From contig NZ_JAHBGB010000002.1 of the NCBI RefSeq assembly GCF_018390555.1, positions 372,001 through 436,000 on the forward strand: a stretch of 64,000 bases of DNA. Direction: 5' to 3'. The position numbers and the translations under genes were made by a program. The notes under the pieces are model-generated. The model had not been told where the DNA came from. It saw nothing but the letters and a program-made list of their open reading frames with translations, and searched no databases. Position 1 is the first letter of the stretch; the number at the start of each line of letters is the position of its first letter. The DNA is from Ancylobacter oerskovii. GTDB taxonomy: Bacteria > Pseudomonadota > Alphaproteobacteria > Rhizobiales > Xanthobacteraceae. This document shows positions 1 to 64,000 of this stretch, piece after piece.

Positions 1-1
1 G

Positions 2-220
2 GCGGAGGGACGCCGGCCCGATTTCACCGAGGCCGACGCCGCGCTGGTGCATGATTTCGCCAGCGCCGTCTATCGGCAGAAGGACGTGCCGGACGAGCTC
101 TTCGCCGCCGCGGTCGCCCGCTTCGGGCGCCGCACGGTGATCGAGCTCACCGGCCTGCTCGGCTATTATTCCATGCTTGCCATCGCGCTGCGCGTGTTTC
201 GCGTACCGCCGCCCGCGTGA
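2..220 (+). CDS. Carboxymuconolactone decarboxylase-like protein, C-terminal part
   Basis: The window opens inside a reading frame that runs without a stop to TGA at 218-220 and encodes the last 72 residues of a protein. The tail contains ELTGLLGYYSMLAIALRVF, which resembles the last helix of carboxymuconolactone decarboxylase/AhpD-fold proteins. That family includes decarboxylases in aromatic ring-cleavage pathways as well as peroxidase-like members. The N-terminal half, where a catalytic CxxC or other active-site residues would lie, is outside the window, so substrate and activity cannot be judged. The LysR gene begins 61 nt downstream on the same strand. Confidence 0.65.
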   Translation, partial: AEGRRPDFTEADAALVHDFASAVYRQKDVPDELFAAAVARFGRRTVIELTGLLGYYSMLAIALRVFRVPPPA

Positions 221-281
221 GAGGATCAGCAGCAAAGAGCCCGCATCACAACAAAACAGGGGCTCTCTCGGAGGAAACGCC

Positions 282-1241
282 ATGGAACTGCGCAGCATCG
301 AGGCTTTCGTGCGCGTTGCCGAGCTCGGCAGCATCACCCGGGCCTCCCGCGATCTCGGCATCGTCCAGCCGGCGCTCAGCCGGCACATCCAGCGCATCGA
401 GACCGAGGTGGGCACTCCCCTCCTCGTCCGGCTGCCGCGCGGGGTGCAGCTCACCCTTGCCGGCCGCCGCTTCCTGCAGCACAGCCGCCGGATCCTGCAG
501 GAAGTCGCCCGCGCCACCGAGGAGATGAACATCGGCGGCGACGGCGTGTCCGGCCGGGTGGTGGTCGGCATCTCCCCGACCCTGTCCTCGCTGCTCACGC
601 CCGGCCTCATCGAGCGCTGCGCCTCCGCCTATCCGGCGATCAACCTCACCATCGTCGAGGAATTCACCCGCCGACTGCAGGTCGATCTCGTCAACAGCCA
701 GGTCGACCTCGCTTTGCTCACCAACCCGCCGCCCAACCGTGCGCTGCGCTTCACCGCCGTGCTCACCGAGCCGATCGTGGTGGTGATGCCCCGCCTGTCG
801 CGCGGCGTCTCGCCGGTGGTGACGCTGGACGAGCTCGCCTCCACCCCGATGCTGGTCACGCGCGGCATCCGGGCGCTGGTCGACGAGCAGCTCGCCTCGC
901 ATGGCGTGTGCATCGAGGTCGATTGCGAGATCGACGCGGTGGAGGCGATCAGGCGCATGCTGCTGCGCGGGCGCGGCGCCTCGATCATGCCGATCTCCGC
1001 CTTCCGCAAGGAGATCGACGAGGGCCTGCTTACCGGTCTCGCGGTGGGCGGGGTCAATCTCAGCCGCACCATCATGCTCTCGCATGTCGGCGACAATGTC
1101 AGCGCCGCCGCCCATGCGGTGATGGGCCTGCTGCGCGCCGAGATCGACGCGCTCGCCCAGCGCGGCATCTTCAGCGCCCTGCCGGACAACGCGCCCCATT
1201 GGGCGCCGCCGCAGCAGCGCACGCTGGCCGGCGTCGCCTGA
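282..1241 (+). CDS. LysR-family transcriptional regulator
   Basis: A 319-residue LysR-type regulator. Residues 1-60 form the winged helix-turn-helix, with the typical LRSIEAFVRVAELGSITRAS opening and PALSRHIQRIE recognition helix. The rest is the two-lobed effector-binding domain. The ATG at 282 is chosen because GGAGG lies at 270-274; the frame is open further upstream, but that stretch overlaps the preceding gene. It is convergent with tctA and not divergent from a target, so its regulon is not obvious. The neighbouring transporter or the upstream decarboxylase-like gene are the natural candidates. Confidence 0.93.
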   Translation: MELRSIEAFVRVAELGSITRASRDLGIVQPALSRHIQRIETEVGTPLLVRLPRGVQLTLAGRRFLQHSRRILQEVARATEEMNIGGDGVSGRVVVGISPTLSSLLTPGLIERCASAYPAINLTIVEEFTRRLQVDLVNSQVDLALLTNPPPNRALRFTAVLTEPIVVVMPRLSRGVSPVVTLDELASTPMLVTRGIRALVDEQLASHGVCIEVDCEIDAVEAIRRMLLRGRGASIMPISAFRKEIDEGLLTGLAVGGVNLSRTIMLSHVGDNVSAAAHAVMGLLRAEIDALAQRGIFSALPDNAPHWAPPQQRTLAGVA

Positions 1242-1266
1242 GCAAAGCCGGCTTCTTCCACGCGAA

Positions 1267-1291
1267 ACGGCCGGGCTCCATGCCCGGCCGT
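1267..1291. terminator. Convergent hairpin terminator
   Basis: A perfect 10-bp inverted repeat, ACGGCCGGGC and GCCCGGCCGT around a 5-nt loop, lies between the convergent LysR and tctA stops. It is followed by a T-rich stretch on the plus strand (TCGTCGTTT), so it probably serves both transcripts. Confidence 0.75.
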
Positions 1292-1319
1292 CGTCGTTTA
1301 AACCCTACATTGCCCCGCT

Positions 1320-2828
1320 TCAGTCGGTGCTTTCCTCGAAGGCGCGCTGGCGCGTCACCCGGATCATCGGCGCCACCAGCACGATGAGCAGAAGGAAGGT
1401 CAGCACCAGGAAACTCAGGCTGATCGGCCGCTCGACGAACACCATCGGGTCGCCATGCGAGATCAGCAGCGCCCGGCGCAGCGTCTCCTCGATCATCGGC
1501 CCGAGGATGAAGCCGAGCAGCAGCGGCGCCGGCTCGCAATGCAGCTTCTTGGCGAGGAAGCCGAAGCCGCCGAAGATCGCCGCCAGCACCACGTCGAGCG
1601 CGTTGTTGTGGATCGAATACACGCCGATGCAGCAGAACAGCATGATCGCCGGATAGAGCATGCGATAGGGCACCGAGAGCAGCTTCACCCAGATGCCGAC
1701 CAGCGGCAGGTTGAGGATGACCAGCATCAGATTGCCCAGCCACATCGAGGCGATCAGCCCCCAGAACAGGTCCGGCCGCTGGTTCATCAATTGCGGCCCC
1801 GGCGACAGGCCCTGCATCATCAGGGCGCCGATCATCAGCGCCATCACCGCGCTGGAGGGCAGGCCGAGGGTGAGCATCGGGATGAAGGCGGTCTGCGCCG
1901 CGGCGTTGTTGGCGGCCTCCGGCCCGGCGACGCCCTCGATGGCGCCCTTGCCGAATTCGCCCGGCGTCTTGGAGAGCTTCTTCTCCAGCGCATAGGTGGA
2001 GAAGGAGGCCAGCACCGGCCCGCCGCCCGGCAGCAGGCCGAGGCAGCCGCCGAGCGCGGTGCCGCGCAGCGCCGGCCGGATGAAGCGCTTGATGTCCGCC
2101 CAGCGCGGCCAGAGGTTCTTCACCTCCTTCACGAAGGTGCGGCTCTGGTCGGTGCCGCCGAGATTGGAGATGGTCTCGCCGATGCCGAACATGCCCATGG
2201 CGATCACCGCGAAGTCGATGCCGTCGCCGAAGGAGGGAACGCCGAAGGTGAAGCGCTCGACGCTGGTATTGGCGTCGATGCCGATGGTGCCGAGCAGGAT
2301 GCCGACCAGGATCATGCCGATCGCCTTGACGATCGAGCCATGGGCGAGGATCACCGCCGCCACCAGGCCGAACAGCATCAGCGAGAAATAGTCGGCCGGC
2401 CCGAAGTCGAGCGCCACCTCGGCGAGCGCCGGCGCCGCTACCGCGATCACCACGGTGGCCAGCGTGCCGGCGATGAAGGAGCACAAGGCGGCGGTGGCCA
2501 GCGCCAGCCCGGCCTGTCCCTTGCGGGCCATCTGGTAGCCGTCGATGGCGGTCACCACCGACGAGCTCTCGCCCGGCAGGTTGACCAGGATCGCCGTGGT
2601 CGAGCCGCCATATTGCGCGCCGTAATAGATGCCGGCCAGCATGATCAGCGCCGCCGGCGCCGGCAGCGCGAAGGTCACGGGCAGCAGGATCGAGATGGTC
2701 GCCACCGGCCCGAGGCCGGGCAGCACGCCGATCACCGTGCCGAGCAGCACGCCGAGGAAGCCGTAGACGAGGTTCATCGGCGTCAGGGCGACGGAGAAGC
2801 CGAGCAGAAGGTCGTTGAAGAGTTCCAT
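1320..2828 (-). CDS. tctA: TctA: large permease of tripartite tricarboxylate transporter
   Basis: A 502-residue integral membrane protein of the TctA family, the large 12-helix channel subunit of secondary tripartite tricarboxylate transporters (TTT). It opens with MELFNDLLLGFSVALTP and carries the conserved glycine/proline-rich GxLPGLGPxATI segment near residue 40. Such transporters use an ion gradient to import carboxylates delivered by a periplasmic binding protein. It is the last gene of the leftward tctC-tctB-tctA order, starting 9 nt after tctB, which implies cotranscription. Length is normal for the family. The substrate cannot be read from the sequence, because TctC/Bug proteins bind many carboxylates. 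Confidence 0.95.
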   Translation of the reverse strand: MELFNDLLLGFSVALTPMNLVYGFLGVLLGTVIGVLPGLGPVATISILLPVTFALPAPAALIMLAGIYYGAQYGGSTTAILVNLPGESSSVVTAIDGYQMARKGQAGLALATAALCSFIAGTLATVVIAVAAPALAEVALDFGPADYFSLMLFGLVAAVILAHGSIVKAIGMILVGILLGTIGIDANTSVERFTFGVPSFGDGIDFAVIAMGMFGIGETISNLGGTDQSRTFVKEVKNLWPRWADIKRFIRPALRGTALGGCLGLLPGGGPVLASFSTYALEKKLSKTPGEFGKGAIEGVAGPEAANNAAAQTAFIPMLTLGLPSSAVMALMIGALMMQGLSPGPQLMNQRPDLFWGLIASMWLGNLMLVILNLPLVGIWVKLLSVPYRMLYPAIMLFCCIGVYSIHNNALDVVLAAIFGGFGFLAKKLHCEPAPLLLGFILGPMIEETLRRALLISHGDPMVFVERPISLSFLVLTFLLLIVLVAPMIRVTRQRAFEESTD

Positions 2829-2837
2829 GCCCTGCCC

Positions 2838-3284
2838 TCACCAGAACCGCGTATGGGGAAGATTGAGGCCGAGACCGTAGGAGAACAGCGCGACGCAGAA
2901 GATCACCAGGCCGACGGCGAGCAGCCCGGTCTGCAGCGGCTTGAAGTCGCGCCCGGCAATGTGCGCGGCGATCACCACCGCCAGCCCGGCGAGCGGGAAG
3001 CCCCAATCCTCGATCAGGAAGCCGAACAGCAGCACGCCGCCCAGCAGGACGATCAGCGGGCGCAGGTCGACGGCCCCGACCTCCTCGGTCTCGCTCACCA
3101 TGGAGCGGACGATCAGCACGCCGCCCAAGAGGATGAGCCCGATGCTCACCACCAGCGGGAAATAGCCCGCCCCCATGCGGGACGTGGTGCCGATGGGATA
3201 GTCCGAGCCGATGATGATGGCGAGCGCGCCGAGACCGCAGAACAGCAGCCCGGTGAGGAAATCCGACGAAAGCCTGATGTTCAT
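2838..3284 (-). CDS. tctB: TctB: small membrane subunit of tripartite tricarboxylate transporter
   Basis: A 148-residue membrane protein with about four hydrophobic segments, the expected size and topology of the poorly conserved TctB subunit. The start chosen is ATG at 3284 (MNIRLSSDFLTGLLF), because the open frame upstream is arginine-rich and overlaps a stem-loop. Synteny between tctC and tctA makes the assignment firm. Its exact role in the complex is not well understood in the family; it is needed for transport in characterised systems. Confidence 0.9.
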   Translation of the reverse strand: MNIRLSSDFLTGLLFCGLGALAIIIGSDYPIGTTSRMGAGYFPLVVSIGLILLGGVLIVRSMVSETEEVGAVDLRPLIVLLGGVLLFGFLIEDWGFPLAGLAVVIAAHIAGRDFKPLQTGLLAVGLVIFCVALFSYGLGLNLPHTRFW

Positions 3285-3366
3285 GAGGCACCCCCTGGGT
3301 GATCCGCGCCGGATGCGGCGCGCGGGCCGCATCGAAGCGCGGGTGGCCGGAAAGCGGAGGCGGGAA

Positions 3367-3398
3367 GAGGGCCGGCGCGGCCTCGCCGCCCGGCCCTC
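3367..3398 (-). terminator. Stem-loop between tctC and tctB (partial terminator or mRNA stabiliser)
   Basis: GAGGGCCGG at 3367-3375 pairs with CCGGCCCTC at 3390-3398, and the 14-nt loop can pair further. It sits in the 142-nt gap downstream of tctC. No T-tract follows on the minus strand. Such intra-operon hairpins commonly raise binding-protein mRNA relative to membrane subunits; that role here is inferred. Confidence 0.5.
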
Positions 3399-3426
3399 GC
3401 CCGTCCGCCGGCGTCGGTCGGCCGGA

Positions 3427-4431
3427 TCAGTCGGCTTTCGCGCCGATCTCCTTGATGATGCCGCTCCACTTGTCGGCATCGGCCTGGATATAGGCCTTGA
3501 AGTCCGCCGGGCTGGGACTCGACACCGCGATCACCCCGGATTCGCCCATGCGCTCGCGGATGGTCGGGTCCTTCATCGCCTCGACCACCGCGGCATGCAG
3601 CTTGTCGATGATCGGCTGCGGCGTGCCGGCCGGCGCCAGCACGCCCTGCCAGGACGACGACACGCTCTTGGGGAAGCCCTGCTCGGTCATGGTCGGCACG
3701 TCCGGCAGCTGCGGCACGCGCTGCTTGGTGGAGACGCCGAGCGCCTTCAGGCGGCCGCCCTTCACATGGTTGATGCCGGAAGAGATGGTCACGAACATCA
3801 GGCTGACATGCCCGCCCATCACGTCGGCGGTGGCCGGCCCCGCGCCGCCCTTGTAGGGAACGTGGATCATGTCGAGCCCGGCCTCGCGGCGGAACGCCTC
3901 CATCTCCAGCCGGTTCACCGAGCCGGTGCCGGGCGAGGCGAAGTTCACCTGCCCCGGCCGCGCCTTCACATACTCCACCAGTTCCTTGACGTTGTTGGGC
4001 GGGAATTTCGGGTTGGCGATCAGCAGGCCGGGCGTGTCGGCGACGATGGAGATCGGCACGAAGTCCTGCAGCGGCTTCACCCGCAGGTTGGAGAAGATGT
4101 ACGGGTTGATCGAGACGGTGCCGACATTGCCGAGGAACAGCGTGTAGCCGTCGGGCTTGGCGCGCGCGGCGAGGTCCATGCCGACATTGCCGGCGGCGCC
4201 GTCGCGGTTCTCCACCACGATCTGCTGGCCGAGGATCTGCGACAGCCGCGGCTGCAGCAGGCGGGCGGCGAAGTCCGAGGCGCCGCCCGGCGCGAAGGGC
4301 ACGATCAGGGTGATCGGCTGGTTGGGGTAGTCGGACTGCGCCCGCGCCGGACCGGCGACGGCAAGGCCGGCGGCGACGAGGGCGGCTCCGGCAAGAACGG
4401 CACGGCGTGTGACGGACGGACAGGCTTTCAT
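3427..4431 (-). CDS. tctC: TctC/Bug-family tripartite tricarboxylate binding protein
   Basis: A 334-residue periplasmic binding protein of the Bug/TctC family. Residues 1-32 look like a secretion signal with twin arginines (SVTRRAVLAGAALVAAG, then GPARA-Q), so Tat or Sec export is possible. The mature start DYPNQPITLIVPFAPGG is the family signature. The ATG at 4431 is preceded by GGGAGGG. The protein captures a carboxylate and presents it to TctAB. It is the first gene of the tct set and lies 110 nt downstream of a Gfo/Idh dehydrogenase, so the imported compound may be the dehydrogenases' substrate or product (inference). Confidence 0.95.
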   Translation of the reverse strand: MKACPSVTRRAVLAGAALVAAGLAVAGPARAQSDYPNQPITLIVPFAPGGASDFAARLLQPRLSQILGQQIVVENRDGAAGNVGMDLAARAKPDGYTLFLGNVGTVSINPYIFSNLRVKPLQDFVPISIVADTPGLLIANPKFPPNNVKELVEYVKARPGQVNFASPGTGSVNRLEMEAFRREAGLDMIHVPYKGGAGPATADVMGGHVSLMFVTISSGINHVKGGRLKALGVSTKQRVPQLPDVPTMTEQGFPKSVSSSWQGVLAPAGTPQPIIDKLHAAVVEAMKDPTIRERMGESGVIAVSSPSPADFKAYIQADADKWSGIIKEIGAKAD

Positions 4432-4541
4432 CGTTCCCTCCCAGGAATCGCGGCGCCGCTTGTTGTTCTGGCTGGCGCCGTTTTCAGCTTGCGGTGACAG
4501 GCACGCTTCGTCGGGCAGATCGTGCGGCGGGCCGCGAGCCC

Positions 4542-5678
4542 TCAGGCCATGGCGGCCTCGCGCATCATCTCGCGCTCGCCCTCGACCTCCAGCGGCAGCT
4601 TCACCGGCCGCTTCAGCTTGGCGGAGAGGTCGAGCGCCTTGGTCAGCATCAGCCGGTTGTGCGCTTCCGCCGCCGTGGCGTGCTGGGTGGGCAGGTCGAG
4701 CGCGATGCGGTTGAGCCAGGATTCGGTCTCGGTGCGCATCGGCCCGCGCAATTCGCCGAGCGCCATGTCGCCGGGCGGGTAGCTGCCCATGAAGTCGACC
4801 AGCCGGGTCTTGTCCGGCAGGTAGCCCTCTTCCTGCGGCGCCGAGACGGCGAGCACGATGTCGCGATGGGTGTCGTCGATGGTCAGCACGCCGGTGGTGC
4901 CGACGATGCCGACCTCCAGGCTGTACACCGCGCCGGGCCATGTCACCGGCAGCGCCCAGGAAATGTTGAGGTGGTAGATCGAGCCGTCGCTCATCATGAT
5001 CATGCCGGCGGTGCCGTCGATGCCGCGCCAGTCCGGGCCCAGCACCTTGTCCACCGAGCGGGCATAGACCTCCACCGGAGTCTTGGCCTCCAGGTACCAC
5101 ATGACGATGTCGAGGGCGTGGGTGCCGGAGATCACCATCGGCGAGATGGTCTCCGGCGCGTTGGAGCGGCGGTAATTGTCGATGGCGACCAGCCGGTTCA
5201 TGAAGGCGCGCGACGTCACCATGGTCACGTCGCCGAGCGCCCCGGTGCGCACCTTCTCCTTCGCCGCCAGCCAGCGGCGGCGGAAGCGCTGGGTGTAGCC
5301 GACCACCGCATCGACGCCGGACGCCTCGATCTCCCGCAGCACCCGCGCGGAATCGTCGAGATGCGTCGCCAGCGGCTTCTCGATCAGCATCGGCAGGTCG
5401 CGTTCCAGCGCCGCCATCACCGGGTCGACATGCAGATGCTCGTCGGTGGCGACGATCACCGCCGTCACCTCCGGCCGCTTCAGCAATTCGCGATGGTCGG
5501 TGGTGACGAAATCGGCGCCGATCTCGGCGCCGACGCGCTGGCCGCGCTCGGGATTGATCTCGGCGAGGCCGATCCATTCCACCGCCGGATGGCGGGCGGC
5601 GACCGCGCCGCGGAACAGGCCGACGCGTCCGGCGCCGACGATGGCGAGACCGATGCCCTTCGGAGACTGGCGGCGCAT
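4542..5678 (-). CDS. Gfo/Idh/MocA-family oxidoreductase (copy nearer tctC)
   Basis: A 378-residue NAD(P)-dependent dehydrogenase of the Gfo/Idh/MocA family. The N-terminal Rossmann fold shows GLAIVGAGRVG, and the EKPLA motif with the conserved catalytic lysine lies near residue 100. The C-terminal alpha/beta domain carries the HALDIVMW stretch typical of the substrate-binding region. Family members oxidise sugars, inositols and related polyols. ATG at 5678 is chosen because GGAAGGAG precedes it; GTG at 5681 is a close alternative. The start overlaps the stop of an upstream 17-codon frame as TGATG. It is a distant paralogue of the next gene and probably in the same catabolic unit. Confidence 0.9.
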   Translation of the reverse strand: MRRQSPKGIGLAIVGAGRVGLFRGAVAARHPAVEWIGLAEINPERGQRVGAEIGADFVTTDHRELLKRPEVTAVIVATDEHLHVDPVMAALERDLPMLIEKPLATHLDDSARVLREIEASGVDAVVGYTQRFRRRWLAAKEKVRTGALGDVTMVTSRAFMNRLVAIDNYRRSNAPETISPMVISGTHALDIVMWYLEAKTPVEVYARSVDKVLGPDWRGIDGTAGMIMMSDGSIYHLNISWALPVTWPGAVYSLEVGIVGTTGVLTIDDTHRDIVLAVSAPQEEGYLPDKTRLVDFMGSYPPGDMALGELRGPMRTETESWLNRIALDLPTQHATAAEAHNRLMLTKALDLSAKLKRPVKLPLEVEGEREMMREAAMA

Positions 5679-5731
5679 CACAGGGCTCCTTCCGGCTTGG
5701 CGCCCGTACGGCGAAGGCTCTGCGTCATCAT
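5678..5731 (-). CDS. Possible 17-residue leader ORF overlapping the Gfo/Idh start
   Basis: A short frame starting ATGATGACG (5731 or 5728) is preceded by GGGAGAG, a good ribosome binding site. It ends in TGATG, sharing bases with the dehydrogenase start. This arrangement would allow translational coupling. The peptide (MMTQSLRRTGAKPEGAL) has no recognised function. It could equally be a chance frame in leader RNA. Confidence 0.3.
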   Translation of the reverse strand: MMTQSLRRTGAKPEGAL

Positions 5732-5764
5732 TCTCTCCCGACCTCGTTTTTCCTGCCTGTTTCG

Positions 5765-5834
5765 GAGCGGACCATCCGTCGACGGAGCGCGCAAATACTC
5801 TTTCACCATCGGCACATAGCGAACCGGCATGGGT
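5765..5834 (-). promoter_or_regulatory. Duplicated upstream element with dyad, copy 1
   Basis: The 66 bp from GAGCGGACCAT to GGCAT match the copy at 6991-7056 at 52 positions with no gaps. Inside it is a dyad, TTCACCAT, 6 nt, ATAGCGAA (5802-5823), that is conserved as TTCRCYAT-N6-ATAGYGAA in both copies. It lies 124-157 nt before the dehydrogenase start. It is best read as an operator/promoter shared by the two dehydrogenase transcripts; the cognate regulator is unknown. Confidence 0.55.
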
Positions 5835-5868
5835 CCGCTGCCGGGAACGGCCGCGCCTGCGGCCCCGT

Positions 5869-6957
5869 TCAGGAGGCGGCGAGCGAGGCCGCCTTCAGGT
5901 CGCTGATCTGCGCCAGCGCGCGGTTCGACAGCGGCAGGTCGACCGGCTCGTTGACCGCCGCCGAGAGATCGGCCGCCATGTAGCTCTGCATCACCATGCG
6001 GGCGTGCTCGGGCGCCACCATCACCGGGCGGTCGCGCAGCACGGATTCGAGGAAATGGATGGTCTCCGGTCCCATCTGCCCGGCGAACACATGGTCGACC
6101 TGCTCGCCCGGCATGGTCGACATCGGAAAGCGTGTGCCCTCGCTCACCGTGCTCAGCCAGTTGTCGCGCTGGGTGTCGTCGAGGATCAGCGCCCCCTCGG
6201 TGCCGGTGATCTCGATCCAGGTGCCGCAATAATTCGGATAGGCGGGCGGCAGGTTCCAGCCGCCGCCGATCACCACCAGCGTGCCGTTGTCCATCGTCAC
6301 CGTGGACCACATGCAGTCATAGGAGCCGTTGATCTCCTGCATGTAGCCATAGGCGCCCTGCGAATAGACCCGCAGCGGCTTGGCCGGCTCCAGCAGCCAG
6401 AACACGAAGTCGAGGTCGTGCGTCGATTCCATCGCCGCCGGCGAGAGCTTGGTACGCGAGGCGATCTTCTTGCCGAGACTGCGCGACAGATGCCGCGACA
6501 CCATCACATTGACGACCCGCCCCAGCGTGCCGTCGGCGATCTTCTTCTTGGCATAGGCGATCTTGGGGTTGAAGCGCTGCGAATAGCCGATGGTGAACTT
6601 CACCCGGTTGCGCTGGGAGAGCTCGATCAGCTCATTGGCCTCCCAGAGCTCCATGGCGATCGGCTTTTCCAGCAGCACATGCTTGCCGGCTCTCAGGCAG
6701 TCGCGGGCGATCGGGTAGTGCGTGCTCTCCGGCGTCGTCGAGATGTAGACCACCCCGATGGCGTCGTTCTCCACGATGTCGCGATAGTCGAGCGTCGCGG
6801 TGGCCGGCTTGGTGAGAAGGCGCACTTCCTCCAGCCGCTCGGGGCGGATCTCGCAGATGTGCAGCTTGTCCACCAGCGCCGAGCGCGAAAGGGTCTCGGC
6901 GCGAATGCCTCCGCACCACCCGGTCCCGATGACCGCGACCTCGACCTGCCTCTTCAC
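5869..6957 (-). CDS. Gfo/Idh/MocA-family oxidoreductase (distal copy)
   Basis: A 362-residue Gfo/Idh/MocA dehydrogenase. Features are the nucleotide-binding VAVIGTGWCGG at the N-terminus, EKPIAMELWEA carrying the conserved lysine, and STHDLDFVFW with the family histidine region. A GTG start at 6957 is chosen because GAGGGTGGA precedes it and the Rossmann strand begins directly after. The frame stays open upstream into the duplicated regulatory element, giving a non-homologous extension that is probably not translated. It shares the upstream element with the other dehydrogenase, so the two are likely co-regulated and may oxidise sequential or related polyol/sugar acid substrates. Confidence 0.9.
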   Translation of the reverse strand: MKRQVEVAVIGTGWCGGIRAETLSRSALVDKLHICEIRPERLEEVRLLTKPATATLDYRDIVENDAIGVVYISTTPESTHYPIARDCLRAGKHVLLEKPIAMELWEANELIELSQRNRVKFTIGYSQRFNPKIAYAKKKIADGTLGRVVNVMVSRHLSRSLGKKIASRTKLSPAAMESTHDLDFVFWLLEPAKPLRVYSQGAYGYMQEINGSYDCMWSTVTMDNGTLVVIGGGWNLPPAYPNYCGTWIEITGTEGALILDDTQRDNWLSTVSEGTRFPMSTMPGEQVDHVFAGQMGPETIHFLESVLRDRPVMVAPEHARMVMQSYMAADLSAAVNEPVDLPLSNRALAQISDLKAASLAAS

Positions 6958-6990
6958 GTTCCACCCTCGGCCATTGTTCTGCTTGACCGC

Positions 6991-7060
6991 GAGCGGACCA
7001 TGCGTTGCTGAGCCGCGCAAATGCTCTTTCGCCATTGGGACATAGTGAAAGGGCATGGGT
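6991..7060 (-). promoter_or_regulatory. Duplicated upstream element with dyad, copy 2
   Basis: The second copy of the 66-bp element. Its dyad is TTTCGCCAT, 6 nt, ATAGTGAAA (7027-7050), which is closer to perfect than copy 1. It ends 34 nt before the GTG start of the distal dehydrogenase. Conservation is strongest in the dyad and the adjacent GAGNATTTGCGCG on the minus strand, which could include a -10 region. Confidence 0.55.
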
Positions 7061-7135
7061 GGACGAACGGGCGAGGCGCCGCCGCGCGACGCCGCGGCCG
7101 CATCGAACCAGGTCATGGATCCGGCGATTCCGGGG

Positions 7136-7227
7136 CTGTCGACCATGGAGCGACCTGCCAGCCCGCATTAAGGAGGTGTTCTGACACCACGCTCCAAGAC
7201 CTCCGCCCCTGCCTGTCGACCATGGAG
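7136..7227. repeat. 15-bp direct repeat CTGTCGACCATGGAG, two copies
   Basis: Identical 15-mers lie at 7136-7150 and 7213-7227, 77 bp apart, in the divergent intergenic region before the PhnD-like gene. Each joins two 6-bp palindromes (GTCGAC and CCATGG). They may be tandem operator sites or a small duplication. Confidence 0.5.
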
Positions 7228-7295
7228 GACGCCGGCGTCGATGCTATAAGCGGGCATGTCGCACCGGAGCTTCCGGGCCATCGAGGGAGGCCGCC

Positions 7296-8165
7296 ATGAC
7301 CATCGCCGCATCCGATACCGGCGCGTCTCCCCTGGCCGCTCCCGCCGCCGCCGTCGTGACGCTCGGCATGTACGACCCGCCCTTCCTGCATGCCGAGCAG
7401 GACGCGCTCTGGGCGGCGCTGCGCCGCGCCCTCGTCGCCGAGGGGGTGGAGGCGTTCGCCGGCCGGCTGCCATCGGCGCTCGACCGCACGCGGCCGATCG
7501 GCGAGGCGCTCGCCGATCCCCGCCTCGCGCTCGGCCATACCTGCGGCTATCCGCTGCGCACCCGCTATGCCGGCCGGCTGAAGCCGGTCGCCACCCCCGT
7601 CTATGCCACGCCCTATACCGAGGGCGGCTGGCACCGCAGCGCCATCGTGGTGCGCGCCGACGAGCCGGCGGGCAGCCTCGCCGAATGGCGCGGGCGGGTC
7701 GCGGCGATCAACGGCCCCGACAGCAATAGCGGCATGAACCTGTTTCGCGCCGCGCTGGCCCCGCTCGCCGGCGGGCGTCCCTTCTTCTCCGCGGTGGTGG
7801 AGACCGGCGCGCATCTCGCCAGCGTCGAGGCGGTGGCGCAGGGACGCGCCGATGTCGCCGCCATAGACGGCGTCACCTTCACCCTCGCCGCCCGCCACGC
7901 GCCGGAGCGGGTCGCCGGCGTCCGCGTGCTCGCGGTGACGCCGGCCAGCCCCGGCCTGCCGCTGGTGGTGCCGGTGGCGACGCCGGAGCCGCAGGTCGCG
8001 GCGATCCGCCGGGCGCTCGACGCCCTCCTCGTCGACGAGGCCGCCGCCCCCGCCCGCGCCGCCTTCGGCCTTGTCGGCTTCGAGGCGATCCCGGAGGCGA
8101 CCTATGACCGGGTGATCGAGCTGGAGAACGCCGCCATCGCCGCCTTCTATCCCCGGCTGGCGTGA
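7296..8165 (+). CDS. PhnD-like substrate-binding fold protein without signal peptide
   Basis: A 289-residue protein of the PhnD/transferrin-like periplasmic-binding-protein fold. It shows LGMYDPPFLHAEQDALW near the start, LGHTCGYPLRTRYAG in the first lobe, AINGPDSNSGMNLFRAAL at the hinge, and RADVAAIDGVTFTL in the second lobe. Family members bind phosphate, phosphite or phosphonates, or serve as sensor domains. The N-terminus has no hydrophobic signal sequence, so the protein may stay in the cytoplasm. No ABC ATPase or permease adjoins it. The ATG at 7296 follows GGGAGG. Convergent with the XRE-cupin gene; function unknown. Confidence 0.8.
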   Translation: MTIAASDTGASPLAAPAAAVVTLGMYDPPFLHAEQDALWAALRRALVAEGVEAFAGRLPSALDRTRPIGEALADPRLALGHTCGYPLRTRYAGRLKPVATPVYATPYTEGGWHRSAIVVRADEPAGSLAEWRGRVAAINGPDSNSGMNLFRAALAPLAGGRPFFSAVVETGAHLASVEAVAQGRADVAAIDGVTFTLAARHAPERVAGVRVLAVTPASPGLPLVVPVATPEPQVAAIRRALDALLVDEAAAPARAAFGLVGFEAIPEATYDRVIELENAAIAAFYPRLA

Positions 8166-8249
8166 GACGGCGGCGCGGATGCCGGCATCTTCGCCGCCGC
8201 CCGCCTGTCGGCATGATCCCCCTGTGCCGCCCGTGCAGCGTAGCGTCGG

Positions 8250-8801
8250 TCAGAAGGTCGGCGGCGTGCAGGCGCTCACCACCTCGCACGGCACCGGCCC
8301 GATGCAGCGGAAGCGGTGCGGCCGCCGGCTCTCGAAATAATAGGCGTCGCCCGGCCCCAGCACCCGCCTGTCGCCGTCCACCGTCACCTCCAGCCGGCCG
8401 GAGAGGATGATGCCTCCCTCCTCGCCGTCATGCACCAGCGGGATGATGCCGGTATCGGCGCCGGGCTGGTAGCATTCCTTCAGGATCTGCAGCGCCCGCC
8501 CGAAGGCGCTCTCGCCCACCTGGCGATAGGAGACGGCGCCCTTGCCGATCTCGGTCAGTTCGTCCTCGCGGTAGAAGGCCTGCTTCGGCAGCGTCGGCGT
8601 CAGGCCGAAGAAATCCGCCATGCTGATCGGGATGCCGTCGAGAATGCGCTTCAGCGCCCCCACCGACGGGTTGCTGGTGTTGGATTCGATCAGCGAGATG
8701 GTGGAATTGGTGACGCCGGCCCGCCGGGCCAGCTCGCGCTGCGACAGCTTGTGCAGCTGGCGGACATAGCGGAGCCGCCCCCCGAGATCGTCCTCGACCA
8801 T
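8250..8801 (-). CDS. XRE-cupin transcriptional regulator (PuuR-like)
   Basis: A 183-residue regulator. Residues 8-65 form an XRE helix-turn-helix (LRYVRQLHKLSQRELARRAGV, then STISLIESN), and residues 105-180 a cupin domain ending RPHRFRCIG. This architecture and length match PuuR and related repressors, which sense polyamine or amino-acid breakdown intermediates. It is divergent from an omega-amino acid aminotransferase, the natural target. A TTGCG-N5-CGCAA dyad lies 16 nt upstream of its start and may be its operator. Confidence 0.92.
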   Translation of the reverse strand: MVEDDLGGRLRYVRQLHKLSQRELARRAGVTNSTISLIESNTSNPSVGALKRILDGIPISMADFFGLTPTLPKQAFYREDELTEIGKGAVSYRQVGESAFGRALQILKECYQPGADTGIIPLVHDGEEGGIILSGRLEVTVDGDRRVLGPGDAYYFESRRPHRFRCIGPVPCEVVSACTPPTF

Positions 8802-8817
8802 ATCGGTGTTTCACCCG

Positions 8818-8832
8818 TTGCGAATAGCGCAA
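8818..8832. promoter_or_regulatory. Dyad TTGCG-N5-CGCAA, candidate operator
   Basis: The perfect inverted repeat TTGCGAATAGCGCAA lies in the 141-bp region between the divergent regulator and aminotransferase genes. Its position suits autorepression plus control of the aminotransferase. Assigning it to the XRE-cupin protein is an inference. Confidence 0.5.
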
Positions 8833-8942
8833 ACTCCTCGACACGATCGCCTATATATCAACGGCTTACTTCACGCCAGAAAAGGACTTGTTCCGCGCTG
8901 CCCATCGTGGCCAAGGTCGACCTCCGCAAAAGGAGACCCGCC

Positions 8943-10265
8943 GTGAACATCCGCGCCAATACCCCGTCCCTCGACGCCTTCTGGATGCCGTTCACGGCGA
9001 ACCGCCAGTTCAAGGCCGCGCCGCGCCTGCTCGCCGCCGCCGAGGGCATGTACTACACCAGCGACGACGGCCGCCGGGTGCTCGACGGCACCGCCGGCCT
9101 GTGGTGCGTCAATGCCGGCCACGGGCGGCGGCAGATCACCGAGGCGGTCGAGCGCCAGCTCTCCACCCTCGACTTCGCGCCGACCTTCCAGATGGGCCAC
9201 CCCATCGCCTTTGATTTCGCCGAGCGCCTCGCCGCCATCGCGCCGGGCGGGCTCGACCGGGTGTTCTTCACCAATTCCGGCTCGGAATCGGTCGATACCG
9301 CGCTGAAGATCGCCATCGCCTATCAGCGCGCCATCGGCCAGGGCACCCGCACCCGCGTCATCGGCCGCGAGCGCGGCTATCACGGCGTCGGCTTCGGCGG
9401 CATCACCGTCGGCGGCCTGGTCAACAACCGCCGGGTGTTCCCGCTGCTGCCCGGCGCCGACCATCTGCGCCACACCCATGATCCGGCGCGCAACGCCTTC
9501 ACCAAGGGCGGCCTGCCCGCCCATGGCGCCGAACTCGCCGACGATCTCGAGCGCCTGGTCGCCCTGCACGGCGCCGAGACCATCGCTGCGGTGATCGTCG
9601 AGCCAATGGCCGGTTCCACCGGCGTGCTGCTGCCGCCCAAGGGCTATCTGGAGCGGCTGCGCGAGATCGCCACCCGCCATGGCATCCTGCTGATCTTCGA
9701 CGAGGTCATCACCGGCTTCGGCCGCCTCGGCGCGCCGTTCGCCACCGACTTCTTCGGCGTGACGCCGGATCTCGTGACCACCGCCAAGGGCATCACCAAC
9801 GGCACCATCCCGATGGGCGCGGTGTTCGCCAGCCGCAAGGTGCATGACGGGCTGATGACCGGCCCGGAGGCGGCCATCGAGCTGTTCCACGGCTACACCT
9901 ATTCCGGCCACCCGGTGGCCTGCGCCGCCGGCATCGCCACGCTGGACATCTATGCCGAAGAGGGCCTGCTCACCCGCGCGGCCGAGCTCGCCCCGCATTG
10001 GGAGGAGGCGATGCATGCGCTGCGCGGTCTGCCCAACGTCGTCGACATCCGCACCCTCGGCCTCGTCGCCGGCATCGAGCTCGCCCCGCGCGAGGGCGCG
10101 CCCGGCGCCCGCGCCTATGACGTCTTCACCGACTGCTTCGAGAAGGGCCTCCTGATCCGCGTCACCGGCGACATCATCGCGCTGTCGCCGCCGCTGATCG
10201 CCGAGACCGGGCATATCGACGACATCGCCTCCATGCTCGGCGACGCGCTCAAGCGCGCCGCCTGA
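8943..10265 (+). CDS. Omega-amino acid (beta-alanine):pyruvate aminotransferase family
   Basis: A 440-residue class III PLP-dependent aminotransferase. It opens with SLDAFWMPFTANRQFKAAPR, typical of beta-alanine:pyruvate transaminases, and has the GTAGLWCVNAGHG segment, DEVITGFGRLG with the cofactor aspartate, and TTAKGITNG with the Schiff-base lysine at about residue 282. It transfers an omega-amino group to pyruvate, giving a semialdehyde and alanine. The start is GTG at 8943, preceded by AGGAG 8 nt upstream. The product semialdehyde could feed the aldehyde dehydrogenases elsewhere in the window. Likely controlled by the divergent XRE-cupin regulator. Confidence 0.9.
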   Translation: MNIRANTPSLDAFWMPFTANRQFKAAPRLLAAAEGMYYTSDDGRRVLDGTAGLWCVNAGHGRRQITEAVERQLSTLDFAPTFQMGHPIAFDFAERLAAIAPGGLDRVFFTNSGSESVDTALKIAIAYQRAIGQGTRTRVIGRERGYHGVGFGGITVGGLVNNRRVFPLLPGADHLRHTHDPARNAFTKGGLPAHGAELADDLERLVALHGAETIAAVIVEPMAGSTGVLLPPKGYLERLREIATRHGILLIFDEVITGFGRLGAPFATDFFGVTPDLVTTAKGITNGTIPMGAVFASRKVHDGLMTGPEAAIELFHGYTYSGHPVACAAGIATLDIYAEEGLLTRAAELAPHWEEAMHALRGLPNVVDIRTLGLVAGIELAPREGAPGARAYDVFTDCFEKGLLIRVTGDIIALSPPLIAETGHIDDIASMLGDALKRAA

Positions 10266-10289
10266 CCGGAACGTCCGGCCCGCTCCCGC

Positions 10290-13200
10290 TCATTCGGCGG
10301 GTGCGGGCTGCGCCGTCGCCTGCGGCTCCCTGGCGAAGCGCCGCTGCAGCTTCGCCAGATAGATGTAGACCACCGGCGTCGTGTAGAGCGTCAGCACCTG
10401 GCTGAGCGCCAGCCCGCCGACCATGGCGTAGCCGAGCGGCTGGCGCAGCTCCGATCCGGTGCCGGTGCCGAGCATCAGCGGCACGCCGGCCAGCAGCGCC
10501 GCCAGCGTCGTCATCAGGATCGGCCGGAAGCGCAGCCGGCACGCCTCGGCGATGGCGTCCTCCGGCGTCCTGCCCCGCTCCCGCTCGGCGGCGATGGCGA
10601 AGTCCACCAGCATGATGCCGTTCTTCTTCACGATGCCGATGAGGAGGATGATGCCGATGATGCCGATGACCGACAGGTCGAAGCCGCCGGCCCACAGCGC
10701 CAGCAGCGCGCCGATGCCGGCCGAGGGCAGCGTCGACAGGATGGTCAGCGGGTGGATGTAGCTCTCATAGAGCACGCCGAGGATGACATAGACCGCGAAC
10801 AATGCCGCGGCGATCAAGGCGGGCTCGCTGGCGAGCGCGCTCTGGAACACCTGCGCGCTGCCCTGGAAGCTGCCGGTGATCGTCGCGGGCGCGCCGAGAT
10901 CGGCCGAGGCGGCGTTGATCGCCGCCACCGCCTCGCCGAGCGACACGCCCTGCTTCAGGTTGAACGACAGCGTCACCGCCGGGAACTGCGCCTGGTGCGA
11001 CACCGAGAGCGGCCCCACCGCCTTGGCGTCGATCGTCACGAAGGTGGAGAGCGGGATCGCCACGCCGGTGTTCGGCGACTTCACATAGATCTGGTCGAGC
11101 GTGCCGATGTGCTTCTGCTGCTCCGGCGTCGCCTCGATGATCACCGAGTAGGAATCCAGCTGGGTGAAGTACTGCGTCGCCTGGCGCTGGCCGAAGGCGT
11201 CGTTCAGCGTGGCGTCGATCAGCTCCGGCTGGATGCCGAAGCGGGCGGCGCGGTCGCGGTCGATGCTGATCTTCAGCTGCGGCGCGTTGCCCTGCTGGTC
11301 GCTGGTGACGTCGGTCAGCTCGGGCAGCTGGCGCAGCCGGGCCAGCAGCTTCGGCGCCCAGTTGTTCAGCTCGTCCAGATCGACGTCGGTCAGGGTATAT
11401 TGGTACTGCGCCCGCGAGATGCGCCCGCCGACGCTGATGTCCTGCGAGGGTTGCAGGAACACATTGGCACCGGAGACCTGCATCAGCTTCGGCCGCAGCC
11501 GGTCGATCACTTGCCGGGCATTGACGTCGCGCTCCTCGCGCGGCTTGAGCGCGATGAAGAACCGCCCGGTATTGGTGGTGTTGGCGCCGCCGGCGCCGAG
11601 CATGGAGCCGAAGGCGGCCACTGCGGGGTCCTTGGCGATCACCGCCCCCAGCGCGGTCTGCAGCCGCTTCATCTCGTCCGGCGAGACATCCTGCGCCGCC
11701 TCGGAAAGCCCGGTGATGACGCCGATGTCCTGCGTCGGGAAGAAGCCCTTCGGCACCACGACGAACAGCCATCCGGTGAGCGCGATGGTGGCGAAGAACA
11801 CCATCAGCGTCAGGAAGCGGAAGCGCAGGGCGATGGTCAGGGTGCGTGCATAGAAGCCGAGGATGCCGTCGAAGCCGGCCTCGACCAGGCGATAGAGCCG
11901 CCCGTGCTCATGCGCGGGGGCCTTGAGGAAGCGCGAGCACAGCATCGGGGTGAGCGTCAGCGACACCAGGGCGGAGACCGCGATGGCGGCGGTGACGGTG
12001 AGCGCGAATTCGCGGAACAGCCGCCCGACGATGCCGCCCATCAGCAGCAGCGGGATAAACACCGCCACCAGCGAGATGCTGATCGACAGCACGGTGAAGC
12101 CGATCTCGCGGGCGCCCTTCATCGCCGCCGGGAAGGCCGCCTCGCCCTCCTCCATGTGGCGCACGATGTTCTCCACCACCACGATGGCGTCGTCGACCAC
12201 GAAGCCCACCGCGATGGTGAGCGCCATCAGCGACAAATTGTCGAGGCTGAAGTTCAGCGCGTACATCACCGCCGCCGAGCCGGCCAGCGAGATCGGCACC
12301 ACCACCGCCGGGATCAGCGTCGCCCTTATGTTGCGCAGGAACAAAAGGATCACCAGCACCACCAGCGCGATGGTGATGGCGAGGGTGAACTGCACGTCCT
12401 CCACCGAGGCGCGGATGGTGGTGGTGCGGTCGATGATGGTATCGAGGGTGATGCCGGCGGGGATGATGCCGTCGAGCTTGGGCAGCGTCGCCTTGATGGC
12501 GTCCACCGTCTCGATGACGTTGGCGCCCGGCTGCTTGAAGATCAGCAGCACCACCGCGCGCTTGTCGGTGCTCCAGGCCGCGACGTTGACGTTCTCCGGC
12601 CCCTCCACCGCATGGCCGACGTCGCGCACGCGGATCGGCGCGCCGTTGCGATAGGCGAGGATCACGTCGTCATAGTCGGCCGGCTTCACGATCTGGTCGT
12701 TGGCGGCGATGGTGAAGCTGCGCACCGCATTGTTGATCGTGCCCTTCGCCGCCAGCGCGGTGGAATCGGCAAGCGTGCCGCGCACATCCTCGAAGGTCAG
12801 CCCGCTGGCGGCCAGCCGGGCCGGGTCGAGCTGCACCCGCACCGCCGGCTTCTGCTCGCCGCCGATGATCACCTGCGCCACGCCCTGCACCTGCGACAGG
12901 CGCTGGGCCAGCACATTGTCGGCAAAGTCGTCCACCGCCGTCATCGGCATGGTGTCCGAGCGGGCGGCGAGGATCATGATCGGTGAATCGGCGGGATTCA
13001 CCTTGCGATAGCTCGGCGGCGAGGACAGGTCGTCGGGCAATTGCCGCTGCGCCGCGGTGATCGCCGCCTGCACGTCCTGCGCCGCCGCGTCGATGTTGCG
13101 CGAGAGGTCGAACTGCAGCGTGATCGAGGTCGATCCCAGCGTCGAGGTCGAGGTCATCTGGTCGAGGCCGGCGATCTGGCCGAAGCGCCGCTCCAGCGGC

Positions 13201-13394
13201 GCGGCGACCGCCGAGGCCATGGTGTCGGGGCTGGCGCCGGGCAGGCTGGCCGAGACCTGCACGGTGGGGAAGTCGACCTGCGGCAGCGGCGCCACCGGCA
13301 GCAGCGGATAGGCGACGACGCCGAGCACGGCGAGCGCCGCCATCATCAGCGAGGTGGCGATCGGGCGTTCGATGAAGGGGGCCGAGAGGTTCAC
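10290..13394 (-). CDS. RND multidrug efflux permease (HAE1/MdtB-MdtC type)
   Basis: A 1034-residue inner-membrane RND pump. It has the N-terminal FIERPIATSLMMAALAVLG helix, a first periplasmic loop, TM4 with VGFVVDDAIVVVENI (the paired aspartates of proton relay), and a second half with LIGIVKKNGIMLVDFAI (the lysine-containing helix). Length is normal. The sequence is closest in style to the MdtB/MdtC group (LPVAPLPQVDFPTVQVSASLPGASP). It starts 10 nt after the adaptor gene, so they form one operon. No outer-membrane TolC gene is adjacent, so an unlinked channel is presumably used. Substrates are not predictable. Confidence 0.95.
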   Translation of the reverse strand: MNLSAPFIERPIATSLMMAALAVLGVVAYPLLPVAPLPQVDFPTVQVSASLPGASPDTMASAVAAPLERRFGQIAGLDQMTSTSTLGSTSITLQFDLSRNIDAAAQDVQAAITAAQRQLPDDLSSPPSYRKVNPADSPIMILAARSDTMPMTAVDDFADNVLAQRLSQVQGVAQVIIGGEQKPAVRVQLDPARLAASGLTFEDVRGTLADSTALAAKGTINNAVRSFTIAANDQIVKPADYDDVILAYRNGAPIRVRDVGHAVEGPENVNVAAWSTDKRAVVLLIFKQPGANVIETVDAIKATLPKLDGIIPAGITLDTIIDRTTTIRASVEDVQFTLAITIALVVLVILLFLRNIRATLIPAVVVPISLAGSAAVMYALNFSLDNLSLMALTIAVGFVVDDAIVVVENIVRHMEEGEAAFPAAMKGAREIGFTVLSISISLVAVFIPLLLMGGIVGRLFREFALTVTAAIAVSALVSLTLTPMLCSRFLKAPAHEHGRLYRLVEAGFDGILGFYARTLTIALRFRFLTLMVFFATIALTGWLFVVVPKGFFPTQDIGVITGLSEAAQDVSPDEMKRLQTALGAVIAKDPAVAAFGSMLGAGGANTTNTGRFFIALKPREERDVNARQVIDRLRPKLMQVSGANVFLQPSQDISVGGRISRAQYQYTLTDVDLDELNNWAPKLLARLRQLPELTDVTSDQQGNAPQLKISIDRDRAARFGIQPELIDATLNDAFGQRQATQYFTQLDSYSVIIEATPEQQKHIGTLDQIYVKSPNTGVAIPLSTFVTIDAKAVGPLSVSHQAQFPAVTLSFNLKQGVSLGEAVAAINAASADLGAPATITGSFQGSAQVFQSALASEPALIAAALFAVYVILGVLYESYIHPLTILSTLPSAGIGALLALWAGGFDLSVIGIIGIILLIGIVKKNGIMLVDFAIAAERERGRTPEDAIAEACRLRFRPILMTTLAALLAGVPLMLGTGTGSELRQPLGYAMVGGLALSQVLTLYTTPVVYIYLAKLQRRFAREPQATAQPAPAE

Positions 13395-13404
13395 GACGCC
13401 GTCC

Positions 13405-14613
13405 TCACCGGGTGACCTTGCCGCTCTCGCTCTCGGCGAGATGCTCGGCGGGAGTGCCCTTGCTTCCGATCACCGCCACCCTGGCGTTCGGGCGCAGGCG
13501 ATACTGGCCGTCGATGATGACGCGGTCGCCATCGGCGAGCCCGCTGGTCACCACGCTGATCCCATCGGCCACCCGACCGGTCTCGATCGGCTTCACCGTG
13601 GCGGTATCCCCGTCGCCCAGCACCCAGGCGAAAAGCCCGTCCGGTCCCCGCTGCACGGCTGCCACCGGCACGGTCAAAGCGTCCTTCACCGTGCCCACCG
13701 GGAGGTTCACATGCACGAAGGCGCCCGGCCACAGCCGCTCGTCCTCATTGGGAAACACCGCCTTCAATTTCAGCGTCGCGGTGGCGGCATCGATCTGGTT
13801 GTCGATCACCGACAGCGTCCCGGTGCCGAGCACGGTGCCGTCGTCGCGGGTCGCCACCGCCGCCACCTGCCCGCGCGCGGCCGCCTGCTGCACGGCATCC
13901 AAGTCCTTCTCCGGCAATGAGAAAACCACCGAGATCGGCTTCAGAGTCGCCAGCACCGCGATGGGCGTGCTGTCGCTCGAATGCACGATGTTGCCGGCAT
14001 CGAGCTGGCGCATGCCCATCCGCCCGTCCACCGGCGCGACCACTGTCGTGTAGTCGAGATTGGTCTGCGCCGTCTCGATCGCCGCCTCGTCGGCGACGAT
14101 GGACGCCTTCAGCCCGTCGACGGTCGCCTGCTGCTGGTCCACCGACTGCCGGCTGGCATAGTCCTTCTGCACCAGTTGCGAATAGCGCGTGAGATCCGCT
14201 TCGGCGCCCTTCAGCTGGGCCTCGTCCTTGGCCTTGGCGGCCCGCGCCTGGTCGAGGCTCGCCTGCGCCAGCCGCGGATCCAGCCTGGCCAGCACGTCGC
14301 CGGCCTTCACATTCTGCCCCTCGGTGAAGTTCACCGATTGCAGCGTGCCGTCCACCCGCGCATGGATGTTGACGGTCTGCGAGGCCTGCACCGTGCCGAG
14401 CCCGTTGAGCACCACCGGCACGTCGCGCCGCTCCACCGCCACCGCATGCACGCTCACCGGCGGCGCCTTCGCAGCCGTCACCGTCGCCGGCTGGGCGGCC
14501 TGCACCCGGCTTTCGCGCCAGGCATAGGCGCCACCACCCAGCGCCAGTGCGGCGACCAGCAATGGGATGGCACGGCGGCCTCTCCGAGGCGGCGTGGTTG
14601 CAGTCTCCGTCAT
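13405..14613 (-). CDS. RND periplasmic adaptor (MdtA/HlyD family)
   Basis: A 402-residue membrane-fusion protein. An N-terminal hydrophobic anchor (RAIPLLVAALALGGGAYAW) is followed by a lipoyl half (GTVQASQTVNIHARVDGTL), a helical hairpin (about residues 115-175), the second lipoyl half, and the beta-barrel and membrane-proximal domains. It links the RND pump to an outer-membrane channel. ATG at 14613 (MTETATTPP) is preferred because GGAG precedes it, though ATG at 14661 is in frame. It is the first gene of the operon with the pump. No regulator adjoins it. Confidence 0.92.
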   Translation of the reverse strand: MTETATTPPRRGRRAIPLLVAALALGGGAYAWRESRVQAAQPATVTAAKAPPVSVHAVAVERRDVPVVLNGLGTVQASQTVNIHARVDGTLQSVNFTEGQNVKAGDVLARLDPRLAQASLDQARAAKAKDEAQLKGAEADLTRYSQLVQKDYASRQSVDQQQATVDGLKASIVADEAAIETAQTNLDYTTVVAPVDGRMGMRQLDAGNIVHSSDSTPIAVLATLKPISVVFSLPEKDLDAVQQAAARGQVAAVATRDDGTVLGTGTLSVIDNQIDAATATLKLKAVFPNEDERLWPGAFVHVNLPVGTVKDALTVPVAAVQRGPDGLFAWVLGDGDTATVKPIETGRVADGISVVTSGLADGDRVIIDGQYRLRPNARVAVIGSKGTPAEHLAESESGKVTR

Positions 14614-14963
14614 CTCTACTCCGCGGGGCTCCGGTCTCCGCGCCATTGTGCCCTGCAACACGCCGGGAACGGTAATTAAATCTTGTTTAGTTTCAGGACG
14701 TTACGTAAGCCTTGGCCGGAGCATGCCGCCTCGCTTCGCCCCCGTGCCTAAGCGCCTTCCGCCGCTCGACAATCGCCGTCTCGCCGATGTCACGTCACCG
14801 ACCGAGGATGAGTGGCCGATGACATCGGAAGCCCGCCGTTCAGGCAGACGTGAATTCGGCACCGCCATCGCCGGCCTAGGATACCCGGCCGCAACGCGGC
14901 GCTCGGCTGGCGCCGCCACCATCGCCAGCGCCCCGGCGATACCCCTCTGGAAAGGCAAGACGC
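14614..14963. other. Divergent intergenic region, adaptor gene / aldo-keto reductase
   Basis: 350 bp without a supported gene. An AT-rich tract near 14672-14708 (including TTACGTAA at 14701) probably holds the promoter of the efflux operon. A palindrome lies at 14816-14828. I see no RNA gene. Confidence 0.6.
14816..14828. promoter_or_regulatory. 13-bp palindrome CCGATGACATCGG
   Basis: A perfect palindrome around a central A, 136 bp before the aldo/keto reductase start. An additional CCGATGTCA half-site lies at 14784-14792. It is a candidate operator for the reductase. Confidence 0.35.
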
Positions 14964-15992
14964 ATGCGCTATCACACGCTCGGCCCCTCGGGCCTGCTGG
15001 TCTCCGAGATCTGTCTGGGCACCATGACCTTCGGCGGTCAGGGCGGCATCTGGACCGCCATCGGCGACGCCGATCAGCAGGCGGCGGACGCCATCGTCGC
15101 CCGCGCGCTCGAGGCGGGGGTCAACTTCATCGACACCGCCGACGTCTATTCGGAAGGCCTGTCGGAAGAGATCACCGGCCGGGCGATGCGCAATTCCGGC
15201 CACCCGCGCACCGACGTCGTGCTCGCCACCAAGGTGCTCGGCCAGCTCGGCCCGGGAGTGAACGACCGCGGCGCCTCGCGCGGCCATATCATGGACGGCG
15301 TCAAGGCCAGCCTGAAGCGGCTCGGCACCGACTATATCGATCTCTACCAGATCCACGGCCTCGATCCCGTCACGCCGATCGAGGAGACGATGCGGGCGCT
15401 GGAAGACCTCGTGCGCCAGGGCCATGTCCGCTACGTCGGGCTATCCAACTGGTCGGCCTGGACCCTCATGAAGGCGCTCGGCATCGCCGACCGGCACGGC
15501 TGGACACGGCCGGTGACGCTGCAGGCCTATTACACCATCGCCGGCCGCGACCTCGAGCGCGAGATCGCCCCGCTGCTGGAGGCCGAGAAGCTCGGCCTGA
15601 TGGTGTGGAGCCCGCTGGCCGGCGGCCTGCTGTCCGGCAAATACGACCGCGACGGCAACGGCCCGCAAGGGTCGCGACGGGTGTCCTTCGACTTCCCGCC
15701 GGTGAACCGCGACCGCGCCTTCGACTGCATCGATGCCATGCGCGTCATCGCCGAGGCCCGCGGCGTCTCGGTGGCGCGGGTGGCCCTCGCCTATGTGCTG
15801 GCGAAGCGCTTCGTGATGTCGATCATCGTCGGCGCCCGTTCGGTCGAGCAGCTCGACGACAATCTGGCCGCCGCCGAACTCAAGCTCACGCCGGAGGAAA
15901 TGGCGGCGCTCGACAAGGTCAGCGCCCTGCCGGCGGAATATCCTGGCTGGATGATCGAGCGGCAGGACCGCCGCCCCGCCATCACCGGTTGA
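14964..15992 (+). CDS. Aldo/keto reductase
   Basis: A 342-residue NADPH-dependent oxidoreductase of the aldo/keto reductase superfamily. It opens MRYHTLGPSGLLVSEICLGTMTFGG and carries the catalytic set: Asp in FIDTADVYSEG with its Tyr, Lys in VLATKVLG, and His in LYQIHGLDP. The C-terminal IVGARSVEQLDDNL binds the cofactor phosphate. It reduces aldehydes or ketones; the specific substrate is unknown. ATG at 14964 has GGAAAGG upstream. A strong hairpin follows the stop, so it is probably monocistronic. Confidence 0.93.
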   Translation: MRYHTLGPSGLLVSEICLGTMTFGGQGGIWTAIGDADQQAADAIVARALEAGVNFIDTADVYSEGLSEEITGRAMRNSGHPRTDVVLATKVLGQLGPGVNDRGASRGHIMDGVKASLKRLGTDYIDLYQIHGLDPVTPIEETMRALEDLVRQGHVRYVGLSNWSAWTLMKALGIADRHGWTRPVTLQAYYTIAGRDLEREIAPLLEAEKLGLMVWSPLAGGLLSGKYDRDGNGPQGSRRVSFDFPPVNRDRAFDCIDAMRVIAEARGVSVARVALAYVLAKRFVMSIIVGARSVEQLDDNLAAAELKLTPEEMAALDKVSALPAEYPGWMIERQDRRPAITG

Positions 15993-16002
15993 TCGAGGTG
16001 AC

Positions 16003-16036
16003 GCCCGGTCCGGGGCCGGGAATCCCCGGACCGGGC
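16003..16036. terminator. Strong convergent hairpin
   Basis: A perfect 13-bp stem, GCCCGGTCCGGGG with CCCCGGACCGGGC, encloses an 8-nt loop. It lies between the convergent aldo/keto reductase and MetQ-like genes and probably ends both transcripts. Confidence 0.75.
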
Positions 16037-16049
16037 AAATCCCGCCGGC

Positions 16050-16853
16050 TCACCACGCCGGCAGGATGGCGCCCTTGAAGCGGGTGAGGAGGAAATCCTT
16101 CACTTCCGGCGACTGATAGGCCTTCACCAGCTTCGCCACCGCCGGCTTGCCCTCGTCACCGGCGCGCACGGCGATGAAGTTGCCATACGGGTTGTCGGTA
16201 CGGCTCTCCTGGATCAGCGCGTCCTTGCGGGGATCGAGCTTGGCGCCGAGCGCGTAATTGGTGTTGATCACCGCGCCGTCGAGGTCGGCGAGCTGCTTGG
16301 GCAGCAGCGCGGCGTCGAGCTCGCGGAACTTCACCTTCTTCGGGTTGTCGGTGACGTCGAGCACGGTCGGCTGCAGCCCCTTCCCGGGCGCGAGCTTGAT
16401 GAGCCCGTTGGCCGCGAACAGGTTCAGCGCCCGCCCGCCATTGGACGGATCGTTGGGAATGCCGATCTGCGCGCCTTCGGGCAGGTCCTTGAAATCCTTG
16501 ACCTTCAGCGAATAGAAGCCGATCGGCTCGACGATGGTGAACCCGGCCGGCACGATCTTGTAGCCGCGCGCCGCGATCTGCGCGTCGAGATAGGGCTTGT
16601 GCTGGAAGGCGTTGGCATCGAGATCGCCGCGCGACAGCGCCTCGTTGGGCAGCGTGTAGTCGGAGAAGGTGACGACCTCGATGTCGAGCCCGTCCTTCGC
16701 CGCCACCTTCTTCGCCACTTCGGCGATCTCCTCCTCGTCGCCGCCGATCACGCCGAGCTTGACCTTGTCGGCGGCATGGGCGGGCAGGATGGCGAAGGCG
16801 GCCAGCGTCGCGCCGAGGCCGATGCCGAGCCAGCGGCGGGTAAGGGCGGTCAT
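16050..16853 (-). CDS. MetQ/NlpA-family binding protein, orphan copy
   Basis: A 267-residue periplasmic protein of the MetQ/NlpA family, which binds L- or D-methionine for MetNI import. Residues 1-27 are a Sec signal (GIGLGATLAAFAILPAHA) without a lipobox cysteine, so it is soluble rather than lipid-anchored. The mature part shows LGVIGGDEEEIAEV, NAFQHKPYLD, IPNDPSNGGRALNL and AVINTNYA, all family landmarks. It has no ATPase or permease of its own and is transcribed away from the metNIQ operon, so it may share MetNI and bring a different ligand. A 17-bp motif shared with two other sulfur amino-acid operons lies 72 nt upstream. Confidence 0.92.
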   Translation of the reverse strand: MTALTRRWLGIGLGATLAAFAILPAHAADKVKLGVIGGDEEEIAEVAKKVAAKDGLDIEVVTFSDYTLPNEALSRGDLDANAFQHKPYLDAQIAARGYKIVPAGFTIVEPIGFYSLKVKDFKDLPEGAQIGIPNDPSNGGRALNLFAANGLIKLAPGKGLQPTVLDVTDNPKKVKFRELDAALLPKQLADLDGAVINTNYALGAKLDPRKDALIQESRTDNPYGNFIAVRAGDEGKPAVAKLVKAYQSPEVKDFLLTRFKGAILPAW

Positions 16854-16924
16854 GTGTTCTCTCCTCGATGTCGTGAGGCGTCCGGCGCCTCGGCATCCTC
16901 AGGGAAGCCGGCCTCGCCCGAATA

Positions 16925-16941
16925 GTCTATTGAATTTATGG
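16925..16941 (-). promoter_or_regulatory. Shared sulfur-transport motif, site 1
   Basis: On the minus strand the site reads CCATAAATTCAATAGAC. It fits the consensus CYATAARTTYRRTWGAC built from three sites in this window, 11 positions invariant. It lies upstream of the orphan metQ-like gene. The G+C-poor site stands out from its surroundings. Confidence 0.55.
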
Positions 16942-17031
16942 AATACAAGCCATGCATATTTGTTATGCGATTTGCGCACGGATTGTGCAGGTTCCGCCTG
17001 TCGCACCCACTAACCCGGCGGCGGCATTAAT

Positions 17032-17048
17032 CTATAAGTTTGATTGAC
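17032..17048 (+). promoter_or_regulatory. Shared sulfur-transport motif, site 2
   Basis: The site reads CTATAAGTTTGATTGAC and overlaps a possible -35 element (TTGACT, 17044) of the metNIQ transcript. It is the most divergent of the three sites. It is oriented toward the SAM-II riboswitch. Confidence 0.5.
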
Positions 17049-17071
17049 TTCTCGCATCAACATGCTAGATA
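17044..17071 (+). promoter_or_regulatory. Possible sigma70-type promoter of metNIQ
   Basis: TTGACT at 17044-17049 and TAGATA at 17066-17071 are spaced 16 bp. Transcription would start near 17078, just ahead of the riboswitch. The -10 match is weak, so this is tentative. Confidence 0.4.
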
Positions 17072-17097
17072 GGTCGCCATCCGAGGGTAAAACCGTC

Positions 17098-17156
17098 GGG
17101 TCGCGGGATTTGACACCCGGCAGCTTGCACCGCGTCATCAACGCTAAAGCGCCACG
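17098..17156 (+). promoter_or_regulatory. SAM-II riboswitch
   Basis: The stretch carries the SAM-II (metA RNA) signature in order: P1 5' strand CGCGG (17102-17106), GATTTGA (17107-17113), loop, TTGCA (17125-17129), P1 3' strand CCGCG (17130-17134), and CGCTAAAGCG (17142-17151). SAM-II aptamers fold into a pseudoknot that binds S-adenosylmethionine and lowers expression of methionine genes, mostly in alphaproteobacteria. Here it heads the metNIQ transport operon. Unusually, about 40 nt separate it from the first short ORF and about 370 nt from metN, so direct blocking of the metN ribosome binding site is unlikely. Confidence 0.9.
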
Positions 17157-17198
17157 GAGCGACTTCGTGGTCGGGCAACGAGCTTGAGGAGCTGAGCC

Positions 17199-17234
17199 AT
17201 GACCATGTGTTGTCGACGTCCCAAACGGGCCTGA
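17199..17234 (+). CDS. 11-residue leader peptide with tandem cysteines (MTMCCRRPKRA)
   Basis: A tiny ORF directly downstream of the riboswitch. The ATG at 17199 is preceded by TTGAGGAG at the right spacing, a stronger ribosome binding site than that of the next two ORFs. The peptide has two adjacent Cys codons, and its TGA stop falls in the loop of a GGGCC/GGCCC hairpin. The layout resembles amino-acid-responsive leader peptides. Translation and function are inferred. Confidence 0.5.
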   Translation: MTMCCRRPKRA

Positions 17235-17285
17235 GGCCCCTTCTCCGCCCTTCCGCCGAGACTGCAGGATGACCCGCCCGGCGGG
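17227..17285 (+). promoter_or_regulatory. Two hairpins after the Cys leader ORF
   Basis: GGGCC-TGA-GGCCC (17227-17239) overlaps the end of the leader ORF. CCCGC-CCG-GCGGG (17273-17285) follows 33 nt later. Neither has a clear T-tract; they could be attenuation structures or Rho-linked pause sites. Confidence 0.4.
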
Positions 17286-17309
17286 CATTCGACCATTGGG
17301 ATATTCGCC

Positions 17310-17513
17310 ATGAGCTCCGCATCCCTGTCGGGCGCCATCGAGGCGCCGCTGAACCTTTCCGAACCCACCCTCGACGAGATCCTCGCCGATCCGCTCGTCA
17401 GCCTGATCCTGCGCCGCGACGGGCTTACACCCGGCGTCGTGCGGGTGAAGCTCGACCGCGAGCGGCGGCGCCTCGCCACGCGCCTGGGCCCGGCCCTGCC
17501 CCGCGCGGCCTGA
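17310..17513 (+). CDS. Small protein between the SAM-II leader and metN, function unknown
   Basis: A 67-residue ORF with the core EPTLDEILADPLVSLILRRDGL. It resembles, from memory, short acidic-to-arginine segments seen in small uncharacterised Rhizobiales proteins (xLADPLVxLxxRRDGV). The codon pattern is like that of neighbouring genes, with G or C favoured at third positions. It ends 16 nt before metN, so it is in the same transcript and could be coupled to metN translation. The ribosome binding site is weak. It has no cysteine or transmembrane segment. I do not recognise a function. Confidence 0.55.
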   Translation: MSSASLSGAIEAPLNLSEPTLDEILADPLVSLILRRDGLTPGVVRVKLDRERRRLATRLGPALPRAA

Positions 17514-17529
17514 AACCGCCCCGACGGAC

Positions 17530-18714
17530 ATGATGCTCCAGAACGTTTCCGCCCCTTCCTTCCCGCCGGCCCTGTTCCGCGATTTCGCCGCCGCCCCGTC
17601 GGCGGCCGGCGAGGTCGCGCAAGCCCGGCCCGGCGTCGGGAACGGCCGCCGCAGCGACGCGGCCGGCGGCGGCGCCATCGTGCTGCGCGAGGTCTGCAAG
17701 ACCTTCCCCGCCCGCGGATCCGACGCGGCGGTGGAGGCGCTGGCCGACATTTCGCTCGACATCCCCAGCGGCGAGATCTACGGCGTCATCGGCCGTTCCG
17801 GCGCCGGCAAGTCGACGCTGATCCGCACCATCAACGGGCTGGAGCGCCCGACGAGCGGCGAGGTGATCGTCGACGGCGTCACCGTCAACCGGCTCGACGA
17901 GGCGGCGTTGCGCGCCGAGCGGCGGAAGATCGGCATGATCTTCCAGCACTTCAACCTGCTGTCCTCCCGCAGCGCCTTCGACAATGTGGCGCTGCCGCTG
18001 GAGCTTGCCGGCCTGTCCCGTGCGGCGATCCGCACCAGGGTGGACCGCCTGCTCGATCTCGTCGGCCTCGCCGACAAGCGCGACCGCTACCCGGTCGAGC
18101 TGTCCGGCGGGCAGAAGCAGCGCGTCGGCATCGCCCGCGCCCTCGCCACCGATCCCAAGGTGCTGCTGTCCGACGAGGCGACCAGCGCCCTCGACCCCGA
18201 GACCACCCGCTCCATCCTCGCTTTGCTGGCGCGGGTGAATGCCGAGCTCGGCGTCACCATCGTGCTGATCACCCACGAGATGGCGGTGATCAAGGAGATC
18301 TGCCACCGCGTCGGCGTCATCGAGGCCGGGCGCATCATCGAGGAAGGCCCGGTCGCGGAGGTGTTCGCGCATCCGCGCACCACCACCGCCCGCTCCTTCA
18401 TCGGCAGCCTGCCCGGCCGCGAGATCCCCGCCTCGCTGGCCGGCCGCCTCACCGACGACCCGGCCGGGGCGCGCCAGAGCGTGCTGCGGCTCACCCTCAC
18501 CGGCGAGACGGCCAGCCAGCCCCTCGTCACCCGCCTCGCGCGCGAGCTCGGCATCGACATCGCGCTGCTCGGCGGCCAGATCGACAGCATCGGCACCCTG
18601 CCCTTCGCGCTGCTCTATGTCGGCGTGCCGACCGCGGCCTGGGCGAGCGGCGCGGTCGGCGCGGCGCTCGACGCCGCCGGCGCCACCACGGAGGTGATCG
18701 GCCATGTTCTCTGA
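17530..18714 (+). CDS. metN: MetN: methionine ABC transporter ATPase
   Basis: A 394-residue ABC ATPase. Walker A is GRSGAGKST (about residues 88-96), followed by the Q-loop FQHFNLL, signature LSGGQKQR, Walker B VLLSDEAT and H-loop ITHE. The last ~95 residues form the NIL/ACT-like domain (RLTLTGETASQPLVTRLARE), which in MetN binds methionine and inhibits transport. An extra ~45 residues precede the usual start; a GTG near 17680 would give a normal N-terminus, but neither start has a strong ribosome binding site. It is the first transporter gene after the SAM-II leader and overlaps metI by 11 nt. Confidence 0.95.
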   Translation: MMLQNVSAPSFPPALFRDFAAAPSAAGEVAQARPGVGNGRRSDAAGGGAIVLREVCKTFPARGSDAAVEALADISLDIPSGEIYGVIGRSGAGKSTLIRTINGLERPTSGEVIVDGVTVNRLDEAALRAERRKIGMIFQHFNLLSSRSAFDNVALPLELAGLSRAAIRTRVDRLLDLVGLADKRDRYPVELSGGQKQRVGIARALATDPKVLLSDEATSALDPETTRSILALLARVNAELGVTIVLITHEMAVIKEICHRVGVIEAGRIIEEGPVAEVFAHPRTTTARSFIGSLPGREIPASLAGRLTDDPAGARQSVLRLTLTGETASQPLVTRLARELGIDIALLGGQIDSIGTLPFALLYVGVPTAAWASGAVGAALDAAGATTEVIGHVL

Positions 18715-19384
18715 CCTCATCTCGCCGGCCATCCTCAGCCTGATCGTCGATTCGACGCTCGAGACCCTCTACATGGTCGCCATCGCGGCGCTGATCGGCA
18801 CGCTGGCCGGCCTGCCGCTCGGCATCTTCCTGGCAACCAGCGGCAAGGGCGAATTGTTCGAGGCGGTGACGGTCAACCGCGTGCTCGGCCTCGTCGTCAA
18901 CGCGACGCGCTCGACGCCGTTCATCATCCTCGTCGTCGCCATCATCCCCTTCACCCGCCTCGTCGCGGGCACCTCGATCGGCACCACCGCCGCCATCGTG
19001 CCGCTCTCCCTCGCCGCCACGCCCTTCATCGCCCGCATCGTCGAAGCGGCGGTGCGCGAGGTCGACCAGGGCCTCGTCGAGGCCTCGCTGGCCATGGGCG
19101 CGACGCCCTTGCAGATCGTGCGCAAGGTGCTGATCCCGGAGGCGCTGCCCGGCCTGGTGCTCGGCGTCACCCTCTCGGTGGTCAGCCTGCTGTCCAACTC
19201 CGCCATGGTCGGCGCGGTGGGCGGCGGCGGGCTCGGCGACCTCGGCATACGCTACGGCTACCAGCGCTTCATGCCCGAGGTGATGCTGATGGTGGTGGTG
19301 GTGCTCATCGTCCTCGTGCAGACCGTCCAGTCGTTCGGCGAGACGCTGGCGAAGAAGGTCAACCGCCGGCTGCGGCGTCACTGA
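18704..19384 (+). CDS. metI: MetI: methionine ABC transporter permease
   Basis: A 226-residue inner-membrane protein of the MetI family with five or six hydrophobic segments. It shows TLYMVAIAALIGTLAGLPLGIFLATS near the N-terminus, NATRSTPFIIL, and the EAA-type loop EASLAMGATPLQIVRKVLIPEALPG that docks on MetN. It forms the homodimeric channel for methionine. The start overlaps the metN end by 11 nt, which suggests coupled translation. metQ follows after 26 nt. Confidence 0.96.
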   Translation: MFSDLISPAILSLIVDSTLETLYMVAIAALIGTLAGLPLGIFLATSGKGELFEAVTVNRVLGLVVNATRSTPFIILVVAIIPFTRLVAGTSIGTTAAIVPLSLAATPFIARIVEAAVREVDQGLVEASLAMGATPLQIVRKVLIPEALPGLVLGVTLSVVSLLSNSAMVGAVGGGGLGDLGIRYGYQRFMPEVMLMVVVVLIVLVQTVQSFGETLAKKVNRRLRRH

Positions 19385-19410
19385 AATCCCGTCCGATCCC
19401 GGAGAACCCC

Positions 19411-20190
19411 ATGCTCACGCGCTCCACCCTTGCGGCGCTTGCCTTCCTTCTCGCGGCCGGCGGCGCCGAGGCCGAGACCATCCGCATCGCCGCCACGCCC
19501 GGCCCGCACGCGCAGATCCTGGAGGCGGTGAAGCCGGTCGCCGCCGCCAAGGGCCTCGACATCAAGATCCTCGAATTCTCCGACTATGTGGTGCCGAACC
19601 AGGCGCTCGACGCCGGCGAGATCGAGGCCAACTCGTTCCAGAACCTGCCCTATCTCGACAACCAGAAGGCCGACCGCGGCTACAAGATCGAGCCGGTGGC
19701 GCTCACGGTGAACTTCCCGCTCGGCATCTATTCCAGGAAGTGGAAGAGCTGGGCCGAGGTGCCGGACGGCGCCAGCATCGCCATCCAGAACGACCCCACC
19801 AATGGCGGGCGCTCGCTGCTGCTCCTGCAGGACAAGGGCGTCATCAAGCTGAAGGACGGCGTCGGCTTCAAGCCGACCATCATCGACATCGTCGAGAACC
19901 CGAAGAAGCTGCGCTTCGTCGAGCTCGAGGCGGCGCAGACGCCGCGCGCGCTGGACGATGTCGACGCCGCCGCCATCAACACCAATTACGCGGTGTCGGC
20001 CGGCCTCGACCCTGTGAAGGGGCCGATCCTCAAGGAGGAGGCCAAGGGCCCCTATGTGAACCTCATTGCCGTGCGCAGCGTCGACAAGGACAAGCCCTGG
20101 GTGAAGACGCTGGTCGAGGCCTACCACTCGCCGGAGGTGAAGGCGTTCGTCGCGGAGAAGTTCAAGGGCTCGGTGCTGACCTCCTGGTGA
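19411..20190 (+). CDS. metQ: MetQ: methionine-binding protein
   Basis: A 259-residue binding protein with a Sec signal (LAALAFLLAAGGAEA, cleavage near residue 21) and no lipobox. Landmarks are NSFQNLPYLDNQ, IQNDPTNGGRSLLL and AAINTNYAVSAGL. It delivers methionine to MetNI. It has the same length and layout as the orphan MetQ-like protein across the leader region, but the two differ at many positions, so they are old paralogues. A hairpin at 20209-20234 may end the operon. Confidence 0.95.
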   Translation: MLTRSTLAALAFLLAAGGAEAETIRIAATPGPHAQILEAVKPVAAAKGLDIKILEFSDYVVPNQALDAGEIEANSFQNLPYLDNQKADRGYKIEPVALTVNFPLGIYSRKWKSWAEVPDGASIAIQNDPTNGGRSLLLLQDKGVIKLKDGVGFKPTIIDIVENPKKLRFVELEAAQTPRALDDVDAAAINTNYAVSAGLDPVKGPILKEEAKGPYVNLIAVRSVDKDKPWVKTLVEAYHSPEVKAFVAEKFKGSVLTSW

Positions 20191-20208
20191 CGCCGTCCCG
20201 GCAGCCTG

Positions 20209-20234
20209 GACACCGGCGTCCGCGCCGGCGTGTC
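20209..20234 (+). terminator. Hairpin after metQ
   Basis: GACAC-CGGCG pairs with CGCCG-GTGTC around a TCCG loop, with a 2-nt bulge. No T-tract follows. The 257-nt gap to the nuclease gene holds nothing else I can support. Confidence 0.4.
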
Positions 20235-20447
20235 TGCGCCGCCATCGGCCGGCCGGCGCCCTCGGCCTGAGGGCAAGGGCGGGCCGCCACTGGCGCCGCC
20301 GCGCGCATGCGGGCATGTTTGCGCCATGCGCAGCAGCAAGATTCGCCCGTGGACCGGACCCAACCTGCCGAGACCGCGGCGCGGCGCCCCGGAGCGCGGC
20401 CCGGCGGACACGTTCCAGCGCCGGACAGGGGATCGACCGGGTCTCGC

Positions 20448-21578
20448 ATGAGCTTCCGCTTCCTCCATTCCAGCGACCTGCATCTCGGCAAGCGCTTCGG
20501 CAACATCGCCGACGAGACGCTGCGCGGGCGCCTGCGCGACGCCCGCCACACCGTGCTCGGCCGGCTCGCCGCCCGCGCCCGCGAGCAGGGCGCCGGCACG
20601 ATCCTGCTCGCGGGCGACAGCTTCGACACCGAAACGCCCTCGCCCGATATCCGCCGGCAGGCGCTGGCCGAGATGGGTCATCACGCCCCGCTCCGCTGGG
20701 TGCTGCTGCCCGGCAACCACGATTCGCTGCAGGCGAGCCAGCTGTGGAGCGCCATCCGCGCCGAGGCGCCGCCCAATGTCGTGTTCGCCACCGAGCCCGC
20801 GCCCGTCGAGCTGGCGCCCGGCGTCGTGCTGCTGCCCGCCCCCTGCACCGCCCGCCGCCCCGGCCGCGACCTCACCGAATGGATGGACGCCGCGCCGACG
20901 CCGGAGGGCACGCTGCGCCTCGGCCTCGCCCATGGCGCCATGCGCGACTTCTCCGAGGAGGGCGTCGGCCTCGACGTGCTCGCCCCCGACCGCGCCGCCC
21001 GCGCCGGGCTCGCCTATCTCGCGCTCGGCGACTGGCACGGCGCGATGGCCCTCGATGCCCGCACCCGCTACAGCGGCACGCCGGAGCCGGACCGCTTCAA
21101 GCACGACCGCCCCGGCGAGGCCCTCGTCGTCAGCCTGTCCGCCCCCGCCGCCGCGCCGGAGGTGATGCCGGTCGAGACCGCGAGCTTTTCCTGGCGCATG
21201 TTGCCGCTGCACCTCCTCTCCGGGGATGACGGTGCGGAAAGGCTCGCCGGCCTGCTGCCGCCCGGCCCCGCCCGCCGGCAGACGCTGGCGCGCCTCGTCG
21301 CCACCGGCCGCGCCAGCCTCGCCGGGCGCAGCGCGCTCGCCGCCGCCATCGACCATGCCGCACCGGAATTCGCCCTGCTGGAACTCGACGAGTCCGGCCT
21401 GATGAACGATATCGAGGCCGAGGATCTCGATCTCATCGACCGCGCCGGCGCCCTGCGCGAGGCCGCCGAGGCGCTGCGCGCCGAAAGCCTCGATGCCGCC
21501 CGTCCCGCCGCCGAGCGCGCCATCGCCCGCGCCGCGCTGGCGCGGCTGTTCTCGCTGAGCCAGCGGGTGGGCTCATGA
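20448..21578 (+). CDS. SbcD/Mre11-like metallophosphoesterase
   Basis: A 376-residue DNA-repair-type phosphoesterase. The metal-binding motifs are in order: DLHLGK (residues 11-16), AGDSFD, GNHDSLQ, LAHGAM and GDWHG. These define the calcineurin-like nuclease fold of SbcD/Mre11. ATG at 20448 (MSFRFLHSSDLHLG) starts at the first core strand. It overlaps the next gene as ATGA, so the nuclease and its SMC-like ATPase are made together and probably form an end-processing complex. It is a shorter, divergent relative of true SbcD, close to the YhaO type. Confidence 0.9.
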   Translation: MSFRFLHSSDLHLGKRFGNIADETLRGRLRDARHTVLGRLAARAREQGAGTILLAGDSFDTETPSPDIRRQALAEMGHHAPLRWVLLPGNHDSLQASQLWSAIRAEAPPNVVFATEPAPVELAPGVVLLPAPCTARRPGRDLTEWMDAAPTPEGTLRLGLAHGAMRDFSEEGVGLDVLAPDRAARAGLAYLALGDWHGAMALDARTRYSGTPEPDRFKHDRPGEALVVSLSAPAAAPEVMPVETASFSWRMLPLHLLSGDDGAERLAGLLPPGPARRQTLARLVATGRASLAGRSALAAAIDHAAPEFALLELDESGLMNDIEAEDLDLIDRAGALREAAEALRAESLDAARPAAERAIARAALARLFSLSQRVGS

Positions 21579-24199
21579 AGATCGCGGCGCTGCGGCTCTA
21601 CAATGTCAGGCGCTTCGCCCGGCAGGGCATTGCCATCGAGGGCATCGGCGACGGCGTCAACGTGCTGTGCGCCGCCAACGAATTCGGCAAGTCGACCAGC
21701 TTCGAGGCGCTGCACGCGCTGTTCTTCCAGCCGCATACCGGCGTGCCGAAGGATGTGCGGCGCCTGCAGCCCTATAGCGGCGGCAATCCGCTGGTCGAGG
21801 CCGACATCGTGGTGCCCGAGGGCCGCTTCCGCCTGACCAAACAGTTCATCGGCGGCAAGCGCGCCAGCGTCGTCGATCTCGCCATCGGCCGGCTCGTCGC
21901 GCAGGCGGACGAGGCCGAACGCTTCATCGCCGGCCTCATTCGCGGCGGCACCGCCGGCCCGGCCGGCCTGCTCTGGGTGCGGCAGGGCAATACCGGCCTC
22001 GAGAAGCGCAAGGAGGACGAGGACGAGCGGCAGGTCCGCGAGAGCCTGCTCACCTCGGTGCAGGGCGAGGTCGAGGCGATCACCGGCGGCCGGCGCATGT
22101 CGGAGATCATCGCCGCCTGCGAGGAGGAACTCGGCCTTCTCGTCACGCCGACGCTGAAGCCGAAAAGCGGCGGCCCTTATCTCAAGGCCATCGGCGAGCG
22201 CGATCTTCTTGCAGAGGAGGAACGGCGTCTCGCCGCCGAGGTGGAGGCGCTGCGCCAGGCGCTGGACGAGCGCGCGAAGACCCTCCGGCGCCTTGCCGAG
22301 CTCGGCAATGCCGAGGAGAAGGCCGCCCGCCGCGCCGCCGTCGAGAAGGCCGCCGCCGCCTTCGAGGCGGCCAAGGCCCATGCCGAGAAGCTGAAGGCCG
22401 CCGAGGCCGAGGCCGCCCTCGCGCGCCACCGCCACGACGGGGCCGAGCGCGAGCTCGCCGCCTTCCGCGAGGCGCTGGCGCGCGCCGGCGCCCTGCGCGC
22501 CGAACTCGCCGGCGCCGAAACCCGGCGCGTCGAGGCACTTTCCCGGCGCGGCGATGCCGCCGCCGCCGTGGAGGCCGCCACCGCCGAGGTGCATGCCGCC
22601 GAGACCGAGGAGCGCGAGGCGCGCGATTTGCTCGCCCGGCTCGATGCCGCCCTCAGGGCCCGGCAGGCGGCGCAGGAACTGGAGGTGCTGCGCGACCGCC
22701 TGCGGCAGGCGGAAGCGCGGCGCGGCGGCGTCGAGCAGGCCGAGGCGGCGCTGGCGCTGCTCGCCATTCCCGCCGAGGCGGTCGAGCAGTTGCAACGCCT
22801 CGAGGTCGAGATCGCCCGGCTGCGCGCCGCCGAGGAGGCGCGGCTGCCCTCGCTGCGTCTTGCCTATGAACCCGGGAGCGCGCCGCTCATGCTCGACGGC
22901 GAGCCGCTCGGGCCGGACGAGGAGCGGGCGATCCACGATGTCGCGCGGCTCGCCCTGCCCGGCATCGGCACGCTCACCATCCGCACCAATCGCCCCGCCG
23001 GTGCCGACACGGCGCGCAAGACCGCCGAGCGCGGCCGCGCCGAGCTGCTGGAAAGCCTCGGCGTTTCCGATCTCGCCGCCGCGCGTCGCCGGCAGGTGGA
23101 GGCGCAGGAGAAGGCCGCCGAACGCGACCGCCTGCGCCTCGAACTGCGCCATCTGGCCCCGGACGGGCTGCCCAAACTGCGTGAAGAGGTGGCCCGCCGC
23201 GCCGCGGTGCTGCCCGAGGCTTTGGAACTCAAGGCCGACCCGGAGGAGACGCACGCCGCCGTCCAGCGTGCCGAGGCGCGCGTCGGGACGGCCCGCAACA
23301 GGGCCCGCGAGACGCAGCCGCTTCAGGCCCGCGCCATCGAGGCCCACGCCGAGGTCGAGGCCGTGCTCAAGGCCCATGCCGGCGAGCGCGCCCGCCTCGA
23401 TGCCCTGCTCGGCCCGGAAGCCGGACGCGAGGCGCGGGAGCAGGCCCTCGCCGCCGCCCATGCCGACGGCCAGGCGGTGTTCGGGAGCGCCGCCGCCCAT
23501 GCCGACGGGCTGCGCGCGGCCGCCCCCGACCTCGCCTCCGCCGAGGCGGCGCTGCGCCGGGCGACATCGGCCGAGGACGCCGCCACGCAGGAGGAAAGCC
23601 GGCTCAATGTCGCCCTGGCCGACCTCAACGGACGGATCCGCACCCGCTCGGACGAGGCGGTGGAGGAAGTCTGGCAGGAAGCGCGCGACAGGCTCGCCGC
23701 CGCCGAGGCACGCGTGAGCGCCTTCGAGACCGAGGTCGCGGTGCTCGACCGCCTGCGCACGGCGCTGCAGGAGTCGCGCTCGGCCGCGCGCGACCTCTAT
23801 CTGCGGCCGGTGCTGACGGAACTGAGGCCCCTGCTCGGCCTCCTGTTCGACGACATCGACATCACCTTCGACGAGAAGACCCTGCTGCCGCAGGCCGTGC
23901 GCCGCAACGGCCAGGAAGAGGAAGTGGACCGGCTCTCGGGCGGCATGCGCGAGCAGCTCTCCGTGCTCACCCGCCTCGCCTTCGCGCGGCTGCTCGCCCA
24001 TGACGGCCGTCCGGCGCCGGTGATCCTCGACGATGCGCTGGTCTATTCCGACGACGACCGCATCGAGCGGATGTTCGACGCGCTGCACCGGCAGGCCCGC
24101 GAGCAGCAGATCATCGTGTTCTCCTGCCGCCAGCGGGCCTTTTCCCGGCTCGGCGGCACGGTGTTGCAGATGCAGCCCTGGCAGCCGGACCTCGCCTAG
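21575..24199 (+). CDS. YhaN/SbcC-like SMC ATPase
   Basis: An 874-residue ATPase with head-coil-head layout. The N-terminal head has a P-loop, CAANEFGKSTS (about residues 33-43), where the usual first glycine is alanine. Alanine/glutamate-rich coiled coils follow (about 205-400 and 470-730). They are broken near 415-460 by a globular stretch (LAYEPGSAPLMLDGEPLGPDE) instead of a CxxC zinc hook. The C-terminal head has the RLSGGMREQLSVLTRLAF signature and the Walker B/D-loop VILDDALVYSDDDR. It pairs with the overlapping SbcD-like nuclease, probably in DNA end processing. The absence of a hook places it with YhaN rather than Rad50. Confidence 0.88.
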   Translation: MKIAALRLYNVRRFARQGIAIEGIGDGVNVLCAANEFGKSTSFEALHALFFQPHTGVPKDVRRLQPYSGGNPLVEADIVVPEGRFRLTKQFIGGKRASVVDLAIGRLVAQADEAERFIAGLIRGGTAGPAGLLWVRQGNTGLEKRKEDEDERQVRESLLTSVQGEVEAITGGRRMSEIIAACEEELGLLVTPTLKPKSGGPYLKAIGERDLLAEEERRLAAEVEALRQALDERAKTLRRLAELGNAEEKAARRAAVEKAAAAFEAAKAHAEKLKAAEAEAALARHRHDGAERELAAFREALARAGALRAELAGAETRRVEALSRRGDAAAAVEAATAEVHAAETEEREARDLLARLDAALRARQAAQELEVLRDRLRQAEARRGGVEQAEAALALLAIPAEAVEQLQRLEVEIARLRAAEEARLPSLRLAYEPGSAPLMLDGEPLGPDEERAIHDVARLALPGIGTLTIRTNRPAGADTARKTAERGRAELLESLGVSDLAAARRRQVEAQEKAAERDRLRLELRHLAPDGLPKLREEVARRAAVLPEALELKADPEETHAAVQRAEARVGTARNRARETQPLQARAIEAHAEVEAVLKAHAGERARLDALLGPEAGREAREQALAAAHADGQAVFGSAAAHADGLRAAAPDLASAEAALRRATSAEDAATQEESRLNVALADLNGRIRTRSDEAVEEVWQEARDRLAAAEARVSAFETEVAVLDRLRTALQESRSAARDLYLRPVLTELRPLLGLLFDDIDITFDEKTLLPQAVRRNGQEEEVDRLSGGMREQLSVLTRLAFARLLAHDGRPAPVILDDALVYSDDDRIERMFDALHRQAREQQIIVFSCRQRAFSRLGGTVLQMQPWQPDLA

Positions 24200-24326
24200 T
24201 CTCGATCGCCCTCCCGATCGCCGCCCCCCTGTGCGATGAATTTTCCCGCCCGCCGCCGCCGACGTTGCGGAAGGCGGCGGCCGCGATGCTAGTCTGCCTC
24301 ATCCCTTGCAGCCGGAAGAAGGGCTC

Positions 24327-25883
24327 ATGCTGTTCGAATGGATTGCCGATCCCGCCGCCTGGGTCGGGCTGGCGACGCTGATCGTCCTCGAAGTCGTCCT
24401 CGGCATCGACAATCTCGTCTTCATCGCCATTCTCGCGGACAAGCTGCCCCCGGATCAGCGCGACCGGGCGCGGCTGACGGGATTGTCGCTGGCGCTGATC
24501 ACCCGCCTCGCCCTGCTGGCCTCGGTGTCGTGGATCGTCACCCTCACCTATCCGCTGTTCACCCTGCTGGGCAGCGAGATCTCCTGGCGCGACATCATCC
24601 TCATCGCCGGCGGCCTGTTCCTGCTGTTCAAGGGCACCACCGAGCTGCACGAGCGGCTGGAGGGCGGCCATGCGGACGAGCGGCGCAGCAGCGGCCAGGC
24701 GGTGTTCTGGCAGGTGATCGTGCAGATCATCGTGCTCGACGCGGTGTTCTCGCTCGACAGCGTCATCACCGCGGTGGGCATTGCGCGCGAGCTGCCGATC
24801 ATGATGATCGCCGTGGTCATCGCCGTCGGGGTGATGATGCTGGCGAGCCGGCCATTGGCGGCCTTCGTCGGCGCACACCCCACCGTCGTCATCCTCTGCC
24901 TCGGCTTCCTGTTGATGATCGGCTTCAGCCTGATCGTCGAGGGCTTCGGCGTCCATGTCCCCAAGGGCTATCTCTACGCCGCCATCGGCTTCTCCATCCT
25001 CATCGAGGCGGCGAACCAGGTGGCCCGCCGCAACCTGCGCCGGCGCGTCACCACCCTGGATCTGCGCGAGCGCACCTCCCGCGCGGTGCTGCGCCTGCTG
25101 CGCGGCGGGGAGAGCGCGCCGGAGAGCTCCGCCGAAATCGCCGTCATCGCCTCCACCATGGGCGAGGCCGGCGCCTTCAGCCCGGAGGAAAGCGCGATGA
25201 TCGAGCGGGTCCTCACCCTCGCCGAACGGCCGGTCCGCGCCATCATGGTGCCGCGGGTCGATACGGTGTGGCTGGATGTGGAAGATCCGCCGGAGGCGCT
25301 CCTCGACGAGATCCGCAGCAGCGGGCGCTCGCGCTTCCCGGTGTGCCGGGGGGAGATCGACGAGGTGATGGGCGTGGTGCACGCCAAGGACCTGCTGGCA
25401 CAGTACGACGCCGACGGCCGGCTCGATATCGGCAAGGTGGCGCGCCAGCCGCTCTACATCGCCGAGACGCTGCCGGTGCTGCGCCTGCTCGAACAGTTCA
25501 AGGGCTCGCCCGTGCACATGGCGGTGGTGGTGGACGAGCGCGGCACCTTCGAAGGCATCGTCACGCCGACCGACATATTGATCGCCATCGCCGGCGACCT
25601 GCCCGAGCTTGCCGGCGAGGAGGCACCCCATGCCCAGCGGCAGGAGGACGGCTCCTGGCGGCTCGACGCCCGCATGCCCGTCGACGAGGTGGAACGCACC
25701 CTCGGCCTCGACGGATTGCGCGGCGAGGACGACGATTTCGAGACGCTGGCCGGCTTCGTGCTGGAGCGTTTCGGCCGGCTGCCGGAGGTCGGCGAGACGC
25801 TGGAATGGCATGGCTGGCGGTTCGAGGTGCTGGCGCTGAAGGGGCATCGCATCGATCGGGTGCGTGCCTGGCGCGTCGCCTAG
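24327..25883 (+). CDS. TerC-CBS-CorC domain membrane protein (YoaE/YegH type)
   Basis: A 518-residue protein. Residues 1-235 form a TerC-like membrane domain ([20 protein letters not shown], and [14 protein letters not shown] with the conserved aspartates). A pair of CBS domains follows (about 290-420, [14 protein letters not shown] and [11 protein letters not shown]), then a C-terminal CorC/HlyC transporter-associated domain to the end. Proteins of this plan are linked to metal ion, notably manganese, efflux or tolerance. ATG at 24327 is preferred over 24306 because a GGAAGAAGG-like site precedes it and the sequence then begins MLFEWIADP, as in relatives. It is convergent with the next gene, the two stop codons sharing CTAG. 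Confidence 0.92.
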
Positions 25884-26977
25884 CCCGCCTGCCAGGCGAA
25901 GTCCGGTGCCTCGGTGACGAGGCGCAGCTCCGGGAACAGCGCCTTCAGCCCGGCGAGGCGCGCCTTCGGCAGGAAGGCCGGCAGCATCACCGAAGGCCGC
26001 ACCGCCGCGACGAGCACCCGCAGGCCCTCGCGGGTCGGGTGCACGTTCCAGCGCCGCAGCGTCGCCTGCCCGCCGGCGACGAGGCGTTCGGCGGCGGATC
26101 CCGCGGCGACATGGCCGGTGAAGACCACGTCCGCCTCGCCGCTGGCGACGAAGCGCTGCGCCAGCGCCGCGGACAGCCCCCGCTCGGCCTGCGCCCCGGC
26201 GACGATCATGACGCCGGCGGCCGGGCTGCGTGCCGTCAGCGTGCCGGCGGTCTCCAGCACCTGCGCCGGCCAGTCGCGAAGCTCCGCCACGGCGGTCGCG
26301 GGCCGCTCGGCCATCGCCTGCGCCACTGCCCGCGTGGCCGGACAGAGCGAGACCGGCACCCCGGCGCGCTGGAAGGCCAGCGCCATCTCCAGCGCCCGCC
26401 CGGCCGGCGGCGCCGGCAGCAGCAGCGCCCGCGCGCGGGCCAGCGCCACGAGAGCGGCCGCCTGCCGGTCGAGCGGCTCCTCGGCGTCGCCATAGGAGGC
26501 GTCGCAGACCAGCGCCGCCGCCGGCAAGGGCGGCACCACCGGAAACAGCGCGCTCTCGGCGGAATAGTCGCCGCTATAGAGGAGGCCCGAGGCCCCGCCG
26601 ATGCGCATCCACACCGCGCCCGGCGCATGGCCGGCCGGCCCGGTCTCGACGTCGAGGCCGGCGATCCGCGTCGTCCCGCCGAATGGCAGGTCCTGTGCCT
26701 GCCGCAGCCGGTCCTCGCCCGCCAGCGCCCGCACCGCCTCGGTGGCGTAGACCGGCGGATCGCCGATCTCCGGCGCGAGGTCCAGCGCCCCGACATGGTC
26801 GGGATGGCCGTGCGAGATGAGGATGGCGTCCACCTTGCCGATGCCGCCCAGAGACGGTCGCCGCCCGGCATCCGGCCCCTCGCCGAGGTCGAGCAGCAGG
26901 CGCCGGCCGTCCATCTCGAGGAGGAAGCAGGCCGGCCCCTTCATGCCCCATCCCGACAGCGCGGCCAGACGTTTCAT
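25880..26977 (-). CDS. Beta-CASP-like metallo-beta-lactamase-fold hydrolase
   Basis: A 365-residue MBL-fold enzyme. The metal motif is [11 protein letters not shown] (about residue 56). It also has [10 protein letters not shown] and [10 protein letters not shown], and a C-terminal [10 protein letters not shown] resembling the beta-CASP motif of RNA-processing hydrolases. An inserted alpha/beta region (about 185-300) fits a reduced beta-CASP cap. The start overlaps the permease stop as TGATG, so it is translated with an iron/aminoethylphosphonate-family ABC transporter. A phosphoesterase role on an imported compound or a separate nuclease role are both possible; I cannot decide. Confidence 0.8.
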
Positions 26978-28674
26978 CACTGCAGCCCCGTGAAGCGGGC
27001 GCCGGCGAAGCGGCGCAGCGCGGCGATCAGCAGCATGGGGATCAACGTCGTCAGCACGATGGCGATGAAGCTCATGGTCATGCCGAGCCCCACCGAGCCC
27101 TGCTCGAATTGCCGCCAGATGAAGCCGGCAATGGTCATCATCCCCACCGGCGCCACCAGCAGCGAGGCGACCAGTTCGCGCGAGGCCACCGCGAAGACCA
27201 GCAGCATGGAGGTGACGAGGCTGGGCAGGATCAGTGGCAGCATGATGCGGCGGAACACGGTGAGCGGCCGCGCGCCCGCCACCCGCGCCGCCGCCTCCAG
27301 ATTGTCGCCGATCTGCTGGAAGGCCGCGGTGGCGTAGCGCACCGGCTGCGGCAGCAGGATGCAGCAATAGGCTATGAGCAGGATGAAGGCGGTGTTGTAG
27401 GGGGTCAGCGGCAGCCAGGGCTGGTTCCAGGCGAGGATCATGCCCACTGCCACCACCACTCCGGGCAGCGCGCTCGGCAGCATGGCCAGCACTTCCAGCC
27501 CAAGCCGCCCGCGCCCGCGCCCCTTCACCACCGCATAGGCAGTGAGCGCCCCCAGGGCGCCGGCGACCAGTGCGGTGCCGATGCCCAGGCTCAGCGAATT
27601 GCCCAGCGCCTGCAAGGCGCCGCCGGCATTGAAGAGCACTTCCTCGAAGTTCTGCAGCCCCATATTGGACGGCTTCAGCCCGCCGGAAATGGTCTTGGAC
27701 AGCGCGGTGGCGAGGATGGCGGCGAGCGGCAGCCCGGTCGCCAGCAGCGCGACCAGCGCGAAGGCGAGCCCCACCGGCACCGCCCACGGGCCGAGCGCCC
27801 GCTTGTCCTTCGCCTGCGGCTTGCCGCCGACGGTGTCGAAGTTGCGCCCGGAGAGGATGCGCCGCTGGATCAGGAAGGCCACCAGCGACAGCCCGACCAG
27901 CAGCAGCGACAGGATGGCGGCGCCGGGCAGGTCGATCGGCCAGTCGGAGATGCGGGTCTCGATGCCGGTCACCAGCACCTCGAAGCCGAAACGGGTGCCG
28001 AGCGCCGCCGGCGTGCCGTATTCCTCGATGGCGAGTGCGAACACCAGAAGCAGGCTCGCCGCCAGCCCCGGCGTCGCCAGCGGCAGGGTGATGCGCCAGA
28101 ACGCCCGCGCCGGCCGCGCCCCGAACACCCGGCCGACATCGGCATAGCGGGTGCCCACCGCCTCAATGGTGCGCGACACCGCGAAATACACCACCGGGAA
28201 CAGGTTGAGGGTCATGATCAGGATCATGCCCGGCACCGAGAACAGCAGCGGCCCGAGATTGATCCCCGTCAATTGCTGGAGATAGCCGCGCGGCTGCATC
28301 GTCATGATCCAGCCCAGCGTGGCGATGTAGGGCGGGATCATGAACGGCACGAGGAAGGCGACGTCCCACACCAGCGCGCCGGGCACCCTGAACAGCGCCC
28401 GCGCCACCGCCAGCGGCACGCCGATCAGCGTGCAGCCGGCGACGACGCCCAGCCCGATGAGCAGCGTGTGGCCGGCGAGGCGGATGAGCGCCGGGTCGGC
28501 CAGCGTCTTCGGCAGATGCTGCAGGGGCTTGGCGAAGGAGCCGCGCCCGAGCTCCGGGAAGATCGCCTGCAGCACGATGAAGACGAAGGGCACGGCGACG
28601 ATCAGCGCGAGGCTCACCCCCGCCACCCAGCCGATCGGGCCGTGGCCGCTCGTCCTCGCCGCTGCCGCGCGCAT
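26977..28674 (-). CDS. ABC transporter permease, ferric iron/2-aminoethylphosphonate family, fused two-domain
   Basis: A 565-residue permease with two BPD_transp_1 domains in one chain, as in FbpB/ThiP-like transporters, and about twelve hydrophobic segments. EAA-type loops are seen in each half (DVGRVFGARPARAFWRITLP and AARVAGARPLTVFRRIMLP). ATG at 28674 (MRAAAARTSGHG) is chosen because the longer frame would overlap the binding-protein gene. It lies 10 nt after that gene and forms the channel of the operon's importer. The substrate is unresolved between ferric iron and phosphonate-type ligands. Confidence 0.92.
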   Translation of the reverse strand: MRAAAARTSGHGPIGWVAGVSLALIVAVPFVFIVLQAIFPELGRGSFAKPLQHLPKTLADPALIRLAGHTLLIGLGVVAGCTLIGVPLAVARALFRVPGALVWDVAFLVPFMIPPYIATLGWIMTMQPRGYLQQLTGINLGPLLFSVPGMILIMTLNLFPVVYFAVSRTIEAVGTRYADVGRVFGARPARAFWRITLPLATPGLAASLLLVFALAIEEYGTPAALGTRFGFEVLVTGIETRISDWPIDLPGAAILSLLLVGLSLVAFLIQRRILSGRNFDTVGGKPQAKDKRALGPWAVPVGLAFALVALLATGLPLAAILATALSKTISGGLKPSNMGLQNFEEVLFNAGGALQALGNSLSLGIGTALVAGALGALTAYAVVKGRGRGRLGLEVLAMLPSALPGVVVAVGMILAWNQPWLPLTPYNTAFILLIAYCCILLPQPVRYATAAFQQIGDNLEAAARVAGARPLTVFRRIMLPLILPSLVTSMLLVFAVASRELVASLLVAPVGMMTIAGFIWRQFEQGSVGLGMTMSFIAIVLTTLIPMLLIAALRRFAGARFTGLQ

Positions 28675-28684
28675 GTCGAGCGCC

Positions 28685-29635
28685 TTACTTGCCGAACACC
28701 TTGCCGAATTCGGCCAGCGTGGCGTCGCGCTTGCCATAGACCGCCGCCGCGTCGACGGGCAGGATCTTCAGCTCGGAGATCAGCGGCCGGTTGGCCTTTA
28801 CGTCGGCGCGGGCCGGCATCAGATAGGTCGCCGCCACCGCCTTCTGGCCCTCGTCGGAAAGCACGTAGTCGATGAACTTCTTGGCGTCGTCCTGCTGCTT
28901 CGACCAGTTGAGGATCATCATCGGGCGCGGAGCGATCACCGTGCCGGAGGCCGGGAAGATCACGTCGATCGACTCGCCCTTGGCCTTGGCGGCCAGCGAG
29001 ATGTAGTCGACGGCGCCGAACACCGCCGCCTTGGCGCCCTGCATCACCGGGTTGAGCGCCTCGGCATTGGCGCCGGCGACGATGGCGCCGTTGGCGGCGA
29101 GACCCTTGAACAGCTCCCAGCCATCCTTGGCCTGCAACGCGGCGGTGAGCTCAAACGAAGCGCCGGACTGCGCCGGATCCGGGATCGTCACGAGGTCCTT
29201 GTACTCCGGCTTGGTCAGGTCGGCCCACTCCGCCGGCTTCGGCGTGCCCGAGGCCGGGTTCCAGGCGATGCCGAGCGCCGAGATGCCCTGCGCTACCGCG
29301 GTGTCGTTCTTCAGGAAGGCCGGCACTTTCTCGGCGTTGGGGCTGGTGTAAGCAACCAGCCAGCCGCGCCTGGCGAAGTCGGTGGCGGTGTCCCAGGAGG
29401 CGGAGATCAGCACGTCGACCACCGGGTTGGCGGCCTCGGATTCGATGCGCGCCATGATCTTGCCGGTGGTGGCCTGGAAGACGTTGACCTTCACGCCGGT
29501 CTTGGCGGTGTAGCCGGCCGCCAGCTTGTCGATCAGCCCGCCGGGGCCGGCGGAATAGACGGTGATGTCGGCCAGGGCGGCGCTCGTCGCGAGCAGCGAC
29601 GCCCCGAGGGCGAGGGCGAGGGAAAAGGCGCGCAT
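28685..29635 (-). CDS. ABC binding protein, ferric iron/2-aminoethylphosphonate family
   Basis: A 316-residue extracellular solute-binding protein (family 1, AfuA/FbpA fold). Signal peptide residues 1-22 end in SAALA; the mature protein starts DITVYSAGPGGLIDKLAAGY. Hinge and ligand-lobe segments include IESEAANPVVDVLISAS and TKPEYKDLVTIPDP. The tandem tyrosines that bind iron in FbpA are not evident, which leans toward another ligand such as aminoethylphosphonate, but this is not decisive. It is the second gene of a four-gene operon. Confidence 0.88.
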   Translation of the reverse strand: MRAFSLALALGASLLATSAALADITVYSAGPGGLIDKLAAGYTAKTGVKVNVFQATTGKIMARIESEAANPVVDVLISASWDTATDFARRGWLVAYTSPNAEKVPAFLKNDTAVAQGISALGIAWNPASGTPKPAEWADLTKPEYKDLVTIPDPAQSGASFELTAALQAKDGWELFKGLAANGAIVAGANAEALNPVMQGAKAAVFGAVDYISLAAKAKGESIDVIFPASGTVIAPRPMMILNWSKQQDDAKKFIDYVLSDEGQKAVAATYLMPARADVKANRPLISELKILPVDAAAVYGKRDATLAEFGKVFGK

Positions 29636-29650
29636 GATCGGCTCCTGCAG

Positions 29651-30772
29651 CTAGGCGGCGGCGGAAGAGGTCCCGGAGGACGAGGCCGCGTTGGTTGGGG
29701 ACGACGTGACGGGATCGGCGAACCAGCGCAGGTCCTGCGGCGGACAGAACAGGCCGACGATCTCGCCGATGGCGGCGCGGCGCGGGCTGGCGAGCTGGAT
29801 GTCGAGCGCGGTGCCGCAGAGGCGCAGCGTCAGCACATGGCCATCGCCGCGGAAGCGGGTGCGGATCACCTCGGCGCGGGGACGCCCTTCTATCGCCGGG
29901 CCGACCAGCGTCGCCCGGGCGGGCAGCAGCAGCCGGGCCGCCTCCGCCGCCGGACCGCCGGGGCCGATGCTCATGTCGGTGCCCTCGATCAGCCACCCGG
30001 CCTCGGAGCGGCGCATCGGCAGCAGGCAGCCGAGATTGAGGAACTCAGCCACTTCCGGGCTGGCCGGCTCGGCGATCAGCGTCTCCGGCGCCGCCATCTG
30101 GACGATCCGCCCGCCGCGCATCACCGCCACCTGATGGGCGAGCGCGAAGGCCTCGGTGCGGTCGTGCGTCACATAGAGGGCGGTGAGGCCGAGCTGGGCG
30201 ACCAGCGCCCCGATCTCGCCCACCATCGCCTCGCGCAGCTCGGGATCGAGATTGGACAGCGGCTCGTCGAACAGCACCAGCGGCGGCTCGGCGACGATGG
30301 CGCGGGCCAGCGCCACCCGCTGCTGCTGGCCGCCGGACATGTCGGAGGGCCGGCGCTCCGCCATGGCGCCGAGCCCGACGCGTTCCAGCGCCGCCGCCAC
30401 GCGGGCGCGCCGCTCGGCCGACGGCACGCCGCGCATCTCCAGCGGGAAGCCGACATTGCCGGCGACGCTCATATGCGGCCACAGCGCATAGTCCTGGAAC
30501 ACCATGCCGAGCCCGCGCGCCTCCGGCGGCACGAAACGGCCGAGGGCGGCGTCGGCGACCGGCACGCCGAGGATCTCGATCCGCCCGGCGCTGGGCGCCA
30601 GCAGCCCGGCGACCAGTTGCAGCAGCGTGGTCTTGCCGCAGCCGGAAGGGCCGAGCAGCGCCAGCACCTTGCCGGGCGCCACGTCGAAGCCGACCTCGTC
30701 GAGGATCCGCGCCGGGCCATAGCTCAGGCCGAGGCCGCGGACCGAGACCGCTGGGCTTGTGTCGGAGGACAT
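29651..30772 (-). CDS. ABC transporter ATPase, ferric iron/2-aminoethylphosphonate family
   Basis: A 373-residue ATPase of the Fbp/Pot-type subfamily. Motifs are Walker A GPSGCGKTT, Q-loop FQDYALWPHM, signature MSGGQQQR, Walker B VLFDEPLSNLD and H-loop VTHD. The C-terminal 130 residues hold a TOBE-like regulatory domain (RAEVIRTRFRGDGHVLTLRL). ATG at 30772 (MSSDTSPAVSV) is preferred to an in-frame codon 30 nt upstream. It is the first gene of the operon ATPase, binding protein, permease, hydrolase. The 205 bp upstream show no clear operator. Confidence 0.93.
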   Translation of the reverse strand: MSSDTSPAVSVRGLGLSYGPARILDEVGFDVAPGKVLALLGPSGCGKTTLLQLVAGLLAPSAGRIEILGVPVADAALGRFVPPEARGLGMVFQDYALWPHMSVAGNVGFPLEMRGVPSAERRARVAAALERVGLGAMAERRPSDMSGGQQQRVALARAIVAEPPLVLFDEPLSNLDPELREAMVGEIGALVAQLGLTALYVTHDRTEAFALAHQVAVMRGGRIVQMAAPETLIAEPASPEVAEFLNLGCLLPMRRSEAGWLIEGTDMSIGPGGPAAEAARLLLPARATLVGPAIEGRPRAEVIRTRFRGDGHVLTLRLCGTALDIQLASPRRAAIGEIVGLFCPPQDLRWFADPVTSSPTNAASSSGTSSAAA

Positions 30773-30977
30773 GAGGGATCCGGATGCGAACGATCCGGGC
30801 ACAGCTAAGCGAGCCGCATGACACTTGCGTGACGGCTACGCGACACCGACGCCACCGGCACGGCGCAAGCCGCCGCTGCCCCGCCGCCAATCCGGCGCCG
30901 GCAACGGGAGGCACTCCCGCCGCCGGCCGGTTCGGATACCCGCACGGATCATCGCGCGAGCGGGAAGCCCGTACGCC

Positions 30978-31751
30978 TCAGCCGGGTTCCGCCCCTTGGT
31001 CCGACACCACCCCATGCCCCAGCGTGGCGATGAAGCGCGCGGTGCGCTCCTGCCGCGGCCGGGTGAAGAGCTCGGCCGCCGGCCCGCCTTCCACCACCTC
31101 GCCGGCTTCCAGCAGCACCGCGTCCTGCGCCACCCGCGCGGCGAGGCGCAGGTCATGGGTGGCGATCAGCATGGTGGTGCCTTCGCGGGCGAGCTGCGCC
31201 AGCACCTCCACCACTTCCAGCGACAATTCCGGGTCGAGCGCCGAGGTCGGCTCGTCGCACAGCAGCACCCGCGGCGAGGAGGCAAGCGCGCGGGCGATGG
31301 CGACGCGCTGCTGCTGGCCGCCGGAAAGCTGCGCCGGCCAGGCCTGCGCCTTGTCCGCCAGCCCCACCTTGTCGAGCAGCTCCAGCGCCCGGGCCCGCGC
31401 CTTCGCCTCCGGCCATTTCAGCACCACGATCAGGCTTTCCATGACGTTGCCGAGCGCGGTGCGGTGCGGGAACAGCTGGAAGTTCTGGAACACCATGCCG
31501 GTCTGGCGCCGCACCCGGCGCAGCGTCTCGCGCTCGGGCGGGCGGCCGGTGAAGCGCACCGTCTCCCCGCCGATGACCAGCTGTCCCGCCTCCGGGATCT
31601 CCAGCAGGTTCACGCAGCGCAGCAGCGTCGACTTGCCGGAGCCGGACGGGCCGATCAGCGCCGTCACGCTGCCCTCGCGCACCGCGAGGCTCACGCCCTT
31701 CAGCACCGTCAGGTCGCCGAAGCTCTTCACGATGTCGGCGAGGCGGATCAT
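30978..31751 (-). CDS. Amino-acid ABC ATPase, cystine type (TcyN/YecC-like)
   Basis: A 257-residue ATPase of the polar amino acid subfamily. Motifs are Walker A GPSGSGKST, FQNFQLFPHRT, LSGGQQQR, VLLCDEPTSALDPE and ATHD. It overlaps the permease gene as ATGA. With the permease and binding protein it forms a complete importer that most resembles the E. coli cystine system TcyJLN. A cystine specificity is inferred from binding-protein similarity and the upstream motif shared with methionine transport genes. Confidence 0.92.
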   Translation of the reverse strand: MIRLADIVKSFGDLTVLKGVSLAVREGSVTALIGPSGSGKSTLLRCVNLLEIPEAGQLVIGGETVRFTGRPPERETLRRVRRQTGMVFQNFQLFPHRTALGNVMESLIVVLKWPEAKARARALELLDKVGLADKAQAWPAQLSGGQQQRVAIARALASSPRVLLCDEPTSALDPELSLEVVEVLAQLAREGTTMLIATHDLRLAARVAQDAVLLEAGEVVEGGPAAELFTRPRQERTARFIATLGHGVVSDQGAEPG

Positions 31752-32431
31752 CGCGCCGCCTCCGGGGCAAGGCCGCTGGCGCGGGCGAGCCGGTGCTCCA
31801 GCCGGTCCTGCAGCGCCGACAGCACCGAACTCAGCGCCAGATAGATCAACGCCGCCTCGATATAGATGATCAGCGGCTCGTAGCTGGTGGCGACGATGCG
31901 CTGCGCCGCCTGGAACAGCTCCGGCACGGTGACGGCGGCGGCGAGCGAGGTGTCCTTCACCAGCGAGATGAAGGTGTTGGACAGCGGCGGCACCGCCGTG
32001 CGCGCCGCCTGCGGCAGCACGGTGCGCCGCAGCGCCTGCGCCCAGTTCATGCCGATGGAATAGCTCGCCTCCCACTGGCCCTTGGGGATGGAGGCGATCA
32101 CCGCCCGCACGATCTCGGAACTGTAGGCGCCGACATTCAGCGTGAAGCCGATCAGCGCCGCCGGGAAGGCGTCGAGCAGGATGCCGACGCTGGGCAGGCC
32201 GTAGAAGATCACGAAGAGCTGCACCAGCAGCGGCGTGCCGCGGATGATCCACACATAGAAGCGCGCGAGCGCCACCAGCGGGCGCGGCCCGTAGAGCCGC
32301 GCGAGCGCGGTCAGGAAGCCGAGCGTCAGGCCGAAGGCGAAGGACAGCAGCGTCAGCGGTACGGTGAAGACGAGACAGGCCCACAGGAGCGGCGCGAGCG
32401 AGTCGAGCATGAGTTGCAGCCAGTGCGGCAC
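31748..32431 (-). CDS. Amino-acid ABC permease, cystine type (TcyL/YecS-like)
   Basis: A 227-residue permease of the His/Glu/Gln/Arg/opine family. It begins VPHWLQLMLDSLAPLLW at a GTG (32431) preceded by GGAAGGA, and includes IIRGTPLLVQLFVIFYGLP and the coupling-loop segment SIPKGQWEASYSIGMNWAQ, much like E. coli YecS. About five hydrophobic segments are visible. It is separated from the upstream binding-protein gene by a 260-nt gap containing a palindromic repeat, so membrane components may be expressed less than the binding protein. Confidence 0.92.
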   Translation of the reverse strand: MPHWLQLMLDSLAPLLWACLVFTVPLTLLSFAFGLTLGFLTALARLYGPRPLVALARFYVWIIRGTPLLVQLFVIFYGLPSVGILLDAFPAALIGFTLNVGAYSSEIVRAVIASIPKGQWEASYSIGMNWAQALRRTVLPQAARTAVPPLSNTFISLVKDTSLAAAVTVPELFQAAQRIVATSYEPLIIYIEAALIYLALSSVLSALQDRLEHRLARASGLAPEAAR

Positions 32432-32527
32432 GGCGGTCCTTCCCAGATGCGACAGAACCGGCCCTGCGGCCGGTCCTCGAGGTGATGCGCCGGCGCGGGG
32501 CCGCCTCCGGGGTCGACCCGAGAACCA

Positions 32528-32635
32528 CCTCATCCCTAGGTGCCCGGCCGCAGGCCGGGCCTCGAAGGATGCTCCTCCGGGCGCGCTTTACCGAGCATCC
32601 TTCGAGGCTCGCCACGCCCGCGCCTCAGGATGAGG
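32528..32635. repeat. Paired palindromic repeat (BIME-like), locus 1
   Basis: CCTCGAAGGATGCTC (32560-32574) and GAGCATCCTTCGAGG (32593-32607) are perfect 15-bp inverted arms. Outer arms CCTCATCCCTAGG and CCTCAGGATGAGG extend them imperfectly. The same elements recur near 48.4 kb. It sits inside the cystine operon between binding protein and permease. Confidence 0.75.
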
Positions 32636-32691
32636 ACGGCTTACGGATCGGGTCGGCAGGCGGAGGCGACGGTCGGGCCGCCCCGACCAGC

Positions 32692-33468
32692 TTACTTCGA
32701 AACGTCCGCGCCGAAATAGGCGTCGGAGATGCGCGCATAGGTGCCGTCGGCCTTGATCGCGTCGAGCGCCTTGTTGATGGCGGCGACGAGATCGGGATTG
32801 CCCTTGCGCAGGATGATGCCGGAATAGTCGGCGTCCTTCTGCTCGGCGACGATCTTCACCGGTGCATCCGGCTTGTGCTTCTTGAAGTCGAGGAAGGACA
32901 GGCTGTCGTTCAGCGTGGCGTCGGCCCGCCCGTTGAGCACCAGCTGGATCGACTGGTCGAAGCCGTCGGTGCCGACGAGGCTGGCGCCGTAGCCCTCCGC
33001 CAGCTTGCCGAAATTGGAGGTCAGCGACTGCGCCGCCCGCTTGCCCTTCAGGTCCTCGAAGCTCTTGATCGTGTCGTTGCCGTCGCGCACGATCAGCACC
33101 GCCTTGGAGGCGATGTAGGGCTGCGAGAAGTCGTACTTCGCCTTGCGCGCCTCGGTGATGCCGACCTGGTTGATCACCACGTCGTAGCGGCGGGCATCGA
33201 GGCCGGCGATCAGCCCGTCCCATTTGCCTTCCAGGAATTCGGGATTCACGCCGAGGCGCTTGGCGATCTCCTGCCCGATCTCGACGTCGAAGCCGACCAG
33301 CTTGTTGGCCGAGTCGTGATAGGTGAAGGGCGGATAGGTGCCCTCGGTGCCGATGCGGATGACGCCGGCCTGCTTGATGCTGGCCAGCTCGTCCGCCCGG
33401 GCGACGGCCGCCAGCGGCACGAGCGCGGCGATCGCAACGGCGAACAGGGTCTTGCTGATGAAGCTCAT
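32692..33468 (-). CDS. Cystine-type ABC binding protein (TcyJ/FliY-like)
   Basis: A 258-residue periplasmic binding protein. Signal residues 1-25 end in VARA. The mature part has IKQAGVIRIGTEGTYPPFTY, KWDGLIAGLDARRYDVVINQVGI and the C-terminus YFGADVSK, closely echoing E. coli TcyJ (EGTYPPF, WDGMLASLDSKRIDVVINQV, WFGADVTK). Those shared stretches support a cystine or related amino-acid ligand. It is the first gene of the operon. The 17-bp motif shared with both methionine loci lies 134 nt upstream. Confidence 0.9.
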   Translation of the reverse strand: MSFISKTLFAVAIAALVPLAAVARADELASIKQAGVIRIGTEGTYPPFTYHDSANKLVGFDVEIGQEIAKRLGVNPEFLEGKWDGLIAGLDARRYDVVINQVGITEARKAKYDFSQPYIASKAVLIVRDGNDTIKSFEDLKGKRAAQSLTSNFGKLAEGYGASLVGTDGFDQSIQLVLNGRADATLNDSLSFLDFKKHKPDAPVKIVAEQKDADYSGIILRKGNPDLVAAINKALDAIKADGTYARISDAYFGADVSK

Positions 33469-33601
33469 GATCTCACCTCACGGCGGCAGGCCGCGCACAT
33501 GCGCGCGGGAACCCCTGGTCCAGTTGGGGCCCGCGCGCGGTTTTCGCCAGGGCACGAGGCCGCGGCAATGGACGGCATCGGTCGCATAACGACCGAAAAT
33601 T

Positions 33602-33618
33602 GTCTACTGAATTTATAG
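33602..33618 (-). promoter_or_regulatory. Shared sulfur-transport motif, site 3
   Basis: On the minus strand it reads CTATAAATTCAGTAGAC, matching site 1 at 15 of 17 positions and site 2 at 13. It lies upstream of the cystine-type transporter operon. Confidence 0.55.
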
Positions 33619-33631
33619 TCTACCTTGCCCC

Positions 33632-36307
33632 TCATGCGAGCGGCCCCGCGGCGGCGCCCGCTTCCGCGAGGGCCTGCTGCAGCGGGCGCGGACGGCCGAG
33701 ATAATAGCCCTGGCCCTCGGTGCAGCCCGCGCGCCGGACGACGTCCAGTTGCTCGGCGGTCTCGATCCCCTCGGCGGTGGTGGTCATGCCGAGGCGCAGC
33801 GCGAGCGCGGCCAGGGCATCGACGATGGCGGCGCTGTCCGCCCGGTGCGGCATTTCCTGCACGAAGGACCGGTCGATCTTGATCTTGTCCAGCGGGAACA
33901 GCCGCAGATGGCTGAGGCTGGAATAGCCGGTGCCGAAATCGTCGAGCACGATGCGCACGCCCAGCAGCCGCAGCCGCCGCAGCACGTCGAGATTGCGCTG
34001 GTTGTCGGCGAAGAGCGTGGTCTCGGTGATCTCCAGCTCCAGCCGGCCGGGATCGAGGCCGGTGGCGCGCAGCACCTCGCCCACCGTTTCCACGATGCCG
34101 CCGAAAGCCAGCTGGACGGGCGAGATGTTGATCGCCACCTTCAGCTCGCCCGGCTGCCCGGCGATGTCCTCGCAGGCGCGGCGCAGCACCCAGGCGCCGA
34201 TCTCGACGATGAGCCCGGTTTCCTCGGCCAGCGGAATGAACAGGCCCGGGCAGACGGTACCGCGCCGGGGATGCGTCCAGCGCAGCAGCGCCTCGAACCC
34301 GCTCAGCCGCGCCTGCGCCAGCTGGAAGATCGGCTGGTAGGCGAGCTCGAACTGCCCGGCCGCCAGCGCCTGGCGCAAATCCGCCTCCATCTCCAGCCGG
34401 GCGCGCAGATGCTCGTCCATCTCCGGCGCGAAAATCCGGTAGGTGCCCCGCCCTTGGGCCTTCGCCTCGTAGAGGGCGAGGTCGGCCTGCTTCAGCAGGG
34501 CGTCGGCATCGGTTCCCATCCCGTCGGCGAGCGCGATGCCGACGCTGACGCTGATGGCGATGGAATGGCCGAGAATGCTGTAGGGCGCGCTCAGCGTCTC
34601 GATGATGCGCCCGCTGAGAATCTGCGCTTCCGCCGAGGCGGCCGGCGCGAGGCTGATGACCGCGAACTCGTCGCCGCCGAGCCGGGCGATGCGGTCGGAA
34701 TCGCCGACGCAGCCGAGCAGCCGGTCGGCCGCGGCGCGCAGCAGCGCGTCGCCGATCGGGTGGCCGAGCGTATCGTTGACGTCCTTGAAGCGGTCGAGAT
34801 CGAGATAGAGCAGCGCCATGCGGACGCCCTGCTCCTTGGCGCCGTGCAGCGCCGCCTCGGCGCGCTCGCGGAACAGCACCCGGTTCGGCAGGCGGGTCAG
34901 GTCGTCGTGATGGGCGAGGAAGCGGATGCGGCTCTCACGCTCGGTCAGTGCCGCGTTCTGCCGCTGCGCCTCCTGGGCGGCCTCGTTCGCCCGTACATTG
35001 GCCTCGGCGAGCTCGGCCAGCGCGGTCTTGAGCATGGTGACGTCGGTGCGGATGCCGACGATGCCGCCATCGGCGGTGTGCCGCTCGCGCACCAGGATCC
35101 AGCGCCCGTCCGGCAGCCGGCGTTCATCCGTGCCGGTGCCGCTCCGATGCCAGGCGACCATGCCGGCGACGAACGCCTCGGCATCCGGCCCGGCATCGGG
35201 GAACTGGCCGACCTCGACGCCCTTGCGGATGAGCTCCTCATAGCGGATGCCCGGCAGCATGAACGGCGCGACGATCGGGTAGATGTCGCGGTAGCGCTGG
35301 TTGCAGGTGACGAGGCGATCCTGCTCGTCCCACATGACGAAGCCGTCCGACATCGCCTCGATGGCGTTCCTCAGCACCGCCGCCGCGCGGGCGCGCTCGG
35401 CGTCGGCACGTTCGCGCTGCCTCAGCGCGAAGAGCAGCGCCGCCGCGAAGGCGACGAGCAGCAGCGCGGCGGCGCCGGTGGCGAAGGTCAGGCGGTCGCG
35501 GTCGCGGTGCCAGTCGTCCAGCATCGCCCGGCGATTGGCGGTGAGGATCACCCGGACGTCGTCATAGAGCGACGCCCGCACCACCGCGAGCTGCGGCCCC
35601 TCCGCGCCGTCCGGCACCAGGAACACCCGGCCGTCCGGCATGCGCCCACCGAGCGCCGAGGGCGGCACCTCGCCGGTGTGCAGTTCGTCATGCGGCAGCG
35701 CCGCGATCAGCTGCCCGTCCGGCCGCTCCAGCTGGATCTGCATCCGCGGGTCGATGCCCGCCTCGCCGAGCACCCCCATCAGCCCGGCCAGCGGCACTTC
35801 CGCGACGGGGGTCACGCCCTTCCACTCCGGTACCCGGCGGGAGATGTAGAGCGACCATTCGCCGGTCACGCGGTTGCGCACCGGGCCGATGAGCGCCGCC
35901 GTGCCGGCGCCGAACTCGCGGGCGCCGAAGGGCAGCGTCCGTCCCAGGCTGCGGGTGCGGGCGGCGGCGATGACCCGGCCTTCCGCATTGACCAGCATCA
36001 GGTCGTTATAGGCGAGGGTCTGGAAGTTGACGCCCCGCAGCAGCTCGCCGGCGATCTCCGGCGTCTGCGGCGATGCCTTGGCGGCGGCGAACAGGGTGGA
36101 CAGGCTGGCAAGCGCGCCGTGAACCTGCAGGAGCTGCCGGTTGAGGGCGTTCTCCACCGCCTGCGAGGCCCGCTCCAGCGAGGCTTCCGCCGTGGCCATG
36201 GCCCCGCGCTGGCCCCGGTCGAGCAGAATTCCCAGGCCGACCGCCATCACCAGCAAGAAAACGGCCGTCCCAACGATGACGATCAGCTGAAGGCGATGCC
36301 GGATCAT
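33632..36307 (-). CDS. Membrane sensor with GGDEF and EAL domains (c-di-GMP turnover)
   Basis: An 891-residue protein. TM1 lies at about 9-29, a periplasmic Cache-like sensor at 30-270, TM2 at 274-297, PAS_7 at about 325-440, GGDEF at 470-635 and EAL at 645-885. The cyclase motif RLGGDEFAVI is intact (about 542), while the inhibitory RxxD site is degenerate (GDSD). The EAL domain keeps EALLRW, NISPVQ, ELEITET, DDFGTGYSS, KIDRSFV and AEGIET, so both activities are possible. It starts 28 nt after a DctP-like binding-protein gene, suggesting that the periplasmic protein supplies or presents the signal. Confidence 0.93.
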   Translation of the reverse strand: MIRHRLQLIVIVGTAVFLLVMAVGLGILLDRGQRGAMATAEASLERASQAVENALNRQLLQVHGALASLSTLFAAAKASPQTPEIAGELLRGVNFQTLAYNDLMLVNAEGRVIAAARTRSLGRTLPFGAREFGAGTAALIGPVRNRVTGEWSLYISRRVPEWKGVTPVAEVPLAGLMGVLGEAGIDPRMQIQLERPDGQLIAALPHDELHTGEVPPSALGGRMPDGRVFLVPDGAEGPQLAVVRASLYDDVRVILTANRRAMLDDWHRDRDRLTFATGAAALLLVAFAAALLFALRQRERADAERARAAAVLRNAIEAMSDGFVMWDEQDRLVTCNQRYRDIYPIVAPFMLPGIRYEELIRKGVEVGQFPDAGPDAEAFVAGMVAWHRSGTGTDERRLPDGRWILVRERHTADGGIVGIRTDVTMLKTALAELAEANVRANEAAQEAQRQNAALTERESRIRFLAHHDDLTRLPNRVLFRERAEAALHGAKEQGVRMALLYLDLDRFKDVNDTLGHPIGDALLRAAADRLLGCVGDSDRIARLGGDEFAVISLAPAASAEAQILSGRIIETLSAPYSILGHSIAISVSVGIALADGMGTDADALLKQADLALYEAKAQGRGTYRIFAPEMDEHLRARLEMEADLRQALAAGQFELAYQPIFQLAQARLSGFEALLRWTHPRRGTVCPGLFIPLAEETGLIVEIGAWVLRRACEDIAGQPGELKVAINISPVQLAFGGIVETVGEVLRATGLDPGRLELEITETTLFADNQRNLDVLRRLRLLGVRIVLDDFGTGYSSLSHLRLFPLDKIKIDRSFVQEMPHRADSAAIVDALAALALRLGMTTTAEGIETAEQLDVVRRAGCTEGQGYYLGRPRPLQQALAEAGAAAGPLA

Positions 36308-36335
36308 CTCTCACTTCTGGCTGCAGCGTACACGT

Positions 36336-37409
36336 TCACTTCGCCTTGGCTTGGATGCCGAGGGCGGGGGCGAAATAGGTGTTCCAGGCTTTCACGCAGT
36401 TCTCGCCGCAGCGTTCGATCCAGCGCGGCAGCACCACCTCGGCGAGCAGGTGGCTGCGACGGGCCTCGTCGGCGGCGGAGGTCGGCACCAGCGCCATCGG
36501 CGGCTGCGGCGTGCCGGCACAGGCGAGCTTGCCGGTGTTGCAGGCAAGCCCCCGCTCGGTATCGGCCTCCGCCTGCCGCCAGATGCGCTGCTCGAGGTCG
36601 GCCACCCCGGTGCGGATGATCTCCTGCACATCGGGCGGCAGCGCGTTCCACGCCGCGAGATTGGCGCCGAAGAAGGACAATCCCCAGCTGAGCGCCATGG
36701 CATGCACATGGGTGGTGACGGCCGGCAGGCCGATCTCGTAGCCGCTCAGCGTCCCGGTGATGGCGCAGTCCACCACGCCGTCGCGCAACGCCTTGGTGAT
36801 CTCGGCGAAGGGAACCACCACCGGCACCGCGCCGAGCGCGTTCATCAGCTCGAACTGCGCCACCGAGGAGGTCCGCACCTTGCGGCCGGCGAGGTCGTCG
36901 AGCCCGGCGAAGGGCTGGTCGCAATAGAGCACCTGCGCGGGATAGGCATAGACCGCCAGCAGCTCGATGCCGTAGCGGTTGCGCAGCACCGTGCCCAGAT
37001 GCTCGCGGAACAGGCCGAGCGTGCGCCGCAGCGTCGCCATGTCGGGATTGAGCACCGGCAGGTCGACGGCGCTCAATTCGGGATCGTCGGCCGAGGCGAC
37101 GCTGAGCAGCACGGTGCCGAACGGCACCACGCCCATGCGGATCAGCTGCAGCATCTCCTGGCCGCGCAGCCCGCCGGCATCGAAGGATTTGATGGTCGCC
37201 GTCACCCGCCCCCCGGAACGGGTGGCGATCTCCTTCTCCCAGAAGGGTTTTTCCAGCCGGGTGAACTGGGTGACGCCCGCCAGGCCGCCGACGACCTGGA
37301 GCTTGATGGGACCGTTCTCGGCGCCGCCGGCCGCTCCCGCGCCGACGCAGAGCGCCAGCGCGATGAAGAGAATCGGCAGTTGCCGCCTCAGGCTGCCCCC
37401 CAGGCCCAT
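36336..37409 (-). CDS. DctP-family TRAP-type binding protein, lone
   Basis: A 357-residue DctP-like protein. The signal peptide (LPILFIALALCVGAGAAG) is followed by IKLQVVGGLAGVTQFTRLEKPF. The central region has AGRKVRTSSVAQFELMNALGAVPV, containing the arginine that in TRAP proteins binds a carboxylate, and FAEITKALRDGVVDCAIT. Four cysteines near the C-terminus (CNTGKLACAG, CGENC) suggest disulfides. ATG at 37409 is preferred because GGGAGAG precedes it. No DctQ or DctM gene is nearby. Operon position ahead of the GGDEF-EAL gene points to sensing rather than transport. Confidence 0.88.
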   Translation of the reverse strand: MGLGGSLRRQLPILFIALALCVGAGAAGGAENGPIKLQVVGGLAGVTQFTRLEKPFWEKEIATRSGGRVTATIKSFDAGGLRGQEMLQLIRMGVVPFGTVLLSVASADDPELSAVDLPVLNPDMATLRRTLGLFREHLGTVLRNRYGIELLAVYAYPAQVLYCDQPFAGLDDLAGRKVRTSSVAQFELMNALGAVPVVVPFAEITKALRDGVVDCAITGTLSGYEIGLPAVTTHVHAMALSWGLSFFGANLAAWNALPPDVQEIIRTGVADLEQRIWRQAEADTERGLACNTGKLACAGTPQPPMALVPTSAADEARRSHLLAEVVLPRWIERCGENCVKAWNTYFAPALGIQAKAK

Positions 37410-37564
37410 CAACTCTCCCTGCATTTCCAGGCACGGTCGTGCACGCCCCGGCCGGCGCGGCGCGCATCTATTTCGACAATAGGCGCGATTTCATGGGCAA
37501 GGAATAGTAAAACTAATGGTTTGCACATGGTTGCCCCCGCTTGCGGCGTTGTGTCCGCCGGCAA

Positions 37565-37588
37565 GGGATACCGCCCGGGATACCGTCC
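37565..37588. repeat. 12-bp tandem duplication
   Basis: GGGATACCGCCC is followed directly by GGGATACCGTCC. It lies in the 244-bp gap between the DctP-like gene and the threonine dehydratase stop. Confidence 0.6.
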
Positions 37589-37653
37589 GCGGGAAGCCGT
37601 GCCGCGAGGCCCCCGAAGCCCACCCCTCGGCCCGCACGATGTCGGCCGGCGCA

Positions 37654-38874
37654 TCAGAAGGCGTCGCGCCGGGCCCGGAACCGCTCGGCCGCCAGCCGGT
37701 CGAGCAGGCGGGGCAGGTCGGTGGAATCGCGCAGCTCGATATCGAGGGAAACCGAGCTTTCCTTGGCCCGGCTCGCCGCCGCCAGCCGCTCGTGGCGCAG
37801 TTCGTAGATGTTGCCGCCCTCGGCCGCCACCGCGGCGGTCAGCCGTGCCAGCGCGCCGGGATGATCCGGCAGTTCCACGCGGATGCGCACCATGCGTCCG
37901 ATACGGGTGAGATGGCGCTGCAGCACCGCCACCAGCACGCGGGTATCGACATTGCCGCCGGACAGGATCACCCCGACCTTGCGGCCGCGGAACAGGTCCG
38001 GCCGGGCGAGCATGGCGGCGATGCCGGCGGCGCCGGCTCCCTCGCACAGGGTCTTCTCGACGCCGAGCAGCAGCGCGATCGCCTCCTCGATGGCGTCCTC
38101 GCCCACCACCGCGATCTCGTCGACGCCCGCCGCCACGATGGCGCGGGTGATCCGGCCGGGATCGGCGACGGCAATGCCCTCCGCCACCGACGAGCCGGGC
38201 TCCGCCTCGCCGTCGAAGCGCCCGGTCGCCCGCGCCATGCCGGGAAACATCTCGGACTGCACGCCGACGATGCGCATGTCCGGGCGCAGCGCCCGCGCCA
38301 CCACCGCCGCGCCGGCGATCAGCCCGCCGCCGCCGATCGGCACGGCGAGGGTGTCGAGTGCCGGCTGCGCCTGCAGCATCTCCAGCGTCGCCGTCCCCTG
38401 CCCGGCGATGACGGCGGGATCGTCGAAGGGGTGCACGATGGTCCGCCCTTCCTCCCGGGCCAGCCTGATCATCTCGGCGGCCGCCTCGGCGAAGCCCTCG
38501 CCGTGCAGCACCACCCGGGCGCCGTGCTCGCGCACGCGCTCCACCTTGAGATTGGGAGTGGTGGTGGGCATCACGATGGTGGCGCTCACCCCGGTGCGGC
38601 GGGCGTGATAGGCGACGCCCTGCGCATGGTTGCCGGCGGACGCCGCGATCACGCCGCGCGCCTGCTCGGCGGCCGACAGCGACAGCAGCTTGTTGAGCGC
38701 GCCACGTTCCTTGAACGAGGCGGTGAACTGCAGATTCTCGAATTTCAGCCAGACCTCGGCACCGAGCTGGCGGGACAGGGTCTGCGACGGCACGAAGGGC
38801 GTCGCCGCCACCGCGCCCGCGATACGCGCCGCCGCCGCCTCGACATCGGCGAGGCTTACATCAGGAAACGTCAC
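37654..38874 (-). CDS. Threonine ammonia-lyase (dehydratase) with ACT-like domain
   Basis: A 406-residue PLP enzyme. It has SFKERGALNKL with the cofactor lysine (about residue 55), SAGNHAQGVAYHA, the phosphate loop PIGGGGLIAG and LSGGNVD. Residues about 330-400 form a single ACT-like regulatory domain (RIRVELPDHPGALARLTAAVAAEGG). This is the 400-residue class of threonine dehydratase, making 2-oxobutanoate and ammonia from threonine, and sometimes acting on serine. The start is GTG at 38874 with GAAGGG upstream. It is divergent from a LysR gene across 148 bp. Confidence 0.9.
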   Translation of the reverse strand: MTFPDVSLADVEAAAARIAGAVAATPFVPSQTLSRQLGAEVWLKFENLQFTASFKERGALNKLLSLSAAEQARGVIAASAGNHAQGVAYHARRTGVSATIVMPTTTPNLKVERVREHGARVVLHGEGFAEAAAEMIRLAREEGRTIVHPFDDPAVIAGQGTATLEMLQAQPALDTLAVPIGGGGLIAGAAVVARALRPDMRIVGVQSEMFPGMARATGRFDGEAEPGSSVAEGIAVADPGRITRAIVAAGVDEIAVVGEDAIEEAIALLLGVEKTLCEGAGAAGIAAMLARPDLFRGRKVGVILSGGNVDTRVLVAVLQRHLTRIGRMVRIRVELPDHPGALARLTAAVAAEGGNIYELRHERLAAASRAKESSVSLDIELRDSTDLPRLLDRLAAERFRARRDAF

Positions 38875-38962
38875 GGCCCTTCACACTCCCGGTCGCCAGT
38901 GCGCCAGCCTAGCCCGGCCGGTGGCGCGGCAATAGTGGCGGGCGCCGGCGGCACGGTCGAAA

Positions 38963-39016
38963 TTCCAATCCGGCAGCATTCATGCTGCAATGAGCCATAC
39001 CATATCCAGATTGGAA
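38963..39016. promoter_or_regulatory. Nested dyads in the divergent LysR promoter
   Basis: Outer arms TTCCAATC (38963-38970) and GATTGGAA (39009-39016) are perfectly complementary. Inside lies GCAGCAT-TC-ATGCTGC (38973-38988). The region precedes the LysR ATG at 39023, a usual place for autoregulation. Confidence 0.45.
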
Positions 39017-39022
39017 ACTCGG

Positions 39023-39934
39023 ATGCAGCGGCTGGATTGCGACCGGATGCTGGTGGCGGTGCTGGACCTCGGCAGCTTCGCCGCTGCCGCCCGCCGGCTC
39101 GGCACCTCGAGCGGACAGGCCTCGAAGCTGGTCTCGCGGCTCGAGGCCGATCTCGGCGTGCAGCTCATCCGGCGCAGCACCCGGGCGCTGGCGCCCACCG
39201 AGGCCGGCGCCGCCTATTACCAGCGCATCAAGGCGCTGCTGGAGGAGTTCGAGGCGCTCGATGCCGCGGTCCGCAACGCGTCGGCCACGCCGGCGGGCAC
39301 GCTGCGCCTCACCGCGCCGATGTCGTTCGGCTCGATCCAGCTCACCCCGGCGCTGCTCGATTTCGCCCGCGCCTATCCGCAGATACGCCTCGATGTCGGC
39401 TTCACCGACCGGGTGGTCGATCTCGTCGAGGAAGGCTACGACGCCGCGGTGCGGATCGGCACGCCGGGCGACAGCAGCCTCGTCGCCCGCAAGCTGTGCG
39501 ACGCCCGCGTGGTGCTGGTGGCCGCCGCCGCCTATCTCGCCGCCCGCGGCGAGCCGGGCCGCCCGCAGGACCTCACGGGGCATGAATGCCTCGTCGACAC
39601 CAATTTCCGCGACCCGCTCAACTGGCGGTTCCGCAGCCCGGCGGGCGAGGTCGTCGACGTGCCGATCTCCGGCCGCCTGCGCTTTTCCAGCGGCGAGGCC
39701 TGTCTCGCCGCCGCCGCCGCCGGGCTCGGCATCGCCAATGTGCCAAGCTTCATCGCCGGTGCCTCCCTGCGCGCCGGCCATGTCCGGCGGCTCCTGCCGG
39801 AATGCGAGGCGCCGCCGCACGGCCTGTTCGCGGTCTACCCGCCGGGGCGGCATCTCGCCGCCAAGGTCCGGGTGCTGGTCGATTTCCTCGTCGCCCGCTT
39901 CCGCGGCCGGCCGGCATGGGATCGGGGCTGGTGA
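39023..39934 (+). CDS. LysR-family transcriptional regulator
   Basis: A 303-residue LysR regulator of the CrgA/DsdC-like group. Residues 5-63 form the helix-turn-helix (MLVAVLDLGSFAAAARRLG, then SSGQASKLVSRLEADLG). The effector domain follows, with GTLRLTAPMSFG and GYDAAVRIG. ATG at 39023 (MQRLDCDRM) is preferred to ATG at 38990, because the dyads would otherwise be coding. DoxX and glutathionyl-reductase genes follow on the same strand, and the regulator probably controls them. An inverted repeat lies between this gene and doxX. Confidence 0.92.
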   Translation: MQRLDCDRMLVAVLDLGSFAAAARRLGTSSGQASKLVSRLEADLGVQLIRRSTRALAPTEAGAAYYQRIKALLEEFEALDAAVRNASATPAGTLRLTAPMSFGSIQLTPALLDFARAYPQIRLDVGFTDRVVDLVEEGYDAAVRIGTPGDSSLVARKLCDARVVLVAAAAYLAARGEPGRPQDLTGHECLVDTNFRDPLNWRFRSPAGEVVDVPISGRLRFSSGEACLAAAAAGLGIANVPSFIAGASLRAGHVRRLLPECEAPPHGLFAVYPPGRHLAAKVRVLVDFLVARFRGRPAWDRGW

Positions 39935-39940
39935 TCTCCA

Positions 39941-39961
39941 TTCCTTCCGAAATGGAAGGAA
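39941..39961. promoter_or_regulatory. Perfect inverted repeat TTCCTTCC-N5-GGAAGGAA
   Basis: 8-bp arms lie just after the LysR stop and about 83 nt before the DoxX start. It could be an operator for the DoxX transcript or a weak terminator; no T-tract follows. Confidence 0.5.
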
Positions 39962-40043
39962 ACTTCCGCTCTCCGCCCGGATAATCACCCGGTCGCGATG
40001 GGAGCAGGATCCGCGGCGACCGATTCCCCGAAAGGATCCTGCC

Positions 40044-40454
40044 ATGATCGATAGCCGCACGGCTCCCTATGCCGTCCTGGTGCTGCGCCTCGCGCTCGGC
40101 ATCCTCTTCCTCGCCCATGCCGGGCTGAAGCTCTTCGTGTTCACCCCGGCCGGCACCGCCGGCTTCTTCTCCTCGCTCGGCCTGCCCGGCTGGCTCGCCT
40201 ATGTCACCATCGCCTGGGAGCTCATCGGCGCGGTGGCGCTGATCCTCGGCCTGTGGCCGCGCCTCGCCGCCCTCGCGCTCATCCCGATCCTGCTCGGCGC
40301 CATCGTCACCGTGCATGGCCCGGCCGGCTTCTTCTTCACCAATCCGAATGGCGGCTGGGAATTCCTGGCGCTGTGGATCGTCGCCCTGCTCGGCGTGGCG
40401 CTCGGCGGCGACGGCGCGCTGGCGCTGAAGCCGACCACCTCGGCCACCCGCTGA
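40044..40454 (+). CDS. DoxX-family membrane protein
   Basis: A 136-residue protein with four hydrophobic segments. It shows VLRLALGILFLAHAGLKLFVF near the N-terminus and GWEFLALWIVALLGVALGG at the end, typical of DoxX. Family members act in redox or thiol stress responses, or as subunits of membrane oxidoreductases. ATG at 40044 follows AAAGGA. It lies between a LysR gene and a glutathionyl-hydroquinone reductase gene, a grouping that suggests quinone or electrophile detoxification. Confidence 0.9.
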   Translation: MIDSRTAPYAVLVLRLALGILFLAHAGLKLFVFTPAGTAGFFSSLGLPGWLAYVTIAWELIGAVALILGLWPRLAALALIPILLGAIVTVHGPAGFFFTNPNGGWEFLALWIVALLGVALGGDGALALKPTTSATR

Positions 40455-40538
40455 CGCGCGACGCGCCCTTGCGAAATTGCCGGCGCCGCCGGCAATTTCC
40501 GGCGTCGGACACCCGGAACCCACACGGAGGAGACGCCC

Positions 40539-41528
40539 ATGCTGGTCGACGGAAAATGGACGGCCGACTGGCACCCGGTGCAGGCCAAGGATGCCAAGGG
40601 CGGCTTCGTGCGGCAGGTCTCCGGCTTCCGCAGCTGGGTGACGCCGGACGGCGCCCCCGGCCCCACCGGCGAGGGCGGCTTTGCCGCCGAACCCGGCCGC
40701 TACCATCTCTATGTCGCGCTGATCTGCCCCTGGGCGTCGCGCACGCTGATCGCCCGCAAGCTCAAGAAGCTGGAGGAGGTCGTCTCGCTCTCGGTGGTCG
40801 AGCCGGCGCTCACCGATCAGGGCTGGCGCTTCGGCATGCCGCAGAGCCCGCCCGGCGCCACCGCCGACACGGTCAACGGCGCCACCTATCTGCACGAGAT
40901 CTATACCCGCGCCGACCCGAATTATACCGGCCGCGCCACCGTGCCGGTGCTGTGGGACAGGCAGCGCGGCACCATCGTCAACAACGAATCCGCCGACATA
41001 TTGCGCATGTTCGATTCCGGCTTCGGTGCGCTGGCGGATGATGGCGTCGACCTCTACCCCGCGGATCTGCGCGAGGCGATCGACGCGCTGAACGAGCGCG
41101 TCTATCCGCGCCTCAACAACGGCGTCTACCGCGCCGGCTTCGCCACCACCCAGCTCGCCTATGAGGAAGCCTTCGCCGAGGTGTTCGCCATGCTGGCGGA
41201 GCTGGAGCGGCGCCTTTCCGGCGCCGGCCCCTTCCTGTTCGGCGATCGCCTCACCGAGGCCGACATCCGGCTGTTCGTGACGCTGGTGCGCTTCGACGCC
41301 GCCTATCACGGCCTGTTCAAGTGCAACCTGAAGCGCCTCGCCGATCATCCGGCGCTGCAGGCCTACATGCTGCGGGTGCTGGACGTGCCCGGCATCCGCG
41401 ACACGGTGAGCATCGACCACATCAAGCGCGGCTACTATTCCATCAAGTCGCTGAACCCGGACGGCATCGTGCCGGTCGGGCCGGACCTGCCCGGCCTCGC
41501 CCCGGTGCAGGTTCCCCTCGCGGATTGA
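40539..41528 (+). CDS. Glutathionyl-hydroquinone reductase (Xi-class GST, YqjG-like)
   Basis: A 329-residue Xi-class glutathione transferase. The catalytic cysteine is C63 in LICPWASRTLIARKLK. It also has SVVEPALTDQGW, TVPVLWDRQRGTIVNNESADILRMF for glutathione binding, and a C-terminal helical domain with LTEADIRLFVTLVRFD. Family enzymes reduce glutathionyl-hydroquinones to hydroquinones. Length matches YqjG/PcpF. ATG at 40539 follows GGAGG. It lies 84 nt after doxX, likely in the same LysR-controlled unit, and is followed by a hairpin. Confidence 0.94.
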   Translation: MLVDGKWTADWHPVQAKDAKGGFVRQVSGFRSWVTPDGAPGPTGEGGFAAEPGRYHLYVALICPWASRTLIARKLKKLEEVVSLSVVEPALTDQGWRFGMPQSPPGATADTVNGATYLHEIYTRADPNYTGRATVPVLWDRQRGTIVNNESADILRMFDSGFGALADDGVDLYPADLREAIDALNERVYPRLNNGVYRAGFATTQLAYEEAFAEVFAMLAELERRLSGAGPFLFGDRLTEADIRLFVTLVRFDAAYHGLFKCNLKRLADHPALQAYMLRVLDVPGIRDTVSIDHIKRGYYSIKSLNPDGIVPVGPDLPGLAPVQVPLAD

Positions 41529-41534
41529 GGTGGC

Positions 41535-41559
41535 GCCGGCGGGTACGCCTTCCGCCGGC
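41535..41559 (+). terminator. Hairpin after the glutathionyl reductase gene
   Basis: GCCGGCGG pairs with CCGCCGGC around a 9-nt loop, 7 nt after the stop. The T-tract is poor. Confidence 0.5.
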
Positions 41560-41684
41560 CACGGTGTCAAAAGATTGTCACGGACATACTTGCCCGCCGG
41601 CGGCAATCGCTCCACTTTTGGCGCCTGACGCTGCGGCCGGTCCCGGTGCGGGCCGGCAGGCCGATGCGTAGGCGTGAGGGTACG

Positions 41685-43385
41685 ATGCCGGCGAGGATTC
41701 CCCTGCTCCAGGGCTTTGCGGGCTACAGGGCACAATGGTTCGGGCGCGATGCCATGGCGGGGCTCGCCATTGCTGCCGTCGCCATTCCCAGCGCCATCGC
41801 CTATCCCGCCATTGCCGGCCTGCCGCCGGAAGTCGGCGTCTACGCCTCGATCTTTCCGCTGATCGGCTATGCCCTGCTCGGCCCCTCGCATCGCCTGGTG
41901 GTGGGGCCGGACGCTGCCACCATGACCGTGCTCGCCGCCGTGCTGGCGAGCCTCGTCGCCCAGCAGCCGACGGCGGATCGCGTCGGCATCGCGGCGCTGC
42001 TGGCGCTCGTCGTGGGCGGGATGTGCCTCATCGCCAGCGCGCTGCGCCTGGGAGCCGTCGCCGCCTTCCTGTCGCGGCCGATCCTCATCGGCTTCATCGG
42101 CGGCATCGCCATCTCCATCATGGTCGGCCAGATCGGCCGCCTCACCGGGCTGAAGATCAAATCGGACGGCCTCGTCGCGCCGCTGGTCGATCTGGTGCAG
42201 CAATGGCATGCCATCCACTGGCCGTCGCTGGCGCTGGGCCTCGGCCTGCTGGCGCTGACGCTGCTGCTGCAACGGCTGAAATCGCCGGTGCCGGGCCCGC
42301 TGGTCGTGGTGGTGCTCGGCATCGCCGCCTCCGCGCTGTTCGATTTCGAAGGGCGCGGCATCAAGGTGGTCGGCGCGCTGCCGCAGGCGCTGCCGTCGCT
42401 GGCGCTGCCCTCCCCGTCCGGCCTGCCGCTACAGGAGCTACTGCTCGGCGCCGGCGCGCTGTGGCTGGTGAGCTTCAGCTCCGGCATCGTCGCCGCCCGC
42501 AGCTTCGGCGCCCGCGGCGGCTTTCCGGTGGATACCAATCGCGAGCTGGTCGGCCTCGGCGGCGCCAATATCGCCGCCGGGCTGTTCAGCGGCTTTCCGG
42601 TGACGGTCTCGGATTCGCGCACCGCCATCAACCTGTCGGTCGGCGGGCGCAGCCAGATGGCGGGCCTCGTCGCCGCGCTGGCGCTGGCCAGCGTCATGCT
42701 GTTCCTGAACGACGCGCTGCGCCTGCTTCCCTCGCCGGCGCTGGGGGCGATCCTCGTCGCCGCCTCGATCGGCCTCATCGATGTCGGCAGCCTCAGGGAA
42801 TTGTGGCGGATCAGCCGCATGGAGTTCGGCTTCGCGCTGATCGGCATGTGGGGCGCGGTCAGCCTCGGCGTGCTCAACGGCGTCATCGTCGCGGTGGCGG
42901 CCACCCTGCTCTATGTGCTGATCAAGGAGATGCGCCCGCACGACGCGCTGCTCGGGCGGCTGCCGGGCCGGCCCGGCTTCTACAAGCTGCACCGCTTCAG
43001 GGAAGCGCGGCCGGTGCCGGGCCTCGCCATCTATCTGATCCAGGGCAGCCTGCTGTTCTTCAATGTCGATTATGTCCGCGCGCGGCTGCAGGAGGTGATG
43101 GAGGCGCTGCCGGCCGACACGCGCTGGTTCCTGCTCGATGCCAGCGCCGTGACGCAGATCGACAGCACGGCGGCGGCGATGCTCGACGAGGTGCGCGCCG
43201 CCCTCGCCGAACGCGGCATCGCCTTCGGCATCGTGGAACTGCACACCGATCCGCTGACGCTTCTGGAACGGGCCGGCGTCGTCGACCGGATCGGCCGCGA
43301 CATGGTGTTCGACGACGTCGAGGAAGCCGCCGCCCGCTTCGATCGGCTGGCGGCGCAGGAACGCAGGGCCGCGGCGGCGACGTAG
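41685..43385 (+). CDS. SulP-family anion transporter with STAS domain
   Basis: A 566-residue SulP (SLC26) membrane transporter. It has GLAIAAVAIPSAIAYPAIAGLPPEVGVYASIF in the first helices, LVVGPDAATMT, and the GGFPVDTNRELVGLGGANIAAGLFSGFPVTVS region. About 12 hydrophobic segments precede a C-terminal STAS domain (about residues 442-552, FLLDASAVTQIDSTAAAMLDEV). SulP proteins carry sulfate, bicarbonate or dicarboxylates. ATG at 41685 (MPARIPLLQG) follows TGAGGG; an in-frame ATG lies at 41646. A polyphosphate kinase gene starts 50 nt later. Confidence 0.93.
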   Translation: MPARIPLLQGFAGYRAQWFGRDAMAGLAIAAVAIPSAIAYPAIAGLPPEVGVYASIFPLIGYALLGPSHRLVVGPDAATMTVLAAVLASLVAQQPTADRVGIAALLALVVGGMCLIASALRLGAVAAFLSRPILIGFIGGIAISIMVGQIGRLTGLKIKSDGLVAPLVDLVQQWHAIHWPSLALGLGLLALTLLLQRLKSPVPGPLVVVVLGIAASALFDFEGRGIKVVGALPQALPSLALPSPSGLPLQELLLGAGALWLVSFSSGIVAARSFGARGGFPVDTNRELVGLGGANIAAGLFSGFPVTVSDSRTAINLSVGGRSQMAGLVAALALASVMLFLNDALRLLPSPALGAILVAASIGLIDVGSLRELWRISRMEFGFALIGMWGAVSLGVLNGVIVAVAATLLYVLIKEMRPHDALLGRLPGRPGFYKLHRFREARPVPGLAIYLIQGSLLFFNVDYVRARLQEVMEALPADTRWFLLDASAVTQIDSTAAAMLDEVRAALAERGIAFGIVELHTDPLTLLERAGVVDRIGRDMVFDDVEEAAARFDRLAAQERRAAAAT

Positions 43386-43435
43386 CGGCCGCGGCAGGAA
43401 ATCGACCGCCTTTCACTTCCGGGGAGCCACGTGTC

Positions 43436-44245
43436 ATGGAAACCGCCATCGGGAAGCCGGCCGCCGCGCCGGACAAGATGTCCCGCAAGACCTACGAGCA
43501 GGAGCTCTACAAGCTGCATGTCGAGCTGGTGAAGCTGCAGGAATGGGCGAAGGCGACCGGCGCCAAGATCTGCGTGCTGTTCGAGGGACGCGACGGCGCC
43601 GGCAAGGGCGGCGTCATCAAGGCGATCACCGAGCGCGTCAGCCCGCGCGTGTTCCGCGTGGTCGCGCTGCCCCCGCCGAGCGACCGCGAGAAATCGCAGA
43701 TGTACGCCCAGCGCTACGTGCCGCATCTGCCGGCGGCGGGCGAGATCGTGATCTTCGACCGCAGCTGGTACAACCGGGCCGGCGTCGAGCGGGTGATGGG
43801 CTTCTGCACCGACAAGCAGGCGCGCCGCTTCCTCGAGACCATCGGCTCGATGGAGAAGACCATCATCGATTCCGGCATCCTCCTGATCAAATACTGGCTG
43901 GAGGTCAGCCAGGAGGAGCAGACCCGCCGCATCGAGCAGCGCATCAGCGACCCGCGCAAGATCTGGAAGCTCTCGCCGATGGACCTCAAATCCTATAATC
44001 GCTGGTACGATTATTCGCGGGCGCGCGACGAGATGTTCGCCATGTCGGACACCGAATGGGCGCCGTGGCACGTCGTCCAGTCCGACGACAAGAAGCGCAC
44101 GCGGCTGAACGTCATCACCCACCTGCTGTCGAAGGTGCCCTACGAGCCGCCGAAGCGGGAACCCATCAAGCTGCCCAAGCGCCAGAAGCCGAAGGGCTAC
44201 ACCGAGCCTCCCTATGCCCGCCACCGGGTGCCGGAAGTGTTCTGA
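43436..44245 (+). CDS. ppk2: Polyphosphate kinase 2 (PPK2)
   Basis: A 269-residue PPK2 with a single kinase domain. Walker A is FEGRDGAGKGG (residues 50-59), lid and catalytic segments are VVALPPPSDREKSQMYAQRY, and Walker B is IVIFDRSWYNRAGVERVMGF. PPK2 uses polyphosphate to phosphorylate GDP or ADP and runs reversibly. Length fits class I. ATG at 43436 follows GGGGAG. It is 50 nt downstream of a SulP transporter gene and probably cotranscribed, though a functional link is not established. Confidence 0.95.
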   Translation: METAIGKPAAAPDKMSRKTYEQELYKLHVELVKLQEWAKATGAKICVLFEGRDGAGKGGVIKAITERVSPRVFRVVALPPPSDREKSQMYAQRYVPHLPAAGEIVIFDRSWYNRAGVERVMGFCTDKQARRFLETIGSMEKTIIDSGILLIKYWLEVSQEEQTRRIEQRISDPRKIWKLSPMDLKSYNRWYDYSRARDEMFAMSDTEWAPWHVVQSDDKKRTRLNVITHLLSKVPYEPPKREPIKLPKRQKPKGYTEPPYARHRVPEVF

Positions 44246-44429
44246 CGCGTCCCGAGGCCGCGGGCCCCTCGCCACCTCCGGCGTGCCGCAACCGGCCTGC
44301 GCGGTGCCGGCCATTGCCGATATGCCCGCGCGCCGGCCTCCCCTGCGGTCATTCGTCGGGAAAAGACGCCGCCGCCCGGCGGGCTCATCCTGTTTCCAGC
44401 CTCGGAGATCCATCCGCGAGGAGGAAACC

Positions 44430-45677
44430 ATGGAAGACCTGTCCCGCCGCAGCCTGCTCGCCGCCGGTGCCATCGGCGGCGCCGCGCTCGCCGCCGGCAC
44501 GGCCCACGCCGCCAGCTTCGGCAATCCCGACCAGCCGCCCCAGGGCGCGATCAACTCCACGCCCGGCGCCCTGTCCAATCCCGGCCCGCGCAACCCGGTG
44601 CTGGAGGAGCAGCTGCCCTCCTTCCAGAACCAGCCGCCCACCGATGTCGGCAACATGCCGATGATGTGGTCGTCCTTCAACATCATGCCGAAGCGCATCC
44701 AGGCCGGCGGCTGGGCCCGGCAGGCCACCGCCACCGAGTTCCCGGCGGCCAAGGAGGTCTCGGGCGTCAACATGCGCCTCGGGCCGGGCGGCATCCGCGA
44801 GATGCACTGGCACCTCGCCGGCGAATGGGCGCTGATGACCAACGGCAAGTGCCGCATCACCGTGCTCGACCCGGAGGGCCGCGCCTATGTGCGCGACGTC
44901 GGCGCCGGCGACATCTGGTTCTTCCCGGCGGGCTACCCGCATTCGCTGCAGGGCCTCGGGCCGGAGGGCTGCGAGTTCGTCATCGTCTTCGACGATGCCT
45001 ATCAGTCGGAATACAATACCCTGCTGCTGACCGACTGGTTCATCCACACCCCGCCCAAGGTGCTCGGCCAGAATTTCGGCGTGCCGCCGGAGACGTTCAA
45101 GGACATCGCGCTGCACGACCTCTGGATCTTCCAGGGCAAGGAGCCGCCCCCGCTCGCCGTCGATCAGGCGGCCGTCGCCGCCGGCGGCACCCCGCCCGAG
45201 CCCTTCACCTTCTCGCTCACCGGCACCAAGCCGGTCATCGACGGTCCCGGAGGCAGCATCCATCTCGCCGACAGCCGCAGCTTCAAGGTGTCCAAGACCG
45301 TGGCGGCGGCGATCGAGACCATCAAGCCCGGCGCGCTCCGGCGCATGCACTGGCATCCCAATGCCGACGAGTGGCAGTACTGGATCAAGGGCAAGGGCCG
45401 GATGACGGTGTTCAATGCCGGCCCGCGCGCGCAGACCATCGACTTCCAGGCCGGCGACCTCGGCGTGGTGCCGAAGAGCCAGGGCCACTACATCGAGAAC
45501 ACCGGCACCGAGGACGTGCAGGTGCTGGCGGTGTTCCGGGCCCCGGAATATCAGGAGATCGACCTGTCCAACTGGCTGGCTCACGCGCCGCCGGAGCTGG
45601 TCGCCCAGCACCTGAACATCGATCCGGCCGTCCTCGCCCGCTTTCCCACCGGCCAGCCCGGCATCCAGCCGGGCTGA
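44430..45677 (+). CDS. Tat-exported bicupin, oxalate decarboxylase family
   Basis: A 415-residue bicupin. The N-terminus SRRSLLAAGAIGGAALAAGTAHA is a Tat signal. Cupin 1 has metal ligands in MHWHLAGEWALM and GYPHSLQ; cupin 2 has MHWHPNADEWQYW and GHYIENTG. A lid-like SEYNT segment (DDAYQSEYNT) replaces the SENST lid of Bacillus oxalate decarboxylase and keeps the glutamate. The expected reaction is oxalate to formate and carbon dioxide with manganese, here in the periplasm. ATG at 44430 follows GAGGAGG. Confidence 0.9.
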   Translation: MEDLSRRSLLAAGAIGGAALAAGTAHAASFGNPDQPPQGAINSTPGALSNPGPRNPVLEEQLPSFQNQPPTDVGNMPMMWSSFNIMPKRIQAGGWARQATATEFPAAKEVSGVNMRLGPGGIREMHWHLAGEWALMTNGKCRITVLDPEGRAYVRDVGAGDIWFFPAGYPHSLQGLGPEGCEFVIVFDDAYQSEYNTLLLTDWFIHTPPKVLGQNFGVPPETFKDIALHDLWIFQGKEPPPLAVDQAAVAAGGTPPEPFTFSLTGTKPVIDGPGGSIHLADSRSFKVSKTVAAAIETIKPGALRRMHWHPNADEWQYWIKGKGRMTVFNAGPRAQTIDFQAGDLGVVPKSQGHYIENTGTEDVQVLAVFRAPEYQEIDLSNWLAHAPPELVAQHLNIDPAVLARFPTGQPGIQPG

Positions 45678-45803
45678 TCGTACGCCGCATCGAATCGACG
45701 GCTTTCCTCCGCCCGGCGGACGGGGCTACAAGGTCATCCTTGCTTCGCCCCGCCCGCCTCCGGCGCGCCGGCCCGACCGGCGGCCGCCTTTCGGAGAACT
45801 GCC

Positions 45804-47252
45804 GTGCTGAAACTGAAGGATGCCAGCCTGCTGCGCCAGGAATGCCTCGTGGGCGGAAGCTGGATCGGTTCCGAGAGCACCATCGAGGTCCGCAACCCCG
45901 CCACCGGCGAGGTCGTGGGCACCGTGCCGAATTTCGGCGCCAAGGAAACCCGCGACGCCATCGAGGCCGCCAATGCCGCCTGGCCGGAATGGCGCGCCCG
46001 CACCGCCAAGGAGCGCGCCGCCGTGCTGCGCCGCTGGTTCGAGCTGATCCTCGCCAACCAGGACGACCTCGGCGCCATCATGACCGCCGAGCAGGGCAAG
46101 CCGCTGGCCGAGGCCAAGGGCGAGATCGCCTATGCCGGCTCCTTCGTCGAATGGTTCGCCGAAGAGGGCAAGCGCATCTATGGCGACATCATCCCGGCCC
46201 CCGCCAAGGGCCAGCGCATCGTCGTCACCAAGGAGCCGATCGGCGTCTGCGCCGCCATCACCCCGTGGAACTTTCCCGCCGCGATGATCACCCGCAAGGC
46301 CGGGCCGGCGCTCGCCGCCGGCTGCACCATGGTGGTGAAGCCGGCCTCGCAGACCCCGCTCACCGCCCTGGCGCTGGCCGTGCTCGCCGAGCGGGCCGGG
46401 GTGCCGGCCGGCGTGCTCTCGGTGATCACCGGCTCGGCGCGCGCCATCGGCGGCGAGATGACCTCCAACCCGATCGTGCGCAAGCTCACCTTCACCGGCT
46501 CCACCGAGATCGGCCGGGTGCTGATGGAGCAGACCGCCGCCACCATCAAGAAGGTGTCGATGGAGCTCGGCGGCAACGCCCCCTTCATCGTCTTCGACGA
46601 TGCCGATCTCGACGCCGCGGTGGAAGGTGCCATCCTCTCCAAGTACCGCAATGCCGGCCAGACCTGCGTCTGCGCCAACCGGCTCTACGTCCACGCCAAG
46701 GTCTACGATGCCTTCGCCGAGAAGCTGGTGAAGGCGGTCGCGGCGCTGAAGGTCGGCGACGGCACGGGCGAGGGCGTGCGCATCGGACCGCTGATCGACG
46801 AGAAGGCGGTGGAGAAGGTGGAGGAGCACATCGCCGACGCCGTGTCGAAGGGCGCCAAGGTGGCGCTCGGCGGCAAGCGCCACGCGCTCGGCCACTCCTT
46901 CTTCGAGCCGACCATCCTCGTCGACGTGAAGCCGGAAATGGCGGTCTCGCGCGAGGAGACCTTCGGCCCGCTGGCGCCGCTGTTCCGCTTCGAGACCGAG
47001 GACGAGGTCGTCGCGCTCGCCAACGACACCGAGTTCGGCCTCGCCAGCTATTTCTACGCCCGCGACCTCGGCCGGGTGTGGCGGGTGGCGGAGCGGCTGG
47101 AATACGGCATTGTCGGCGTGAACACCGGGCTGATCTCCAACGAGGTCGCTCCCTTCGGCGGCGTCAAGCAGTCCGGCCTCGGCCGCGAAGGCTCGCATTA
47201 CGGCATCGAGGACTATGTCGTGGTGAAGTACATCAACATGGCCGGCATCTGA
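45804..47252 (+). CDS. gabD: Succinate-semialdehyde dehydrogenase GabD
   Basis: A 482-residue aldehyde dehydrogenase very like E. coli GabD along its whole length. Shared stretches are [17 protein letters not shown], PWNFPAAMITRKAGPALAAGC, FTGSTEIGR, the ELGGNAPF base glutamate, and NAGQTCVCANR with the catalytic cysteine. It oxidises succinate semialdehyde to succinate with NAD(P), the final step of 4-aminobutyrate degradation. No gabT is adjacent; the omega-aminotransferase at 8.9 kb could supply semialdehydes. ATG or GTG near 45804 follows GGAG. A cluster of hairpins follows the stop. Confidence 0.94.
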   Translation: MLKLKDASLLRQECLVGGSWIGSESTIEVRNPATGEVVGTVPNFGAKETRDAIEAANAAWPEWRARTAKERAAVLRRWFELILANQDDLGAIMTAEQGKPLAEAKGEIAYAGSFVEWFAEEGKRIYGDIIPAPAKGQRIVVTKEPIGVCAAITPWNFPAAMITRKAGPALAAGCTMVVKPASQTPLTALALAVLAERAGVPAGVLSVITGSARAIGGEMTSNPIVRKLTFTGSTEIGRVLMEQTAATIKKVSMELGGNAPFIVFDDADLDAAVEGAILSKYRNAGQTCVCANRLYVHAKVYDAFAEKLVKAVAALKVGDGTGEGVRIGPLIDEKAVEKVEEHIADAVSKGAKVALGGKRHALGHSFFEPTILVDVKPEMAVSREETFGPLAPLFRFETEDEVVALANDTEFGLASYFYARDLGRVWRVAERLEYGIVGVNTGLISNEVAPFGGVKQSGLGREGSHYGIEDYVVVKYINMAGI

Positions 47253-47300
47253 GGGAGCCGGTCGTTTCCCCGGCACCCTGCCGAAGACCGCCCCTTCTCC

Positions 47301-47456
47301 CTCTCCCCGCGGGGGAGAGGGGTGGGGTGAGGGGGCTCTGCGCGTCCCCATGTCGTCTCCCCTCGCCGACCCGCTGCGCGGGCCACCTCTCCGCCGAAAC
47401 CGGACATATCCGGTTTCGACCTTGCCTGAACCGAACCCGGCAACAGCCGGGTTCGG
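47301..47456. repeat. Cluster of three strong palindromes between gabD and proC-like gene
   Basis: Stems are CTCTCCCC/GGGGAGAG (47301-47319), CGAAACCGGA/TCCGGTTTCG (47395-47418) and CCGAACCCGGC/GCCGGGTTCGG (47431-47456). The first, with its GGTGGGGTGAGGGGG tail, resembles a widespread intergenic repeat. They fill the 248-bp convergent gap and probably end both transcripts. Confidence 0.65.
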
Positions 47457-47500
47457 GCGGGGAGAGGAAATAGAGAAGGGACTTGAGGACGCCCCCGCCC

Positions 47501-48298
47501 TCACCCCTTCGGCTTCGACGGCACATGCGCCTCGATCGCGTCAAGCGCCTTGCCGATCTCGTCGAACCAGCCCCGCCCCGCGAGATAGGCGCGCCCGCAT
47601 TCGTTGAGCCCGCCCGCCGTCTCGTGATGCGCGGGATCGACCGGCTCGCCCTTCCGCGCCGCGTCGAGCCCCAGTTCGCCGAGCCCGGCGAACAGCGAGC
47701 GCACATAGAGCGCCGCCGTCGCCTCGGCGAGACCACGCGATTGCAGCCAGCCGATGACGGTGTTCTGCACTTCGTAGTGCGACGACATCACCGCGCTGGC
47801 ATGGCCGATGGCGGCGAGCTCGCTCTCGCGCTCGACGACGATCAGCTCGCCCAGCCCGCCGAACAAGTCCTCGACCATCTCATTGCCCGGGTAGAGCACG
47901 ACCGGCCCCTTGCGGAAGCGGATCGGCGGCAGCGGAATCACCCGCACCACCGTCTCGGCCGGCGCCACCAGCGCCTTCACGCTGTCCACCGGCGCGCCGG
48001 CGATGAAGCTCACCACCCGTTGCCCGCGACGGAACGGCAGGCCTGCCGTCACCTCGGCCAGTTGCTTGGGCAGCACCGCGAGCACGACGACGTCGCTGCG
48101 CTCCACCACCTCCTCGTTGCCGGCGCAGCGCTCCACCGCCTCATGCGCCTGCGCCAGCCGGCGCGAGACCGCCTCCGAGCGCGGCGACAGCAGGATGCGG
48201 CAGCGGCCGGCAAGATCCTGCTGAGACTGGGTCTGCAGGAGGCCGGTGACCACGGCCTCGGTGAGGATGCCGGTGCCGACGAATCCGATGGTGAGCAT
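47501..48298 (-). CDS. Pyrroline-5-carboxylate reductase-like protein
   Basis: A 265-residue NAD(P)-binding protein with the ProC fold: N-terminal GFVGTGILTEAVVTGLL, VVLAVLPKQL, VVRVIPLPPIRFRKG and a helical C-terminal half. The dinucleotide motif is GTGILT instead of the usual GxGxMG, and the C-terminal substrate motif SPGGTT is replaced by HETAGGLNE. It may therefore act on something other than pyrroline-5-carboxylate. ATG at 48298 (MLTIGF) is chosen over an arginine-rich upstream extension that crosses a repeat. It is convergent with gabD. Confidence 0.8.
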   Translation of the reverse strand: MLTIGFVGTGILTEAVVTGLLQTQSQQDLAGRCRILLSPRSEAVSRRLAQAHEAVERCAGNEEVVERSDVVVLAVLPKQLAEVTAGLPFRRGQRVVSFIAGAPVDSVKALVAPAETVVRVIPLPPIRFRKGPVVLYPGNEMVEDLFGGLGELIVVERESELAAIGHASAVMSSHYEVQNTVIGWLQSRGLAEATAALYVRSLFAGLGELGLDAARKGEPVDPAHHETAGGLNECGRAYLAGRGWFDEIGKALDAIEAHVPSKPKG

Positions 48299-48393
48299 GA
48301 TGCGGTCCGCGTTTGGGGAGCCGCCGGTATAGGCCGGCCCGCACCGGCTGGGAACCGCCGACATGCGGCGCGCGCTCCCACGGCAGCGGCCTG

Positions 48394-48520
48394 CGTCCTT
48401 CGAGGCTCGCTGCGCTCGCACCTCAGGATGAGGAGAGGTCGGTCAGGCGTCAGGTATCTCCACGAGTCCGCAACCTTCCTCATGCTGAGGTGCCGGCCAC
48501 CGGCCGGCCTCGAAGCACGC
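48394..48520. repeat. Paired palindromic repeat (BIME-like), locus 2
   Basis: The elements CGTCCTTCGAGG...CCTCAGGATGAGG (48394-48433) and CCTCATGCTGAGG...CCTCGAAGCACGC (48478-48520) are head to head. They share CCTTCGAGG and CCTCAGNATGAGG with the repeat at 32.6 kb. They occupy the gap between the ProC-like and Lrp-type genes. Confidence 0.7.
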
Positions 48521-48539
48521 AATCCTTCTCCCGCCCCCC

Positions 48540-48995
48540 TCAGCGCCGGCGCGACGCCATCACGTTGCGGATCGAGAAGCTGGAATGGATGCGCAGTACG
48601 CCGGGCAGGGTCGAGAGGATCTCGGTATGCACCCGCTCGAACTCGCCGGCATTCTCCACCTCCACGCGCAGGAGGTAGTCCGAGCCGCCGGTCATCAGGT
48701 AGCACTCGCGGATTTCCGGGTGGCGCCGCACCGCGGTTTCGAAGCGGGTGAGATAGTCCTCGGTCTGACGTTCCAGCGTGATGTTGACGATCACCGCCAT
48801 GCCGGGATCGCGCGCCGAATGGTCGACGATCGCCGTGTAGCCGCGGATCACCCCGCTATGCTCCATCAGCTTGATGCGCCGGAGGCAGCTCGATGGCGAC
48901 AGCCCGACCTCCTCGGCGATTTTCGCCGTGCTCATGCGCGCATTGAGGCGCAGCAGCCGTAGGATGTTACGGTCGGCGGGGTCGAGGGCGGACAT
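48540..48995 (-). CDS. dadR: Lrp/AsnC regulator, probable DadR
   Basis: A 151-residue Lrp/AsnC regulator. Residues 5-60 form the helix-turn-helix ([34 protein letters not shown]), and the rest the RAM ligand domain ([32 protein letters not shown]). It is divergent from alanine racemase and D-amino acid dehydrogenase genes, the arrangement of alanine-responsive DadR. ATG at 48995 is used. Repeated CATGAA motifs in the 129-bp region between them are probable binding sites. Confidence 0.9.
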
Positions 48996-49010
48996 GGCGC
49001 ATTCGTCCAA

Positions 49011-49064
49011 TTCATGATCGATACATGCATGAAATACCAAATACCGGAATTTCCAAGCATGAAA
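49011..49064. promoter_or_regulatory. CATGAA-containing dyads, candidate Lrp-type sites
   Basis: TTCATG (49011) and CATGAA (49028) form an inverted pair flanking GATCGAT. A second dyad, TTTC-N7-GAAA, at 49050-49064 includes another CATGAA. They lie between dadR and dadX. Confidence 0.5.
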
Positions 49065-49124
49065 TGACCGGCAATTGCACGATTGGCGCGCTAGGCTACT
49101 TCGTCCCGTCCAGAGGAGTGGCTG

Positions 49125-50243
49125 ATGTTCGCGGATATTGCCGAGCGGCCGATCGTCGATGCCGCCTCGGGGGTGCTCACCATCGATCTCACCGCCCTGG
49201 CCGCGAATTACCGCCTGCTCCAGGCACGGCTCGCCCCCGCCCGCACCGCCGGCGTGGTGAAGGCCGATGCCTATGGGCTGGGCGCCGCCCGCGTCGCGCC
49301 CACGCTCTATGCCGCCGGCTGCCGCGATTTCTTCGTCGCCCATCTCGGCGAGGCGCTGAAGCTGCGCCCGCTGCTGGCGCCCCATGCCCGTCTCTACGTG
49401 CTCAACGGCCTTCAGCCCGGCGCGGAAGCCGCCTGCGCCGCGGCCGGCATCGTGCCGGTGCTCAACTCGCTAGAGCAGCTCGACAACTGGGCCGGCCTCG
49501 CCCGCGCGCGCGGCATCACCCTGCCCGCCCTGCTGCAATTCGACAGCGGCATGTGCCGCCTCGGGCTGGAACCGCAGGAAGCCGAGGCGCTGGCCGCCGA
49601 TCCGGCCCGGCTCGCCGGCGTCGAGATCCTGCATGTCATGAGCCACCTCGCCTGTGCCGACGAGCCGGACAATGCGCAGAACGCCGCGCAGCTTGCCGCC
49701 TTCGAGCGCCTCGCCGCGCTGTTTCCGCAAGCGACGCCCTGCTTCGCCAATTCCGGCGGCAGCTTCCTGGGACCGGCTTATGCGGGGTCCCTTGCCCGCC
49801 CCGGCATCGCGCTCTATGGCGGCGCCCCCATTGGCGGCCGGCCCAACCCGATGGCACCGGTGGTGCGCCTCGACGTGCCGGTGATCCAGACCCGCACCGT
49901 GCCGGCGGGTGCGCGCATCGGCTATGGCGGGCGCTTCGTCGCCCCCACGCAGATGCGCCTCGCCACCGTCGCCGCCGGCTATGCCGACGGCCTGCCGCGC
50001 CATCTCACCGACCATGGCGCCGCCTTCCTCGGCGACACCCGCCTGCCCTTCGTCGGCCGGGTGTCGATGGACAGCATCATCCTCGACATCAGCGCCCTGC
50101 CACCGGACGCGCTGAAGCTCGGCAGCCTCGTCGAGATCGTCGGCCCGCACCAGACGCTCGAAGACGTCGCCGAAGCCTCCGGCACCATCGCCTACGAGAT
50201 CCTCACCCGTCTCGGCGCGCGTTACCATCGCGTCTATCGCTGA
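49125..50243 (+). CDS. dadX: Alanine racemase, catabolic (DadX type)
   Basis: A 372-residue PLP-dependent alanine racemase. The cofactor lysine is K46 in [12 protein letters not shown], and the catalytic tyrosine lies in RIGYGGRF (about 267). It also has [14 protein letters not shown] and [11 protein letters not shown]. It converts L-alanine to D-alanine for breakdown by the next gene. Linkage to dadA and divergence from an Lrp-type gene mark it as catabolic. ATG at 49125 follows AGAGGAG. dadA begins 59 nt later. Confidence 0.95.
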
Positions 50244-50302
50244 CGGCCGGCACAAGTCCTGCAAGACACCTGCGGATACCTGCAAGAACAACGAGACCTT
50301 CC

Positions 50303-51556
50303 ATGAAGATCGTCATCCTCGGCGCCGGCGTCATCGGCATCACCAGCGCCTGGTATCTCGCCAAGGCCGGCCACCAGGTCACGGTCCTCGACCGGCAGGC
50401 CGGCCCGGCGCTGGAGACCAGCTTCGCCAATGCCGGCGAGGTCTCTCCCGGCTATTCCTCGCCCTGGGCGGCGCCCGGCATTCCCGTGAAGGCGATGAAG
50501 TGGCTGTTCATGAAGCACGCGCCGCTGATCATCCGGCCGATGGCGGATGCCGCCACCTGGCGCTGGGTGTTCGCCATGCTGCGCAACTGCACCGCCGAGC
50601 GCTACGCGGTGAACAAGAGCCGCATGGTGCGCATCGCCGAATACAGCCGCGACTGCCTGGAGGAACTGCGCGCCGAGACCGGCATCCATTATGACGAGCG
50701 CATGCAGGGCACGCTTCAGGTCTTCCGCGACCAGAAGCAGCTCGACGGCATCGGCAAGGATGTCGAGGTGCTCAAGGCTGACGGCGTGCCGTTCAACGTG
50801 CTGGACCCGGCCGGCTGCGTCGCCGCCGAGCCCGGCCTCGCCCCGGTGAAGCACAAGATCGTCGGCGGCCTGCAACTGCCCGGCGACGAGACCGGCGACT
50901 GCTTCAAGTTCACCAACGCCCTGCACAAGCTCTGCGAGGCCGCCGGCGTCAGCTTCCGCTTCGGCGTCGACATCCGCCGGCTCAAGCATGAGCGCGACCG
51001 CGTGGTCGCCGTGGAGACCAGTCTCGGCGACATCGAGGCCGACGCCTATGTGCTGGCGCTCGGCAGCTACGCCCCGGCGCTGGCGAAGCCCCTCGGGCTC
51101 GATCTGCCGGTCTATCCGGTGAAGGGCTATTCCATCACCGTGCCGATCGTGAACGAGGCGCGCGCCCCGGTCTCCACCGTGATGGACGAGACCTACAAGG
51201 TCGCGATCACCCGCCTCGGCGACCGCATCCGCGTCGGCGGCATGGCGGAGATCGCCGGCTTCAACCTCGATCTGCCCCCCGCCCGCCGCGCCACGCTCGA
51301 GCATTCGGTGGAAGACCTGTTCGGCGGGGCCGGTGACCAGAAGCGGGCCACCTTCTGGACCGGCCTCCGGCCGATGACGCCGGACGGCACTCCGGTGATC
51401 GGCGGCACGCGCTATGGCAACCTCTACATCAATGGCGGGCACGGCACGCTGGGCTGGACCATGTCCTGCGGCTCCGGCAAGGTGCTGGCCGACCTCGTCA
51501 ACCGGGTGAAGCCGGCCATCGAGACCGCGGACCTCGCCCTGTCGCGCTATCGTTAA
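50303..51556 (+). CDS. dadA: D-amino acid dehydrogenase DadA
   Basis: A 417-residue FAD-dependent dehydrogenase. The dinucleotide site is [76 protein letters not shown] and the C-terminal [14 protein letters not shown] are all DadA landmarks. It deaminates D-alanine to pyruvate, passing electrons to the respiratory chain at the inner membrane. It is the last gene of the dad operon. Length equals that of other DadA proteins. Confidence 0.96.
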
Positions 51557-51618
51557 CCGCCGCCGCGAGCGGGGCCGACATCCGCCCCCTCATCTGGCTC
51601 GCCTCCCGGCATCGTGAG

Positions 51619-51633
51619 CCCTGCATGGCAGGG
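51619..51633. promoter_or_regulatory. Palindrome CCCTGC-ATG-GCAGGG
   Basis: A perfect 6-bp-arm hairpin lies in the 271-bp gap between dadA and the MFS gene. It may be a weak terminator for dadA. I see nothing else in this gap. Confidence 0.4.
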
Positions 51634-51827
51634 TCCATGATCTTGGGGGTTGCCGGCGGCGCGGAATTCCGCGATGCGAGGGGAAGGGTCGCCCTGCGCT
51701 GCGGCCCGGTTCACGAGCCTGCCATGCCGCTCCCCCTCCCGGTTCCGCGTTTTCCATCGTCCCGTACCGCCGGGCGCACCGCCATGCCCGGCGCCGGCCG
51801 GTCGGGCAGCGGCCCGGGGCGCTTCCG

Positions 51828-53099
51828 ATGAACGCGCCCGCCCTGGCGGTGATCGAGCCTCCCCTCGACGCCGAGCGCCACGACCACCCGGCAAGGGCGG
51901 CAGGCACCGTGCCGACGGCGCCGCGGCCGCGCGTCAATCTGATGCTGATGGCGATGACCACCGCCGTCGCCACCTTCAGCATGCATGTCTTCGTACCGGC
52001 GTTGCCGGCCGCCGCCGCGGCATTGGCGGTCACGCCGTCGCAGATCCAGCTCACGGTGACGCTCTATCTCATCGGCCTCGCCCTCGGCCAGATCGTGCAC
52101 GGCCCGCTCTCCGATCGCTTCGGCCGCCGCCCGGTCATCCTCGGCGGCATCGGCGTCTATCTCGTCGGCACGGTGGGCGCGCTGCTGGCCCCCAGCCTCT
52201 CCACCCTGCTGCTGGCGCGGGTGCTGCAATCGGTGGGAAGCTGCGCCGGGCTGGTGATCGGGCGCGCCACCATCCGCGAGACGTCGACAGGGCGGGACGC
52301 CGTCGCCGCGCTCGCCGTGCTCGCCTCGGCGATCACGCTGTCCTCGGCCGTCGCGCCGCTGGTCGGCAGCTATCTCACGTTGCTCATCGGCTGGCGCATG
52401 CTGTTCGCGGTGCTGCTCGCCGCGGCGGCGGTGATCCTCCTGCTGCTCTATCTGCGCTTTCCCGAAACCAATACGGAACGCGGCGCACCGCTCAGCCTGC
52501 CCGGCATGGTCCGCACCTACGGCCTGCTCCTGCGCATGCCGGCCTTCATGGGCTATTCGCTGTGCGGCGCCGCCTGCACCGTCACCGCCTATGCCTTCTA
52601 CGCGGCGCTGCCCTTCCTCATCGGCGAGGAGCTGCCGCATGCCAGCCTCGGCATCGGCTTCATCTATCTCGCCGTCGTGACCGGCTCCATCCTGGGCGCC
52701 CTCGCCGCCCGGCAGGCTTCCCGCCGGATGAGCCTCGGCGCCATCGCCCTGATTGGAACCACGGCCGCCACGCTGGCCGCCCTCGCCTTCCTCGGCGGGC
52801 GCCTGCTGGCGCCGGACGCGGTGGCGACGGTGGTGGCGCCGCTCTTCGTCATGACCTTCGCCGGCGGCTTCGCCAATCCGGGTGCGGCGACGCTGGCGAT
52901 GAGCGCCAATCCGCATGCGGTCGGCACCGCCTCAAGCCTCTACGGCTTCATCCAGATGGCGGTCGGGGCGCTGGTGACGCTGTGCGTCGGCCTCATCGGC
53001 CACGACTCCCTGTCCGTCGGCGGAATCGTGACCGCCTCGATGAGCATCGGCCTCGCCGGCCTGCTGATCGCCCGCCGCGCCGGCCGCGCCGATCAGTAG
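51828..53099 (+). CDS. MFS drug-resistance transporter, Bcr/CflA type
   Basis: A 423-residue transporter with 12 hydrophobic segments after an ~35-residue polar N-terminus. It has FSMHVFVPALPAAAAALAV in the first helix, the MFS motif GPLSDRFGRRPVILGG, and RVLQSVGSCAGLVIGRATIRE. These are typical of Bcr/CflA proton-coupled exporters of drugs, sulfonamides or metabolites such as cysteine. ATG at 51828 is assumed; the GGGGC site before it is weak. Its stop overlaps the convergent SGNH gene by 7 nt. Confidence 0.92.
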   Translation: MNAPALAVIEPPLDAERHDHPARAAGTVPTAPRPRVNLMLMAMTTAVATFSMHVFVPALPAAAAALAVTPSQIQLTVTLYLIGLALGQIVHGPLSDRFGRRPVILGGIGVYLVGTVGALLAPSLSTLLLARVLQSVGSCAGLVIGRATIRETSTGRDAVAALAVLASAITLSSAVAPLVGSYLTLLIGWRMLFAVLLAAAAVILLLLYLRFPETNTERGAPLSLPGMVRTYGLLLRMPAFMGYSLCGAACTVTAYAFYAALPFLIGEELPHASLGIGFIYLAVVTGSILGALAARQASRRMSLGAIALIGTTAATLAALAFLGGRLLAPDAVATVVAPLFVMTFAGGFANPGAATLAMSANPHAVGTASSLYGFIQMAVGALVTLCVGLIGHDSLSVGGIVTASMSIGLAGLLIARRAGRADQ

Positions 53100-54232
53100 G
53101 CGGCCGCCGGCACGCCGGCCGCGGCGATGGCCGCATCCCTCGCATCGTCGCCGGGCGGCGGCAGATAGGCGAGGTTGCTCACATAGGGGCCGCCGCCTTC
53201 GCCGTTGCCCGGCACCATGTTGAACCGCTCGACGAGGAACGCCTCGTAGCGCGGGACATCGGTCCGCTCGAGCGCGGTGAGCACCACCCGGCGCGGCCCC
53301 TTGCGCTCCATCGCCGTCCAGCGCTTCCAGTCCAGGGTGAAATTCTTGATGCGGAATTTTTCCGGCGTCTTGACGAGCTCGACATGGGCGGTGTGGAGCA
53401 ACACGGGCCGCTCGCCCTCCTCCTCCAGCAGCAGCGGCCGGGAATCCGCGGTGGCAAGGAAGGACAGGCAGATCAGCGGCCCGGGCAGTTCCACCGCCAG
53501 CGGCCGCGCCGGCTGCAGCACGCTGCCCGTCCGGGCGAAGCGGCTATTGGAGAAGGCGCGCCTGTCGAGGTCGCCCGACATCTCGCTCACCGGCCAGAGC
53601 ACCGCGCGGTCGAAGGCCTGCGCGTGCAGCGGCGCCGGGCACGGCGCCGGAAGGCGCGTGGGCGCGGCGGTCAGATGCTTGGCGACATAGCGGCCGAGCA
53701 TGGGCGCGCCCTTTTCGAGATCGTAGTGAACCTCGTCTTTGTAATGGGTGCTGATCCGCGCCTGGTCGTTATCGAGCAGGTTGCGGAGCGAGAGGTCGAA
53801 ATCGAGCAGCCTCACATCGCGCGCGCCGGCATAGTGCCGCACGATCTCCCTCATCCCGGCGCGGATCCGCTCGGTGCGGTCGCGATAGCGCTCGGAACGC
53901 CGCCCCAGCAGCAGATGGAAGACCTGCGCCCGCGCATTGTGCTGCAGGATGTGGCGCAGCAGGCCCTCATAGGCGCATTGCCAGGTGTCGAAGCCTTCCG
54001 GCGTCGCCAGCGACATGTCGTTGATGGCGAATTCGACGACGATCTTGTCGAATTCCTCCAGCGATCCGCTCGTCTTCAGGTTTTCGAGCCCGATCAGGCA
54101 ATTATTGGCGCCGACGCTCAGATTGGTCAGCCTGGCGGCGACCCGCGCCTTCTTTTTTAGCCACTCCGAGGTATGGCTCAGATATCCCGGCTTCATCACG
54201 GAATTCGAGCCGCCGATCACCAGGATCTTCAT
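53093..54232 (-). CDS. SGNH/GDSL-like hydrolase, cytoplasmic
   Basis: A 379-residue protein. Residues 1-190 look like an SGNH hydrolase: block I VIGGSNSV with the candidate nucleophile S9, block II NLSVGANNC, block III VEFAINDMS and block V KDEVHYD with a DxxH-like pair. The C-terminal half (about 205-379) is an unknown beta-rich domain (FRIKNFTLDWKRWTAMERKGPR). No signal peptide is present, so it probably acts inside the cell, perhaps on glycan or polysaccharide substituents. ATG at 54232 is chosen over a TTG at 54298. Confidence 0.75.
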   Translation of the reverse strand: MKILVIGGSNSVMKPGYLSHTSEWLKKKARVAARLTNLSVGANNCLIGLENLKTSGSLEEFDKIVVEFAINDMSLATPEGFDTWQCAYEGLLRHILQHNARAQVFHLLLGRRSERYRDRTERIRAGMREIVRHYAGARDVRLLDFDLSLRNLLDNDQARISTHYKDEVHYDLEKGAPMLGRYVAKHLTAAPTRLPAPCPAPLHAQAFDRAVLWPVSEMSGDLDRRAFSNSRFARTGSVLQPARPLAVELPGPLICLSFLATADSRPLLLEEEGERPVLLHTAHVELVKTPEKFRIKNFTLDWKRWTAMERKGPRRVVLTALERTDVPRYEAFLVERFNMVPGNGEGGGPYVSNLAYLPPPGDDARDAAIAAAGVPAAAY

Positions 54233-54320
54233 CGCAACACGCCGATCCGACCAGAAGGATTTCCGGCGGATCTTGGCCACGCCCTTCACATTACGCAAGG
54301 TAATATGACGGAGGCATCGT

Positions 54321-54713
54321 TCATACGGGATCGATCGGCCGCGGCCGGCGGTTCTTGTCGATCGCCACGAAGGTGAAGGTGGCCTCGGTGACCTTGATCA
54401 TCTCCTCGCCTTCGCGCTTGCGGCGCCAGGCTTCGATACGGATCTTCAGCGAGGTGCGGCCGACCGCGATGATGGTGCCGTAGAAGCTCACCTCGTCGCC
54501 CACCAGCACCGGGCTGAGGAACGCCATGGCCTCCACCGCCACCGTGGCGGCGCGCCCCTTGACGCGGCGGGTGGCGACATTGCCGGCGGCGAGGTCCATA
54601 TGCGCCATGAGCCAGCCGCCGAAAATATCGCCCGCGGGATTGGTATCGGCCGGCATGGCGATGGTGCGGATGACCGGGCTGTCATTCGGCGGCGGCGGGG
54701 CGTGGTCTGTCAT
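54321..54713 (-). CDS. Acyl-CoA thioesterase, YciA type
   Basis: A 130-residue hotdog-fold thioesterase. It carries IRTIAMPADTNPAGDIFGGWLMAHMDLAAG with the catalytic Asp, VEAMAFLSPVLVGDEVSFYGTI and EATFTFVAID, all as in YciA. It hydrolyses acyl-CoAs to free acid and CoA in the cytoplasm. Length matches the family. It appears to be expressed alone, 88 nt upstream of the SGNH gene on the same strand. Confidence 0.94.
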   Translation of the reverse strand: MTDHAPPPPNDSPVIRTIAMPADTNPAGDIFGGWLMAHMDLAAGNVATRRVKGRAATVAVEAMAFLSPVLVGDEVSFYGTIIAVGRTSLKIRIEAWRRKREGEEMIKVTEATFTFVAIDKNRRPRPIDPV

Positions 54714-54879
54714 GTCCGGCCTACCCTTCGGGCATCTGTGATCGAGCCGGGCTACCGAACGGCGAAGCCGCCAATCTGGAAATAGTAGAATAGTATGAAC
54801 GGGGCATCGGCCCGGTCGATGCAGCGCAAGATGCCGCCTAATTTTTAATCAACAAGATCAGTTTGCGAGCAGACCATAA

Positions 54880-54911
54880 AAAAGGGCCGGACACGAGGTG
54901 CCGGCCCTTTT
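54880..54911. terminator. Terminator downstream of gstI
   Basis: AAAAGGGCCGG (54880-54890) pairs with CCGGCCCTTTT (54901-54911), and AAAAAA/TTTTTT flanks both sides. On the minus strand it is an excellent intrinsic terminator for gstI. Confidence 0.88.
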
Positions 54912-54967
54912 GGGAAGAGACCACCGTACCGGGTACGGGCAAGCATCGGACATTGGTGTCACGCCGG

Positions 54968-55168
54968 TCACGACCGCTTGTCGGTCGGCCGATCCTGCTT
55001 GATCGCCTCTTCATGATACCAGCCGGCATCAAAAGCCACCGGCACCGCGCGCAGGGCGGCGGCATTGGCATCGAGGCGCTCATTCTCGCGGCGACCGACC
55101 AGGCTGGCCCGCCCGCCCCGGGGGAACTCGTAAATCTTGGCGGAGCCGCCAATGGGACTGACATTCAT
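54968..55168 (-). CDS. gstI: GstI-like small protein (DUF2735), regulator of glutamine synthetase II
   Basis: A 66-residue DUF2735 protein. It has KIYEFPRGGRASLVGRREN in the middle and FDAGWYHEEAIKQDRP near the end, both characteristic of the family. In Rhizobium leguminosarum the similarly sized GstI is encoded divergently from glnII and inhibits GSII synthesis after transcription. The same divergent layout is seen here, 432 bp from glnII. AGGAGAAG precedes the ATG at 55168, and a strong terminator follows. The inhibitory role is inferred from the homologue. Confidence 0.85.
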   Translation of the reverse strand: MNVSPIGGSAKIYEFPRGGRASLVGRRENERLDANAAALRAVPVAFDAGWYHEEAIKQDRPTDKRS

Positions 55169-55600
55169 CGTTTCTTCTCCTGTTTACGCCGCGCCTGCCG
55201 GCAGCGGCGGTCACTCCTATATAGCACGAGATGCCCGAACATCGATCAGTATGAGTAAAAAAATATCATTGAATGCATATTATTTAATCACACGCTCGAT
55301 TGCCCGGCCGACCGGCACTCCGGCCGCACCGCCCCAAGGTCAACGCCGCCGCGCCCGATGGGTTCACGACCCGCTTCGGACACCGGCAAAGCCCGGCGCG
55401 ACAGCATCCCGTCGCCGGCCGGCCATCGGCGCGCGACGCGTCTCTCCGCACGGGCGACCACATACGGAGATACCGAACGCATCTCGCCCGCAGGAACTGG
55501 CACGGATAATGCTTGATAGGCGGCAGGCCGTTGGCGACCGAACCCACGACGGTCACTGGCAGCAACCTTGTTGGCGTCGCCAGCTCACGAGAGACCTGAT
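55169..55600. other. Divergent gstI-glnII control region
   Basis: 432 bp without a supported gene. Near gstI lies a TATATAG that could be its -10. An AT-rich island (about 55250-55290) stands out and may allow DNA bending for sigma54 activation. I could not find convincing NtrC sites. A sigma54-type promoter sits at 55498-55513. Confidence 0.6.
55498..55513 (+). promoter_or_regulatory. Sigma54 (RpoN) promoter of glnII
   Basis: TGGCACGGATAATGCT matches the -24/-12 consensus TGGCACG-N4-TTGCW except for A in place of the first T. Spacing of GG and GC is correct. It lies 88 nt before the glnII ATG. glnII is known to be NtrC/sigma54-controlled in rhizobia. Confidence 0.8.
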
Positions 55601-56635
55601 ATGACGAAGTACAAGCTCGAATACATCTGGCTGGACGGCTACAAGCCGGTCCCCAACCTGCGCGGCAAGACGCAGATCAAGGAATTCGACCATTTCCCGG
55701 CGCTTGAAGAGCTGCCGCTCTGGGGCTTCGACGGCTCCTCGACCGAGCAGGCCGAAGGCCGCTCCTCGGATTGCGTGCTGAAGCCGGTCGCCGTCTATCC
55801 CGATCCCGCCCGCAAGAACGGCGTGCTGGTGATGTGCGAAGTGATGATGCCCGATGGCGTCACCCCGCATGTGTCCAACGCCCGCGCCACCATTCTCGAC
55901 GATGAAGGCGCCTGGTTCGGCTTCGAGCAGGAATACTTCTTCTACAAGGACGGCCGTCCGCTCGGCTTCCCCGAGCATGGTTATCCCGCGCCGCAGGGCC
56001 CCTATTACACCGGCGTCGGCTACAAGAATGTCGGCGACGTCGCCCGCCAGATCGTGGAAGAGCATCTCGAGCTCTGCCTCGAGGCCGGCATCAACCACGA
56101 AGGCATCAACGCGGAAGTCGCGAAGGGCCAGTGGGAATTCCAGATCTTCGGCAAGGGCTCCAAGAAGGCCGCCGACGAAGTGTGGATGGCCCGCTACCTG
56201 CTGCAGCGCCTGACCGAGAAGTACGGCATCGACATCGAGTGGCACTGCAAGCCGCTCGGCGACACCGACTGGAACGGCTCGGGCATGCACTGCAACTTCT
56301 CCACGAAGTTCATGCGCGAAGTGGGCGGCAAGGCCTATTTCGAGGCGCTGATGGCGCAGTTCGCCACGAACCTCGAGGACCACATCGCCGTCTACGGCCC
56401 GGACAACCACATGCGCCTCACCGGCAAGCATGAGACCGCGCCGTGGAACAAGTTCTCCTACGGCGTGGCCGACCGCGGCGCCTCGATCCGCGTGCCCCAC
56501 TCCTTCATCAAGAACGACTACAAGGGCTATCTCGAGGATCGCCGCCCCAACTCCCAGGGCGACCCCTACCAGATCGCCTCCCAGGTTCTGAAGACCATTT
56601 CCGAGGTCTCGACCGCCGCTTCCGCGGCCGCGTGA
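55601..56635 (+). CDS. glnII: Glutamine synthetase II (eukaryote-like GSII)
   Basis: A 344-residue type II glutamine synthetase. It begins MTKYKLEYIWLDGYKPVPNL and carries LWGFDGSSTEQAEG, the metal/ATP segment FGFEQEYFF, GINHEGINAEVAKGQWEFQI and NHMRLTGKHETA. GSII is smaller than the bacterial dodecameric enzyme, is heat-labile and is not adenylylated. It condenses glutamate and ammonia with ATP. ATG at 55601 is chosen over an in-frame codon at 55568. Expression is probably nitrogen-controlled through the sigma54 promoter and restrained by GstI. A terminator follows. Confidence 0.97.
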   Translation: MTKYKLEYIWLDGYKPVPNLRGKTQIKEFDHFPALEELPLWGFDGSSTEQAEGRSSDCVLKPVAVYPDPARKNGVLVMCEVMMPDGVTPHVSNARATILDDEGAWFGFEQEYFFYKDGRPLGFPEHGYPAPQGPYYTGVGYKNVGDVARQIVEEHLELCLEAGINHEGINAEVAKGQWEFQIFGKGSKKAADEVWMARYLLQRLTEKYGIDIEWHCKPLGDTDWNGSGMHCNFSTKFMREVGGKAYFEALMAQFATNLEDHIAVYGPDNHMRLTGKHETAPWNKFSYGVADRGASIRVPHSFIKNDYKGYLEDRRPNSQGDPYQIASQVLKTISEVSTAASAAA

Positions 56636-56680
56636 GCCTTCATGACGATGCGGGCTCCCCGCATCGTCCCTCGCCTTGGA

Positions 56681-56712
56681 AAGCCCGGCGCGCCCTGCGG
56701 TGCGCCGGGCTT
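56681..56712 (+). terminator. Intrinsic terminator of glnII
   Basis: AAGCCCGGCGC pairs with GCGCCGGGCTT around a 10-nt loop and is followed by TT. It lies 46 nt after the stop. Confidence 0.88.
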
Positions 56713-56713
56713 T

Positions 56714-56781
56714 TCCATGCGCCTCGCCTGTCCATGCGCCCTCGCCTGTCCATGCGCCCCTCGTCCATGCGTCCTCGCCTG
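56714..56781. repeat. Tandem repeat, about 18-bp unit, four copies
   Basis: Units are TCCATGCGCCTCGCCTG, TCCATGCGCCCTCGCCTG, TCCATGCGCCCCTCG and TCCATGCGTCCTCGCCTG. It starts directly after the glnII terminator and lies in the convergent gap before the nitroreductase stop. Unit lengths of 17, 18, 15 and 18 show small slippage changes. Confidence 0.85.
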
Positions 56782-56827
56782 CGCGGGGCACCGCGCTGAT
56801 GAACCGGCGGCCACGCCGCCGCCCATC

Positions 56828-57409
56828 TCACGCCGCGGGCGGCGCCCAGAAGCTCGTCAAGGCGGCGACATCGGGTCTCGGACGCTCCGGCGGCACGCTG
56901 ACGGCCGTGCCGACATGCACGATGCCGGCGATCCTCTCGCCCTCCCCGGCGCCGATCGACGCCGCGGCCTCCGGGTGGGTGGCCGCCCAGCCGGTGACCC
57001 ACATCGCCCCGAAGCCGGAAGCATGTGCCGCCTGCATCAGGTTCATGCACACGGCGCCGGCGGAAAGCTCCTGCTCGAACACCGGGATCGCGCAGGCACG
57101 GTCGGGCCGGCTGATCACCACCACCGCCATGGGGGAAGCGAGAAACAGGCGCTCCATGATCCCGGCGAACTTCTCCCGCTTGGCCGGCTCCATCTGCGGA
57201 TTGGCGGCGCGGTAGAGCGGCGCCAGGCGGCGGCCGAGCTCCGCCCGCGCCTCGCCGGCGACGATGACGAAGCGCCACGGCTCGCGCAGGCCGTGATCGG
57301 GCACCCGCACCGCCAGGGCGAGCATGTCGCGCAATTGTGCGTCGGAGGGAGCCGGCAGCGTCAGCGCCGCCGGCGGCACCGAGCGCCGGCACGCCATGGC
57401 GGCCAGCAT
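56828..57409 (-). CDS. Nitroreductase-family protein
   Basis: A 193-residue (or longer) flavin-dependent reductase. It has CRRSVPPAALTLPAPSDAQL for FMN phosphate, ALAVRVPDHGLREPWRFVIV, and GFGAMWVTGWAATHP with GIVHVGTAV. These are typical of YdjA-like nitroreductases, which reduce nitro compounds or quinones with NAD(P)H. The start is uncertain: ATG at 57409 has no ribosome binding site, while GGAGG at 57485-57489 sits ahead of an in-frame ATT at 57478 that would add 23 residues. It is convergent with glnII. Confidence 0.88.
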   Translation of the reverse strand: MLAAMACRRSVPPAALTLPAPSDAQLRDMLALAVRVPDHGLREPWRFVIVAGEARAELGRRLAPLYRAANPQMEPAKREKFAGIMERLFLASPMAVVVISRPDRACAIPVFEQELSAGAVCMNLMQAAHASGFGAMWVTGWAATHPEAAASIGAGEGERIAGIVHVGTAVSVPPERPRPDVAALTSFWAPPAA

Positions 57410-57734
57410 CTGCGGCAGCGCAGGCAGGAGCGCCGCAGCGGGAGCGGCGAGGGTTTCGGACGGTGACGTGTCGGAAATGGCGAATCCTCCAGGCTGGCAC
57501 CGCGGGAATCCCGGCCGTCCGCGGAGGTTGACGACGGTTCCGGCATAGCCCAGCCCCACCGGGCGGTCAAAAGCGTGCCGACGGCCGCTTCGCGGGCCTC
57601 GTCCGCGCCGATCGCAAAGAATCATCCGGCGCGGGGGCGACGCAACGGCGGTTTTGGTCGACAATATCCCATCCGCCGTCGGGCGACCGGCGCGGACAAC
57701 CCGAAAACGGGGCACAGCCTCCAAGGAGCATGAA
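57410..57734. other. Divergent intergenic region, nitroreductase / GNAT
   Basis: 325 bp if the nitroreductase starts at 57409, or 256 bp if it starts at the ATT. No RNA gene or clear operator is visible. A possible promoter-like TCGACAATATCCC tract lies near 57658. Confidence 0.5.
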
Positions 57735-58055
57735 ATGAGCATGAACGGCGAAATCCCGGTCCGCGACAACCGCGCCCAGGACCGTTTCGAGATCGAGATC
57801 GACGGGCATCTCGCCATCGCCCAGTATGTGCTGGCACCGGACCACATCATCTTCACCCACACCGAGGTCCCGCCGGAACTCGGCGGCCGCGGCCTCGCCA
57901 CCCGGCTGGTGGAGGCCGGCCTCGCCAGCGCCCGCGAGCGGCACCTCTCGGTCATCCCGCGCTGCTCGGTATTCGGCCGCTACATGATCAAGCACCCGGA
58001 AACCCATAATCTGATGGCGCCGGAAATCCGCGCCACTCTGGGCCTTCCGGTCTGA
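57735..58055 (+). CDS. Small GNAT-family N-acetyltransferase (COG2388, YjdJ type)
   Basis: A 106-residue acetyltransferase-like protein. It shows DRFEIEIDGHLAIAQYVLAPDHIIFTHTEVPPELGGRGLATRLV, where GGRGLATRL is the acetyl-CoA loop, and ARERHLSVIPRCSVFGRYMIKHPE. This compact GNAT group is common in bacteria and its substrates are mostly unknown. ATG at 57735 is used; AAGGAG lies just before an out-of-frame ATG at 57730. It is probably monocistronic. Confidence 0.88.
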   Translation: MSMNGEIPVRDNRAQDRFEIEIDGHLAIAQYVLAPDHIIFTHTEVPPELGGRGLATRLVEAGLASARERHLSVIPRCSVFGRYMIKHPETHNLMAPEIRATLGLPV

Positions 58056-58162
58056 TCGTCCACCGCATCGGCGTGGCGCCGGCGCATCACCCGCTGGGGA
58101 AAGCGCCGGCTCCAAACGCTTCATTAACGCTGATCTTCTATGCCTGAAGCCAGTTGAGAGGC

Positions 58163-58181
58163 GGGCCGCCAATGGCGGTCC
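58163..58181. promoter_or_regulatory. Dyad GGGCCGCC-AAT-GGCGGTCC upstream of ftsK
   Basis: Arms match at 7 of 8 positions. It lies 34 nt before the ftsK ATG, so it could form a hairpin in the leader or act as an operator. Confidence 0.35.
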
Positions 58182-58214
58182 GTCACGGTTCCAGCGGCAC
58201 AGGTTTGGCGGCTC

Positions 58215-61031
58215 ATGCGTTTCCCGGATCGTCCTTCCGATCGGAATGATTCCCCATCCACCGGCACGTCGGACGACGCCGCGCGCGCCGCGCGCCTGGT
58301 CTCGCGCGCCAATCACAAGCTGAACGCGCCACCGCCGCCCCAGGTGAAGAATCCGGCCGGCGGCCCCGGCACCACCTTGCCGGCGCCCTCGCTCTATGCC
58401 GGCGCGCCGCTCGCCGAGCCGCCCGCCCGGCCGGCTTCCGCCGGCTATCCCGCCACCGGCATGCCGCGCGTGCCCGCCGTGCCGCGGGATCCCGCGCCGC
58501 TGCGCGAGCCGGCCTATGCCGGCAACCCCGTTCCCGCCGTGGCGCCCGGCCCGCGCGTGGTGATTCCGAGCTGGCTGCAGCCCTTCACCATGCCGCCCAA
58601 TACCCGTTTCACCCGCACCCCGGACTATCTGCTGCGCCAGCCGCCGGCCCCCGAGCCCGCGCCGGCCGCGGAGGTTCCGGCCGTGCCGACCGCCGCACCG
58701 GCGGCCGCGGCGGCACGCCCGCCGGCGCTGGTGGTGCAGCCGCGCAAGCCGCCGGCCTCGCCCATCCTGCAGCCGGCGACCCCCAACAGCGCCCTGTCGA
58801 CGGTCCATGCGGCCGCCGAGCCGGCGCCGGCAGCGACGGTGCCGGAGCCCTCTCCCGCCGCGCCGGCCCCCACCGCCACCTTCCAGCCGCAGCCCGGCGA
58901 GGGCCTGCCGAGCTCCATCCAGCGTATTGCCGGGCTGATCCAGCTCGGCTGGGCGGAGCCGCCGGCGGTGGCCGCGCATCAGGACATGGCGGTGGCGCTC
59001 GACGCGCCGGCCGTGTCCCCGGTCGAGGACGGACCCGCATCCGACGACGCCTTCGACGACGTTCTGGAGATGGCGGCGGAGCTCGACATCGAGGAGGACG
59101 ACGCGTTCGAGCAAGACGAGGACGTCGAGGACTTCGACGACGACGAGACAGACGATCTCGCGATCCTGCCGGATTCCGCCGATGCGGGGGCTCCGCTCGC
59201 CGCCGCGACGGCGGTGATCGTGGAAAGCACGCCGGTCGAGGAGATGCTTGCCACCGTCGCTCCGGCGCCGGAAGCCGCGCAGCAGGATGCCGCCGGAGCC
59301 TTCGATGCCGCCTATGGCCTCGGGGGCGCCGCCGTCACCTTCTCCTGGCCGGCCTTCGCCATCGCGGCCTCGGCTCCGGCCCCGGCACCGGAACGCCCGG
59401 CGCCGGTCGCCGCCCAGCCGGCCCCGGCTCCCGAGCCCGCGGCGGTGCCGGCGCCGCGGCCCGTCGCGGCACCTCCGGTCCCCGCGGTCCCCACGCGCAT
59501 CGGCTATGATCTGCCGCCGCTCGACCTGCTCACCGTCCCCCCGGAAGTCGAGCCGGATTACCAGCTCTCGGAAGAATTCCTGGAGCGCAATTCGGTGAAG
59601 CTGCAGCAGGTGCTGCACGATTTCGGCGTGCGCGGCGAGATCATCGACGCCAATCCCGGTCCGGTGGTGACGCTCTACGAGCTGGAGCCGGCGCCCGGCA
59701 TCAAGTCGAGCCGGGTCATCGGCCTCTCCGCGGACATCTCCCGCTCAATGAGCGCGATCTCCGCCCGCGTCGCGGTGGTGGAGGGGCGCAACGTCATCGG
59801 CATCGAGCTGCCCAACCAGCGCCGCGAGACGGTATGGCTGCGCGAGATGCTGTCGAGCCACGAATTCGAGGCGGCTAAGGCCAAGCTCGGCATCGCGCTC
59901 GGCAAGACCATCGGCGGCGAGCCGGTGATCGTCGACCTCGCCAAGATGCCGCATCTGCTCGTTGCCGGCACCACCGGCTCCGGCAAGTCGGTTGCCATCA
60001 ACACCATGATCCTGAGCCTGCTCTACCGGCACCGCCCGGACCAGTGCCGGCTGATCATGATCGACCCGAAGATGCTGGAACTCTCGGTCTATGAGGGCAT
60101 CCCGCACCTCCTCACCCCCGTCGTCACCGACCCGAAGAAGGCGATCGTCGCCCTCAAATGGGCGGTGCGCGAGATGGAGGAGCGCTACAAGAAGATGAGC
60201 CGCCTCGGCGTGCGCAACATCGACGGCTTCAATGCCCGCGTGGCGGAGGCGGCGGCCAAGGGCGAGATCATCACCCGCACCGTGCAGAAGGGCTTCGACC
60301 GCGAGACCGGGGAGATGATGGAGGAAGAGGAGATCATGGATCTCTCGCCCCTCCCCTACATCGTGATCGTGGTCGACGAGATGGCCGACCTGATGATGGT
60401 GGCCGGCAAGGACATCGAGGGCGCCATCCAGCGCCTCGCCCAGATGGCCCGCGCCGCCGGCATCCACCTGATCATGGCGACCCAGCGCCCGAGCGTCGAC
60501 GTCATCACCGGCACCATCAAGGCCAACTTCCCCACCCGCATCTCCTTCCAGGTGACGAGCAAGATCGACAGTCGGACCATCCTCGGCGAGATGGGCGCCG
60601 AGCAGCTGCTCGGCCAGGGCGACATGCTCTACATGGCCGGCGGCGGGCGCATCTCCCGCGTGCACGGCCCGTTCGTCTCCGACCAGGAGGTCGAGCGCGT
60701 CGTCGAGCATCTGAAGGCGCAGGGCCGGCCGGACTATCTCGACGAGGTGACGGCCGAGGACGACGAGGAGGTCGTGCCGCCGGCGGGCGGGGACGCGGCG
60801 GTGTTCGACGCCACCGCCATGGGCGCCGAGCCGGGCGATCTCTACGACCAGGCCGTCGCCGTGGTGATGCGCGACCGCAAGGCCTCCACCAGCTACATCC
60901 AGCGCCGGCTGCAGATCGGCTACAACCGCGCCGCCTCGATCATGGAGCGGATGGAGAATGAGGGGCTGGTGGGTCCCGCCAACCATGCCGGCAAGCGCGA
61001 GATCATCTCGGACGGCCGCTCGGGTCACTAA
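58215..61031 (+). CDS. ftsK: FtsK/SpoIIIE-type DNA translocase lacking membrane segments
   Basis: A 938-residue translocase. Residues 1-430 are proline/alanine-rich, with an acidic stretch at about 276-315, and contain no transmembrane helix. The alpha-beta motor follows, starting near [16 protein letters not shown], with Walker [11 protein letters not shown] (about 583-592) and Walker [14 protein letters not shown] (about 715-727), an [12 protein letters not shown] segment, and an insertion around [18 protein letters not shown] common in alphaproteobacteria. Residues about 872-934 form the gamma winged helix ([21 protein letters not shown]) that reads KOPS-like DNA sites. It moves DNA during segregation or repair; without membrane helices it is not a standard septal FtsK. 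Confidence 0.93.
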
Positions 61032-61055
61032 CCCCGCGCCATGATTGCCTGCAAC

Positions 61056-61085
61056 AAAGGCCCCGGCTCGCATGCCGGGGCCTTT
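61056..61085. terminator. Bidirectional intrinsic terminator
   Basis: AAAGGCCCCGGC pairs with GCCGGGGCCTTT around a 6-nt loop, followed by TT. It lies between ftsK and the convergent small membrane protein gene. Confidence 0.9.
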
Positions 61086-61130
61086 TTCATGGGCCGGTCG
61101 CGCCCGCCATCCGGCACCGCCGCGGGGATC

Positions 61131-61316
61131 CTAGCCTCCGAACGGCGCCGCCTCGCTCCACAGGGTCAGGGCCAGTCCCATCAACAGGGCGGCGCCGGCC
61201 AGCATCAGCACCGCGCCCCAGCTGCGCTGCCACCAGGGCCGGTCGTCGCGCTCGGATACCGGCCGGCGAGCCGGCGTCCCGTCGCGCTGCGCGTCGCCTT
61301 GGCTGTTGCTGTTCAT
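61131..61316 (-). CDS. Small single-pass membrane protein, function unknown
   Basis: A 61-residue protein. A charged N-terminus (about residues 1-28, ending DDRPWWQRSWG) is followed by one transmembrane helix (AVLMLAGAALLMGLALTLW) and a short tail. ATG at 61316 is chosen; the longer frame is arginine-rich and not credible. The WWQRSWG segment ahead of the helix suggests an N-in protein anchored at the membrane surface. I do not recognise a family. It is convergent with ftsK and divergent from the aldehyde dehydrogenase. Confidence 0.6.
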   Translation of the reverse strand: MNSNSQGDAQRDGTPARRPVSERDDRPWWQRSWGAVLMLAGAALLMGLALTLWSEAAPFGG

Positions 61317-61551
61317 GTGCCCCCGATCGGCCGGTGCGGAAACGAGGCCGGGCCGCAGCCCGCTCGCCGTCAACGCCGGCAGCCGGTCCGGGTTCCCGCA
61401 CCGGTGAACAACCGTCCCGCGCAAATCCCGGATCCAATCGCCGCCTGGGCTCTTCCAACCGGACAGCCGGACCATTAGGTGTGGAGGACTGCGACGCCCC
61501 GGAGCCCTCCTCGGGCTTCCCACGACGGCGCCTTCTTTCCGAGAGGTTCCC

Positions 61552-63009
61552 ATGTCCACGGCTTCCTACCCCGATGTCCTCCTGTTCATCGACGGCGTCT
61601 GGCGCGAAGGCTCGCGTCATGGCGGCAGCCCCGCCAGCCAGCCCATCGTCGACCCCGCGACGGAGGAGGTCATCGGCACCCTCGCGCATGCCTCGATCGC
61701 CGATCTCGACGACGCCCTCGCCGCGGCAGAGAAGGGCTTTGCGACGTGGAAGCGCGTGCCGGCGCATGAGCGCTACAAGATCATGCGCAAGGCGGCGGAC
61801 ATCCTGCGCGAGCGCGCCGAGGACATCTCGCGCATCATGACCATGGAGCAGGGCAAGCCGCTCGCCGAGGCGCGGGTGGAGACGCTGGCCGCCGCCGACA
61901 TCATCGACTGGTTCGCCGAGGAAGGTCGCCGGCAATATGGCCGGGTGATCGCCCCGCGCGCCGAAAACATCCATCAGGTGGTCGTCCGCGAGCCGGTCGG
62001 CGTCGTCGCCGCCTTCACGCCGTGGAACTTCCCGATCAACCAGGCGGTCCGCAAGGCCTCCGCCGCGCTGGCGGCCGGCTGCTCGATCATCCTCAAGGGA
62101 CCGGAGGACACCCCCGCCTCCTGCGCCGCGCTGTTCAAGGCCTATCAGGATGCCGGCGTGCCGGCCGGCGTGGTCAACCTGGTGTTCGGCGTGCCGTCGG
62201 AGATCTCGCAGTACCTGATCCCGCATCCGATCGTGAAGAAGATCACCTTCACCGGCTCCACCGTGGTCGGCAAGCAGCTCGCCGCGCTCGCCGGCGCACA
62301 TATGAAGCGCGTCACCATGGAGCTCGGCGGCCACGCCCCGGCGGTGGTGTTCGAGGATGCCGATCTCGACCATGCGGTGAAGCTCTTGTCCGGCGCCAAG
62401 TTCCGCAATGCCGGCCAGGTCTGCGTCTCGCCCACCCGCTTCCTGGTGCACGAGAACCTCTATGACAAGTTCGTCGACGGCTTCACCGAGGCGGTGAAGG
62501 GCATGAAGGTCGGCAACGGCCTGGAAGACGGCGTGCGCATGGGCCCGCTGGTCAATTCCCGCCGCATCGACGCCATGGAGGCGCTCACCGCCGACGCGGT
62601 GCAGAAGGGCGCCACGCTGCGCACCGGCGGCTCGCGCATCGGCAACAAGGGCTACTTCTTCGAGCCGACCGTGCTCACCGATCTTCCCCCGGATGCGCGC
62701 ATCCTCAACGAGGAGCCGTTCGGCCCGCTGGTGCCGATCCAGCCCTTCACCTCCACCGAGGCGGTCATCGCCGAGGCGAACCGGCTGCCCTACGGCCTCG
62801 CCGCCTATGCCTACACGACCTCTTCCGCCACCGCGGAAGATTTCTCCCGGCGGGTCGAGAGCGGCATGATCTCGATCAACCATCACGGCCTCGCCCTCCC
62901 CGAGGTGCCGTTCGGCGGCATCAAGGATTCCGGCTATGGCTCAGAAGGCGGCACCGAGGCGATGGAAGCCTATGTGAACACCAAGTTCGTCACCCGTTTC
63001 GCAGTGTGA
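61552..63009 (+). CDS. NAD-dependent aldehyde dehydrogenase, succinate-semialdehyde-like
   Basis: A 485-residue aldehyde dehydrogenase. It has [33 protein letters not shown], the base glutamate in [12 protein letters not shown], the catalytic cysteine in [11 protein letters not shown], and [15 protein letters not shown]. It is a member of the succinate-semialdehyde/glycolaldehyde-like group, clearly different from GabD at 45.8 kb. Specific substrate unknown. ATG at 61552 follows GAGAGG. The EamA gene starts 98 nt downstream. Confidence 0.92.
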
Positions 63010-63107
63010 CAAATCCGTCATGACGGCTCGGCGGCGGGCGCGGAATCACGTATCACCGCGTCCGCCGCTCCAACGGGACCGGCCCTCCTCCGCGAGCCCG
63101 TCGCCGC

Positions 63108-63944
63108 ATGGAACCCAGCGTCTTCATGGCGATCATCGCCGCCGCCGCGATGCATGCGGGCTGGAACGCCCTGCTGAAGATCCGTCTGGATCCCTTCGTC
63201 GCCATGGCGCTGATCACCGGCGCCTCCAGCGTCATCGTCCTGCCGGTCGCGCTGGCGCTGGGCCCGCCGCCCCCGCATGCCTGGGCATGGATCGCCGGTT
63301 CGATCGCCGTGCATCTCGTCTATTACCTGACGCTGACCGGCGCCTATCGCCGCGCCGACATGGGCTTCGTCTACCCGGTGGCGCGTGGCGGCTCGCCGCT
63401 CATCACCACCCTGTTCTCGCTGGTGCGGCTCGGCGAGCCGATCGACGCCCAGGGCGTGGCCGGCGTCGCCCTGCTCGCCACCGGGGTGTTCGCCATCGCC
63501 TGGCCGCGCGGCGGCCATCTCGACCGGCGGGCGCTCGTTCTTGCCGGGGCCTGCGCCCTGTCCATCGCCGTCTATTCGATCATCGACGGAACCGGCGCGC
63601 GCGCCACCGGCAATCCGCATCTCTACGCCGCCTGGCTGTTCCTGGCGGAAGGCCCCATCGTGCTCGCGGTGGCGCTGCTGCGCCACGGCTCCGGCGCCCT
63701 GCGGCCGATGCTCGGCTTCCTCGGCCCCGGCGCGGCCGGCGGGGCCATGTCGCTCACCGCCTACTGGATCACCATCTGGGCGATGACCAAGGCCCCGATC
63801 GGCCTCGTCTCGGCGGTGCGGGAATCCAGCGTGCTGTTCGCCGCGCTCATCGCCGTATTCCTGCTGAAGGAGCCGCCGCGCCCGAGCCGCCTTGCCGGGG
63901 CGGCGCTCATCGTCGCCGGCCTCGCGCTGATCAAGCTGCATTGA
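63108..63944 (+). CDS. EamA/DMT-superfamily transporter
   Basis: A 278-residue membrane protein with about ten hydrophobic segments in two EamA repeats. The first has IAAAAMHAGWNALLKIRLDPFVAMALITG and GFVYPVARGGSPLITTLFS. The second has SIAVYSIIDGTGAR and TKAPIGLVSAVRESSVLFAALIAVFLLKEPP. Relatives export amino acids or other metabolites. ATG at 63108 has no strong ribosome binding site. It lies after the aldehyde dehydrogenase and may be cotranscribed. Confidence 0.9.
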   Translation: MEPSVFMAIIAAAAMHAGWNALLKIRLDPFVAMALITGASSVIVLPVALALGPPPPHAWAWIAGSIAVHLVYYLTLTGAYRRADMGFVYPVARGGSPLITTLFSLVRLGEPIDAQGVAGVALLATGVFAIAWPRGGHLDRRALVLAGACALSIAVYSIIDGTGARATGNPHLYAAWLFLAEGPIVLAVALLRHGSGALRPMLGFLGPGAAGGAMSLTAYWITIWAMTKAPIGLVSAVRESSVLFAALIAVFLLKEPPRPSRLAGAALIVAGLALIKLH

Positions 63945-64000
63945 GGCCCGCCGATTTGGGCTATCGCCGTGGCTGTGCTCAATTGGCCCGATGAGCACGA
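63945..64000. other. Window end, no supported feature
   Basis: The last 56 bases hold no supported feature. An ATG at 63991 (ATGAGCACGA) could open a gene that continues beyond the window, but it has no clear ribosome binding site. Confidence 0.3.

Follow-up and report, generated by a model that had tools for sequence, protein, structure and literature searches.

A Probable Cysteine Leader-peptide Attenuator behind a Hairpin-extended SAM-II Aptamer in Alphaproteobacteria

Introduction

In the window, the whole 64,000-nucleotide stretch of DNA analyzed here, an open reading frame (ORF) of 11 codons with two adjacent cysteine codons lies between a SAM-II-like aptamer and the metNIQ genes. Is this short ORF part of a regulatory leader, and if so, which signals might the leader read and how might they reach the genes behind it? 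The original prediction was a cysteine-responsive attenuator stacked behind the riboswitch, which together would sense SAM through RNA and Cys-tRNA through translation.

Leaders of a comparable build exist. In the Salmonella mgtA leader, a Mg2+-sensing RNA is combined with the proline-codon peptide MgtL. That system resembles the one described here in that an RNA sensor and a codon-sensing upstream ORF (uORF) share one leader, and it differs in its ligands and genes, with no known homology. Cysteine-responsive attenuators have reportedly been described in mycobacteria by Canestrari et al. 2020. The available portions of PMC9094748 and PMC13236596 cite that study. In Actinobacteria, poly-cysteine leader peptides (predicted cys leaders) are described, in the accessible sections of PMC1262725, as short ORFs with Cys codons near the stop that precede sulfur genes. 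On the basis of these sections, our leaders share the short ORF, the Cys codons near its stop and the sulfur genes downstream, but they belong to Alphaproteobacteria, are led by a Shine-Dalgarno (SD) sequence rather than leaderless, and lie behind a SAM-II-like aptamer. The sections at hand of four surveys concerned with SAM-II, riboswitches, methionine regulons and premature terminators (PMC1273637, PMC2258182, PMC4239095, PMC2965389) mention no cysteine leader behind SAM-II, and we found no such report in the open-access literature, a scope that leaves aside most subscription journals and preprints.

Results

A short ORF with tandem Cys codons in the metNIQ leader

The leader ORF and the genes that follow it are arranged as listed below.

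17186 to 17191, + strand: Shine-Dalgarno sequence GAGGAG of the leader ORF (from the sequence; an SD-preceded short ORF is present in 128/151 loci)
17199 to 17234, + strand: leader ORF MTMCCRRPKRA, 11 codons, ATG 17199 to TGA 17234
17208 to 17213, + strand: tandem Cys codons TGT TGT, the putative sensor codons (TGTTGT in 15/15 non-redundant loci of the genus)
17227 to 17239, + strand: hairpin GGGCC/GGCCC, whose loop contains the stop codon (from the sequence; stop-in-loop stems in congeners)
17310 to 17513, + strand: 67-aa ORF that opens the operon (window copy unmatched in Pfam and NCBIfam; similar ORF in congeners)
17530 to 18714, + strand: metN, ABC ATPase with NIL domain (best NCBIfam match MetN, TIGR02314, at 399 bits, yet below the curated cut-off of 499.7)
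18704 to 19384, + strand: metI, permease (profile match)
19411 to 20190, + strand: metQ, substrate-binding protein (profile match)

All sequence points of the original prediction are confirmed in the window. The 11-codon ORF is found between the aptamer and metNIQ, the order being SAM-II-like aptamer (17098-17177), uORF, 67-aa ORF and metNIQ. Its GAGGAG, 7 nt from the ATG, is indeed a better ribosome binding site than that of the next gene, as the region before the ORF at 17310 offers only TGGGAT. The adjacent Cys codons are present, and the stop codon does sit inside the hairpin, which is formed by GGGCC at 17227-17231, the UGA loop at 17232-17234 and GGCCC at 17235-17239. Since Cys accounts for 0.65% of codons in 37 genes of the window, an adjacent Cys pair in so short an ORF is already improbable by chance.

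A SAM-II-like aptamer extended by a hairpin

The RNA ahead of the ORF had been taken for a SAM-II aptamer. There is no gathering-level Rfam match in the whole window, where RF00521 (SAM-II) reaches 16.2 bits at 17093-17167 against a gathering score of 36, and no Rfam family reaches its gathering score in any of 20 scanned loci. We thus built our own covariance model, R1, from 30 aligned relatives (alignment A1). The elements assigned in this way are the following.

17098 to 17177, + strand: hairpin-extended SAM-II-like aptamer (78.7 bits with R1, the window copy being among its 30 sequences; 16.2 bits with RF00521; pair counts)
17102-17106/17130-17134, + strand: aptamer helix P1 (pair counts on alignments A1 and A2)
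17116-17120/17171-17175, + strand: aptamer pseudoknot P2 (pair counts on A1 and A2)
17152-17158/17164-17170, + strand: inserted hairpin P3 (pair counts on A1 and A2)

Alignment A1 contains P1, as CGCGG/CCGCG, and the SAM-II blocks GAUUUG, GCUUGC and GCUAAAG. Like RF00521, the element combines P1 and the GAUUUG/GCUUGC/GCUAAAG core with a loop-to-tail pseudoknot, P2, and lies upstream of methionine and sulfur genes. It differs from RF00521 by an extra hairpin, CCACGAA/UUCGUGG in A1, located between GCUAAAGCG and the 3' strand of P2. The P2 pairing reads GGAGC/GCUCC in most copies, CCCGG/UCGGG in the genus of the window, GAAGC/GUUUC in L016 and GAAGC/GCUUC in L044.

Across the 57 distinct rows of alignment A2, which was fitted to P1 and P3, 93.6% of cells pair, and pairing falls to 37-47% when the partner is shifted by 1-3 columns. 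P1 is paired in 57/57 rows and never varies, and therefore displays no covariation. For P2, which in the window's genus sits one alignment column out of register, 85.5% of cells are paired and three of five pairs have changes on both sides. The covariation score of the whole structure is 0.104 versus 0.064 for shuffled alignments, a value that none of 500 shuffles attains; counting the pairs that change on both sides gave no significant excess in A2 (67/500 shuffles). The SAM-II assignment thus stands for P1, the core and the P2 pseudoknot, while the element as a whole stays below the Rfam cut-off and is a hairpin-extended form. Judged by alignment and pair counts, this SAM-II-like form is missing from Rfam 15, and the inserted hairpin suggests why Rfam misses it. 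Canonical RF00521 is found above the cut-off in 113/119 family genomes, and the genome to which the window belongs has one such copy.

We also considered the SAM-II long loops family RF01726 as the identity of the aptamer and rejected it, as its best match in the genome (17.7 bits, cut-off 44) lies at another place. RF01726 is likewise a divergent SAM-II form from comparative genomics, and differs in being listed for Bacteroidetes and marine samples (PMC2864571, in the excerpts available).

The leader is spread over many alphaproteobacterial genera

A 261-base DNA query matched 23/149 genomes of the family, mostly over the aptamer alone and at most four times per genome, with 78-92% aptamer identity in other genera. 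Using R1 at E <= 0.001, we found matches in 71/391 genomes of the family (22 of the 71 solely through hits below 38 bits), in 82/397 of the order and in 74/385 of the class (50/277 genera), with overlap between the three draws. A DNA pattern matched at least 119 stretches in named genomes; the genera among the matches listed include Ancylobacter, Rhodoplanes, Bosea, Chelatococcus, Methylopila, Hansschlegelia, Microvirga, Labrys, Azospirillum, Niveispirillum and Nitrospirillum, besides others.

Our main set comprises 151 non-redundant loci from 35 genera and 13 families, with L100 (a copy of L099) and 17 more loci identical to others removed. Two of the 22 weak family matches (<38 bits), L109 and L110, were taken in, and a weak order match (G689) was left out. 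Within the genus of the window, a metN orthologue is present in 14/30 genomes, and all 14 of these have the aptamer; one further congener (G165) carries aptamer and uORF with no metN orthologue at the threshold used. The leader occurs twice, 90 kb apart, on contig G227:C67 (L099 and L100), the two copies being identical over the aptamer and the 200 bases compared, and a metN orthologue of equal score follows each copy.

Cys codons are enriched near the end of the uORFs

As the uORF we took the frame opened by the first SD-preceded ATG or GTG after the aptamer, a rule that may misplace the start at a few loci (L120, L121, L126, L136). With L087 and L134 reassigned by hand from a short uORF to a long ORF, the 151 loci divide into 128 with a short uORF (29 genera), 15 in which a long ORF follows at once and 8 with neither. 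Cys is found in 125/128 short uORFs of the main set, the exceptions being L023, L054 and L107; 91 have at least two Cys, 34 a single one, and 64 contain CC. In the genus of the window, the uORF of every one of the 15 non-redundant loci has two or more Cys codons side by side, and this comparison is the decisive evidence against chance. The uORFs are 6-64 residues long and represent 122 distinct peptides, among them MTMCCRRPKRA, MTKMCCPCCV, MTSHYCCP, MTRKCCRR, MIVVSGMDIEKPDGKMCCGCCCC and MNIATTSSLPAFSEMVHGACRMSCCCCCC.

The enrichment is specific to the reading frame. Cys makes up 316 of 3141 uORF residues (10.1%) in frame but 3.9% and 2.7% in the other two frames, and its share is highest in frame in 26/29 genera. 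Nucleotide-shuffled uORFs reach 3.5% (maximum of 200 shuffles, 4.6%), and in 150 ordinary genes of these loci the share is 0.65%, as in the 37 genes of the window. Within the uORFs, Cys accounts for 22.7% of the last 8 codons versus 4.0% of earlier ones. The ratio of TGT to TGC is 211:105 in uORFs versus 40:304 in ordinary genes, for which use of a starvation-sensitive codon or RNA pairing are possible reasons. At the last Cys of a uORF, TGT is found 104 times and TGC 22 times, and the next codon is most often CGN (Arg) or a TGA stop.

The same association is seen in two further sets. In the named set of 118 listed loci, which overlaps the main set (L248 and L268, for example, carry the uORF of L099), 96 of 102 short ORFs contain Cys, with peptides such as MTTCCP, MTCCCP and MTQAC. 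The best 29 new class-wide loci, among which the core of L346 is probably misplaced, have 26 short uORFs, of which 20 contain Cys, and the link between aptamer and Cys uORF thus looks looser further out. The short frame is hence conserved where the aptamer is kept, and these counts show that a SAM-II-like aptamer co-occurs with a predicted SD-led uORF, and with Cys codons close to the end of that frame, across many alphaproteobacterial genera. As a control, we applied the same rule to 30 canonical SAM-II loci, which yielded 13 short ORFs, 11 of them with Cys, and hence no clean negative control. Nine of these 11 share one common start, MIPACG, over a terminator hairpin, and we read the Cys ORFs behind canonical SAM-II as probable frames through a conserved terminator that lack a real Shine-Dalgarno sequence. 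At some loci the aptamer directly precedes a long ORF, with no Cys uORF in between (L010, L011, L026, L028, L119, L217, L218, L280, L281, L358, L364), and some of these long ORFs resemble in sequence what we take to be a sulfate-binding protein, MetX, OsmC and MetZ.

Could the Cys codons be explained by the RNA alone? The SAM aptamer might be the sole regulator, with the uORF relaying its state to the operon and the Cys codons arising from the needs of RNA pairing (UGUCG motifs). The frequent CGN codon after the last Cys and the location of the Cys region in predicted helices would fit such a relay. So would the S. meliloti metA leader, where a SAM-II aptamer acts on translation through a distant start (PMC9373788, as far as its text is accessible). 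Yet the excess of Cys is confined to the reading frame, and Cys clusters, CCCCC for example, use both TGT and TGC. Both observations point to selection on the Cys residue, and we consider a pure relay unlikely. In the accessible text of PMC9373788, metA resembles our leaders in having a SAM-II aptamer followed by a start codon, with effects of distance on translation; it differs in that AUG1 is in frame with the metA AUG2 and in that there is no Cys leader, neither "cysteine" nor "uORF" occurring in that main text on metA.

It is also very improbable that the uORF product is a small functional protein. An SD-led uORF at a conserved position would be expected of one, but the length varies from 6 to 64 residues and, judged by eye, sequences from different genera are unrelated except for Cys, which is often followed by Arg.

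Genes behind the leader

Downstream proteins that we searched include MetN-type ATPases with NIL domain, an SsuA-type and a taurine-type (TauA) binding protein, an SBP_bac_11 protein (presumably sulfate-type), PF03601 membrane proteins and a class V aminotransferase. Among them, and in some genera, are uptake genes for methionine, sulfonate and taurine. The leaders therefore have two hallmarks of leader-peptide attenuators, namely a short SD-led ORF with the cognate codon enriched near its stop and, for the proteins searched in some genera, downstream genes in sulfur metabolism. For a further hallmark, alternative structures set by the position of the ribosome, the folding results are suggestive in the genus of the window and mixed across all genera.

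Candidate output structures in the genus of the window

Three elements of the window could connect the uORF to the operon.

17218 to 17223, + strand: possible anti-Shine-Dalgarno sequence GUCCCA in the uORF, just after the Cys codons (RNAalifold, pairing probability)
17238 to 17260, + strand: C-rich, G-poor stretch, possible Rho-loading site (from the sequence; C>G trend in genera)
17297 to 17302, + strand: UGGGAU, the Shine-Dalgarno region that precedes the 67-aa ORF and may pair with 17218-17223 (RNAalifold)

We folded 14 congeneric leaders with RNAalifold, supplying no structure and leaving out of the 15 one (L098) that is nearly the same as L007. The consensus contains a helix of five pairs, 17218-17222/17298-17302, between the uORF GUCCC and the downstream Shine-Dalgarno sequence. 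Its outer pair is G-U in 8 of the 14 congeners, G-C in 5 and A-U in 1, all changes in the helix being one-sided and none both-sided; three of the five pairs are broken in one or two of the 14 sequences, and the covariation term of the consensus energy is small (-0.9). For pairing between the downstream Shine-Dalgarno sequence and the uORF, the folding model gives a probability of 0.88 in the window and a genus average of 0.70, with 0.17 in L007.

A second RNAalifold helix surrounds the stop codon, where one pair is swapped between C-G and G-C in 5/14 sequences. As this helix is one base out of register with that of the window, we relied for the stop hairpin on direct counts. The hairpin is kept in the sense that the stop codon lies in a loop closed by at least four Watson-Crick pairs in 10/15 congeners, with stems of different sequence (GGGCC/GGCCC, AGCGGC/GCCGCT, CGGC/GCCG), and in 47/128 uORFs overall versus 12-23 at eight shifted control positions. 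We rejected an intrinsic terminator as the output in the window, where no GC hairpin with a U run lies between the leader ORF and the gene; the interval 16850-17600 contains no sigma-70-like or intrinsic-terminator-like site. Of the predicted cysteine attenuator, the Cys uORF and the stop in a hairpin loop are thus found to recur, while an intrinsic terminator at the hairpin is not supported. In the window's genus, the output is likely control of the downstream Shine-Dalgarno sequence through pairing with the uORF, possibly together with Rho, as judged from the folding models.

Pairing with the uORF in other genera

Is the same output found elsewhere? In 90 loci from 25 genera, pairing of the downstream Shine-Dalgarno sequence with the last 60 nt of the uORF has a genus mean of 0.474, versus 0.249 with shuffled uORFs and 0.294 with uORFs swapped between genera (10 rounds each). 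Across all genera, the footprint of a ribosome stalled at Cys holds 49% of the uORF bases but only 26% of this pairing. Outside the genus of the window, the partner lies mostly upstream of the Cys codons, and this upstream part pairs better natively than when swapped (0/200); the part from Cys onward pairs no better than swapped partners (52/200). These two results led us to reject a universal anti-Shine-Dalgarno sequence just after the Cys codons, and because all-genera pairing there is no better than with swaps, we claim one for the window's genus alone. A modelled Cys stall gives the expected result in 21/25 genera, which counts as weak support because truncating the RNA raises accessibility anyway. 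So the expression platform may vary by lineage, queued ribosomes may matter, or the folding model may mislead. Terminator-like sites occur in 7/90 loci, none of them in the window's genus and four in a single genus (4/10 loci of g81).

In 22/25 genera, C outnumbers G in the 45 nt directly behind the uORF stop (p = 0.0006 versus coding sequence), a composition that would suit Rho. Such C-rich RNA also bears on another reading, in which the Cys residues of the nascent peptide sense metal or redox state as in CruR and arrest or release the ribosome. The accessible part of PMC9426467 describes CruR as a copper-sensing uORF with CXXC that acts by way of Rho; it resembles our leaders in its Cys-bearing uORF and C>G stretch, with C-rich RNA after the uORF here too, and differs in that it senses copper by the CXXC of a DUF2946 protein. 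Metal sensing agrees poorly with our uORFs, since CXXC is present in just 31/128 and is absent from the window ORF, while 34/128 have a single Cys. Between genera the peptides share little else, some being 5-8 residues long, and several downstream genes serve sulfur compounds. Peptides of 5-8 residues are too short to exit the ribosome tunnel. We regard metal or redox sensing as somewhat less probable still than the pure relay.

Coupling to the aptamer

The 3' strand of P2 is complementary to the start region of the uORF beyond what shuffles give (0/200), but pairs no better with its own start region than with those of other genera (132/200 swaps). Blocking P2 in the folds raises access to the uORF Shine-Dalgarno sequence in 16/24 genera and lowers it in 5, with the window unchanged.

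A model for the composite leader

Taken as a whole, we estimate at about 0.78 the probability that this is a cysteine leader-peptide attenuator behind a hairpin-extended SAM-II aptamer and hence a composite, sulfur-responsive leader. The presence and conservation of its parts are directly observed in the genome sequences, from which we infer that the leader would sense SAM and Cys-tRNA. When charged Cys-tRNA is scarce, a ribosome would stall at codons 4-5 and cover 17218-17223, which would otherwise pair with the downstream Shine-Dalgarno sequence at 17297-17302. Since a ribosome with its A site at Cys covers the 5' side of this helix, stalling should, in the folding model for the window's genus, free the downstream Shine-Dalgarno sequence, and the 67-aa ORF and metNIQ would be translated. 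With plentiful Cys, the ribosome would finish and leave, the Shine-Dalgarno pairing would re-form, and Rho may in addition gain access through the C-rich RNA left exposed.

How often the uORF is initiated would be set by the aptamer, and if so, SAM and Cys would both be read. In such a two-input gate, the 3' strand of P2 would pair either inside the aptamer or with the uORF Shine-Dalgarno sequence, so that uORF initiation would depend on the aptamer and opening of the operon on the Cys codons. That this gate operates in several alphaproteobacterial orders, making sulfur uptake answer jointly to SAM and Cys-tRNA, is a tentative proposal to which we give slightly less than even odds. One RNA leader may in this way read two ends of sulfur metabolism before it switches on sulfur-uptake genes.

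Repeated in at least 29 genera, the union of a metabolite riboswitch with an amino acid leader peptide that would read the opposite end of its pathway would be new to the open-access literature and would extend cysteine leader peptides from Actinobacteria to Alphaproteobacteria. Such a leader would offer a natural and easily mutated system for studying how one leader combines two signals. The uORFs also mark unannotated small ORFs and probable sulfur-regulon genes.

Small proteins and a divergent gene next to the leader

In many of the loci listed, a small ORF comes first, 60-90 nt after the uORF stop. In the genus of the window, a small protein with the motif EPTLDEILADPLVxLILRRDGL heads the metNIQ operon (17310-17513 in the window; L007, L091-L104). 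In many genera, a second small protein family of about 60-90 aa (YVIEV..TAGIVVRDG..FFAA) is encoded some 60-90 nt beyond the uORF stop (L006, L008, L016-L021, L040, L044, L071, L083-L090 and others); two partial members gave no Pfam match, and the protein may belong to the sulfur regulon. In the window, a second MetQ/NlpA-type binding protein is encoded divergently from the leader (16050-16853, - strand), and metNIQ thus has two binding proteins nearby.
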